DNA of 59,295 nucleotides from the NCBI GenBank assembly GCA_002104935.1, contig MCGT01000062.1, forward strand, positions 1 to 59,295, given 5' to 3'. Each line of letters opens with the position of its first letter. Within the stretch, counting starts at the first letter, position 1. Both the position numbers and the translations under genes were made by a program. The stretch is from Hesseltinella vesiculosa. Taxonomy: Eukaryota > Mucoromycota > Mucoromycetes > Mucorales > Cunninghamellaceae. The notes below the pieces were generated by a model. It did no database searches. It worked only from the letters and a program-made list of their open reading frames with translations, and was not told the DNA's origin. Positions 1 to 59,295 of this stretch are shown one piece after another.

Positions 1-1470
1 ACCTGGGCTTCAACAGAACTGGAATGTTTGCTCGAGATGATTTGCTTTCGTTCTTTCTTGTAAAAATCCTATAGAAGGGATATAAAAGAATGCATCCCAA
101 AGAAGTCCAAACTTACCATTTTTTCTTGTAGATTGCTCATACGGCGATCAAATCCAGCTTGTTGACGTTCGTTCAGTGCTCCACGGCTCCGTTTCTTGCT
201 CATTTCTTTAGCTTTCCTTCTCAGTGCATTTCTCGTGTTGCAATACAGGGCCTTCATCTTCTTGGCGGGGTCGTCGTGCAGCTATTATCACAAAAAAAAA
301 AAAAAGTCAGGCACTTTTTTTTTTATATCTCTCTCCCCGTTATTAGCCATACCGCACAAGCATTGTCACGCTTCTTTTTCGCAAAAGACTTTTTCATGTT
401 GGTGTGGCGCTGTTCTCGAATAGGGGCGAGCCAAAGGCGCAATAGCAGGCGCACAAGGTATCTTGTCATTTTCACAAAGGACTTTCCAGCGAGGATATTC
501 TTAAATGATGTATCCAGTTTGTTGTGGTATACGGACCGGACGTTTGAAGTCATCCACTTGCTTGGGGGGTCAAAGGACCAGTCCACTGCTAGGTGACTCC
601 AATTGGGATGGCTGGTTTTTGTGCTCTCGCGCGTATGGCCAAAGTGGGAGGAATAGAGGTATTGGATATGCTGTATTCCAAACACGTCGTTGCAAGAGCT
701 GCTTGTGGGCGGTGGGAGAGTGGAAAACTGCCCGTCCTTGACTTGATCCAGGTTGCGCTGAGCAAAGGAGGGTAAGAGGTTGCTAACAGTGACACGCCCA
801 GGAACGCTTGCTACAAAAAAAAAAAAAAATGAGCGCCAGGCTTGCTGTCTATTAAGCTATGCTTACCGCTGGTGTACCAGTCCGCGTTTGGATTGGTGGC
901 GTACTTTAGAACACTTGTGTGTAACAGTGTGAACATGTCACGGGAATACTTTGTGACTGCGATGCGTGCGTCCTTGATGGTAGACAGTACATTGCTCAAA
1001 GCCTCTGGTGATTCGTTGATCGCTGGAAGCAAGATTTGGCGAAGAGACTTGTGGGCGACTCTGATCTCCTCTTTCTGCGTTGGTTTTGTGGGCTGGGAGG
1101 GCGAGGTGGTCTTGGATGAGGAGGCCGTTGGCGCTGGGATCATCGCCGCCAGTTCATCATAGTGGTGATTAATGTAGCCCCTCCAAGTGTCTAAAAAATG
1201 GAAGCGCTTGTGATATTTGGGAGCAAACCATGGCGCTGTTTTTCCGCAAAGTTGATCGATATTGAGGAGGAGGCCTTTTGGCAAGCGTTGTTTACCAAGA
1301 AGATCAGCTTTCAGCTTGTCACGGTCCTTGTGCTTCCTGAGCTGGTCGGTGAGGAAATGCTTGATTTGGGTATTCAAAGCTTCAATAGCTTCCTCAGTGG
1401 ATGTAATGGTAAGGGCTGGTTTTGTCGTGGATCGTGTATCCTCCATTTGTGTAGATCTTTTGCGACCCAT
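1..1470 (-). CDS. Fanzor-like protein, N-terminal half (cut by left edge)
   Basis: Four exons join in frame on the minus strand: 1470-867, 810-353, 281-117 and 68-1, giving about 431 residues before the window ends. The start at 1470 (MGRKRST) opens the frame and is preceded by a T-rich/A-rich stretch. The protein is basic, with a Lys/Arg-rich exon 3. I see no catalytic motif in this part. The assignment rests on layout shared with the Fanzor gene at 53960-57100: a helical stretch ending MFTLLHTSVLKYA here matches the pattern KAMLFVQHHVLKML there; a later SVYHNKLDTSFKNIL matches QCYAHMAKTLATTIKN; then a DDPAKKMKAL / DKPKKKELKK segment follows at the next exon start. The RuvC half would lie to the left. 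It could instead be another lineage-specific family. The part visible has no stop or frame break. Confidence 0.4.
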
Positions 1471-1739
1471 GGTGTTCAGATGAAAAAAAAAAAAAAAGAG
1501 GGGGGAATAAATGGCACGCGCGGAGTGAAACATGCATGAACGAGATGAGAGGGTGAGACCATGTTGGTGATGCCACAGGATTTTCAGTGACCAGCACACT
1601 GGAAGAAACCCTATTTACACGCAAACCAAACAATTATTGCACGCCAACCTGATTCCAGTGCACGTCATTGACTTTCAGTAGGCACAAACCTGCTTCCATG
1701 TGCACGCCATCTTTTTGCGACTTATTTTTTTTTATGGCC
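1471..1739. other. Short gap between Fanzor-like gene and transposase remnant
   Basis: This interval holds the presumed promoter of the left-edge minus-strand gene (A/T runs at 1482-1496) and the 3' flank of the transposase remnant. I see no further gene in it. Confidence 0.4.
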
Positions 1740-2486
1740 TCACACGACTGCCAGTAGCAAGTGAGAGAGACAAGTAAAAAAAAGATGGCAGTTGTTCCTA
1801 ATTGGATGGCAGCCATTCCCTTTCGTGTCCACCCTTTTTTTTTCTAAGATTTTATTCAGAATGACAGGAGAATCCCGAGCTTCAGCGTGCAACTGCACCT
1901 TCTTAAACGTCATCTTCATTTCGTGCTTGAGGAAATTGTTTACAGCTGACCGCTTAATTTCCAGACCGACGAAATCCTTTGTCAACCCGTCTATCGCTTC
2001 ATCAATTGTTGCTGCTGGGTTATCATCGAATAGGGCTGTCAAATATGCCTTATGGCTCTCATTCAATACTGGTTTTCTTCCTCCATGTTGCTTCCTCATG
2101 AGACCCTCGTCACCATGTTTTCTAAAAGCTTCCGCCCACCGTTGGGCTGTGCGAGGCACCTTGAGTCCATACTTAGCAGCAATGACTGTAGTTGGTATTT
2201 GGGGTTTTTCCAGGCACTCGTCAACGATGATCTTCTTGAATTCATATGAGTAGTGCTCTCCTTTTTTTTGGGGGGGGGGTCCCGTTTGCTGTTTGGAAGG
2301 CTGCTCTGGCTTCATGTCAGTCTCAGGAACAGGGGCAATTTGCTGCTGCATGAGTTGCCGGTGATCGTCAAACGACGTGATCCTCTCGACTTCCATCCTG
2401 ACATCCTCAACAGCCACGGCATCGTCACCATGCTCATTAAGCACATGTCCCTCACCATCCTCATATATAAACTGAAATGGCATCAC
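1740..2486 (-). pseudogene. Truncated Tc1/IS630-type transposase (HTH part only)
   Basis: An open frame of 248 residues encodes a linker of charged residues, then a helix-turn-helix region with TAQRWAEAFRKHGDEGL and a second DNA-binding helix set ending in a motif like VQLHAEARDS. The same order (TAQRWCKQFDEEGT, then TRVHAENRNA) occurs in the transposase at 2954-4257, so the two are related but clearly diverged. Similarity stops near 1860, just where the catalytic DDE domain should begin; the last 35 or so residues are unrelated and end in a stop. No DDE residues are present. It lies head-to-head with the plus-strand element at 2705-4433. It is most likely a deletion relic; a small domesticated DNA-binding protein is a less likely reading. 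Confidence 0.7.
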
Positions 2487-2704
2487 AAAAAAAGAAAACT
2501 AGTCGAGACAAAGCGAAAAGAAAAGACCAGCATCAAAAGAGCTAGAATCTGACAATTTGAATAGCCAGGGCGACATTTTGCTATTCCAGGGCGACTTTTC
2601 GGCTTGCATTTTTGGTCAATTCAAAATGGAAAACATGTCATTTCAAAAAGAAGTGTGTGACAAATATTTTTATCAGAACGACGGTTGAAAGTGGTTTGAC
2701 TGTA

Positions 2705-2818
2705 CACTCTCTCCATGAATAAGTGGCGGCTCTCCTGGAAGACAGGTGGCGGACTTTGGATTTTTGAGTGTCGCACAAGCCAAGACAAATTTGGCGCAGC
2801 GTTTTTTTTTTTTTGTCG
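2705..2818 (+). repeat. Left terminal inverted repeat
   Basis: It pairs in inverted orientation with 4320-4433, includes the shared block GCCAAGACAAATTTGGCGCA and ends in a poly(T) run before GTCG. The TA at 2703-2704 lies immediately outside. Confidence 0.9.
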
Positions 2819-2953
2819 GGATGACCAAATGGACTATGTCGCATTTTGAGAAAGTTGCCTTTTTCCATGTTTCCCCGATAAACAAGTATATAAGAAGCGA
2901 TCTAATGTGTGGCAGTTGTACATTTCAAAGGTCACTGATTTTGGTTATTACGT

Positions 2954-4257
2954 ATGAAAAAGTTCAGCTTTGTCCACGACGATGGTTTTGGGAAAATAAC
3001 GGATGACAGCGGTCAAGCGATGGTCCTTGATGAGGAGCCAACCATTGAACTGGATCCAGGCGCGATGATGGAAGTTGAAACACTGACCAACCTCAATCAA
3101 TATCTGTCAGAAGGAATTGCTGCTGCCGATTTGATTGAAGCAGTGATATCCGAGTCCACGACAAAGAAATCAGCCCAAAGAAAAATGTTGGGAAGCGAAA
3201 GCCGCGACATGATTACGAAGTCAAGCGTCTTGTTGTCACCTACAAGTTGGAAAAGCTTTGTTCAGCAGCTGAAGCTGGACGTCGGCACAATGTTGACTCA
3301 AGAACTGCCCAGAGGTGGTGCAAGCAATTTGACGAGGAGGGAACGATAGACATGAAGACAAAAAACGCCGGACGGAAAACTATCTTGCTTGATGATCACA
3401 AGGATTTCATCATCTCCTTCATCGACGACAAGCCGACAGCGACGGTATGCGACGTTGTGGATGCACTCATTCATGAATTCCAAGGGTTGACTATCAAGAA
3501 ATCGACTATACATAAGTATATGGTGAATGACTGCCGATTGTCGCTCAAGAGGACCAGAGTGCATGCTGAGAATCGAAACGCGGATGAAACGCTCGACAAG
3601 CGACTCGCATGGGCGGTGCAGTGGACTGCAACAGACATGGATTTTATAAAGAACTGTGTCTTCATCGATGAAGCGTCATTTAGCATCAATTTGCGCCGAA
3701 CAGTAGGCTGGTCGCGTGTCGGATCAAAGACAGTCGTGGAAGCAGCCGCCACGAAATCCAAGACGCATACGATCCTTGGTGCTATTTGTGCTGCTGGTGT
3801 TGTTCAAATCAGCATGAGAAGCCCGCCTACAGGGAACAAGAAACGCAAACTTGATCAAGATATCTACAAGCACATTGGAGTCGGCACAAACACTCATCAC
3901 TACATCGCCTTCTTGAATGAGGTCATGAATACTATGGACCAACACCCAGAATTTGAGGGCTACTATTTGGTGATGGACAATGCACCAATTCATCAATCCA
4001 AGGCCATCGACACCTTCATCAGGAACCGTGGGTATCGATGCATGTATCTTCCGCCCTATTCCCCTGAGCTCAATCCGATTGAGCAGTTCTGGTCGGCCGT
4101 AAAGAGCAAGGTTAGGCGTGACGAGCTGAAAGATGACGAGTTGTTGTCTCATCGAGTCAAGGCGGCGTGTAATAATGTTTCTATCAAGAGTCTGCATGGC
4201 TTTATCGGTTATTCTGCTGCCCGGATCAATGACTGTTTCCATAGGACTCCTATGTAG
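2954..4257 (+). pseudogene. DD34E transposase with a +/-1 frame break
   Basis: The N-terminal part reads from ATG 2954 in one frame (acidic leader), and the rest reads in another frame to the stop at 4255-4257. The switch falls at the A-tract near 3178-3185; losing one A from a slightly longer tract would explain it, since one more A gives a continuous protein. After the break come a helix-turn-helix (RTAQRWCKQF), a second HTH, and the catalytic core: Asp in FIDEASF (codon 3667), Asp in LVMDNAPIH (codon 3976) and Glu in NPIEQFW (codon 4081). There are 34 residues between the second Asp and the Glu, the Tc1 spacing. The motif YLPPYSPELNPIE is typical of the IS630/Tc1 DDE_3 family. The core is otherwise intact, so the break could be a recent lesion, an assembly error or a frameshifting site. 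Confidence 0.85.
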
Positions 4258-4319
4258 TTGTATTTAATAAACAACTTGTCGCACGACAAGTCTATTACGA
4301 CACGAAAAAAAAATATCTA

Positions 4320-4433
4320 CGACAAAAAAAAAAAAACGCTGCGCCAAATTTGTCTTGGCTCGTGCGACATTCAGAAATCCAAAGTCCGCAATCCGTCTTC
4401 CAGGAGAGCCGCCACTTATTCATGGAAAGAGTG
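4320..4433 (-). repeat. Right terminal inverted repeat
   Basis: Reverse-complement partner of 2705-2818 with the same length. The outer end is followed by TA at 4434-4435. Confidence 0.9.
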
Positions 4434-4881
4434 TAAATACAATATGACACTTGCTGTTTCAACCGTTCCCTCATCATCTTCCAATCATGCATCAGCTCTT
4501 AATTATAACATTGCCCTGGTGTTTTTATTTTTATTTTTCGCAAAGGTTGATGTATGCTCTTTTCGGAGCCCATTTTTTTTCTGCCCATGAGCTCGCCTTT
4601 TTGCACGACGGTTGTGTAGAGGTCATAAGGTATTCCTGGATAGATTCGATTTAAGAGTGGATATGTTGCATTTTTCAAATGGGCAAACCTTTCTAATCTT
4701 GGGGAAGGATGGATTTTTGCAATTAGGAAAGGTGACACAAAAAAACAGAGTTGCACTAGCCTGAATGAGCTCAATTGAAAAAGGGACGGGTAACGTTGGG
4801 TCTGGACACTTGTTTCTTTCTTTTTTTCTATTTTTTCGAAAAGCAACACCCCTCTTTTTTCTTCGTTATACCAATTTTGCC
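4434..4881. other. Intergenic, promoter side of the coiled-coil gene
   Basis: AT-rich DNA with T runs and no convincing gene. It should contain the promoter of the plus-strand gene that starts at 4882. Confidence 0.4.
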
Positions 4882-7117
4882 ATGGCAAAAACTGTCGATT
4901 ATCGAGTGTCTACCATTGTTATTCTTTGCAAGGACTGTGGGCAAGACGTGGGTTTATATCCGGGTAAAGCTTTTTTAAAGCCAAAAAAGGCGATTGCGCC
5001 TGGCCGCCCATTTTTCTCCCTTCTCACTCCTGTTTTTTTTATACGCCAGCACGACATCAGTGTGAAGACATTGAACGGCCACATTTACCACCATTGCCTG
5101 CCATCATTCCTGATGTCGCCAAACAGACAGATCCTCAGCCTGGTACCGAGGAAGCTAAAAATGAATCGACGCTTTCGTCTTGGTCTAATGCGTTGGGTCG
5201 TCTGACTGGGAAAACGGCGGCACCCCCTCCACCCAAGAAGGAAGAGCCACCAGAGAGCGTGGACGACAACACTTACTTTGATTACTACTCTGCCTTGTTA
5301 CCCGAAGAAAAAGCAAAGGCTGCTGAAAGCAAAAATTCTTGGACAAAAGTCAAACGCAATGATGCTCTTCAACAACTTGGTAAATCCGTGAGAAAAAAAA
5401 AAAGATGCCTAGGCACTGACCTGATATGTTCCAGTGGACAAACAAAAGCAACAGGACGCACCACCTTCTACTTCTTTATGGGGAAAAATATTCCAAGGTG
5501 GTCAAAAACAACCCGATCGACCAAGTAAGTTCCACCTGCCCAGCCCAACCCCCCCCCCCTCTAAAAGAAATGACTGTAGGACATTCACCCTTTTTTTTTT
5601 TTTTTTGCTCCTTTGATAAGACTCGGACGAATCGGATTGGGATGGCGAATCGCATGTCTCTCGAACGATCCGACAGTATCATGAATCAAAGACGGGCCAG
5701 GTCCCCGACTGGTTTGAAGAAGAAATCAAAGCCATGGACGAGGAGCTGGCGATGGCCTCTGATCACCGTCAAGATGATGCCGTGGTATCAGAGGGGACAC
5801 ACAAGAAACACCTTTGGGACGAAGATCCTTTGCAGCAAATGACCGCCCGAGAACGAGAGCGGCAAGCCTTGCGCGATGAAGAACGTCGAGAGCGCGACCG
5901 GGAGCGCGCGGCAACGGCGGCCCGCTTGGAACAAAACGATGTGGACCAACAAGCCGAACTCGAAGCTCAGCAACGTGAACGTGAACGGCAGGAACGGGAT
6001 CAATTGCGTGAACGTGGCCGTCAGCTACGCTTGCAACGTGAACGGGATGAAGAAGAGCGTCGCGAACGAGAACGCCAGGCTCGCAAGGAGCGCCAGGAAC
6101 AAGAGCGCCGTGACATGCTGGAAGAAGAAGAAAAGCGACTGCGCCAGGAAGAGGCCGATGTCCGTCGACGTCAGTTGGAAGCCGAGGAACGTCGCAGACA
6201 AAAGGAAGATGAAGAACGCCGCCAACGTGACGCTGAAGACCGCCGACACCGTGAAGCAGAAGAGCGCCGCCGCCAACGCGAAGCCGAAGAACAACGGCGC
6301 CAACAAGAAGCCGAGGAACGGCGACGTCAAAAGGAAGCCGAAGAAAGAAAACGCCAACAAGAAATCGAAAAGCAGCGTCAGCAAGATGCTGAGAGACGTC
6401 AACGTCAACGTGAAACTGAAGAACGCCAGCGCCAACGCGATGCCGAAGAACGCCAACGTCGTGATGCTGACGATCGACGACGACAACGTGAAGCAGATGA
6501 CCGACGACAGCGTCTGGAAGAAGATGACCGTCGCCGGGCCCAAGACCGCCGCATGGAACAGGAAAAGGAAAAGGACCGCTACATGGACAAGGGCCGCTAC
6601 TGGAAAGACACGCCTCCCAAGAAGCAGCATGTCGTGTTTGACGAGCAAGAATCCCGCGGTATGCAGCGATCCAAGACAACAGCCGCTCCTTCTCGCTTTG
6701 ATAGTGGCCGCTCTGGTAGCAAACACCACCGTATCTTTGGCGACGATGACAATGATGCCGAGCCTGTCCGAGGTCCACGTTTGGACCGCATGCAGTCGGC
6801 CCGCCGCTTTGACGGCTTCACTGCTTCCACCAACAAGGCTTCCTCGCAGAAATCCTCGGTCGTCTCTGTGTCCCGCTCTCTAAGCGACCGCCAATTCCGC
6901 AAATACACCCCCACCGAAAGCTCTTCGTCGTTTGGCGCCACTGAGGTCACCCCTTCCAACTATCACTTGGTAACCAGCGTTCATGAAAAAAAAAATCAAT
7001 GGCTCATCTCCATTTTCCTTATTCTAGTTTATGAACAAGAGCAAAGACGCTGGCTCGCACCGACCAAACCGCTATTTGGATCCAGATCGACGAGATGGCC
7101 TTGGGCAATTCCACTAG
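4882..7117 (+). CDS. Arg/Glu-rich coiled-coil protein of unknown function
   Basis: Five exons: 4882-4963, 5050-5379, 5435-5524, 5621-6969 and 7028-7117, giving 646 residues. The N-terminus has a small Cys/His cluster (CKDCGQDVGLYP then RHQC) split by intron 1. A Pro-rich linker and a conserved-looking YFDYYSALLPEE segment follow. Exon 4 opens with SDESDWDGESHVSRTIRQYH and VPDWFEEE, which faintly recalls the Sec1-binding region of fungal Mso1 (low confidence). Residues of about 195-460 are an almost uninterrupted R/E/Q/K repeat (RQREAEERRRQ type), predicted to be a long single helix or coiled coil. The tail is Ser/Arg-rich and ends RRDGLGQFH. No enzyme motif is visible. The Pro-Asp-Trp module and coiled coil suggest a cytoskeletal or membrane-traffic scaffold, but that is only a guess. 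Confidence 0.8.
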
Positions 7118-7412
7118 AAGCGGATGGGTGGAATTAAGGTTTATTGTCAGACAATTTTCGAACATCCTGGAAAAAAACATAAAAACATAAAAACATAAAA
7201 AAAGGCTCAAAGCATGGTTTTCTCGGAGCAAGAACTTGATAAAGTGGGCGATGGTGGGGACTTTCTTAGGCAGCATGTCATTGGTGACCATCTGGGAAAA
7301 GGAAGCTTGTGATTGGCACCACTTTTTTTTTTTGAGCGAGCGGAACAAAAAAAAAAAAATTGAGCTTTTCCTGGTTTTTCTTCTCTTCCTCCTTGACCTC
7401 ATAAAAAAAAGC

Positions 7413-8158
7413 ATGCCCTCATTAACTCGCATAGTGAACAATCCCTTTTTTAATATTGCCTTTTTCTTTGCTGTTCGGCAAGCAATTAAATACTTTGGCT
7501 TGGAAAAACCTGAATACCTGATGGGCTTCCGCATCCTCTACTATGGCGTCCAAATCTTGGTGGTTTTGCTCAGTTTTTATATCATCAGCATCATCAACAC
7601 AAAGAACGGTAAGCATTCAAGACGCTGGAGCGTCATTATCCTTGACTAATGATACGTCTGTCATTTCTCCTTGGCATTAGACCAAACGGTGCTTCGCTAT
7701 GTCGATCCTGCCAAACCTGGTTGGGATGGCGTGGAAACCCAAGATACCTTGGTAGTGACCACGTTTGCCGGTAAGAGCTTAGTGAACGGTGAAAGAAAGC
7801 AAAACAGTATGACTGATGGTCGTTGTATGCACGCTTTTTTTATCGGGAGATAGAGTACGACAAGCAAGAGGTGTTCAAGGCTATGAAGCAATCGGCCATG
7901 GGCATTGCCATGGTGTCATTTTTGCATTTCAAGTTTGGCTATATTCAACCCTTGGTGATCCAATCTTTGTTGGGCATCAAAGCCTTCTTCACCACCAAAG
8001 AAGCTCGGATCCATTTGTTCCATGAGTCGACGAAGAGTGGCGATTTGAAGCGGCCATTCTCTGTTCAGGCACCTCTCGGCATGAACCAAATGTTCCCTCA
8101 ACCTAAGACGGACAAGGCGTCGATCAAAAAAGCTGAACGTGCCTTGAAGGCTGATTAG
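7413..8158 (+). CDS. PHO88: Pho88/Snd3-like ER membrane protein
   Basis: Three exons: 7413-7608, 7681-7770 and 7854-8158, giving 196 residues against about 190 for the yeast protein. The N-terminus (PSLTRIVNNPFFNIAFFFAV) and the two hydrophobic segments match the PHO88 family. A second hydrophobic stretch lies around MGIAMVSFLHFKFGYIQPLV, followed by a basic C-terminal tail rich in Lys. In yeast the protein is called Pho88 or Snd3; it sits in the ER membrane and takes part in SRP-independent targeting of membrane proteins and indirectly in phosphate uptake. The gene follows the coiled-coil gene in the same direction with about 295 bp between them. The start is the first ATG that gives the family N-terminus. 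Confidence 0.92.
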
Positions 8159-8426
8159 AAGAGAGCAAGCAATAAAGGTTTTTTTTTTTTTTTTTTTTCT
8201 ACTGCCTTTTGGTCAGCTGACAAACTCCGATGGCGTCTCTCAAAAAAAGGGACGCTCCTTTGAGTGAACCTCACTTCTTTTGTTATTTTTTTTTTCCTTC
8301 TCACCTCTTTTTTATTTTTATTTTTACACTGATTGTACTGTGTGTACTTGGTTACCTGTTTCTGTTATTTGACTTCATTATTGGTTTCTTTGATTCTATT
8401 GTATTTTTAGCTTGTAATTTTATACC

Positions 8427-10982
8427 ATGACCACCATTCGTGATGGTTTCCAGTCAGTTACCCTCGACCCATTTAACCATGTCCTTGAATTTGTGGGACC
8501 CATCTGTGCACGACAAACGCCTTTAAAATTAAAAGGGGATGCACGTATTCACCTGAACAAGACCATCAAAGTGAAATCCATCACCCTCAAGTTCAAAGGC
8601 ATGACCCGTGTCTGCCATCACAACTCGGTCGAGAGTATCGATATCTCCAGCCCAATCTTACCCAAACAGAAATCCATGTTGCTCACCTCCACCACGACAT
8701 TGACCAGCGGCGAAGTCATCCTTCCTTGGGAACTGGACATTCCCAACATCTACCCTTGCAGTGTCATGATCAAACGACTCGTTATTCAATACAAAGTCGA
8801 GCTCGTTATCGCTTTTGGTCTCAACAAGTCTGTAAAAGCCGAATTCCCTGTCATCATCAAACGCCATGTGCTACCCACCATCTACTATGCCCCTTCTGTC
8901 CCATCCAAGGTCCACACTCAAACCATCTCCACCAAATTCCATTATGAAATCGAATGCCCTCGCATTGTCTGCAGTACTCAACAGACCTTTCCTGTAGCCA
9001 TCAAGTTGGTCTCCATTGGAGGTCCAAAACGTGTCTTGAACATCCGATCCCAAATTATCCAATTTGAGCTTTACAGGTAAAAGAAAAGCAGTGATGGGAT
9101 CAACCGGTCAGGGCCAGGGGGGATTAAGGAGGCACATTTTTTGGGAAAAATAGGAGGTGCCGGCTTTTTTGGTGGGACGCACGGGAAACACTAGAAAAAT
9201 AAAAAAATTGCCTGATTCATCCAATGCTCACGTTCATCTTTTCCTGATTTTTTTTTTCTCCTCTCCAGGTGCACAAACATTTCCAAGACCGAAGCCGATG
9301 TATTAAAAGGTGAATGGGCCACTCCACAACGCACCACTTCTTCACAGCCAGAACAGCCAAGGAACAGCAAACCCAGCAGCAATGGTTTAAGCGCTCGATT
9401 TGTTAAACGGACCCCACCCGCCTTGATCCACGCGCTCGATGAATCTGAGCCCATGGCGGCCCATCAACGCATTCTGTTACGTCATAGGATCCACGATTAT
9501 CTCTTCCTTGATTTGAAATCGCCCTTGGCCTCCATCTACCATCAGTTAGAAATCACGTTTCAGTTTGGCTCCAAATTCGAAGACATCCGTGCTCGTGTCC
9601 CCATCACCTTGATCTCCGCCGCTTCGTCCCAGCCCTCTCATGTTCGACCTATTCTTGATACTGCTCATTCAAACGCTTCCGCCACTTCCTCCGTCACCGT
9701 CCGGCCCATACCGATGTATCCTTTTGAACTAGATCCCGACTGTCTCCGACCGCTTTGTGTCACGGACGAGAGTCGCTTGGATTCTGCCGGCACCGCCACC
9801 ATCATCACCAATAGCGATTCGGACCGCCCAGGGTCTTCCCTCACCGGCCACCTTTCCTCAACTCAGACCGAAGACCAGCGCACCTTCAAACCACCAACGC
9901 CTTCACCTCTCACCTCCCAACAATATAAGCATCAGCGCTCTTTGTCCTCCGGTTCCTTTAGCTCCGCCTCCAAGAGCTACAACACCCGCAGCAGCGACCT
10001 GGACACCGGCAAATCCTCGTCCTCGTCCTCCTTTTCGCACCTCGACCAGCGCCCGTCCTCCTCCACCCAGAGTGACCTGTCCCTGCCCCTTCCTGCATCC
10101 TATGACCATGGCAAGCGCCGCGCGCCCACCAACTATGAAGAGCTTCTGATGGATGACCAGTCGGAGCAGTTGATCGCCAGCGACAGTAGCAGCAGTCATC
10201 ATACCCCACGCCACAGCTTTACTGGCGTGTCCCTGGCTTCTCGTCCTCTGTCTCCGGGCCTGCCCCCTGCCGCCGGCCTACCTGTCCACACCACCCTGCA
10301 TCCTCATCTTTCGCATGGTGCCCTCTTGGAAGAAGGCATCTTACCCTCAAGCGATAGCGTGATTTCCAGTGACGACATCGGCTCCCTGACGTCTTCCGTC
10401 AACCATCCCTGGCACCGCTATGCACCCGCCATGCACTATGCCCAAGGGTTCATCACCAACGGCAAACGGCCTGAGCGCCGCCTATCCATGTTGTCCGTCG
10501 CCCAATCATCCATTGTGGATCCAGACGATTACATCATCGACGTCATTGACCAGCTGCAGTTCGACCATGATTTTCAGGAAAATCAAGCCCGTTCGCTGGA
10601 GCAGCATTACAAGCATGCCGAATTACCTCCCTTGCCCATGGATACCAATTTGTCACCATCCACACCCCAACCCCTCCCGCCCCCCCGGACCCCAGCACCT
10701 TTGGTGACAAACACTGCCATTGATACCATTCTTGCCTCTTCCGCTCATTTGCGCTCGACCCGCCACCTGGACGTCTCTCAAGACATTCAGCTTGCTGCTG
10801 CCGCTGTCGACGAGTTGAACTTGTATGATACTACTGACGACGAAGACCAATGGCCTGTCTCCAGCTCGTTACCTCCTCCGCCTCCCCGCCTGGCTCGACC
10901 GTCCTCGCAGTTGCCTGCCAATGATCCACAACAAGAGCTCGATCCTGTCTGCCTCTGCCCAAAACATGGCGTTCCCATTTAA
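8427..10982 (+). CDS. Alpha-arrestin (ART family) trafficking adaptor
   Basis: Two exons, 8427-9076 and 9269-10982, encode 787 residues. The N-terminal third has the arrestin-N beta-sandwich pattern (LEFVGPICARQTPLKLKGDA, then the GEVILPWELDIPN and KRLVIQYKVEL strands). The arrestin-C part continues across the intron to about residue 390 (RILLRHRIHDYLF, LEITFQFGSKF). The remainder is a low-complexity Ser/Pro/Thr/Asp tail of roughly 400 residues that ends with a Cys pair (CLCPKHG). In fungi such proteins bring Rsp5-type ubiquitin ligases to plasma-membrane transporters. I do not see a canonical PPxY motif, only near matches such as PTNYEEL, so ligase binding is not proven by sequence. The long Ser-rich tail is a likely phosphorylation platform. 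Confidence 0.85.
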
Positions 10983-11353
10983 TAGATTCCTTCCTTCCTA
11001 TTTTTTTACCCCTCCCAATTATAATTATAATATTTGTGAAATGAACTGAATTGACAAGACTGGAGGAAGCGCTATTCCAAATTTGGTGTGAGAGCAAAAA
11101 AAAAAAAAAAAAATTGGCAGGCCAACGATTTTCTTTTGCCCAATTTTTTTTTATTGTACATAATGCCAAAACGAAGGCGCGGGCATATGTTACAAAGAGA
11201 CAGAACACAAAACGTGAATCATCAGGATTCACGAGCTGGTTGGTTCTTCTCTTTTATTTTTTGCACAACATTAGGTAAGTCAAGGAGGGAAGGATGAGTT
11301 GAATCAAAGCAAGATGTCATGGCAACACTTATCTTTCGCTGCTATTTTAAAAC

Positions 11354-12559
11354 ATGTCCCATTTAGACATTATTTGCAAGGCGATGACTTTGATGAAGCC
11401 CATCATGATAGGAGCATTAGGCTTTTTTTTGGCATTGTGGATGATCTTATCTGCTCTTCACTATGGATCTCGATTTTTATACGCGACGCTTCTCGACACA
11501 ACGTGCCCATTCATTCCTACAGCGATGCTACCCTTGATACCCCCTTGCGCCAAATGGAATGATCCTATGCCCAACTTCTCTCAGCTTGTTAATGTTCAGG
11601 AAAAGCTCGTGCTCTCGGTTCTCCAGCCTCAGCAGCAGCATATGACTTGGTCACATTCGTCGATGATGGACGCCGATACCGCCTTGACTCCATTATCACT
11701 TAAGCGTGTTGAGCTAGCCACTAGGGACTTGCAAATGATGATTAGGTATTCCAGCTTGGCTCTCAAGGATGTTTTGGCTGACAAACTCGGCGATTACCTC
11801 GCCCATTCGAGAAATTTTGGTCGGGACCTGCAGGCAAGTCGAGAGGGGGAGGGGAATACGTTGGCCTGGCACTGATTTCTCCTTTCAGACAATGAATGCC
11901 CAGACACGCGGAGTTCTCGACAATCTGATCACCTACAACACCATGACCTTGCGCTGCCTGTCCGATGTCCAAGACGGGAAGCGATCCAAACAAGGATTGC
12001 ATTCCGTGTACGAGCATGCCATGGAAATGATCGGTAATATGAAAAAAAGGAAGCCAACCGTAGCTGACATTTCTTCACCCCTCTGGTAATGGTGATGATT
12101 CCAGAAAAAGAAACCAACCGGTTGATTCTTACGATCGAAAAGGCACAGTCATCTTTGAGCGTCTTGGAAGCCGACCTGTCGGCTCTGCATGAAATCACTC
12201 TTCAGGAATCAAGCTACCAGAAAAAAGAGCAGCCACACGCATTAGCTGACCTGATCAACTTGGCTAAAGGGCGCGAGCTGCAACGGCCGCTGGTTCGCAA
12301 AAACATGGAGCTCCTTATGGCCTACGACAATGAACGCGTGCAAGCATCAAGGCAGCTGCTGTTGCTGTTGGATCAAATGGAAATCATCCAAATGGATCTT
12401 GAAGAGCTACGCACCCAAGTTGTCAGCCCCATACTGATGCCCGAGGCCATCACCCTTGAAATGCACATCGAGACCATCAACAAGGCCGTCGACCGCTTGC
12501 GCCAAGGAAAGTGGTCCTTTTCGTCTTCCCCTGCCGAGCCCCTGGATACATTGGATTGA
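11354..12559 (+). CDS. Conserved fungal membrane protein with coiled-coil body
   Basis: Three exons: 11354-11833, 11889-12033 and 12105-12559, giving 359 residues. Intron 1 uses a GC donor (CAG|GCAAGT), which the frame requires. Near the N-terminus is one strong membrane segment (PIMIGALGFFLALWMILSAL), then a Cys/Pro cluster (TTCPFIP and IPPCAKW), then long helical stretches with heptad-like Leu spacing (QLLLLLDQMEIIQMDLEELR). I recall this layout, a membrane anchor plus PDF/NF-type 'FxxLxxxQ' helix and coiled coils, from uncharacterised proteins found across fungi, but I cannot name a function. The start may be ATG 11354 or the slightly later ATG codons at MTLMKPIMIG. Confidence 0.7.
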
Positions 12560-13174
12560 TTTTTTCCTCATCACCCCATTTTGAATTGTTTATTAGCCCA
12601 TATCATCATTTTGTTGCGCTTCACCGCGTTTAAGTATAAACGAATCCATCTTTTCTATGCGTTGCACGTGGGGAATAGCACGGCTTAGGCATCCAGTTCC
12701 TGGTTTTCAAATGAGCTTTAGGGGGAGGGTCAGCACTTCTCCGGTTTTTTGTTTGTCTGAAGACCTCTGGATGGGTCCACATTTGGCACCTCCTTCGGTT
12801 CCATCCAGGCAGTCATATCCACCATCAGCCTCCTGTCCTCGGCACCATTCCTACCGCGGTTTGGCCCGCTCACTGGCGCTACATAAATGACGCCTGCATC
12901 ACCACCAACAGGTCCATTCAGCGTCATTGCGATGAACCCCGCCTCGTACCCCCCCCCCCCCACTGCTCCCTAGCCCGGCTCTGTGCGTCCCCTTTGACGT
13001 GACCTCTTGCTCAGCTAACCAACTGCTTTTTTTAAAAATCGCAGTGCAAAATATCTCTTAATAAGCCCACATTGCGTATTCCAGCACAAAATGATGAGAA
13101 ATGAACCTTGATTAAAATTCAAACCTCGCGGTTCACTCGTCGGATGTGATAAAAAAGGCCATTTTTTATCAGAG
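12560..13174. other. Intergenic, no gene seen
   Basis: About 600 bp with a C-run at 12950-12961 and short T runs. No ORF with family character is present. The promoter or first exon of the gene at 13.2 kb may lie at the right end. Confidence 0.4.
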
Positions 13175-14611
13175 GTTCCTTTTTCGCCTTTTTTTTTTAA
13201 TTGTTGTTTTGTGATCATCAACGAGCAAGATGTAAGCGAAATAGGAGTCATCACTGCGCTAAAAGATTACCAAGACCGTGGTACCTGTATGACTACGAAT
13301 GCAGCCCTGAACAAGTTCCAAGGACAGGTGAAGTGCATCGCCAACAGCCAACACACTCTCAAGACGGCGGCCAAACGAGCAGAAGAGCTGCTGGACGATT
13401 GGAAGGTAAGAGCAAAGGAAAAGAGTCTGGGAGAACTCTCACTTTCTTCCATACTAGACGATCACGGCCAAGGTCAGGAAAGCCGGGGTCGTGGATCAGA
13501 GCCTGGACGCTTGTCGCCCTTCGCAGCAGTGGTCCATTGACCTTAATCAAAAAAAAAAAAAAAGCGTGAACCCGGTGCTATGAACTATTAAGACACGCAT
13601 TCATCACTTACATGTGTAACCACTGGTGCTCAACGAGCCAGAAATGGCATATCTTTGGCTAAATTTATAGCCAACAAAGATTGATCATGCTGTGGATGAA
13701 TTGGATGCTGCGGCTGGTGATGGAGCGGCATGTGACAAACAGTCTGCTGCAACAGTGGAACTTGGAAAATGTTGGAATGGTTGACGCCAGCATAGTAAGA
13801 GGGCAATAACATGGTTTTTCTAGTTACTAATATTGTTAAATGTCACTCTGATTTATCTTGTGACAGGTTCTGGGTCAATTTGGAGCAGCACCGCTCGTCA
13901 GCCCAGTCGAATCAATCAGCCGAGCAAACGATGCAACCACCCTCGGTCGAGGGTCGACATGATTCTCCGCCAGGAATGGGCAAATGGCTCCACTGCAACA
14001 ACCAATGACGACTACACCTTCAAGCCAGACTGGGTTGTGTATGTGAAACCATGGTACCGCCGGTTTGATCTTGGGGCGTGTGAGGTGAAGACAATGCGCG
14101 GACACTCAGGAATCATTTCCGACTACACCAAACTTGGCCTGGAGATGCGCGACATGCTCTGCGAGCTGGTGAAAGAAGGCGTAGATGATCCTCACGTTTG
14201 CGGCATTTTGGTGAAAGGTACGGTACGTTTAAAAAAAGTAGATCTTCTAATTCTTGTATTTATAATATCAGGTTACTCTCTTGAAACATATGTCATGGAT
14301 GCTACCTATTTGCCATTGTATCGAATGGTTCTGCTCGACTCCGTCCGCCTCCCTGATTCCTTGGCCAGTTTTTCCTTGTTCCCAACCGTTTTCCGATCCA
14401 TTCTTCAGATTAAGGTATTTCGATTTTTTGAATTTAAAAAAAAAGAGATTGTATACTCACCGACCCATTTACTCTTCCCAAACAGAACATTGCCATCACC
14501 ACCGCCAAGAAACTGGAATTGGTCCAGCTGAGAGCTTCTGTCGGCAAACGAAAGGCTGACTCCGCATCGTTCCAAGGCAGCAATCGTTTGATCAAATGGT
14601 CAAAGAAATGA
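13175..14611 (+). CDS. PD-(D/E)XK nuclease-like protein (start uncertain, possibly damaged)
   Basis: The secure part is exons 13867-14217, 14272-14414 and 14486-14611. They encode KPDWVVYVKPWYRRFDLGAC followed by EVK, a PD...ExK signature, then FxxLGLEMRDMLCELVK and a beta-rich end (GILVKGYSLETYVMD, RMVLLDSVRLPDSL). The same order is found in the gene at 18564-20138 (RPDLCITK, GYGEAK, LWKVAVFCKDAL, GIQIIGRTIRFYLLML), so the two are members of one family. I recall many uncharacterised Mucorales proteins of this kind. An upstream exon near 13175-13405 (GVITALKDYQ...) probably belongs to it, with intron 13406-13456, but the segment 13457-13866 does not join in one frame: two frames near 13867-13960 both look protein-like. 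The 5' half may therefore be damaged or have unseen introns. The function is unknown; a nuclease or nuclease-derived role is inferred. Confidence 0.55.
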
Positions 14612-15182
14612 CTGCTCCCCCTCTCTCGCCCGTCGTGTTTGTTACTTTCTGTATGTTGATATCCTCCTCTGTACCCTTTTTTTTCCCCATAACATTTTTT
14701 TCTCTATACTTATCCCCTTTATTTTTCTACCTTTTTTGTCGCTCTCCTCTTGATTGGTGCTCACTTTGTAACCAGTAAATCTTCTTTCTGTACCTATATT
14801 TTAGCTCAATGGCCGAGTGTATCCATCTCTACAGACGCAGGATATAGGTGTACATGTATTTGTACTCAGCCTACTCTCTCAAAATATTCTAGCAGTGAAT
14901 GCGGTTCGAGCTCCACTTAGTTATGTTTATTTTGGAATTCGAAGAATTTTTATTTATACGTCCTTCATCTCTGCTTGACGGACAGAAAGCTTTATCAAAA
15001 CGGACGCTGCATATTTATTAATCACATCAGGTGTCAGTTGTTTGAAGGATCGTTGTATCCAGGTCCATTTCGGCAGATACAGGGACGAGGTCTTTTATTT
15101 TTTTTCATTGCTCTTTTTCTGCACGTCGTTTTTTATTCCACTCAAATGGTCTGAGTATATTATGTACAGGGGGGAAAAAAGG
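14612..15182. other. Convergent 3' gap, no gene seen
   Basis: AT-rich DNA between the 3' ends of the PD-(D/E)XK-like gene (plus) and TEX1 (minus). A tRNA-like A-box resemblance at about 14808 was examined and rejected. Confidence 0.5.
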
Positions 15183-16702
15183 CTACAAGCTACGTTGATC
15201 CTTGATACTAAAAATGCGCAAATTTCCGGCATGGCGACCATCTGGGCCAACTTCATCGCCGGCATAGGCCAAGTAATAATCTCTAGGGTGCCAAGCTACT
15301 GTGTTCATCGCTGCCGAGCAATCGATGTGGTGTAATGAGTCGCCAGACTCGACGTGTGACTAGAGCAAAAAAAAAAAAAAAAAAAAAAAATGAGGTCCTC
15401 TTAGAAACCAGGTATGTTGTAGGAAACGTGTTGGACTTACAATGTCAATAAAGTGATCTTCCGAGGCCGAGGCAATAAACTGACCATCGTAACTGAAGCT
15501 GAGGGTGCGGACGGGCCAGCTAAGTAGCACAAAAAAATAATAGCGTCAGGTACTACAATCCCTTACTCGTTCTTCTATTTCTTTACCTCAGCTCGGAAAA
15601 GGTGCGGACGCAGACCCCCGTCTTGATATCCCATAAGGTGACAAGAGCATCGGCAGAGCCGACAGCGAGATATTTGGATGTTGGGTCAGCCTCAACACAG
15701 TAGCAGTTTGCATTGTGGCCACGCAGGGACTGGAGCAGTTTGATGTCAGGGTATTCGTAGATTTTGACAGTCCCTTGGCCGGTGGTCACAAAGAATAGGT
15801 CGTTGGCGCCATTCCATGTAATCTCGTTCACCTAGAATAAAAGTCACTGTAAGTTCCAAGCCAACCCTCTCATTCTCCTGTCCGACAAACCTCGGTGCTT
15901 TGCTTTTGTGTCACGGCTATGGAGTAGGTGCGTGTGTCAATGATATTGATCGTGTCATTCTAGTTGGTAATAATACACCTGTCAGCTATGTCTTTTTGGT
16001 ATTTGCCATGTTTGTAAGAGTTCAACATTCTTTCTGGTTCAATACCTTATCACCAACAGCGATATGGTTGCCGTTTGGACTCCAGCAAATGTTGATATTT
16101 TCGCCCCCTGTGTTGATCACAGCAGTACATTTTCCGGCTAAAAACAGTAAAAAAAAAGAAAGAGATGTCAGACGCATAGAGCTAGAGCGTGAGCCAAGAA
16201 TTAGCCCAATTTACATCGCTGGTCCCAGACGCGCACGGTTTTGTCGCAAGATGCCGTGGCCAAGTGATCAGGATGAGTTGGATCCCAATCCAGCTGATCA
16301 ACGCTGTCAGTATGGCCTTTGAGTTCAGTTGATACACCACGATGAGGAATCCAAACGCGGGCGGTTTTGTCGACAGAGCCAGAAGCAAGACGTCGGCCAT
16401 CGCAGTTCCAAGCAACCGAATGCACCTTTTCCTTGTGTCCTTTGTATTCTTTACTTTTAGAGCAGCTGAACATTTTACGCATCTGCCCGGTTGCATCCAC
16501 CAGGTTAGTTGATTAAGCAAAAGAATTTACAAAAAAAAGTGAGGGTGAGCAGCCATGCGAGGTTCGCAGGTGAATTCTACTATTTTCTTACATCGTTCTT
16601 GCTGATTTCTTGTTCATGGAACCAGTACTGTTTGATTACGCCAGTAGGAGGGCTCCAATCGTAGATGATCTTTCCATTATCTGCCTCAGAAGAGTCGTCC
16701 AT
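15183..16702 (-). CDS. TEX1: THO complex subunit TEX1/THOC3 (WD40)
   Basis: Seven exons: 16702-16592, 16482-16215, 16137-16046, 15959-15891, 15831-15587, 15519-15441 and 15359-15183. All phases fit, giving 346 residues (human THOC3 has 351). WD repeats follow the THOC3 pattern closely: KVHSVAWNCDGRRLASGSVD, HTDSVDQLDWDP, TASCDKTVRVWD, GGENINICWSPNG, EVNEITWNG, NCYCVEADPTSKYLAVGSAD, WPVRTLSFSYDG, ASEDHFIDI and TVAWHPRDYYLAYA. TEX1/THO3 is part of TREX, which couples transcription with mRNA packaging and nuclear export. The start ATG at 16702 gives an N-terminal extension before the first repeat; a start inside exon 2 is possible. The promoter faces the 1.45-kb minisatellite. The intron before exon 7 contains a 24-base T run. 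Confidence 0.93.
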
Positions 16703-16970
16703 GGCGATCAAAAGATGTTTGGTTGGTGAAAAAAGCTAGAATGAAAAAAAATAGAGCCCAGTCTTTTTTTTGCCGACCGCGGAGACAGCCAGTACTCTTT
16801 CATCTTGTGCTTTCTTTGGCCACCTTCATTTGTTGCCCCTCGCCTCTTGTCTTGGCCATTACCCTCGCGATCAAGTACAAATCACTTTCATTCCAACATA
16901 ACACGAAACAATAAACCAGCTGTCTGTTAATTGCGAGTGCTCTTTTTAAACTGTAAATTAAATGGCACCC

Positions 16971-18426
16971 AGAAGGCATAGAAGGCATGAGGAAAGGCAT
17001 AGAAGGCATGAGGGAAGGCATAGAAAAGGCAGAGAAAGCATGAGGGAAGGCATAGAAGCATGAGGGAAGGCATAGAAGCATGAGGGAAGGCATGGAAGCA
17101 TGAGGGAAGGCATAGAAGGCATGAGGGAAGGCATAGAAAGCATGAGGGAAGGCATGGAAGGCATGAGGGAAGGCATAGAAGTATGAGGGAAGGCATAGAA
17201 AAGGCAGAGAAAGCATGAGGGAAGGCATACAGTAGAAGGCATAGAAAAGGCATAGAAGGCATGAGGGAAGGCATAGAAGGCATAGAAAAGGCAGAGAAAG
17301 TATGAGGGAAGGCATAGAAGCATGAGGGAAGGCATGGAAGGCATGAGGGAAGGCATAGAAAAGGCAGAGAAAGCATGAGGGAAGGCATAGAAGCATGAGG
17401 GAAGGCATAGAAGGCATAGAAGGCATAGAAGGCATAGAAGGCATGAGGGAAGGCATAGAAGGCATGAGGGAAGGCATAGAAGGCATGAGGGAAGGCATAG
17501 AAGGCATAGAAAAGGCATAGAAGGCATGAGGGAAGGCATAGAAGGCATGAGGGAAGGCATAGAAAGCATGAGGGAAGGCATAGAAGGCATAGAAAAGGCA
17601 GAGAAAGCATGAGGGAAGGCATAGAAGCATGAGGGAAGGCATAGAAGGCATGAGGGAAGGCATAGAAAGCATGAGGGAAGGCATAGAAGGCATAGAAAAG
17701 GCAGAGAAAGCATGAGGGAAGGCATAGAAGCATGAGGGAAGGCATAGAAGGCATGAGGGAAGGCATAGAAGCATGAGGGAAGGCATAGAAGCATGAGGGA
17801 AGGCATAGAAAGCATGAGGGAAGGCATAGAAGCATGAGGGAAGGCATGGAAGGCATGAGGGAAGGCATAGAAGCATGAGGGAAGGCATAGAAGGCATGAG
17901 GGAAGGCATAGAAGGCATGAGGGAAGGCATAGAAGGCATGAGGGAAGGCATAGAAGGCATGAGGGAAGGCATAGAAGGCATGAGGGAAGGCATGAGGGAA
18001 GGCATAGAAAAGGCAGAGAAAGCATGAGGGAAGGCATACAGTAGAAGGCATAGAAAAGGCATAGAAGGCATGAGGGAAGGCATAGAAGGCATGAGGGAAG
18101 GCATAGAAAGCATGAGGGAAGGCATAGAAGGCATGAGGGAAGGCATAGAAGGCATGAGGAAAGGCATAGAAGCATGAGGGAAGGCATAGAAAAGGCAGAG
18201 AAAGCATGAGGGAAGGCATAGAAGGCATAGAAAAGGCATAGAAGGCATGAGGGAAGGCATAGAAAGCATGAGGGAAGGCATAGAAGGCATGAGGGAAGGC
18301 ATAGAAGGCATAGAAAAGGCAGAGAAAGCATGAGGGAAGGCATAGAAGGCATAGAAAAGGCATAGAAGGCATGAGGGAAGGCATAGAAGGCATAGAAAAG
18401 GCATTAAAGCATGAGGGAAGGCATGC
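16971..18426. repeat. Minisatellite, about 1.45 kb, 20-21-bp degenerate unit
   Basis: Roughly 70 tandem copies of a unit built from two short modules, GGCATGAGGGAA and GGCATAGAA, with higher-order variants (GGCATAGAAAAGGCAGAGAAA and GGCATACAGTAGAA). Copies of 20, 21 and longer lengths alternate. Read on the minus strand, no frame contains a stop, so three overlapping ORFs of hundreds of codons appear (Met-Pro-Ser-Leu, Ala-Phe-Tyr and Leu-Pro-Ser-Cys repeats); these are best seen as a by-product of composition. The array fills the divergent intergenic space between TEX1 (minus) and the zinc-finger gene (plus, starting 138 bp after the array). Variant units recur in blocks, which suggests segmental duplication inside the array. 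Confidence 0.95.
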
Positions 18427-18563
18427 AAAGAATAAAGTTTTGAGCAATCAAAAGGGGATGGATATGCAGATACAAGATATGCATCAGCAATATTTATCAA
18501 TTTTTGGACGGGAAAAAAAAAAGAGCACTTCTTTTTCGTCTTGCATTGTTTTATATCTTTGAA

Positions 18564-20138
18564 ATGTCTGGCACTCGTCAAATTGCCATTCTTAGTCATT
18601 GCTGTTTTATAAATGAAGATTGTAACAAGCAATACAGCACACCCAGGAAATTGCGCGATCATCTTCAAGATATTCATAAGTTTGTATTTCCTGTTCGTTT
18701 GGCGTCGACCCGCCGGTACAACAGCAAGGAGTACTTGTTCTTAAAGGTCCGTCCTGATGGTGACGTTGTTCTTGTCAATGAACGGTTTGCCTGTCCATGC
18801 TGCATCGATCACTTTGGTGATTTGAATGACCTTGCAACCCATTTTGGGGATATACACAACGAATACCAGCCTCAACAGCAAGAACGAAACCATGATATCC
18901 CGGACAGCATGTCCTCAACCAATGAAAGAAATAGCGATGTTACCCCAAGCAGCTCCACCCCCGTCAGTGAAGAGAATATTCAAGACGCAGCGTTGCCGTC
19001 TCACCAGGGAGAGACTTCACGTAAACGCACTCATGATGAAGCACTGTCCATGAATGGTATTGAATTCCTGCCACCAGACTGCGATCGATTGCTGATTGGT
19101 CAGTTCGATGCGTCTCAAGCCTTTTTCGACTATCAGTCCTCACTGAAGAATGAGAAATGGAAGCTGTCGCTCGAGAAAAACGTTCATCTTGCCTTGGCGA
19201 CGACATCAGTTCTACTTCTCACCCCAAACATTCACTGCAGTGGCTTGCAAGATTACTTCACTATTGAGCAATGGGCAGCCACCAACAGCAGGCTTCACGA
19301 CCTCTACGGGATCAAAAACAAGCCGATGCCTTTGGACACGATCAGGGACATGCTAGGTGTTATCGATGAACTCAAGACCAAAGCCATCAACCGTGAAGAA
19401 GCTGACAGCAAGCTGAAGAAATTGACCCTAAGCGAGCATGAGCACAAATTTGCCAAGGCTGTGGGTGGGCTGGTGTTGAAACTTATGGCCTTGCCAATGG
19501 ATGAAGATGCCAACGAAACTGAGCTCTGTACTCGATTTATCGATCCTTTCCTTTCTGGCTTATTTGATGACCCTGATCAAGGTGTTTATTTGCGGTGGAC
19601 GAATGATGCAACACTCGAAGCCAAATCATACCCAGATTGCACAACAACTCGGCCCGATTTGTGCATCACCAAGTGTTGTGGCGTAAAGTGGACATCAAGC
19701 CTTGGGTATGGCGAAGCGAAACCTGCTGCCCGTGAAAATGATAAGTATGTGTTATGCAAGGATTTGTGGAAGGTGGCAGTTTTCTGCAAGGACGCGTTGG
19801 ATAGCCAGCTGATTGACGGCGTGCTGGGAATTCAAATTATTGGCAGGACCATCCGGTTCTATCTCCTTATGCTGCCAGCCAGAAGGTTGTACGTGATGCT
19901 TGAACTGGCAACGATCAAAATCCCCGACTCTCTCCAAAACTTGCCTGCCTTGGTCATTGAACTGCCGAATGTCCTGAAAGTCCTGGATGTATTTCATCGC
20001 ATCTGTGTACCTTCCAATGACCCTGCAATCCTCAAGAGCCGCTATGCCTCAACTTTGTCGACCCAAAAATTCCACCAGCTCTTTTCCACCTCTAAAAACT
20101 GCAAAAAACCATGCCATTTGAATATGCGCCATAACTGA
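18564..20138 (+). CDS. C2H2 zinc-finger protein with PD-(D/E)XK-like C-terminal domain
   Basis: A single exon encodes 524 residues, unusual in this intron-rich window. Two C2H2 fingers lie at the N-terminus: CCFINEDC...HLQDIH (about residues 17-40) and CPCC...HFGDIH (about 79-100). A Ser/Gln-rich linker is followed by a helical middle and a C-terminal domain with LCTRFIDPFLSGLF, then RPDLCITK...GYGEAK (PD...ExK, about residues 370-395), a helix (KDLWKVAVFCKDAL) and strands (GIQIIGRTIRFYLLML). This is the restriction-endonuclease-like fold pattern, and the gene at 13.2-14.6 kb shares it. A nuclease, or a catalytic relic used for binding, is inferred; no function is established here. A TATA-like TTTTATATC lies just upstream of the ATG. 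The lack of introns may point to retroposition or to a mobile origin. Confidence 0.7.
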   Translation: MSGTRQIAILSHCCFINEDCNKQYSTPRKLRDHLQDIHKFVFPVRLASTRRYNSKEYLFLKVRPDGDVVLVNERFACPCCIDHFGDLNDLATHFGDIHNEYQPQQQERNHDIPDSMSSTNERNSDVTPSSSTPVSEENIQDAALPSHQGETSRKRTHDEALSMNGIEFLPPDCDRLLIGQFDASQAFFDYQSSLKNEKWKLSLEKNVHLALATTSVLLLTPNIHCSGLQDYFTIEQWAATNSRLHDLYGIKNKPMPLDTIRDMLGVIDELKTKAINREEADSKLKKLTLSEHEHKFAKAVGGLVLKLMALPMDEDANETELCTRFIDPFLSGLFDDPDQGVYLRWTNDATLEAKSYPDCTTTRPDLCITKCCGVKWTSSLGYGEAKPAARENDKYVLCKDLWKVAVFCKDALDSQLIDGVLGIQIIGRTIRFYLLMLPARRLYVMLELATIKIPDSLQNLPALVIELPNVLKVLDVFHRICVPSNDPAILKSRYASTLSTQKFHQLFSTSKNCKKPCHLNMRHN

Positions 20139-20705
20139 TTCCCATCAATAAAATCAAAGTATGAGCCTCCGTCTTCTCCACGTCATATATAGCCAGTATG
20201 GGCATGCATCTGGGCTATGTGTTCGCCCAATAGATTTCAAATGCAGAACATGCCGCTTTTTTTGAATTGGAACAAGCAAAAAAAAAAAAAAACGGTCGCT
20301 TGAAAGGGACAGGATCGTCTTGACTGAAGTGGTGATAATAGAGGAGTGTGGGGACGGGCAAGGTGCTGTTGTGACGGAGCTGAATGAAAAAGACACTGGT
20401 CACCTGCGGGAGAGCTGTCGGCAGATAGATAGCCTTCGCCTTCCAACCTCACTGAGCTCTGTGTCCGCCTTTTCTCACTGGCAATCCCATGCCGCTGAGT
20501 AGGACGCAAAAGGAGGCTGCTGAAAACGGCGTTAACCACGATAGCATCACGCAACGGGCGTCGTATCCATTTTTCGAGAACCACACGGTCGATGCAGGGT
20601 AAATAGAGCATTTATTTCTTTTCATTCTTTCTTTCTTGGGAGAGGATAGAGGGTCTAACAAAAGGAAGGAGGGGAGGGCATTTGGCTTTTAAAACGAGGA
20701 TACTT
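20139..20705. other. Convergent 3' gap, no gene seen
   Basis: Lies between the 3' ends of the zinc-finger gene (plus) and the dynamin gene (minus). It has an A run at 20278-20292 and no convincing coding sequence. Confidence 0.5.
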
Positions 20706-23440
20706 TTACATGGTGCTGTTGACGATGTCAAAGGCTTGCTTGTAGACATCCAGGAGCTGCTTGCATTTTGTTCGTTCCATGGCCATGGCTTCGTCTTCTT
20801 GCAATAGCTCGTCGAAAAGTTCACGCTTGTACAAGGAGGTGACCAGGCGGTTCTGTACAGATTCTCGAGAGTTGTTGACCAACAGGTGCATTACTGCCTT
20901 GGGCACCATGTCTTGGACGTTTTTTCGCACAATGCCAAAATAGTTAGTGATGAGCGTGCCTGGAAGAGCAGAATCATTAGGACGGTGAGAACATCGTTTT
21001 CCTTTGCCTTGGGTCGCTTCTTACGGATCAGCTGCGTTTCCATTTCTTCTCTATCCGTGGCGGGGTAAGTAGGATCATCCGAGTTGGTGTTGTTGGGTTG
21101 GGGTTGCAGCGACATTTCATCGACTTTTTTCTCCAATTCGGATTCGATCATGCTGCTGACAGAGAGGGTGGGCACGCCATTGGTGGCGGGCATGTCGGGC
21201 ATCAGAGCAGGTCGGTCGGTTTTGCCAGCGCCGCCAAAGAAATAATGCAAAAAGGAGTCATGCTGTGAGTGGTCTTCATCAGTACCATTGGTGAATGAGG
21301 ATGGTTTGTGGGTGAGTTGATTGGCAATCATGCTGTTGATGCTGCCGGTGCTAGGTTGGCGCGAGAGTTTGCGGGGTTTGGCGCTGAGGGCCATTTGCTG
21401 TTTCTTCTTTCTGGCCATTTCCATGTTGGTCATGGCGCCTGCGGCGCCCATGAAGTCCTGGTGATTGGTGTTGATGTAAGCACGTTCAATGGCAATCAGA
21501 CTTTCGACAAAGCTGGATGTGGGGCCCAATCGTTCACGCAATAAATCCGCAACCACCTCGACGAGTTTGCCATGAAGTTTGGGGTATCGCATCAATTCCT
21601 AGTTTCGTAGTGAAAAAAAAAAAGTTGAGTGGAAGTCCAATCTGTGTTTGAAGCAAGTGTACCTTGTCGCCAGCATTATGACAAATCTTCATCAACTCTT
21701 CATACACCAGTTCTACACAGCGTAAACTGGGGGTTTCCAGCAGCTTGATTTGGGGCTTGACTAGCAGGTCAAAGGCAATTTCAGGCACAAATAAAGAAGG
21801 GCGGGGACCTGTGGAGTTGCGGATGGCCGTACGGATATCTTGATTGGTCAAATTGGCACAAGGAGGAATGGCAAGAAGAGCATTGCCATACACATGGTTG
21901 AAGATGTAATAGATTCGAGCTCCACCGCATCTAAGGAGGGGTGAAGAAAACATCAGTGAGGACATTGCCTGGGTGACGAATCTCCCCTTGGACTTACAAT
22001 TCTTTGGTCGACATTTCGCTTGACGTACCATCAATGGCAGCCACAAAATCATTAGCAAACTTGGTCAGCAATCGCAAGATCAAGGAGCCCTAAAAACAGG
22101 ATCGCTGGTTAATGTTGGCCCATTTGTCGCCTGTCATCCTCACGACTTACTCTGTGCATGGTGCCGGTGGTGAGGACAGGGTCGCCATACTGGTTCAATT
22201 CTTGCTGGGTTTGGCTGATGAGGGCGTTCAGCTTGGAACGCAATTCGGGTAACTTGTCCTTGATGTGATGGAAGAGGATTTGGTTCAGTTGCTTAGCCAG
22301 GTACTGGGTGCCGCACTGGTTGGCAATAGACCGATAGGACGGGTGTTGCTTGAAGAATTCGTTTTCGGCCTTGACAGCATCGGGCATGGGTTTGTTGGTC
22401 AAGATGTCTTGTTGACTGCGGTTGACAACGCCAATGAAACCGAGCTTCAATGGATAGGCTCGTCCTGTCAACACATCCAACGCATTTGTTCCGGCATCCA
22501 TCAAATCCAATTTTGACAAGACGCCAATCGTGCGTTTGCCTATAAAAAAGACAAGCCAGGATGGCGTGAGTGACATTCTTACTTTGATATTCAGACAAAC
22601 CTTCAGGGTCGACTTGTCTGGCCAATTTCAAGCTGTCCGAGTTGACCAAGTCAGCGTTGGCAGGGGTCACGGCCAAGATGATGCTAGGAAAAAAAAAGAG
22701 GTGAGGTGGTTTGTCGATGCATTTTGTTGGCGGTCTACCTGTTGGGTTTGGTAATGTAATCCATCACCAGGGTGCGGATTTGTTTCTCGATGTCCGAGGG
22801 TTGGTCACCTACAATACAGGATATAACCATTGTGAGTCTCTTGTGGCATAAAATTTTTGCCATTGTTGGTTTGCCTACCAATGGGGATCTATAAATAATA
22901 CGATAAAGAGACTCAATACCGAAGCAGAATTGCTCATCCTCACGTGCTGTCCGTTTTTTCTGTTCCTGAAACAATTTCACCCAACCGAGGCTATTGCCCC
23001 CATCTTCTCTTGCCTACCTTTGTCAAACCAGGAAGGTCCACCAGGGTCAGGGTCAACACACGAGGGGAATAAATACGGAGATGGATGGGCATACGGGAAA
23101 TGCCTTTGTTGTCACCGGCCAGGCGGCTCGTTTCACGCTCAATTTCTTGTCGAATCTCGGAAAAGTCAAAGAACTTTTTGTCTTTGGTGTGCAAGAATTC
23201 ACCATACTCTGAACCATCCGGTTGGCGCTGGGTGACCAGTTGCAAGATCAAAGGGCGACGTGTGACAATGCCACTGCCACGAGGAAGAAAATCTCTTTGG
23301 ACCAGGCTTTCCAAGACGGACGATTTGCCACTGCTTTGCGATCCAACTACGACAATCTGGGGTAAATCCAAGGTATCATGAGCATTGATAGACGACACCA
23401 CGGTCTGTAACTTGTTAGTAAGTTTGATGAGATCGTCCAT
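20706..23440 (-). CDS. DNM1: Dynamin-related GTPase, Dnm1/Vps1 class
   Basis: Nine exons: 23440-23018, 22888-22879, 22808-22739, 22683-22601, 22539-22151, 22089-21998, 21930-21663, 21598-21025 and 20959-20706, all in phase, 720 residues. The G1 loop is [10 protein letters not shown]2 is in the RDFLPRG/IVTRRP stretch, G3 is DLPGLTK and G4 is KLDLMDAG. The middle domain follows, then an insert with [12 protein letters not shown], and the GTPase effector domain ([20 protein letters not shown] and [14 protein letters not shown]). Such proteins assemble into helices that cut mitochondria and peroxisomes (Dnm1) or vacuoles (Vps1). I favour Dnm1 because of the insert and the C-terminal LYK..LF.ELL pattern, but Vps1 is not excluded. 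Exon 2 is only 10 nt and encodes the IPIG just before GDQP. Confidence 0.93.
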
Positions 23441-23910
23441 GAAACAGCAAGAAGAAAATCAACAGTGGGGATGAGTATAAAAACAAAAAAGGGTATGGGC
23501 GGATATTGGGGTGAAAAAGGGAAGGCAAGAAAAAAAAAAAAAACTGGCCATGGAGGGAAATTGACCGGAGCTTCAAAACCGCACCCGCACCCTGACAACA
23601 AAACGTGTCATAGAAAGGGCACGACCTTCTGGATGTCGAAGACCAAAGAAGATGAAAAAAAAAAAGCCACAAACCATTCCGTTGGATGAACCTTGTCAAG
23701 ACACGGAAGATGTATTCCGTGGCACGGAAGGATGCATGCCATTGCAAGTGTAAAAGACATAAGCCAATCAAAAGCATTTCCACTAAGATTTCGACGCCTG
23801 GGTCAAAAAAAAAAAGCAGGGCTTGTTCGCAGTGCCGTCACAACCCGAAAAAAAAATGAGCCGAGCAAAAAAAAACAACACTTTCTCTTCCATCAATTTT
23901 TTTTTTCAGT
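23441..23910. promoter_or_regulatory. Divergent promoter region, dynamin / COX9
   Basis: 470 bp between two divergent starts, with many A runs (23530-23543, 23657-23666, 23804-23813) and no ORF of note. The sequence TTTTTTTTTTCAG directly before the COX9 ATG could be the end of a 5'-UTR intron. Confidence 0.5.
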
Positions 23911-24078
23911 ATGATTGCTCCCATCACCGGTAAACTCAAGAAGCTCTTCATCAAGGACCTCACCATCTCCTTCGCCCTCGGTGGCGCTGCTGGTGCTATC
24001 TGGTGGAGCGGCTACCACGTCCCCAACGCCAAGCGCCGCGATGCCTTTTACGCCAAGTTGGAAGCTAGCAAGGAATAA
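23911..24078 (+). CDS. COX9: Cytochrome c oxidase subunit VIIa (Cox9-like)
   Basis: A 55-residue single-exon protein that starts MIAPITGKLKKLFIKDLTIS. It has one membrane segment (FALGGAAGAIWWSGYHV) and a charged tail (KRRDAFYAKLEASKE). Length, the IAPITG start, the GG..a..WW.G.H segment and the KR..FYA.L tail match fungal Cox9, the small inner-membrane subunit of complex IV needed for assembly. The codons are strongly biased to C/T-ending forms, as expected for high expression. Confidence 0.88.
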   Translation: MIAPITGKLKKLFIKDLTISFALGGAAGAIWWSGYHVPNAKRRDAFYAKLEASKE

Positions 24079-24549
24079 ATGGTCTCCTCGATAAAAAAAC
24101 CTTTTTCTCGACATCAACGACTTGCATCCAATACGCCTCTTTTTTTTTATTATCACCCTCCCTCCACCTATTTTCTCACCCATATCAATGAAATTCACCA
24201 ACTCTGTGTCTGTCAAAAGAACGTCTCCCATTTACACCTAGATGATTTTATTGCTCTTTCTGTTTGTTGCACTCTGCAAAAATCTGAAATAATAAAATGA
24301 CAACCCCACCCCTCCTAAAATCAAAAATCATGATTTTTGATTTGCATGAAAGAAAAAATACCCACCACTGACTCGGTTCTGTCCAGCTTTTGAGAATCTC
24401 TTCCACCTATGCATTTTGCTTGGTGGTCGATTGGTTTTTTTTTTAAAAAAAAAAAATGAGTGGGTTTACTGAATCTGTGTATGCTATAATCAAAAGAAAA
24501 GGGGGGGGATGCTAATCTACAAGGTAGTGAGGAATCAGAGCAAATGTGT
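24079..24549. other. Convergent 3' gap, no gene seen
   Basis: Lies between the COX9 and NOB1 stop codons. It is T-rich, with a palindromic AAAAATCATGATTTTT at 24324-24339 that could mark 3' ends on both strands. No coding signal. Confidence 0.45.
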
Positions 24550-26126
24550 TTAGTAGAGAGGGGTTTGCTTCTTCTTTTTGCCAATGCGCTTGCGACTTTG
24601 GTTGGCGTTTCGGCGACCATGGCCAATGGTATCGGTGCCAAACATATTGTTGTTAAGGGTGCGAGGGGTGGTTTGCTTGGAGCCATAGATGGGGATAAAA
24701 TCGGGGTCAAACATGTCGACGAGTTTCTTTTTGGATTGGGTTTCCTTGGCCTTGACGTATTCCCGCTGGTCTTCACGGAGCACAATGTTATTGTGGACAC
24801 GGCCGCCCTTGGGGTTGGGCATGCTAAAGATAGTGCCACGGAGGTTGTATGTGTAATCGTGCTTGAGATGGTACCGGACTTGGCCACTGCTGCTGGTCGA
24901 GCAGGAGACACGGTTCAAGGTGGCACCGCCACATTTGGGACAGAACTTGCGTTCCATGTCGCTGGTCACCGAGAAACAGCCGTGACAACGCAATACCCAG
25001 TTCTTGATCTTGGTGATACGATGGCCACCCGTAGAGACCAAGTTCATATTCATTTGCAATAATACGTTCTAGCGTCATAGTAAAGCTCAGCATCTTTCAC
25101 CGAAAGGTGTCATTTTTCCTTACCTGCATAGCGAAATCGTTGGTCATGCAAGCGACTTCCATGGTATTCATACGTTGATAATCAGCAGGCGTCACGCCCA
25201 AAGCTGCCGCCTTGAATTCGTCGACATTTTCAGGTGTGATCCATTCACCGTCGTCTTCGTCATCCAAAGGTTCTGTCGAAATCACTACATCGTCGATGCC
25301 TTGGGTAAGTTGATCGATGTCGATGGCAGGGGCAGACGATGTAGGGGCCTGTGCAGCAGCTGTCTCTTCCTTGACAGGCGATGCTGAAGGCTGGTCGTCT
25401 TCGGCAGGCTGTTCTTCTTCGGCAGGTCGTTCCTCTGAGGCAGGCTCCTCCTTCAATTCGGGTTGTTGTTTGGCAGAGGCAGGCTGCTTCTTTTTGGGCT
25501 GTTTCTTCTTCTTGCCCTTGAGCACTTCCTTGCGGGCAGAGCCGGCGATTTCCCAGCCATCTTCATCCACTTCGACCGTCTTAATCTTGATTTGTTGCCG
25601 AGGAGGTGGGGCAGATCCCAAAGTGCCGTTGGGTCGTTGCTAAAGAACAAAACAGACGAAAACGGTTGGTGTCTATTCAACGGCAATGCTGTTGCACTGT
25701 TCTCTCATTTTACCTTGATGGGCTCGGTGCGGATATGTTCAATGCCATTTTGACGAGCTTCCAAAGAATACGTCAATGCAATGACCTTGATATCAGGCAT
25801 GGACAGCGAGGCGTAGTCACCTGTCAGCTTGGAGAATTGAATCACTAAGAAAAAAATAAAAAAAACCCAGGGCAAGGTGAGCTTCTTGTGGCTGATGAAA
25901 ACTGGAGAGATCTCATACCGGCTTTGATAGCTTCTTCTGAAGGATCCTCCAACTGGATCTCAAAGGGCAGGCGGGTCAGAAAGTCTCTGGAATGGGCACT
26001 TCGTACTTCGGCAAGGACTTCAGGACAGGTGTAAAAGTGTTGCGCAGAATCTTTCAATGAGATGCCATTGATAATTGCATTTGTATCAATCACTAAATGA
26101 TTGATTCTTGCGGTCGATGTGGCCAT
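24550..26126 (-). CDS. NOB1: NOB1 endonuclease (20S pre-rRNA site D)
   Basis: Four exons: 26126-25919, 25844-25714, 25639-25124 and 25068-24550, giving 457 residues. The PIN domain opens with NHLVIDTNAIINGI (first acidic residue), then TCPEVLAEVRS and the later MPDIKVIALTY acidic site. A Lys/Glu/Pro-rich linker (about residues 130-240) follows, and then the zinc ribbon with CHGC and CPKCGG. The C-terminus is basic (RRNANQSRKRIGKKKKQ), and the LVSTGGHRITKIKNWVLRCH stretch is diagnostic of Nob1. The enzyme cleaves 20S pre-rRNA to mature 18S in late cytoplasmic 40S particles. It is divergent from RAD1 with 168 bp between the starts. Confidence 0.94.
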
Positions 26127-26294
26127 GGTGGGAAAAAAAAAGTTTGTAAAAAAAAAAGAGAGCAGTGAAGAAAAAAAAAAAAAAAAGATAGCCAGCCACT
26201 TGGTCATCTGACCAATCAAGCCCCACACAAAAAAAAAGCACTGCGCCGGCGAGCCTGTTTGTTCCTTTACCATTTATAACATTGCTCATCGGAC
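26127..26294. promoter_or_regulatory. Compact divergent promoter, NOB1 / RAD1
   Basis: 168 bp between the two start codons. It contains A runs at 26132-26140, 26150-26157 and 26171-26186 that could exclude nucleosomes. No TATA box is obvious. Confidence 0.55.
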
Positions 26295-27602
26295 ATGGTG
26301 GACGAAGAGCCCGTCGAAGCATTCTCAGGAACAGTGAAAAGTGTCAAACTACTCATTGGTCTTGTCAAGTCGATTCAATTTAAACAGGTAGGATCGATCT
26401 TGGATCAGAAAAAAGCAGGGAGCTTATTTGTGCTGTCTAGAATGCCACGGTCCATTTTCATGAAGAAGGAATGACATTGACCGTGATGATCCATCATTTG
26501 ATGAAGGCGGTTGTGTTTGTCAAGAGACTCGTGTTCGAACAATACAGGCGCCAAGCCGACGACATTGCACCCTTTGACATCAATCTGCCCACCTTTTTAG
26601 AATGCCTCACCATGATGGGGCCCACGGTTGGTTTGATGGATACCTGCCGGATTGCCTATCAAGGACCTGGTTACCCTCTGAGGCTGATGCATGTACCAGT
26701 GATCGTCCTAGATGCTGGCACCACATGCTCACGCTTTTTTTTTTTTTTTTACAGGCGTGAGGACAGAGAGGCCCATTTATCGATCCAATGCAACATCACA
26801 CCCTTAGAGTCCGACCCAGAAGGCATCGAGTTGATGGTGAATGATTTGGACACGGTGCAGCGTGTGATCATCAAGGCACAATGGCTGCAAGACGCTTTTG
26901 GCGACTTGGATTCCGAGTGCAATAGAGTCAACATGGTCTTTTCGACATCTGATCCGTGCTTGATTCTTTACGGGGATGGGGCCAACGGTGTCACCAGCAA
27001 TGTAAGATAACGTGAAGCGGTAGCATTGATCTTACTTTTATTCCTGTAGACGGAATACCAAGCAGGCTCAGAGGCATTTGTCGGCTTTGAATGTCATGAG
27101 CCAGGAACGTACAGGTAAAAGGATGGTTTGCAAAGAGCCCGAAGCAACGGAGGCAAACCTTGTTTTATGCTCTAGTTACCAGTATACCCATATCAATTCG
27201 TGTCTCAAGGCTTTGGAACAAGCAAGTGAAGTGTCTCTTCGGATCAACACGGAAGGTGTATTGTGCATTTTGGCAAGTCAAGGGCCAAAAACGAAAACAC
27301 AAAAAGGCTCATTTCTTTTTTAATGCAGATCCGCTTGCGCGGGACAGACGATGCCTATTTGGAATACACGGTAAAAAAAAAAAAAAAAAAAGCGTCATCC
27401 TGGGAATGTGAGCCAGAGCGTGTCATCTCATGATTTTTTTTTTTTTTTGAAATGTTGGTTGTACCAAGATCCTTCCCTGTCAATCGACTGGAGCTTAATG
27501 ATACCCACCTTTTTTGGATGCCTGACCAAGTTTATGGAAAATAAAAACACCAGCCAATCCTCTTTTTTTTTATAGTGCACACGTAGCGTGGAAAGTTTAT
27601 AA
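26295..27602 (+). CDS. RAD1: Rad1 subunit of the 9-1-1 checkpoint clamp
   Basis: Seven exons: 26295-26387, 26441-26688, 26755-27001, 27050-27114, 27176-27272, 27329-27370 and 27576-27602, giving 272 residues (human RAD1 has 282). Family features include LKSIQFKQNATVHFHEEGMT-like strands, INLPTFLECLTMMGP, RIAYQGPGYPLRLM, and the C-terminal EVSLRINTEGVLCIL then LRGTDDAYLEYTC pattern. It forms the PCNA-like ring with Hus1 and Rad9 that activates ATR/Mec1 at damaged DNA. Two introns need GC donors to keep the frame: AT|GCATGT at 26689 and TTG|GCAAGT at 27273. The region 26689-26754 is open in frame, so an unspliced form with extra residues could also be read, but the GC splice restores the family sequence. 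S. pombe rad1 / S. cerevisiae RAD17 naming applies. Confidence 0.87.
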
Positions 27603-29359
<1,757 letters not shown>

Positions 29360-30423
29360 TTTCGACCTCTTTCCATATCCATTCCCTCCGTGTACATATC
29401 TTTTTAAAATAAATCCTCGAATGCTTTTGTCTAACCAAGAATAGACAGTTGCAGAGTTTGATTGGGTGACCCTCGTTGGATGACAGGATCTGTTATCCAT
29501 TCCAAGACATCTGACTGGCCTGTCATTCACTCTCATCGTGTGCTCTCCACGAGCAAAATTTGGCAAGTCCCTAGCTCTAAAGAACACCAAAGCTGTGATT
29601 CCATGGATGTGGCTATTTTCATGGGAGCCAGTTTCGCATGGCAATGCATTGGCGTTGAAAAAATCAGGCTAGCCAAATCCTGCGCAGAGGAAGTTCGTGG
29701 CCATGGTGAGAAAGGATGGTCCGTTTGGCGCCTAACTTTGTACAAAATTAGTACAAATAGAAGAGGATTGCTGGGTAAAAGCATCTGTCCTTAGGTAGCA
29801 TGGCGCAGACCCAGGGCTGTGAACAAAGTGAGGTCTCGTCATTTGTTGTGGCATTTTTACATACTTTGACCCCATGTATGAGACAACCCTTGTTGCTTTA
29901 CCTACCATCTTGTCTCCTCATGTTATGATCATGCCCAAAGTTTGGCATTCGTCGGTGGAGGTCGGGTTTTCTACTGATTTTGGGTCAGATCGCCTGGCGG
30001 TGGTGACCAGTCGCCAAACCCTAAAAAAAACAAGGTGCTCTGGAGCACTTTTGCACTGGTAGATCAATGCCAAAATTTTCAGGCAAACAAGTTCGCCTTT
30101 TGTGCAATAATGATGAAAAAATCACGTTGATTAGCAAACGTCAGCCGGCCAACTTGTCGCCAAAGCACTTTTGACCCCTTCATGTCCTCCGCTAAAAGAA
30201 TGAGTGAAATGGTTCACCATCCACTCGAATCCCCCGATCCAATTGGCTCTTTTGTCAGGCTGGTGTCAATTTTGGGCCAATGAAAGCACTAACTTAAAGA
30301 ATTCCGAGCCAATGGCAGCTCGGAGGTGCAGGATAATGCGGCGGCGCGCACCAGCGCTTCCGTTTTGTGTTTTTTCTTTTTTATTTTTTTCAACCTCATT
30401 AATTTTTTTGCGATTTTAGATCC
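29360..30423. other. 1-kb intergenic stretch, no gene seen
   Basis: Short ORFs on both strands have no recognisable family character or splice support. The last 100 bp should hold the RBBP4/MSI1 promoter and a T-rich 5' leader. Confidence 0.45.
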
Positions 30424-32321
<1,898 letters not shown>

Positions 32322-32950
32322 CGACTAAAAAAAATTTTTTGGGTCATGCAGCCAGTGGTTTCTTTAGGAAAAATGGTTAGTGATTTCTCCAGAATGATGC
32401 AGTGATAACAAATTTTGATTGGCAATGGTGGCATCTTAAGAAATAGGAGATTGCTGAGGAATTATTTTTTTTTAGAAAGGAACACGTGGGAAAAGGTGAA
32501 GAGAGCGAAGAAATTTTGGACTGGGTTGATGACATGACGGGCCAATCAGCCGATAAGATAGAATCGCATGATGTTATTGGCTTGAGAAATGATGAGCCTG
32601 TGTGCCAAATAAAGGCTGGTTTGGCATGCACACACAGACAGGGAACCGATTTTTTTACTCACACGCTTTGATTGCAGATTCCCAATAAAAAAAAGGGGGA
32701 AAACGACGGCTCATGTCGTCATTTTCATTGGGCAAGGAAAAAAAAGGGCCACTATAAATATTATGGTCCTCTTTTTTTGTTTCTTCTTTCTTTACTCTTT
32801 TCAGCTTTACTTGCGCTTGCTCCATCGCTTGCCTCATCTCTTTTTTCTCTTAAAAAAAATAATCCTGGTTGGTCTTCACCACTTTGCTCAACTTGCAACA
32901 TCTCCATCCTCCATTGTTTTCTTCACGGATACTCTGCCTCAGTCACAATT
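32322..32950. promoter_or_regulatory. Intergenic, ECL1-like promoter side
   Basis: About 630 bp. A TATAAATATTATGG box lies at 32754-32767, followed by a T-rich leader before the ATG at 32951; this is a plausible TATA promoter. No other gene is seen. Confidence 0.5.
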
Positions 32951-33384
32951 ATGGACGACCATTGGTGCACTAACTGTGATAAAGCCATCAGTGCTTACTC
33001 GGTAAGTTTAGCGCAAGGAGAGGGACGACAGGAAGTGGGCAAGGAGCTGACGTATATTTCTTCTCCCAAAAGAATTCTCTTTACTGTTCAGAAGAATGCT
33101 TACGAGCCGATGCCCTGAGCCACCATCCTTTGCTTGGTTACGACTATGCCGAATTGAAAGATTTCCCTCGATCGTCTTCATCCAATCTGTCCACGTCGCC
33201 CGTCAGCTCTCGATCACCCTCCTTCTCCACCGCTTCTCTGCCCTCTCCTCAAGCCTCCCCGATGGCCCAACCTATGTGGCATAAACAGCTGTCTCCACCA
33301 AGTAGCTTTGTTTTGGATCTGCCCAAACTCGATACCCCTCCTGCATCTCCTGTCAGCAAAAAATCTGCCATGTTCTTCATCTGA
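32951..33384 (+). CDS. Small Ecl1-like zinc-binding protein
   Basis: Two exons, 32951-33001 and 33073-33384, encode 120 residues. The N-terminus has a CTNC pair, then after the intron YCSEECLRAD, i.e. four Cys in the layout C-x2-C...C-x3-C, as in the Ecl1/2/3 family of short zinc proteins. The rest is Ser/Pro-rich and disordered with a conserved-looking LLGYDYAEL near the finger. In fission yeast Ecl1 proteins extend chronological lifespan and respond to sulfur and zinc starvation; carrying that over to this gene is an inference from the finger alone. A TATA-type promoter precedes it. Confidence 0.7.
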
Positions 33385-35215
33385 AAAAAATACCGTGCTG
33401 TTATTGCTACTGAAAAAAAAAATCCCTCCCTCGCTACGGCAACTTCATTGTAAATTTCTCGATCTTTCACTCTCTCATACCATAATCCTTGTTCTTGATT
33501 TGTTTGATTCCCCCCCCCTTCTCTATCTTTTTTTTTTTTATTCTGAACTTCATGATTGTCTCGGACCAAATAAAAAACCACCCACATGCATTGTCAAAAA
33601 AGTGAATGAACGATGGCGTGAGAGAAGGTGGGTTTTCATTGGTCAGCAACTTGGCCTCCTTTTTCCCAATTCTCTTTGTGCACGCCTAAAAAAAGACCTC
33701 GATGTGACGCAAAGTAAAATGGGCGCCTTTGCAAATTCTTGAGTGATTTTTTTTTATAGGGCAAGAGCATGCGTCAAGGGAAGAATAAGGAGACTTTCCA
33801 TCCCTTCTTTTTTTTGGGGGGGCTGCAGACCGGGTGTTTCAGCAACGAAGAAAAAGGCAAGCTGTGTCATACCACAACAGGGTCATGAAGGCTGCCATTG
33901 ACTTTTATTTTATTTTGTCAACTGCCTCGTGACAAGTGACTACCATTCAGACCTGAGTGTCCCGAGGCAGTTGGTTTCAAGTCAATTGAGGTTGAAGCCG
34001 CCTTGCCAATGACGTTTGGGCGCTTGGCACCAGAAACAGCGAGAAAATTGCCAAGGCTCTTTGAGAATGTTGTTTTGTTTCTCTCTTTTTCAATCACACC
34101 CGTGCTATCCAGACAACAGGACCGCCGCCTTTGCTGGGAGGTTAGCCGCATCCCCGCCCCTCTCTCCCGAGATGAGCGATTAAAGCAGATCCATGCAGGC
34201 CAGTTGAAATCACCGAGCTTTTTAATGCAAAAAGGAAAGGCGCGTCATTTTATTATTATTATTATTATTCTGGACCGAGCCATCGCCTTGGAAACCAAGC
34301 AGGTCCCGGTGTCTTTTTATTATTTCTTCTCTGCCAAACAGGACACCTTGCTCCATTTTTTTTTTATTTGTCAGACTGAGCATAAAGATGGCAATGGTAG
34401 CTTGTGGTAATGGAGACCCTGGCCGATGAGTGAAAAAGCTCTCGTTTTCAAACCCAGTCAAAAACGGAACAGTGTCACTTTACTGTACGCTGACGATGCC
34501 TGTTCTGACAGGAGAGAGTTTGAGGAGGTGGGAAGCTTGTGCAACACTGCAAGTACCCCAAGGAACTTTTTTTTTTTTTTTTTTTTTCACTATCCAAAGA
34601 TGGCCACGCAATCCATTTCTTTAAAGCTTTCCTATCTCGGGGGAAGTCGTTGCCAAAAAGAAAAAATCAGCCTTCCGCCTTGTTTTGGGCAAGGCTGGGC
34701 AAAAAAGAGAAAAAAAAAAATTCTCATGAGAAAATCAAAGATGCACAGACCCGTTGTACAAACGACAAAAACGTTGGGTCATTTTACTTTGAACGCTGTT
34801 TGTTCAGCAGGCAGGGTCAAAAATAAAAAAGGGAGGTCATGTGCATGATGAAACGCAAGAAAAAGTGAACCATCAGCTATGTGAATGACGTCAATGCAAA
34901 TGATCTTGTGGACTGGTCTTCGCACAGTGAACATATAGAATGACCTGACCCCACCTGCCTCTCTTGCAGAACCTGCCCATACCAAACTCATGTATCAACA
35001 AACATCGGTGAAGGCCTAGCAGCTGCATGTCTCCTACCAAGAGTAAAGGCGATGAAGATGTTCGTTTATTATTATGTTCGACGAGGGAGTAAAAACTGTA
35101 CAAGGGAAAAGAAAAAAAAAGATACAACAACAAGTTAGAGAGTATATGACAACAAGGATGAATAACTGTGGCAAAAAAAAAAAAAAAAAAAAGGGGAAGC
35201 CTGGATCGTAGGACT
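33385..35215. other. 1.8-kb intergenic region, no gene seen
   Basis: This is one of the longest gaps in the window. It contains an ATT trinucleotide run at about 34250-34268, T runs (34566-34587) and an A run (35174-35191). ORFs here are short, overlap homopolymers and lack family character. The right end is the 3' flank of the minus-strand GPCR gene. A small ncRNA cannot be excluded. Confidence 0.5.
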
Positions 35216-38200
35216 TCAAGGGATGAGGCGAGACTTTGGTGTGAGGGAGATCGCCTCGGCAGCTGGGAGCGGCTCTTCATGGCTGGAGCTGATGGATGAT
35301 GTTGTGATGGCCGAGCCCGAGGTATGGTTTAATCGTTGATGCCAACGCTCCAGGTGCTTCCAGCTAGGTACCTGGATCAGCATGTCCCAATACCCACGGC
35401 CACGTATCTTGAGAATAAACGTATCCCCAAGGTTGCAATGGATGGTGGCATGATCATAGGCCATGGCATATCCTTGGGCGCCGAGTTTCTAAAAAAAAAG
35501 GGGGGGGGTGAGCAGCTTTCATTTTATGCCTGGTTGTCATCACTCACAGACATCGTGGTGATGTACCCTAGGCCAGGAAAAGCCATCAGGTGCACCATTT
35601 GCCAAGGAGCCAGCCAAGGAAGATAGCGAAAGACTTTGCGTACTGGCATGTCACCTTCGTAGAGGAAGTGGTGGGGTGACAGGGACTGGTGTGAGGACGC
35701 CTGATCGTGTGGATCCAAACAAGAAGCGGCATCAGGATGGGGCCGGATGATCGGTACACTGGACCCGAGGATTTCCTCGAGATTGAGCAATTCGTGATCG
35801 TGATCGTGATCTTCGGGGTCGACTGGCGGCTTATGGTGGAGATGAGCAAGGCCCTGGTGATGGCTGAGGCCCGACGACGGGGTCAAGGCAGTGCTGGCAT
35901 GGCCACTGGTGGTGCTGGTGGACAAGGATGGATGTGAGGCTGGGCCGAGCGAGGCAAGAGTGGCAGGGGTCACTTCGATGGTGGCACCAGGCACTTGGCC
36001 ATGCGTTCGTGGCAGATGAAGATGGTGCGACAGATGCTGGCTGTGTCCGGATGAGGTTTGATGCAAGGATTGCTGTTGTGATCGGTTCCATTTCTGGTGG
36101 TCGCGTCGCTTTTCTTGGAAGAAATTGTGCAGGAGCGGCAAGAAGAGGATGAATAGCGAGAATGTTGTGGCCCACAACGCTGATACAACACAGATGTAGT
36201 ATTTCGTATAGTAATCGGCCATCGGGTTCACCATGATGACAAAGGCTACCAAGCAGCAAAACAAGATGTTGCTTGAAAATGGGTCAGAAGAAAATCAGCG
36301 ACGGGCCATTTGAAACAACCCAACACTTACTAGATGGAGAGTCCCATTTGTCGGCATTCACTATAGCGTTCATACTGCTTGCCGGCCAGTCTTGTTTTGT
36401 AGGCCAGGAAGGTGGCGACCAGCAGGAGGATGCCGGCATAGGTGGCGATCAGTACACTGAACACTGTGGTGTAAGGATGACCAGCTTCACATGACCAATA
36501 GTAAGAGTTCAATGTCACCGGGACTCGTTCAGGAGAAGGTTTGACCAGCACCAAACCGGTGATCACAATGACCTTGACAAAACAAAGCAATAAAAAAAAA
36601 ACGAGCGTATATCAGGGGCAACGTCCTTTTGATTTTGTGGCACCGCCGTGTCCCTCTTTTTTTACCAGTTCCAGTGCCATCATCAAGGTCACGGATTTCG
36701 CCAATTGACCGTCGGTGATGACGGTGCGGCGGATCAATATGTTGTTGAAGATGCGATAGATCCGGTAGTTCTTGGCAATCATGTTACTATGCATGAAAAG
36801 ATGGCTGTGAGAATACATCTCTTTCTTTCCATGTTTTACCTCAGGACCAATAAAAAGCCAAGATTGAAGGACACAGGCATCAAGATGCATGATACCGGCG
36901 TGGGGTCACCAATCATCATGATCACGGACAAATAAGTAAGCACAAACCCAACCAGTTCCAAACAGCAAAACAGCGGACTGAAATAAACAATCACAAGGTG
37001 AGGCCATGCCAATCCTACGCGCCTTCATCTTACCTTGCAGCCTTGAATACAGGGTGCTGCCTATTAAAGACCACCAAGCAAAACATGGCCAAAGCAAATA
37101 AGGAGCCAATACCAGCAATGATCAAGATGAAGAAGGAAATGACCGAGGTCAAGGGAGGATTCAATGCAAAACTAGGAGGTGAGTCGGATGGGATCTACAG
37201 TCGCGCGCAAAAAAAAAAAAAGATCAGTCTCAGGTTTTGTTCCTGGGGGAAGGCTTGCCTGTGAGGTACCATCAAAAAACATAGGAGTAGCATTCATCGT
37301 CAATTGCCCAATAAGAAAAGTGGCCACAGTGACAAACGAACTTTGTTGATTGTTGATGATGTGATAGTTCCTAATGAGAAGAAAAAAAGTCAGGGTTGCT
37401 GATTTCTCCTCTTACTCTAAGCCCTTTACCCAGCCATCATGTCACCATTGGAGTCCAGGAGCATCGGGCCATTTGGACCTACATAGCCCACATTGAATAC
37501 ATTGGGTTTCATTGCGACATCGAGGTCCCCTGAAGCTAGTTGCCATAACTGGTTAGTTTGATTGGTGCTGTTGGTGACCATGTTCTTGAATCCGTGCGCC
37601 ATCATCATCATACAGGAGTACGCCAACCTAATTTGAAGAGGAGATCGCACGTCAGCATCAAGATCTTTTTTTTTTTTTTCTGCATCGGCAAGCCCCTATC
37701 TTCCAATGTCTTACCCTTCATTGGTGGTTATATTAGCACCGCCAGCTTCTGGAAATCTGTCGTTCAAAAAAAGGAGGTGAGGCTCAGGCCATACCCCGCT
37801 CTAACATTCGAATCAACCTCGAGCTCTTACATGGCTGAGTCCAAGGCATCCCATTGATTAAGAAAGTTGTCATAAGGGCTATAGCCATTGAGGGTGAGCC
37901 AATTGCTGATCCAAAAGATTCCATTGAAGGAGGTGGCCATCGTCAGGTTTGCGTTGGCCTGCTGCAGGGTATTGGGTAAAACCCGGGCGACGGTGTCGTC
38001 CACAAGCAGCCAAACGTAGTCAGCAGTAACATAGCCCGACAGCGCAGCTTGGACCATGAAATCTGCTTGTGCCTGACCAGAGGAAGCGAGCAGTAGCACT
38101 CTTGCACCGCTGTTGGTGACATTGTGCAGGGCATTGTTGACGGCTGTAGATGTGGGGTTGGAGGCTGGAAAGGACTGATAGTTCACAAGTTGGATATTCA

Positions 38201-39331
38201 ATTGCTCTGATTGTTGAATGGTGCGCTGGTATACTAATGAAAAAAAAAAAAAGGAGGGGGGCTGTTTCAGTTTTCGGGTAACACCTTTTTTTACGCCTCA
38301 CCCTTCTCGGCCGAGTCCTTTTTTTCATCCGTTTCCCGATAATGATCATCCTACGTTGTTGTCCTAGAGCATCGTCTGAATATAAAACGCCAACCTTGGT
38401 CCAACCTTGCTGGGCAACAAATCGCAGGAGGGCATCGATCATGACAATGTCGGTGGGTATCGTTCGAAAGAAATAACCGTATTGAGATTTGTCCGAAAAG
38501 GCCTCTGAAAACATGAGTGAGTCGTTGTGATGTGAATCACGTAGCTTTTACCGGAAGATGCCGTGAAGGAACATTGGGGTAAATTAAGGGTGCTGGTGAT
38601 CAAGGCGCTGAGGGCAGTCCAAGAACTTGTCACGTCGCCAATCACACCAATGACGCCGTCTTGCAAGAGCGTCACCAGGGAATACACGGCATTGGTCACA
38701 GCTGCTTGGTCCACAGAAGAGTCTGGAAAGGAATCTTTTTCGATCAGAGTAACATAAGCTCCTGGAATTAGATGCTGGGCATTGATTTCATTGACGGCCA
38801 TGCGGATGGCTGATGACCCCCTAAAATAAGGGGGAGGCAAAAAAAAAAAGGAGTTTTAGTTTTTCTTTTGATAAAAATAGCCACATTCGCAAAAAGAAAA
38901 AAAAAAACAATGCCCATTGACCAACACTCCCCCAAATGCTTCTTACCCCCATACAATTTGCTCGGTAAACATGTCTCTGCTTTGGGTGAACGGTAAAAAT
39001 AAGCCCACCTTAAGACAAAAGGACATATAGTCAAAACCAAAAGAGGAACATGCTTATCGCTTACCTTGAGCTCAATTAAACCAACCGAGTTGTTTGACCA
39101 TGGCGTTATAATGACGGTGCGATTGTCGACCTGGGTGATGTTATTGTAGGGATCGGGTGACAGCGTGCGGCCAAAGATGGTGATATTGTTTGCATTGACC
39201 GTCATATGCGGAGGGGGAAAGGAAAAAGGAGGGTATATTGAAATGAAAGGCAGAGTGAAAAAGAGAGCTTTTGGTGATAAAGAAACAAAACCACAAAAAG
39301 AGAGAAAGAGAGAAATAAAAAAGAAACTCAT
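35216..39331 (-). CDS. Class C (GABA-B-like) G-protein-coupled receptor
   Basis: Fourteen exons: 39331-39065, 39008-38947, 38820-38552, 38504-38355, 38233-37831, 37756-37715, 37627-37430, 37370-37259, 37194-37034, 36977-36840, 36786-36666, 36572-36331, 36271-35548 and 35488-35216; all phases close, giving 1,053 residues. The start at 39331 opens with a hydrophobic leader (MSFFFISLFLSFCGFVSL). The extracellular part is a periplasmic-binding-like receptor domain (SSAIRMAVNEINAQ, VIGVIGDVTSSWTALSA, GWTKVGVLYSDDALGQQ, FNGIFWISNW). Seven membrane segments follow from VISFFILIIAGIGSLFALAM to the exon 13 helix. The cytoplasmic tail is long, first His/Ser/Thr-rich, then a distinct C-terminal module (VFRYLPWLAPWQMVHLMAF, GYWDMLIQVPSWKHLERW). 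Intron 8 uses a GC donor (CAG|GCAAGC). The ligand is unknown. Confidence 0.88.
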
Positions 39332-40595
39332 GCGATTCAGGTGGATTGCCCTTTTTGGACTGCTGACTGTGAATTCGCGCTCTTGACGTTTCAAGGAGAA
39401 AAATTGCAGGTTTTTGGCCTGCATCATTTTATATTAAAAAAAAAAAAGAAAAGAAAATCTGGCCTTGTTTGTTGGCAGCCTTTACCGCAGTGCCACTGTG
39501 TGCAAGTGCTGGCTTTTTATCGCCCAAATTTTAAAAGGTTGCCTATGGACTGAGCTGGAAGTGCTGGGTGCTAATCTCTACCAATGCATACTAGACTTGG
39601 GTCCGTGAGATGTGATTCCTAAAAGAAAAAAAAACGTAAACACAATGGTTTGCCCAGGGCAAGAGAGAAGCTTCCACTTGGCCATTGACAGAGCCTTTGT
39701 GGCTTTCAGCGCCTTTACCAATCTCTATCCTTTCAAGCATGGCCAGGTGACTTCTCCCGCTCTGCCTTTCAATCTGGCCGAGCAACTCTCCGGTTTCTTT
39801 CAATGTCTCGAAGCAACCCTTGGTTGAGACCTGGCTTCACTGAAAGGGTCCAAATATGTCCCAGGAGTTGTGCATGAAGGTGTCGTGATTGCATGCATAC
39901 TTGGAGAAGGTGGGCCTAGATGAAGCGTTAGACGAAGGCGAGGAAACAAGCTAACATAAAGCGATGTCGAGCGTGTTGTTTTTATTCCTCTTCGAGAGAA
40001 AAGGATCGATGTAGCTAGGTATGCAGCGTGGATGGATGCTGGTATCCCTGGCAAAAACAAGTTTATCCATCCAGGCCTACTCCCGTTGACTCATTCTGAA
40101 AAAAAAAGTGTCAAGTGTTTGCTGCTTTGATCCTTTGTTGCCCATAGAGACCATTGGGCGGCGAGAAAAAAAAAGGCAAAGGAAAGGGCAGACAAAAAAA
40201 AGTGCACTTTTTGAACCGGGATATTATAAGGATGCAGAATAATCATGTAGGATGATGGTGTGAAGGTCACCCAACCAGCCTCATTTTGTCAGCTTCGGTC
40301 GCCCAGCCAAAAACTCAATGTAGAACTTGAAAAAAAAAAAAAGCTCCAGCCCAAAACTAGCCTCAGGTGGACGCCAAATCTCGCATGGGGTAAGTAAACG
40401 ATAAGACAGGTCCATGATGAAAATGATATAGGTCCAATGTAATATCACTTACATCAGCAAGAGTTCGCACCAACATGGAACGGATGAGCCAAGCCCTTGG
40501 GGCTCTCATTCTCATGCAGCCTAACTCACGCGTTGCAGGGCAACGATCCTCCGCTCCAAGACGCGAGGAGAATACGCATTTTATTTTCATTTGAT
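39332..40595. other. 1.3-kb intergenic region, no gene seen
   Basis: Lies between the 5' end of the GPCR gene (minus) and the 3' end of the ANK-DIL gene (minus). It carries the GPCR promoter. Short ORFs are not supported. Confidence 0.45.
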
Positions 40596-43416
40596 TCAAT
40601 GGATGGATGCGTTTGCATCCATGGCTGTCCTGGTGTCCTTGCCATCATTCTGGCGGTCCAAAATAGGGATCCAGTCTTGGGGAACGCTCGGTACCACCAT
40701 CCGTTCACGGGCTTTCCGGCATCGTGCATCGACGCCGAGCTTCTGCCGCATAGACTGGTAGAGGGCGGTGGACAAAGGGTGGTGCGAGGCGGAGGCATCG
40801 GTGGGATGATGGGCTGCGGGATAAGGCGAGTGGGATGTCATGTGGTCGTAATGCATCATGGCCGAGGTGGTGGGAAGAGAGAAAGGCAGGGTGTAGCGTG
40901 CATCTCGCTGCTCAATGTACCAGGTCTGGTCGTGGCCGAGGTCGTGGTCGTCGTCATCGGGATCCAAGGAAACATAAAGCTCATCCTGGGGCGAGGTGGG
41001 CGCTGCAGAAGTGGCAGCCGTCCATTTGGACATGAGCAAGCTACCTAGGCTGGAGACACTGGTGGGTCGAGAGGAGGTGGGGGAGGTGTCGGGCTTGGTG
41101 GGGGAGGGCGAAACTGAAGGTGGTAGGGCGGAGGAGGGTGGGGGCAGGGGTGTGGCCGAGGCAGGTGGAGGAGGAGGTGCGGGCTGGGCCAGGCGGGTGG
41201 TGTGCTTCTCGATGACATCAGGTAGCCTTGGCTCGTCGACTTCGTAGCGGTATTGCATAACACAGCGGCGGATTTGCAAAGGATTGAGCAGGTCAAAGCC
41301 TTGGGTGGTGTTGATAAAGGCATGGAGGTCGTTGAGCTGAGAGACACATTGGAGGAGTTGTAAGAGCTGGATGAGCGGGTCGAGGTAGTTGGTCAGGTGG
41401 CCGGGCAAAAAGGGTTGCTGTTCACGCAGCCAGTCTTCGATGACCGACAGATTCATGCGCACCTGGAGCGCCTTGGACCGGCAGGTGTATTTTTTCTGCA
41501 TGAGGATGCGGTTGAAGAGCTCGGAGCCAAGGAAATAGAAAAACTGGGCGATGGCCTGAACAATGATGGATGGATGGACTTCATAGGACTGCAGCACATA
41601 CAGAATCGAGGACAGGAGCGATGTAATGGAGTGTGGAGAGAGGGTGCAGGTGGGCCAGTCTTGCTGGCCAGCAGGGGAAAGGATTTCGGTCATGGATGGC
41701 AATGGGTGAGGCTCGCCCTGGGGCGAAGTGGGGGCTGAGCCGATGGGGGAAGCAGACGCCGCTGGGGTGGCGGCAAAGTAGGAGGTGGTGTGTGTTTCGG
41801 GTGGGGAGCTGGGAGAAGAGGTATAGACCGAGGTTGGAAGAGCGGCGGTGACCATCATGGACGACGGCCGGCGAGAAGAACCACGGCGGCGGAAAAATCG
41901 TTGCCAGTCGTCCGAAAACTGCACGGGCTCGCCACCAATGGAGTCGTAGGTCAGCATGCTGGCTTCCAGGATCTTTTCCAATCGTCGTTCGGAATCAGTG
42001 ACCAGCAAAGCGTAGGTTTCGGAGACCAGTTCTGATATTTCCAGCTGCTGTTCGGCCGTGGCCACCACCAAGTGAGTGTCGCGTTTCAGGTAATAGAGCA
42101 TTTGTGTCAGATTGGCCAGCCAAAAGGCCAATGTGTGAATGTCACCATTGTTTTCCTGCAACAGAAAAAAAAATCGCATGAGTAAAAAAAAAAAAAAAAA
42201 ATCGGGCGGCGGTTTATTTTTTACCTGTAACACGGAAGCAATGCGGGTCATGGCACCGCCCAGTAAGCTTTGCAGGAGTTCGCGGTTGGCATAGTAATGG
42301 GCATAACGAGCGGCAAGGAACAAGACGTTGGCAGGCAGCCAGTTTTCTTGGCGCGTTTTCATTGGTAGTTTGAGATTGGTGATAAGGACGGTGAGGAGGT
42401 GGTCGATGTCTTCTTCAGCATAGACATACATTTGATCGGGAAGGCAGCGGTTCCAGGCAAAATGATGAATGGAATGGAGGCTGCGTTCACACGAGATCAT
42501 GTCATGGACATCGTCATCGTCAGGGGAGAGAGTGGCGACAAGGGTCCAGTCGGAGCGGGAGGACGGGCAGGAGATGGGATCGAGTTCGGTGGATTCTTGA
42601 TCCAAGCGATCAAAGTCGTCGAGGACGTGCGATTGGTATCGTCGCTTGTTGTCAAGGGGCTTGGTGGGGAGGTTGGGATGTAGGTGGGGTTGGATGATTT
42701 GGGCCACTTGGTCCTGTTGCTCGCCCAGGAAATCTTGGAGCCGCCGGCCCTGCTGAGTTTTAATGTCGGTAGACGCACCATGAGCTAAAAGGTTCTCTAC
42801 CACCTGACCATGGTTGTTGACTGTGGCCCACATCAAAGCTGTCCAACCATCTATGTCAAAAAAAAATTAGCCAAACTCAAAGGCCTCCTTTTTTTTTTTG
42901 TGCACCCCCTCGTTTTTAGGCCCCTCCCAAGCTCGTTGAAAAGTGATCCAACCCCCCTTTTTTTTCCCATCCAATGAAACTGACGTAAATTGTAGCCTCC
43001 TTACTTTTATCTTGTTTATCCATGTCCACATCCATCTGAAGCAGCTGGTCGACAATGTCTACATAACCAAAGCATGCAGCATATATTAGCGGCGTGGTGC
43101 CCATTTGAACGTCATCCGTGTCATTCAAGTTAAGGGAGCGGTCGGCCAGTAATTGGCGTACAATGGCCGTTTCTCCATGGGAGCAGGCGTGTACCAATTT
43201 TTTAAAGATCAATTCACCGTCCGAGGTTAAAAATTCGTCACTGGCGGCATGATGTGATCGAGGGGTCGTGACGGTGGTGACAGTTGTGGCGGGTGTAGAT
43301 GTTGAAGATAGATAGGAAGCAATTGAAAAAGATGAACTTGTGGACGACCAGGATAAATGGTGATGTGGTTTTCGTTTATTATCCTCGATCAAATATGGTT
43401 CCTGTGAAAGGGACAT
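40596..43416 (-). CDS. Ankyrin-repeat plus DIL (dilute) domain protein
   Basis: Three exons: 43416-43005, 42850-42225 and 42155-40596, giving 865 residues. After a Ser/Thr-rich N-terminus come ankyrin repeats (KLVHACSHGETAIVRQLLAD, TPLIYAACFGYVDIVDQLLQ, GWTALMWATVNNHGQVVENL). The DIL domain covers roughly residues 300-600 (QENWLPANVLFLAARYAHYY, LAFWLANLTQMLYYLKRD, AIAQFFYFLGSELFNRIL, CRSKALQVRMNLSVIEDWL). The DIL domain is the cargo-binding part of class V myosins; here there is no motor, and ankyrin repeats replace it. Such ANK-DIL proteins occur in other fungi, with poorly known roles in polarity and transport. The C-terminal 200 residues are Pro/Ser/Thr-rich. The start may lie farther upstream because TTTCACAG, an acceptor-like site, follows the chosen ATG. 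Confidence 0.85.
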
Positions 43417-44144
43417 GAGGGAATAAAAAAAAATGAAATTTGGGGAAGAAAAAAAAAGGGAAAGATGCAAAAAAAGAAAAAATGAGTTTTTTTTTATTTG
43501 CGTTTGTTATTTGTTTGTCGTTGGATCTGATGCAACTTTTCAAGATTTTTTTTTTCTGGCGTTTCCGTTTGCCCTTTACATTGAACAAGATTTCTTAAAA
43601 AAAGGGGGGGGGGGAAGCGGGAAAGACATCAGGCACGATAACAGTTTTTTAATCGCCGATCAGCGCATTTTCCAGATGCATGGGATCCACTCCTTTCTGT
43701 CCTTTTGTCCTCAATCCACTCTATAAAATTAATGTAGATATTAAAAGGCAAGATCCAACTGCAAAGAATAAAAAGGCAATCCACCATGGTAAGCTCTCTG
43801 AGCCAGCCATTCCTCACCGACGTTGGCCCTGCATTTCAATCTCAAAAAGGAAGATGTTTATCCGCTGAAGGTGAAGACACGTACGGGTTAATCACGACTA
43901 TCCCTTGGTGAATCGACTGTAAAAATCATCGAGGTGGTTTGTAGAGGTCGTCAGTTTTCAAAGGCAGAAGTGGCCAGGTGTGAGTTTTTTTTTTTTTTTT
44001 TTGTTGGAGGCAAAAGCGTCGAGGAAGAAAAGGGGTTGACAATTTTCATGTGCTGTCAAAGCACAAGAAGGTTTACAATTTTTTTTTTATGTTTTGGTGA
44101 TTTCTGAAAGCTACAAGATATATATACGAGAGGAGCAAGGGCAA
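43417..44144. other. Intergenic, no gene seen
   Basis: Contains A and T runs and a G run (43603-43613). It carries the ANK-DIL promoter and the 3' flank of the SUR7-like gene. Confidence 0.45.
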
Positions 44145-45062
44145 TCAATAATAAGGGCGGTGACTGTTGTCTTGCATATGATGGTCTTGGTAGGTCATGT
44201 CAATATAATCGTCCTCTTTTTGGAAGTAGGTATAGTCATCCTTTGGTCTATGACGGATGCAAGATATCAGGTACAAAACAAAGGAGACAAGCAAACAGCC
44301 GCCGCCACCGACACCCAACATGTACAAGGCAGGGCCCCATTGGTAGGTGAAGGCCGAGGTTTTGGTTTGGATCAGGTTGAAAGGGATTTGGTAACACACA
44401 ACGACCAAGGCCGTACAAGCAATGCCACAAGCCATGCCGATGAAACTAGCAATCGCGCCAAAGATGGGCAGGCCATTGGAGCTGCGGTGGCGTCGAATGG
44501 TCATCCAACCTAGGCATCAAAAAGAGGGTTTGTCCGACGTTGGCCAATGTCACAAGGTTTCCTTTTTCCAAACTTACCAACGAGAGCAGCAAAAGCCATC
44601 ACTGTGCAAGGGATCACCAATACAATAAACTTGTAAGCAGTTTGTAGGGCATGGACGGCCGTGCTGTCGACGTTAGGGATGTTGAAGCTGGTGAGATCTG
44701 CAAGAAGCGGTAGGAGTTAGAAATATGCGGGAAAAAGGAAATCCGTGTAACGGTGGAAAGCCTGGCCATCCATCTAGTCTCCCTATCTCTTCTTGCTTGG
44801 CGCTCCTGTTTTTTTTTTTCCAGGATGACTTACCGAATGATTGACCAGGTGAAGGTTTGGTACATGTTTGTTGGGCACCATTGTAGAGACATGCATTATA
44901 GGGACCGAATCGAATGTACATTGTTTCAAAGTTGGCTTGAACGAGGTAGATTTTAGGTAGGATCGTACTGTTGAAGGTGACGCCCAAGTTGACAAAGATC
45001 AATAGAACGACGGCTGTAACGGTGAACAGCAAACCGGTCATATGCAAGGCAGTGCCACCCAT
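44145..45062 (-). CDS. SUR7/PalI-like four-span membrane protein
   Basis: Three exons: 45062-44834, 44697-44578 and 44509-44145, giving 237 residues. Four membrane segments are visible: GLLFTVTAVVLLIFVNLGV, FIVLVIPCTVMAFAALVG, GMACGIACTALVVVCYQI and YMLGVGGGGCLLVSFVLYLI. The loop between the first two has a Cys pair (NACLYNGAQQTC), and the C-terminus is charged and Tyr-rich (YTYFQKEDDYIDMTYQ). The layout matches SUR7/PalI (claudin-like) proteins, which in fungi mark eisosome-like cortical domains or sense pH. The exact subfamily is not decided by sequence alone. Confidence 0.75.
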
Positions 45063-45834
45063 GATGTGATGTAGATATAATAAAGGATGCTTAAAAAAAA
45101 AAAGTGAAAGAGAAGGAGCAAAAGAAAAAGCCAGGCACACAAATTAAAAATAGGTTTTTTTTGGCCATTCGTGTCGTGCCAATCACGTCACAGGCCTGTT
45201 GGTCTCAGCAATGATCTCATTCAAAGCCTTTTGTGCATTGTTTCTTGCTTGGCTGCGAGCTATTTTTGGCCCTCAGATCACAAGAAGTGTCATGATGATT
45301 TTACTATAAAAATGCCTTGGCGCGAACGACCCAAGCAACATGAAGAAAAAAAAGGTGGCGAGGTTTTTGTTTTGCAAATCTTTCCAGTGTTTCTCAAAAT
45401 TTGCTCTAGACTTGTGCAACATCAATCAAGTTGCGTTTTGATCATTGATGATGCAGTATTTGGTTTTTGAACTCAAAAAAAGGACGGCTCGGTTCTCTTT
45501 CTGAAACATTCCACTCTGTTCCTGGTGATTCCCAAGGCCGAAGCAGCCAGGGCGGCATGAAAGAAGCGCGGTTTCCCCTTTCGTGAGGGATCTTCCGCGG
45601 GTGAAAAAAAGTCCTGGAGCGGTGGCAAAGGAACGTTCTGCCAATGCAAAATAAAATAAAGAAAAAAAACGAGCGCACGTGCTTTTTTTTTGCAAGAATA
45701 AAAAAAAACACGCTCGTGCACCCACATTCCCAGTAGCTGGTTCGCGTGCTCTTTCCAATTTCATTTCCTGTGAGCTCGTGTGTCTTTCTTGAAAAGAGTC
45801 AAAAACGAGGAGGTTGGTTTATTCCAAGAACTGC
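45063..45834. other. Intergenic, SUR7-like promoter and RPP0 3' flank
   Basis: No coding sequence is supported. A strong inverted repeat lies at 45669-45717 (listed separately). Confidence 0.45.
45669..45717 (-). terminator. Inverted repeat 120-165 nt downstream of RPP0 stop
   Basis: Arms ACGAGCGCACGTGC plus T9 and A9 plus CACGCTCGT face each other around a short GCAAGAAT loop. The position suits a 3'-end structure of RPP0, but a chance product of A/T runs is possible. Confidence 0.3.
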
Positions 45835-46860
45835 TTAGTCAAACATACCCAAACCCATGTCCTAAAAAAAAAGAGGTGAGCAAGGCACGCACAAAAGTAG
45901 AGGTGGTTTAGCTTACGTCGTCGGATTCTTCTTCTTCTTCTTCAGGAGCAGCTTCGGCAACAGCTTCGGCGGCAACAGCAACGGGGGCAGCAACAGCGAA
46001 AGCTTCGGGGTTTTCGAGGAATTCCTTGAGCTTTTCAGAGCCAGCAAAGGTGTAGTCGGAAGCAGCAGAGACGGCCAACAAGTTCTTGTAACCGTTGATG
46101 AAGGTGTGGGGAGCAGAGGCCAAAGTGGGGTAACCGACAGCCAAAGAGATGGAGGCGACTTGGCGGACAGCGGCCAAGAAGTTTTCGGTCAATTGTTCTT
46201 CGGTGATGTCCAAGACATCAGCGCCAAAGGTGGTACCGTCGTCGTAGACTTGGACAACAGCCATACCGTAGGTGAAGGGAGAGATGTTCAACATGTTCAA
46301 CAAGGTGGCTTCGGAGGCACCAACCTTTTCACCAGCAGTCACCAGCTTGACATCGGACACGATTTCAATGGTACCACGAGAAATCTTGGTGGGGATACCC
46401 AAAGCTTGGAAGAAGGAGGTCTTACCGGGTTCCATACCAGTGTTACCGGCAGGCACAGTGACATCACCAGGAGCAAGAGCACCAGCACGGGCAGGGGCAG
46501 CAACACGGTTGGACCTGTCAAGAGATGTGAGCAATAGCAGAGGGAGAGAGAGGTGGCTTACAAGATCTTTTCACGAATGTCCTTGAGGTCACAGTTGGTG
46601 AAGACGAAACCAATGTTGCCCTTGACAAAAGGCATCAAGCGTTCGAATTCGGGACGGTCGGCAACAAAGGTCTTCAAGGCACGACGAACCATGGTGTTCT
46701 TACCCATCAAGACAACACCTTCGCCACGGAGGGAGTGACGGATTTGGTGCATTTGGTTGGAAGACACATTGTCGACGTTGACAATGAAGATGGACTTGTA
46801 GGTATCCAAGTATTCTCTCAAACGGAGGAAGTATTGTTCTTTGGCTTCTCGCTTCGACAT
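45835..46860 (-). CDS. RPP0: 60S acidic ribosomal stalk protein P0
   Basis: Three exons: 46860-46562, 46514-45917 and 45861-45835, giving 307 residues. The N-terminus matches uL10 ([43 protein letters not shown]), followed by [15 protein letters not shown] and the Ala-rich hinge. The last exon encodes only DMGLGMFD, completing the shared P-protein tail [13 protein letters not shown] that recruits elongation factors. P0 anchors P1/P2 to the GTPase-associated centre of the large subunit. Codon choice is strongly biased (high expression). A 5'-UTR intron is likely: rc of 46958 reads GGTAAGTCC and a TTTTAG acceptor sits near 46896. It shares a divergent promoter with RPL14. Confidence 0.96.
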
Positions 46861-47137
46861 GGCTGGTTACTGTTCGAGGTGTTTTTAAAGAAAGACCTAA
46901 AACGTCATCGGATGAGTCTTTATCCATTCACAGGTGATGGATGGATGGATGGACTTACCAAACAGATGAGGGTTAAAAAAAAGAAAGAACACCAGAACGG
47001 AAGCAGGACCTTTTTGTGGGCGTATTTCAAACCCAGTCGACGCTCTGCCCTACGGGTCAAAGGGGTGGTGGCAGTTTTTTTTTTTATTTTTTTTTTCTTT
47101 TTTCTTCCTCTTTTCTCGTCTCCATAAATTAACAACC
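46861..47137. promoter_or_regulatory. Divergent promoter shared by RPP0 and RPL14
   Basis: 277 bp between the two ATGs. It contains GAGGGTTAAAA (reverse AACCCTC, similar to ribosomal-protein AACCCTA boxes) at about 46967, GGGTCAAAGGGG at 47056, a GGAT tetranucleotide repeat at 46935-46952, and long T tracts in the RPL14 leader. Sharing would favour equal output of two ribosomal proteins; this is an inference from placement. Confidence 0.55.
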
Positions 47138-47928
47138 ATGGTGGTAAGTGTAGATTAAAAAAAAGGAAGCATAAACGTCTCTTTTGGGATATGTATGATG
47201 TCTATTGTCATGGATGGATGCACGAGGACGAATGGATGGATGGATGGCAGCGTTTTCCGATACAGCACAGCAAAAAAGCATTGGGCAAAAAACGATGATC
47301 AGCATGTCCCTCCTGCCCTTTTCACCCCAACGCCGTTTTTCGTCCTCTCGACTGGTCGTCCCCATTGACATCAATAGGGGCGCATGCCCAAAAGAGACCG
47401 TCATGCAAACGAGAAACGAGCCCTCACGTTTTTTTTTCTTTTTCTTGATGGTCTCTAGCAAGGATCTTTCACTCGTCAAGTTGAAGTTGGCCGCGTTGTC
47501 CTTCTTGATACCGGCAAGTTGGCCGTGATTGTCGAAATCATCGATCACAACCGTGCCTTGATCGACGGCCCCACCACCGGCGTCACCCGTCAAGCCTACG
47601 CCTACCGTCATTTGACCTTGACTCCTCTTGTTGTCAAGGGCTTGCCCCGTGGTGCCCGTCAAGCCACCGTCAAGAAGTTCTTGGAAAAGTCTGGTGTCTT
47701 GGCTACCTGGGAACAATCCGCCTGGAACAAGAAGATCGAAGCCCGTACTGCTCGTGCCAACTTGTCCGACTTTGACCGCTTCAAGGTTCAAAAGCTCAAG
47801 AACAAGGTATTCCTCTCTTTTTTTTTCTTCACCAGGCCGGCAAGCTGACTTTTTTCTTGTTTTTCTTTTCACAGCGTCGTGTTGCCCTCGGCCCTGCTCT
47901 CGCTCAAGCCAAGAAGCAACAAGCTTAG
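47138..47928 (+). CDS. RPL14: 60S ribosomal protein eL14
   Basis: Three exons: 47138-47143, 47459-47806 and 47875-47928, giving 135 residues. Exon 1 holds only Met-Val, a common layout in ribosomal-protein genes, and the 315-nt first intron is long for this window. The eL14 features are [58 protein letters not shown] and [17 protein letters not shown]. The protein lies on the solvent side of the 60S subunit. Strong codon bias supports high expression. Confidence 0.95.
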
Positions 47929-48028
47929 ATTAGGATGTTTTTGGATTCCACGTTTTTGACTCGTAAAAAAATAAAATAGCAGCCTCCATCTTCTTTTTTT
48001 TTTTATTTCCTGTGGCGTAGGTGAAAAA

Positions 48029-51000
48029 TTAATGCTTACGACGGCGCCGTTTGGAGGCAGAGGTGACAGTCATGGAGCTCAATAGGCGGTCCCATTCTTT
48101 CACGGTATGCACCGACAGACGGCGTCCAGAACTTGGGTGGCCAAACAGTTCCGCCCACCAAGCCAGCTGTTCATCGTTGGTGACCAAGACAAGGTTGTGC
48201 TGATCGCTGGCATTGCCAGCTGGCTGCTGCTGCTGCTGGTAGAGAAGACAGTTCAAGATGGCTTGGTGCTTCTTGGGCACATCTTGCCAGGACAAAGACG
48301 GAACACCTATCTTAGCAGAGATGTTGGAGGCCGTCGAGGCCGCATCGTCATCGTCTGTTTCCGCAGAGGTATTGGACGCTGTCGAGGTGGCATCGTCGTC
48401 GCTTAAGTCGTCGTCTTCTTCGTCGCTGGAGGCTTCGTCCGTCATATCTTCTTCGTCAGCATACCGTCGCCGGAAGAGGTCGGTATCACTGGAGGACGAG
48501 TCGTCGTCACACGAGTCAAGGTCATCCGTAGCGGAGCTGGCCTGGTCGTTGGTGTCTTGGTCTGTACAAGAGTCAGTCACGTCCTGGTCTTGGTTGTCTT
48601 CCGAGTCAGCCTCCGAGTCGGCTTCTTCCACCGAGAGACTGCCACGGCTATGCTCGCCGATCCAGAATGGCGCCACCGTTTCCCAGGCACCCAAGGTCTC
48701 GTCCATCTTTTGGGTACGCAGGTACGAGTGTGTTGGGGGCTCGGCAATGGCTTTGGCATCACGCAGTTGTTGGTCGAGGTAACGGATGGATTCGCGAGCA
48801 CGGACATTCATGCGAGCGTGGCCATTTTTGAATTCGTCCAGGACATCGATGACCTCAAGCGGCACAATCACTTGCAAGATGGCTGTTTGTGTGCGTTGCT
48901 GGGTGTTGAGCACCAAGTTGGCCCACTTCTTGATCTTGCGAAGATCGTCCAAGAACGCCGTTACGTCCACCACAACCGTCAGTATTTGGTCTACTTGCGG
49001 CGTCACTGTCAACCGGTCGACATCCTTCTCCAGCATAGATACTTGCTCCATCAACCGTTGCGCCGCCAGCGCCTTCATAAATCGACCTTGCTGCTGTCGC
49101 TAGGAAAAAAAAAAAATGTCAGCCTCATTCACTCTTTTTTTTTTTTTTTTTTTTTTACCTTTGCATTTTCATCCACAACTGTGTAGCTTTGGTCGACGGC
49201 ATTGTATTGAACAAACGAGAAGGACTGGGTTGTTTTATAAAATGAAAAAAAGAGTGAGTGGCCAGGTCCCTTTCTTTTGCTGTCAATGTACCGAGGTCTC
49301 GCTCATCTTGCGCACGAGGTCACGGATACGTCCCCATCGAACTTGCTGGCGAGCAACGATGGAGGTGGGGTCGTCCACTTGATGACCCGATTCCTTGAAA
49401 AAATCAACGGTCAGATGGAATGGGGCCAAAGGCATTTGACCAAGTAAGAGGACATCTTCAGACAGTGGGTATTGGCTGGGCAGGATCGCATCGAGAGGTT
49501 GAGCAAAGGTTGGATGGCCAATCAAGAAGGAACAGAATGTTTGGATCGACTGGCGATGAAAAAAAAGGGAGTGTCAAGGGTTGGGTAAATGACACGTTTT
49601 TCTATTCACTTACGCGAGTGAGTTTGCGTTTGCCATCGTCTCGGGTCAAAGCAGTGCGTCCGTCGGAGCCACGGCAATATTGCGCAAGGATGTCGAGGTT
49701 GCTCGAGAGGTACGAACACCAGATGGCAAGCGAGGGCAGAACGGTGTTATGAGCTAGCATTCGCACCCATGACCGCTTGCTATCCACCTCGGTGTTGATC
49801 GTCGTTGAGCCTAGATCCGTCAGCAACTGAAACCCATAGGCCAACAGACTCATCTGCAATTGCTGGAATTCTGATCGGCGCGAGAAGTTGTCTGAACAAG
49901 AAGCAATTCAGCAGCTTTCGAGAGGGATGCTATTTTTTTTTTCTTGGAGCTTACGCTTGTCACGGATGAGTTCTTCCATGTACCAAATGCTGATGATCAA
50001 AATGGTGATGGAGCGTGTCAGGGTAGAGCGGAGGATTTGGAACAGCGGATCATGCTTGTCAAGCGAGGTCATGGCCATCGTCATGGCCGTGCTCAAGCCG
50101 TTGGAGAAGGCAGGGTACCTAGAAGGACAAGGTCAGCACAAACAGATGTTTTACTTGGCGTGCCCATGACACATACGAGTCACTGTGATTGAAAAAGATG
50201 GATTGATGCATCTGTAAAAAGGCGTCGACAAAGTGGGACACGTATTGCAATGGTTTCCATGTTGTCAGAGGTAAACCAGTGCTGGCAAATCGGATTTTCC
50301 CGTAAAACGAGCGAAGGTTGTCTCGGCCGACATTGGAGGGGTGTTTGGTGGCCATGCTAACATGAGTGAAAAGGGAGGGTGTGAGAGGCAGGCTGATGAT
50401 GACCGTCTATCCCAGCGATCCTTACCTCATGCAATAATAGCACACCACATCAATGACACTGCCAACGGAGGCTGAGATGAGTGCGAGCTGCGAATAGGGT
50501 TTGCCATTGGCACGATACACATCCGCTGCCTTTTGGTAACTCGCTTTGGACACAGCCCAGTCATTGGCTGCCGCGCCATCGCGAGGAATCGACGCACGGT
50601 AGCGCGCCAAGTCACCCATGCACAAGTAGTTGGACTGTAGCAGCCGAGCAACGTGATCTTCTTCCGTTTGATGACCGGCTTGACGGAACAGGTCTAATTT
50701 CAACCAGACAAGGTGTCACGACCGTCAGTGTCGACATTACCTCTTATTTTTTTTACCTATGCCAATGGTCTTTGTGTCCACGTGGAAAGAAGCTTTGATC
50801 CGATGGTTGAGTTCACGGTAGTACTTGAAGGATTCGTCAATGCGGTGATGGTACTCCTGGAGCAAGGAAGTAAAACTGGGGTCCTTTGGGCTTGTCTTTT
50901 TTGGATGGTAAATGAAGGGTGAGGAGGTGGGTCACAATAGAGAATCCAAAATTACCTTGCGCAGTCGTTGTCGGTATTCTTCCACTCGAGGATAAATAAT

Positions 51001-51111
51001 TAACCTCCACAGCTTGTCATCGATGTGCTGAGAGACAGCATACAATGAGTCGCTTGCCAATAAGCCTTGGTATAAAGTTTCCAGGCTGAAATGAGAAAGA
51101 GTGAGTGAACT

Positions 51112-51155
<44 letters not shown>

Positions 51156-51546
51156 AGGCTGCAGTTTACGTTGCGCGGACAAAGGACATTTCATCGTTGG
51201 TGGCATGGACCTGTTGCAAGGCAATAGCATTGGCTCGACGCCCCTGATCTTTTGGAATGTTGGCAAGATTAATGCTGAGTTGTGCTTGTAGTTCTTGAAG
51301 TTGCTTTTCCAAGGCATGGGCATCTCTAAATAACCCAAGTCATCGATGAGCAGGGAGGACATGACCGGCCATGCATGTTTTCTTCCCATTTTACCTGACT
51401 AAATCCTTCACATCCAAAGAGGCAACAGGTGCAGTTGGTGCGGTGGGGTTTGTGTTGGGGTTTCTACGTCTACGGCGTCTATTACGCTTACGCTGACGCT
51501 GTTTGGTTATGTCAGCTGGGGGAGGTGATGAGGTTGAAGGTTGCAT
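48029..51546 (-). CDS. EST1/SMG6-like protein with C-terminal PIN domain
   Basis: Eleven exons: 51546-51395, 51325-51170, 51085-50956, 50895-50757, 50693-50426, 50356-50177, 50118-49955, 49891-49614, 49548-49291, 49224-49159 and 49099-48029, with phases closing throughout; 953 residues. A basic leader (RQRKRNRRRRRRNPN) is followed by the EST1-type TPR region with its signature CMGDLARYRASIP and later GKPYSQLALISASVGSVIDVVCYY. The EST1 DNA/RNA-binding-like segment continues, and the last exon is a PIN nuclease domain: VVVDVTAFLDDL, VIVPLEVIDVLDEFK, then LVTNDEQLAWWA. Between the second and third PIN motifs sits an acidic Ser/Asp/Glu insert of about 110 residues. SMG6 cuts nonsense-mRNA; EST1 recruits telomerase. 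The PIN end favours the SMG6-like side, but the catalytic acids should be checked by alignment. An intron holds a 40-base A run. Confidence 0.85.
51115..51154. repeat. A40 homopolymer inside an EST1/SMG6-like intron
   Basis: The longest homopolymer of the window. It is T40 in the sense of the minus-strand gene and begins about 15 nt after the donor GTAAACTGCAGCC of intron 2. Confidence 0.95.
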
Positions 51547-51751
51547 TTTATAATAAGCATAACGTCCAGGTTGTCATAAAGTTCAATTGAAACAGAGGGA
51601 AAAGTGGCTCGATGTTTTTCAAATAAAAAAAAAAGGTCACAACTAAATCAGCTAAAAAAAAAACAAGAGGTTTTAATCAAAAGAGAACAAAATAAAAGGG
51701 GGAGCAGGGTAAACGACCAAAAAATTTGAAAAAAAAATAGTCTGGGCGATT

Positions 51752-52859
51752 TCAAGTGACACTTGCCGCGGGTTTTTTGCGTCTGACTTGATCCCGAATG
51801 TATGCCTTTATTGTTTCGATCTGCTGATTGGTGTCACTATCTGTTACATATAAAATAAGACTCTGCGTTTGATCATGCGCTCTCCTTTACCTGTGAGGAG
51901 TGATGGAAGGATGAGAAGTTCAGGGGCATAGATCTTGGTAGGCTTTGGCTTTTCAAGCCGCGACCTCGGCTGCTCCTCTTTCTGATAAGGAGAGGCGCCA
52001 GCATAAGCTTGTCGATAGCGTCGATACATATCGTGCTGACGATCACGGAGCAAAAGCATATCCTCACGCATGGAGTCCAGCCAAGAATCATCTGTGACTT
52101 CGGCAGGTTGCTGTGTTTCAATGCCTACATGCCAACAAAAGGGTAAGTCTTCGCCCACCTTCCTTCTTTCTTACCTTGATGGGTATCCAGGCGACGCTTC
52201 AAGAGACCAGCGCGCTTTTCGGTTTGATGCACAAACGAGGTGAGGTCGACTTTCTTCTGGTGCGTGAATTTCGACAGCTCGAGAATGGCGGTGGTTAGGG
52301 TGGCCTGGGAGACGCTGGCGACGTCGGCCTGCTGGGTCAGACGGATAGGTTTGCCTCGAGGGTCGGCCAAGTCCCGGTCCAGAATGGTCTGCAGCACGTA
52401 CGTTGAGAAGGAGACCATCATGAGCAGAAACATGTCGCCATGGCAACGGACAAAATCGCATTGGGCAACCATATGCTGGGGGCCAATCAAGCATGGGTCG
52501 AGTGCCTGGAGCCAGTAGCGAGCCTTTTTGCGGTAGGCAAGGCTGTCGGTGCGGTGGTATTGGAATGGCCAACAGGACGAGAACATTTGGCTTGCCCGGA
52601 GCGGTTCGAGACGTGTGAATAGAAAATGACTGGTGCATTCAAATGCCAGGCGATTGTTGGCAATGGTCTCGTTGGCTTGCTGCTGGGCATCGGGAGCATC
52701 GGCGGCCACCTTGGGATGGCTAAACAGGTGCTCGTCCAGCACGAGGTCTTTGAAGATGTCGTCGTAGGCATGGAGTCGTCGATCAAACCCAAGCAAATTT
52801 AGATTGTCAAAAAACACCTGGCTCAAAGCACTGTGCTGATAGACTGTTGCCTTGGCCAT
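51752..52859 (-). CDS. Conserved hypothetical protein, helical
   Basis: Three exons: 52859-52175, 52124-51891 and 51840-51752, giving 335 residues. I do not recognise the family. The first 230 residues are helical with conserved-looking stretches (YQHSALSQVFFDNLNLLGFD, LFSHPKVAADA, CTSHFLFTRLEPLRASQMF, FVRCHGDMFLLMMVSFSTYV). The arrangement, with Trp/Tyr/Phe-rich helices and an ILDRDLADPRG loop, faintly recalls the middle homology region of fungal zinc-cluster regulators, but no Zn2Cys6 cluster is present in or just upstream of the gene. A charged helix (DMLLLRDRQHDMYRRYRQAY) and a basic C-terminus (RDQVRRKKPAASVT) end it. An upstream in-frame ATG at 52925 would add 22 residues. Confidence 0.65.
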
Positions 52860-53540
52860 GGGGATTGGACGACAAAGAAAAGAGAATGGCGAGTTAGCGA
52901 CAAAGAAAACTGGATCGCTGTTCATTCCAGCCTGCTATTGGCCAAAAATTCAAGCTTGCTTGCCATCGCCATGCCCGAAGATCTCCGCCCGCAACCATAC
53001 TCCATTTTCCCGCATGGCGAGGAAGAGCGAAAAGGGGATTTCTTGACACAAAAATTTGTACAAAACTAGTACTCCTTTATAAATGACGGTGCATAAAAGA
53101 TTGGGGCTGTCGGGTGAATTGGCGCAGGAGTAGAGCCATTTTCCTGACGGGGCCATTCTGGCAAAATAGCTGGGCATCCATTTCTTGTGGCGCTTCTCGC
53201 CTGGCGTCACGTAAGGCACAAGGCCATTTCTTTTGCTGATACCATGTCATGTCATACAGTAATTGGCACGCAAAAAAGTCTCTTGATTTGCCCACACCTG
53301 AATACAGGCAGTCAATTCATCCTTGTTGCGGCTTGCGGGCTTATTTTATTTTTTTTACACGAGAATCGCATTGAAACTGGAACAGAAAAAAAAAACGCCA
53401 ATAAATATACCGAGCACTGGCTGCGCCTTTTTTGGTGCAGGGCGAAGTCCCTGTCAAGGGAAGCATTCACACTAAACATAACATAATGAAATCGCACCCA
53501 TTCTTTTTTCATTCATTCCATTGGGTCAATCCTGTTTTCC
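52860..53540. other. Intergenic, promoter side of the hypothetical gene
   Basis: No gene is supported here. A TTTGTACAAAACTAGTAC-type palindromic stretch lies at 53055-53070. Confidence 0.4.
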
Positions 53541-53621
53541 CAGATCTGTCATTTCTTATGTACACTTTATTCACAAAGTAATGTCGTAAGTGACAGAAAC
53601 AAAATGTCACAAAAAGATCTG
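53541..53621. repeat. Nested inverted repeats downstream of the Fanzor gene
   Basis: Three nested pairs: CAGATCT (53541) with AGATCTG (53615), TGTCA (53547) with TGACA (53591), and ACTTT with AAAGT around ATTCAC (about 53562-53579). This predicts a folded region some 340-420 nt past the Fanzor stop. It may be a transposon end, a 3'-end structure or part of a guide RNA; the sequence does not decide. Confidence 0.45.
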
Positions 53622-53913
53622 ATAAAAATAGAAATACGAGGGGTAAGTTAAGTATAGAGTGGCGAATACCAGACCGCTTACCAAATATCCCAACGCAAAG
53701 TCAAATATGGGATGACGCGAAAAAAGCAAAAGTTGCAGGGATACCGAGAATGAAGCAACAAAAAAATGAGGAAATTGGTCAGCACACTGTATCTTTCATG
53801 GATTTGCGTTGAGAGAAGTTACCCTATAGAATAATAAAAAATGAGTGGGTATTTTGTTGACTCCGCGCTTTTTCATGACTTACTAGAGGACCAACAATAA
53901 TCACCAGGAGCAT
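53607..53913 (-). CDS. Possible small membrane protein (weak)
   Basis: Two exons would be 53913-53884 (MLLVIIVGPL) and 53786-53607, both phase 0, giving 69 residues with two hydrophobic segments (FFVASFSVSLQLLLF and FALGYLVSGLVFATLYLTY). The donor is CTA|GTAAGT and the acceptor ATACAG. The region is T-rich, so hydrophobic codons can arise by chance, and it lies only 47 nt beyond the Fanzor stop in the same direction, where non-coding guide RNA might be expected. I recognise no family. Confidence 0.22.
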
Positions 53914-53959
53914 TGCTATCTACTCTGTTGATAGTGTAAGCACAAAACCTTTTTGGGTT

Positions 53960-56900
53960 TCAATGGCGACAAAACACAGCTGGCCGATCCAGGTGCTCTT
54001 GTTCACGCAAGCCCAAGTGGAGGATGTTGGTGGCGGCTGACTTATCTCGGTTCACGTTTGTCCTGCACACCCGGCAATACTTGACAGCCCAAAGACCAAA
54101 GGTAGCGTTCGTCAGTGGATCCAGTGCTCTTTTCGTGGATAATGATCGGTGATGGCAGAAGCAGCAAACCTACAACCAGAGATAATTGTGAGCCCACGTT
54201 TTTTTTTACCGTCCATGTCTTGCCACTATTACCTGGCTGGTGTACGCTTCGTTCACCACACAAACAAGCAGACGGCCCTCCTTTTCGGCTGCCTTTAGTT
54301 TCGGGATGATCGACATACGGGTTTTTTTCCCTTGGCGAGTGAAACCAAAGACACCTGATCCAAGCATAAGCAATGGTATATTTGGACGCTCATCCTCGCC
54401 GTCTTCGTCGCCCTCGTCGTTCTCGTCGTCGTCCACATCCACACCCCTCCTAAAAATATAAATGAGCAATATTGCTCCATTGCACTTACGCACCCCCACA
54501 CCTCTAGCTTACCTAGCCTTGCTTTTCCTGTATTTCCTACCGCCTGATACAAAGATGTTCACAGCTTCATCCAGTATCTTCTGCTTGCTGACATACGCAA
54601 GAAAGCGATCGTTGGTAAATGCACTTCCGTAGAAATTTGTCAGGGAAGGTAGGCAAAGGCATAGTTGACGGCAATAGGCCATCCACCTTGGAACAGAGAC
54701 GGTTTTCTTGGTCGGTAGGCTTGAAATGATAGGATTGATGCCAAGTTGCTCGGCGTTGTTCTGGCGTGTGTATCGTCGGCGCATGTGCCCGATGCGATGG
54801 TAAAATTCAGGATTTGTGAGTCGGAGGCATTGGCGATTGGTATCCATTGACGTAAAAAGCACCGAGTGTCCAGGGTCCACACCCATAGGCTTAAAAACTT
54901 CCATGTCTTCATCATCCAGATCGCTCATCACCAAGTCAGGGAGTAATTCGGCAGCTTTCTTCGAACAAATGAATTCAACTGTATGACCGTCCGTTCGAAT
55001 CAAGTTGGTGAACGCGATATCGGTTTCTTCAGGAGGGAGATCTGTGTTGTAAGTGCCTAGTGTGTCAAAGCTATCGACAAAAAGGAGTAAAAAGTCTGCA
55101 CTAACCACTTTTTTTTTTTCCTTGCCACTTCCAAACTTACACTTTGCTAAGGTTCGCTTTTTTGAAGTTGAGCGTCTTCCAAAACACTAAGAACTTCTTC
55201 CCGACTTGCTGGAGGTCAGATTCTTGCTGAGTGTGTTCTCCAAGCTGGGTTAAAAACAGCTGGTCGTCAACTAGCCTTGGTTGCACCCCGGCTTGAGAGA
55301 ATACTCGGGACCAGCATTGATGATCCATAGTGATGAACTTGCGTGTAAAGCGGAGGGTTGGAAGGAGGGTGTGCATTTTTGTGGCTTGATAGAGCGAGGC
55401 TGACTGGGATTTGAAACAGAGCGACGGGTCGATCATGCCATTGCCTTGCAGGTATTGGTGGGACATCGATAGTTGAAAGCGTGTCGTCCTAATCAAGGCT
55501 GTGATGGCTTGGCGCATATCGTCTTCCATACGGGGACCAAAGTTCAGTGGGAGGGCCGGGCTATTCATGAATTTATGTGTGGCACGCTGAACCTGTGCTT
55601 TTTGTCGTCGTCCAAGATCGTCAAATCCATCCACTGCGCTCAACAGTTCACGACAGTATTGGGAATCAGCTTCGTCAACAATGGCCCATTCGGATGGCTG
55701 GCCAGTTTGTGCTGTGCTGTGTGCTTCCATTTCCTCTTTTAAAAAAAATGAGTCATCTTCTTGCAGACTAGGCTCTATGTATACTTACCTAGGAACTTGT
55801 ACATCACTGGGAGGTATTCATAAAACTTGGCTGTCAAGTTTTCAAAAGTTACTGGTTGTGGACCAAGGGAAGTTGTCTCCAGAACTGTGGCTACAGCTCG
55901 CTCCCAAGATTGGCGAGCATAGGCTGGCTCATTGGCGGGGTCTTCACCAGATAGCTTGGAATAGACATAGTTCACCAATTTCTTGAGCTCCTTCTTTTTT
56001 GGTTTGTCCTGCATCATCCATATATATACACAAGTATATTAGAGATCGTCACTCCTGTACTCCTCTTTTTTCCCACTTACAGTCCGAGAGATCAAGGTAC
56101 GCAATTTAAATGCTATGTATGCTTTGCAGCGAGGCTCAAATGCCTCGGTAAGGCAGTTCTTAATTGTTGTTGCCAGAGTCTTGGCCATATGCGCATAGCA
56201 TTGCGAGTACCCGGGAAGGGGGTCAACAGTTGGAAGACCGGAAGCGTCGAATTGTTCCACATAGGCTTGGAAAGCATTCGCGGTGTCCTGAGGCAAGTTG
56301 GGGTTGGTGTTCGTGACCTGCTTGCCGATGACAAGTTGCATCACCCCGTACACATACCCTTGCATGCCAAGCGTTGGAGGGATTGGTTCGCCGGCACTGA
56401 GCATCTTGAGCACATGGTGTTGGACAAAGAGCATGGCCTTGATTGACACGTTGCGCACATGATCGACTACGCGTTCAACCTCCCGGATAACCTTGATTTT
56501 TGCGGAAAGCCGCTGGCGCCGGGTTCGACCAAAACAAGTCAGCGTTCGCTTCAACGTACATCGTCGCACAAAGCTATGGTGCCTTGGACCAAGGACGTTA
56601 TTGACAATATCATCCATGCTGGTCTTGTGTGCATGGCACAGGTGGCTTGCCGTGTTGCCATGGTGCAGACAGCCATCATTGGTGCCATCGGGAAGGATAC
56701 AGCGTTGACAGCGTGGAACATCAGGGTTGGCTTGCTCCAAACGAAGCCGCTCTTGTCCAGCGGCCCTACCTTGTCTATTCTGCTGCCGAACCATGGCTGC
56801 CGTTGGAACCCCGAAATAGCCTGCAGTAAAAAAAAAAAAAAAAAAAAAATTAGACCAGGCACTCTTCAGATTGACTTACGATTGAAAGGACAGAGACGAG

Positions 56901-57100
56901 ATCTTGCATTATTATGGTTTGATCCACCGCATCTTGGGCAAGGTACTCTTCCTGTATGTTTTGAAATGAAGCATTTGTTCAGCTCATCTAGTTTTGTTGT
57001 TTTACTGCGCCTATTACCTCTGCTCTTCTTCTTCGCGTCGTTGTATTTTCCTTCTTTTCAAACTTTCCAAGTATATTCGCTGCTCCTGTACGGTGTCCAT
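53960..57100 (-). CDS. Fanzor RNA-guided nuclease (eukaryotic TnpB homologue)
   Basis: Seven exons: 57100-56880, 56820-56081, 56008-55789, 55735-55141, 55070-54513, 54449-54233 and 54169-53960; about 919 residues. An N-terminal zinc knuckle (CPRCGGSNHNNARSRLCPFN) and a second Cys/His cluster (CQRC...CLHHG...HLCHAH) precede a long helical REC-like part. The motif TDGHTVEFI leads to RuvC-I, GVDPGHSVLF (Asp codon 54875-54877). RuvC-II is VVNEAYTSQ (Glu codon 54248-54250). A TnpB-type zinc ribbon follows (VCCFC...YCRVC), with RuvC-III VNRDKSAATNIL (Asp codon 54044-54046). Fanzors are known to cut DNA guided by an RNA encoded at the gene's 3' end. An acidic insert (VDDDENDEGDEDGEDE) sits between RuvC-I and RuvC-II. 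To join the ATG frame to the zinc-knuckle frame, one base must be lost from the tract at 57046-57049. Confidence 0.88.
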
Positions 57101-57685
57101 ATTCAACAGTAGAGGGTAAGATGAGGAATAGTAAATATCGAAAAAGTACTAGCAGAGATGACAGGGATTGGGAAGTGGAAAAAAAAGGTGAAAGAAGAGG
57201 AAAACGTGAAACAAAAAAAAAAAAACTAAAAAGGGGCGAGGCGTGGGTTGTGATTTTCACCTTTTTTTTTGTGCCCATGGGCTTTTCCTCTGCATCTTTT
57301 TACGAGCGGTGGACACTGAACCTCGTTGATTATTTAGTTCGACCATCTGAAATTCATAGACGGTAGCAGCTCCCCTTCAGCTGCTTCGCTATTTCTGTGT
57401 CTCCACCGAGCCTTCGCTAATCACGGTAAGCAAATCAGAGTCAGAATGTGGTTTCAAAAAAAAAAAAAAAAAAAAAAGAATGTGGTTCATTTTGCACTGC
57501 GATGGCCAGGTAAAAGTCTAATAGGCTCACTCTCCTGAAATTGAAATATCGCACACGGCAGCAGATCGCCTGCTCATATGCTTATGGCGATTAGGCTCCT
57601 CACATGGCCTCAGCCCGTGTTGGCGCGCGAAACCCCACCCTGAGTCTATCCCAGAGTTTGTCCAACACCTCTACTCCAGAATTGG
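57101..57685. promoter_or_regulatory. Gap between the two Fanzor genes
   Basis: 585 bp with A runs (57215-57225, 57457-57476). It holds the promoter of the first Fanzor gene and the 3' flank of the second. The 3' flank of a Fanzor is where its guide RNA is normally encoded, so this interval may carry one for the right-edge copy. No ORF is supported. Confidence 0.45.
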
Positions 57686-59295
57686 TCAGTTCCTGCAAAA
57701 GATACTGCCCAGAGATTCATGCGAAGTCGTCCCTCGGTGCTCGAACGTCAAACGCCCCCACCTTATGGCTCGACGTAATCGACTTTTACGCCTAAGAATC
57801 CAGAACATGTTGGCAGCGGCGGACACGTCTCGATCCCACACCATTTGGCAAGTGGTGCAGAACTTCAAGGCAAAGATCGACGACTGATCTTGCGTGCGCA
57901 CGGGCGACAGTTGCCCACCACAGGTGCTGCAGTTCTAGTTTGGATAAGCAAATTAGATATGCCCACCACGCTCTTATTTTTTTTTTTGGTCTTCTTACCT
58001 GGCTGGTCCAGAACTCGTTGGTGTGGGCAACCATGCACAACGCCTGGTGCTGTCGTTTGATCAAGTGCTATCTGATGTTGTTCGTTCTGCCCACTGCGTG
58101 CCCACGAAAATGTTGGGCATCTCGACCAACCATGGCATCACCGAACGAGATCAGCGGCATGCCATCCACTGTTTGTTGGGAGCCGTGATATGGCAACTTG
58201 CTGGCTCGCATGCGGCTAGAGTATACATAAAAAGGAGCATGAGATAACGCAAATAGCCCATTTTTGTATTACGTTGGTTGCTGAGGGGTCGAGGTATTTT
58301 TGTTGGAGTGACACGAGATGGTGTTCCAAGGCTCCAATTTCGGTGTTAATGGCAGCTGTAGCTGTACCATGTCGATCTAGCGCATGGTTCATTTCTCGAG
58401 CAAATTGGTGCTTGTCTTCTTCGGGTCGAGTTTCAGAGTGCATACCAAGTGGCTGGTCCAAGGTTATGCGCTTCATCTGGTCCATCAACTCATCATGTCG
58501 TTCGCTCAAGCGCCGAAGATTTTCCAAGCGTGATTTCGTCTTGCTATACTCATCCTTGATTTGCAACAAATGAGCATGCCATTTTCGTTGCATCTGTCGC
58601 TTTCGTTGCTTCCGATTTTTCCTTGTCTTATGCTTGTCTCGGCAACGTCGGGTGTACTTGCGAGATCCAGTGGTGAAGATATTGGCAGCTGTGGCAATTG
58701 CTCGTTGTTTGCCTTTGACTAATTCGAAGTTGGAGATCGCATGGTCTGTGTTGTAAAAAGCAAAGGTTGACCCGGAGCATATGAGTTTGTGTCGCACAGT
58801 CTGCCGAATGGCAACGGGATCGGCGGTTTTGGTCATTGGCGTGTTCGTCTCAATGTCCGCCATTGTCTCGTAGGCATGCATTTGCTCAGGCACCGATGGC
58901 AGGGCCAGGATCTTGCGACGATTCAGATCTCGTTGAATTGGTGACTCCTTGCTGGTGGTGCAATACTCTTTCATCGACATTCGGCGTACCGCATGAGGTT
59001 CATGGCCTTGTCCAAAGGAGGTGGTCATTACTGCGCGCCGTCCAGGATCAATACCACAGAGAGTGAAGCCAGCAACGTCTTGGTTGGCCAGGTCGGGTGT
59101 GTGAATGGCAGGTGGATCAGGACCATGAGGTAGCGGGCAAAGACAATCCGTTCACATCACACCAGAAAAAAAATGGCCACGAATCCATGCCCGGTGGAGT
59201 GATTCAAAACTAAAAAAAAAAAAAAAAGGTTAGCGACCTAATGCTCGTTTTTTTCTTTCCACATTATCCCTCCTGCATCTATCCATGTACCTCGG
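57686..59295 (-). pseudogene. Second Fanzor, RuvC half, decayed (cut by right edge)
   Basis: The catalytic half is clear: RuvC-I CGIDPGRRAVM (Asp codon 59047-59049), a long Lys/Arg-rich helical linker, PLISFGDAMVG, RuvC-II HTNEFWTSQ, then across an intron (exon start 57934) the zinc ribbon NCSTCGG...FCTTC and RuvC-III VWDRDVSAAANMF, ending at 57686. Damage: an in-frame amber codon (58068-58070) lies between FGDAM and the RuvC-II motif; exon 59028-58216 does not join the next segment in phase; and just upstream of RuvC-I (about 59090-59190) the frame is broken by TGA. All three catalytic acids survive. The family, not its activity, is secure. It is well diverged from the neighbouring copy, so it is not a recent tandem duplicate. 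Confidence 0.8.

Follow-up and report, generated by a model that had tools for sequence, protein, structure and literature searches.

A Fanzor1-type gene in a multicopy composite element of the Mucorales fungus Hesseltinella vesiculosa

Fanzor proteins are CRISPR-like RNA-guided DNA-cutting enzymes, a kind of nuclease that is already known. The element SPu-1 of Spizellomyces punctatus, to which the Fanzor1 protein SpuFz1 belongs, is about 2.1 kb long and has a single open reading frame for a 633-aa protein, terminal inverted repeats (TIRs) of ~30 nt and a putative TA duplication. It is present in many copies, an extra conserved dinucleotide (CA) precedes its 5' repeat, a conserved sequence lies between its stop codon and its 3' end, and no transposase is reported between its repeats (PMC3627910, PMC10432273). 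Among Mucorales, PpFz1 of Parasitella parasitica is a Fanzor1 whose RuvC domain carries an insert, a cyclophilin-binding domain of ~100 aa, and its target-adjacent motif (TAM) is ATN (PMC11423790). ROr-4, PBl-3 and MCi-4, from other Mucorales, are Fanzor1 elements described without a transposase that have MuDR-like TIRs and 9-bp duplications (PMC3627910). Searches of a collection of open-access full texts for Fanzor together with Hesseltinella or Mucoromycota, or for the phrase 'two Fanzor', returned no paper.

The window studied here, i.e., the whole stretch of 59,295 nucleotides that was analysed, is contig C59 of an 85-contig, 27.05-Mb assembly of Hesseltinella vesiculosa (Mucorales). Its minus strand holds part of a composite Fanzor element of ~8.2 kb (53561..59295), with the 3' end at 53561 and the 5' end beyond the contig end. 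Like SPu-1, this element carries a Fanzor1 gene (gene 1) between TIRs of about the same length at a putative TA duplication, exists in many copies without a transposase being found between the repeats, and has an extra dinucleotide before the 5' repeat and a conserved sequence between the stop codon and the 3' end; the catalytic residues correspond to those of SpuFz1 by alignment or spacing. It differs from SPu-1 in its protein of about 900 aa, its seven introns, its zinc-knuckle-like N-terminus, the presence of TT instead of CA, and the 8.2-kb unit with a second, broken Fanzor gene (gene 2). The product of gene 1 shares a RuvC-domain insert with PpFz1, but the insert is a short acidic stretch known from sequence, and the predicted TAM is TTTA. 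In contrast to ROr-4, PBl-3 and MCi-4, the element has mariner-like ends at TA. A sister family in the same genome, typified by the protein P0002 (DM01DRAFT_1370827), has the extra first intron and the same kind of ends as the composite, whereas its element is 4.24 kb long with a single Fanzor gene seen and a different sequence before the 3' TIR. We consider it likely that the window contains a copy of a Fanzor1 transposon that was amplified recently and that would combine omega-RNA-guided cutting with mobilisation in trans by mariner transposases.

Gene 1 lies on the minus strand at window positions 57100-53960, a span that runs exactly from the ATG to the stop codon and over which the minus-strand frames can be joined, as seen by frame joining and copy alignment. 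Exon borders were set by the alignment of eight genomic copies. Exon 1 (57018..57100) starts with the ATG at 57100 and holds the length difference that shifts the frame of the window copy, and exon 2 (56880..56951) codes for the zinc-knuckle-like motif CPRCGGSNH...C (56940-56890). Exons 3 (56081..56820) and 4 (55789..56008) are followed by exon 5 (55141..55735), for which the acceptor ...AAAAG was adopted; the T run before it was taken as intronic because it varies among copies, whereas a splice scoring search favoured a CAG acceptor 24 nt further on. Exon 6 (54513..55070) encodes the TDG motif (54994-54986) and the RuvC-I aspartate (54877-54875), exon 7 (54233..54449) the acidic insert (54439-54389) and the RuvC-II glutamate (54250-54248), and exon 8 (53960..54169) the zinc ribbon (54166-54065; PF07282), the RuvC-III aspartate (54046-54044) and the stop. 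The initial annotation counted six introns, which is the number obtained when exon 1 is left uninterrupted, but relatives and one copy point to seven. The extra intron before exon 2 (57017-56952) is spliced in the deposited model P0001 and in the sister family, and the copy C12b has a stop inside this stretch and is open only when the stretch is removed; for these reasons, we prefer the model with eight exons and seven introns. The reported motifs TDG, GVDPGHSVLF, VVNEAYTSQ, CCFC...CRVC and VNRDKSAATN were all found on the minus strand, in the reported order and at confirmed coordinates.

The Fanzor identity, the RuvC triad and the zinc ribbon that had been read from the letters are backed by Pfam, by a profile match to SpuFz1 and by the motif set. 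In the profile search that had been proposed, PF07282 matched the spliced protein of the sister copy C41 above cut-off (E 1e-6; 29.2 bits against 26.3), and the best PDB match of the profiles of relatives was the solved Fanzor SpuFz1 (8gkh; E 0.0012 with profile A3 and 0.0038 with A2, the latter built from a three-sequence alignment of relatives). PF07282 also matched P0001 (E 4.8e-7), hypothetical protein DM01DRAFT_1408636 of H. vesiculosa, which is the deposited protein closest to gene 1, and the NCBIfam TnpB model matched only the C-terminal part of P0001, under its cut-off (E 2.8e-6; 26.9 of 100 bits). The single-protein search of PDB found no TnpB or Fanzor, the SpuFz1 match being obtained from profiles only, and homologue searches, in part restricted to the ~8000 candidates with the most words in common, yielded P0001, P0002 and P0003 only.

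In the HMMER alignment to 8gkh, the DPG aspartate was aligned to chain residue 777 and NRD...RPxVF to residues 998-1000 and beyond, with a negative score for the RuvC-III stretch taken alone. A constant offset of 394 fits the published SpuFz1 residues D383, N385, E541 and D606 (PMC10432273), and the RuvC-I aspartate is thereby aligned to D383. The glutamate (NEAYTS[QK]VC) was matched to DEYKTSSVC of 8gkh on the basis of its distance of six residues from the first zinc cysteine, as counted in the letters of the chain. The RuvC triad in the numbering of the 898-aa protein is D636, E824 and D871, with the two aspartates aligned to SpuFz1 and the glutamate placed by spacing; it is intact in the window copy, and the DED set is complete in the open copies. 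The TDG motif of the Fanzor1 WED domain is present at T597-G599, RuvC-I contains DPG, and the displaced glutamate stands six residues ahead of the zinc ribbon. The first of these three is a published mark of Fanzor1, and the other two are published marks of Fanzors (PMC10711439). The pattern used for the DPG, glutamate and zinc ribbon was wider than the published one, and two spacings exceed the published range: 185 from DPG to the glutamate (published, 120-160) and 26 for the linker of the CxxC pairs (published, 12-18; PMC10711439). We hold the main explanation slightly less confidently because of these spacings. C41 fits the motif D-X(125,275)-[TS][TS]XX-C4-X(5,50)-RD of Bao and Jurka (PMC3627910). 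Structure prediction, also proposed beforehand, yielded a model from the A2 alignment with a mean pLDDT of 38, too low for use in judging the REC/WED/RuvC/TNB fold. Judged by sequence, gene 1 is a Fanzor1-type gene.

The 3' boundary of the element at window position 53561, ~400 nt past the stop codon, is a sharp end of similarity among eight copies with differing flanks. This common end, together with the PF07282 score of C41, places the original observation above chance. Two complete copies on C12, designated A and B, are 8.2 kb long and 98.4% identical, and the copy on C13 has both ends seen, with ~0.8 kb between the two stretches read. Contigs C59 and C41 end inside the composite, C15 starts inside it, and C26, C51 and C62 apparently do so. 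The ends are imperfect inverted repeats beginning with TACA. The 3' TIR (53561..53588, minus strand; TACACTTTATTCACAAAGTAATGTCG..., starting with TA) agrees at 15 of 24 positions after TACA with the other end of the composite and at 19 with the 3' end of the sister element. Eight insertion sites show the 5' end; they remain from 12 right-end loci once L037 and L038, which fall short of the terminus, and L040 and L042, which mismatch the end pattern, are excluded. Over 1.9 kb, six of these sites share 93.7-100% identity with the composite; the other two, C37 and C51:98645, are related to it more distantly. The initial annotation had missed the transposon, its other copies and the adjoining broken second Fanzor gene.

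The sister family comprises 13 whole or partial copies that are ~98% identical, and its protein is 53-59% identical to that of gene 1 and has a similar exon structure. In the 27-Mb genome as a whole, at least 46 PF07282-type zinc-ribbon matches were counted, 42 of them over the family cut-off. Many sister copies lie near contig ends, which assembly breaks at the repeat explain better than a telomere link; a telomere-linked origin was rejected, with no telomere-type repeats in the window or the examined loci. Helitron ends carry CTRR, and no such end was found at the element termini, so that membership of the Helitrons was also discarded, as was membership of MuDR, no 9-bp duplication being seen by eye.

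No transposase was noticed when the open frames of the composite were read by eye. The window also contains a Tc1/mariner element (2703..4435, plus strand) with an open 372-aa frame (PF13358, E 5.9e-27) and TIRs that are 94% identical over 116 nt. The TIRs of the Fanzor elements match those of this mariner, the one family compared, at 11-16 of 24 positions without being identical to them. Against a background of 1184 28-mers beginning with TACA (mean 5.9, sd 2.2), the 16 matches of the sister 3' end were reached by none, and the 11 matches of the composite 5' end to the left mariner TIR were equalled by 25. The genome has 164 DDE_3 matches, and two sister copies (L027 and L028) directly abut the ends of copies of the window's mariner family. 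It is likely, as far as the ends and neighbours indicate, that Tc1/mariner transposases mobilise the composite in trans; no element with a transposase plus these ends was noticed in incidental reading. All 25 listed 3' ends and most 5' ends have TA. With the two flanks of each of eight copies joined, no clear empty site was found among the 40 candidates scored out of 95: leaving aside matches to the copy's own element end, runs extended at most 21 nt past a junction. The TA duplication is therefore termed putative, and the TT described below might belong to the element.

In the gene sense, all eight insertions of this end type have TT at the 5' end before TA, or before CA in a single case; two of them belong to the composites read complete (A and B) and one to the copy with both ends seen (C13). 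Nothing is conserved beyond TA at the 3' end. In the 5' flanks of the sister family, TT before TA is clear in three of seven, ambiguous in one and absent in three. In SpuFz1 elements, the 5' repeat is preceded by a conserved CA, and the TAM is CATA (PMC10432273). By this pairing, TT before TA leads to the prediction that the TAM of the Hesseltinella nuclease would be 5'-TTTA.

The last 133 nt of the element (53561..53693, minus strand) form a conserved 3' terminal module, a candidate omega-RNA scaffold, which includes AATAAA and the TIR and ends with ...AATAAAGTGTA. It is 84-100% identical between composite copies and an element type on C34, and the gene-2 elements have a more distant version (about 72-80% over 94-123 nt). 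All 13 sequences keep the arms GGTAAG...CTTACC unchanged, an invariance that by itself is silent on pairing. The same 133 nt occur at C34, C57, C8 and C62. The gene was read in C34 alone, and the other three match C34 beyond the module, over the 220 nt compared; C34 and C57 have the same flank and are perhaps not independent insertions. The C34 gene was judged Fanzor-like by its motifs (TDYG, NEARTSMVCPYC and GRD), with an E value of only 0.078 against the Fanzor profile and no recognition by Pfam of the two gene fragments tested. The module of C12b is 100% identical to that of C34 over 133 nt and 88.7% identical to that of C41, whereas the sequence of C12b upstream of it has identities of 99.4% with C41 (3404 columns), 99.5% with C12a, 99.1% with the window copy and 98.5% with C15. 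A C34-like module beside a gene region of its own family means a recent module exchange between element types, and we conclude from these identities that modules are exchanged between Fanzor-like elements.

The module folded no better than shuffles (z -0.38, -0.67 and -0.48; -1.46 for a 48-nt terminal piece), nor did the sister 3' end (z +1.30 and -0.77). No compensatory change was found in 18 predicted pairs of the module, and no Rfam match at E 0.1 within 53000-59295. As folding and covariation lend no support, the omega-RNA reading is drawn from position and conservation. The same results would fit a module that acts as DNA only, namely to bind a transposase and to provide a polyadenylation signal; both AATAAA and the TIR lie within it, and transposase-bound ends are likewise conserved between families. 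We regard this as possible, if somewhat unlikely, given that the ~28-nt TIR used in the comparison is much shorter than the module, which sits on the 3' side of a Fanzor gene, like known omega-RNAs (PMC10432273, PMC10711439). The RNAs of SpuFz1 and the SfAV Fanzor extend ~14-15 nt beyond the conserved sequence or the target site duplication (PMC10432273, PMC10711439), and by analogy the flank at 53546..53560 (minus strand) is the putative 15-nt guide of the window copy's omega-RNA. A tentative extension, which we rate as rather unlikely, is that Fanzor elements with different nucleases share and exchange one module that serves as both transposon end and omega-RNA scaffold, so that they would draw on a communal pool of guides in trans.

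Upstream of gene 1 and in the same orientation lies the 3' part of gene 2 (57795..59295, minus strand), with DPG at 59049-59041, NEFWTSQ, CSTC...CTTC and, at the edge of the stretch, WDRDVSAAANM. It is 88.8% identical to C35:53191-54719 and matches the Fanzor profile A3. A related element at C35:50701-55187 has gene 2 without a copy of gene 1. The composite follows C35 down to window position 57795 and continues with other sequence, so that the gene-2 element apparently lost its own 3' end to the gene-1 unit. A gap at the TDG codons of gene 2 relative to C35 is common to copies A and B and the window copy, which has a further in-frame stop at 58068-58070. Gene 2 was therefore dead before the composite spread, and its candidacy as a second working nuclease was ruled out by this gap in three copies. 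As read from the copies, the composite is a unit of one live kind of gene with gene 2 as a passenger.

The state of gene 1 varies among copies. Exon 1 of the window copy is 2 nt shorter than that of the five other copies covering it. With standard splice sites, the frame meets a stop at codon 41; with a first-intron acceptor 4 nt further on and the other sites standard, it is open for 896 aa. The window copy is probably disabled at exon 1, or else it relies on unusual splicing or reflects a repeat assembly error. Under the eight-exon model, C41 (898 aa), C12a (901 aa) and C12b (898 aa) are open and the window copy, C13 and C15 are not, i.e., three of the six copies covering gene 1 are open; the truncated copies C2f and C2r were excluded from these counts. 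In all 15 pairs of the six copies, which are not independent, dN/dS was below 1 (0.27-0.82 over 845 codons, with frame-shifted copies included and columns absent from C41 removed). Between gene 1 and the sister family, dN was 0.35 and dS was saturated. The proposal that this copy may encode an active programmable nuclease is thus doubtful for the window copy unless the alternative acceptor is used, and it holds for C41, C12a and C12b, which may do so given their open frames and dN/dS below 1. Likewise, the proposed long stay in a eukaryotic genome is consistent with the lineage, with its sister protein at 53-59% identity and similar exons, but not with the insertion. Apart from the truncated C2 pair, the copies are 98-99% identical, and their spread is therefore recent.

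Half of the copies covering gene 1 being out of frame would agree with a family that is Fanzor by descent but now wholly inactive in this genome, its copies amplified passively as transposon cargo. Gene 2, broken before the composite spread and carried along regardless, is a case in point, and of six full-length sister copies two gave no open model and two more only odd models. The dN/dS below 1 in all 15 pairs, the three open copies and the complete DED triad in these copies weigh against such wholesale inactivity, which we judge unlikely. The 2-nt difference in the window copy could also be an assembly error in an intact gene, the contig ending inside a multi-copy repeat where consensus quality is possibly poor; C13 and C15 have separate frame lesions, which shows decay to be common, and we doubt this explanation. 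A eukaryotic IS607/Fanzor2-type element is very improbable: DPG and the displaced glutamate are Fanzor2 features as well (PMC10711439), but the TDG motif, the length of about 900 aa, the TIR/TA ends, a Fanzor1 as best PDB match and the lack of a serine recombinase in the element's open frames as read by eye all argue for Fanzor1.

If the element is a Fanzor1 transposon of the kind we favour, an intact copy would give a spliced mRNA and a RuvC nuclease of ~898 aa. The final ~130 nt of the element would be the source of its omega-RNA, which would run on into the flank and take ~15 nt of it as the guide. The nuclease-RNA complex would cut DNA matching the guide beside a short TAM, predicted to be 5'-TTTA, and the cutting of an empty site or sister chromatid may favour the copying back of the element, as proposed for TnpB. 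Insertion at TA sites would be carried out by a Tc1/mariner transposase supplied in trans.

These findings describe, in a compact genome of 27 Mb, a Mucorales Fanzor family that has intact, near-identical copies with dN/dS values below 1. H. vesiculosa offers a natural setting for testing what transposons gain from Fanzors and whether omega-RNAs act in trans across families. The feature worth following is the module exchange between Fanzor-like elements, which we consider unusual; together with TT before TA, it leads to concrete predictions on scaffold compatibility and on the TAM. If the module is an omega-RNA, a nuclease could accept guides made by a different family, and module exchange would keep the two compatible.

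The Fanzor-like gene at L043 (203-4464), which belongs to an element of another type that shares a 133-nt 3' module, carries TDYG in place of the RuvC-I motif DPG, yet its glutamate lies six residues ahead of the zinc motif. Because Fanzors carry DPG almost exclusively, according to the published account (PMC10711439), this mix of TDYG and a Fanzor-type glutamate position is unusual.

On contig C2 of the genome assembly (G000:C2:379462-386289), the Fanzor element occurs as two truncated copies (L011 and L012) that lie head to head, joined at internal positions, and together form a 6.8-kb inverted pair, which may be either real or an assembly artefact.

In the window, a minus-strand gene with a HAUS6_N domain (52128-52934; PF14661, E = 3.7e-15) lies approximately 0.6 kb from the end of the Fanzor element. 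The window also holds a minisatellite-like tandem array (16972-18424) with copies 83-90% alike and a Tc1/mariner element (2703-4435) with an open frame of 372 aa. The TIRs of this element agree at 94% across 116 nt, and its end sequence matches dozens more genomic sites.

A profile search of the whole genome returned 46 PF07282 matches in 27 Mb (42 above the cut-off), a count that omits the window's own Fanzor gene because an intron splits its zinc-ribbon match. The H. vesiculosa genome contains a large expansion of the Fanzor type, comprising several families.
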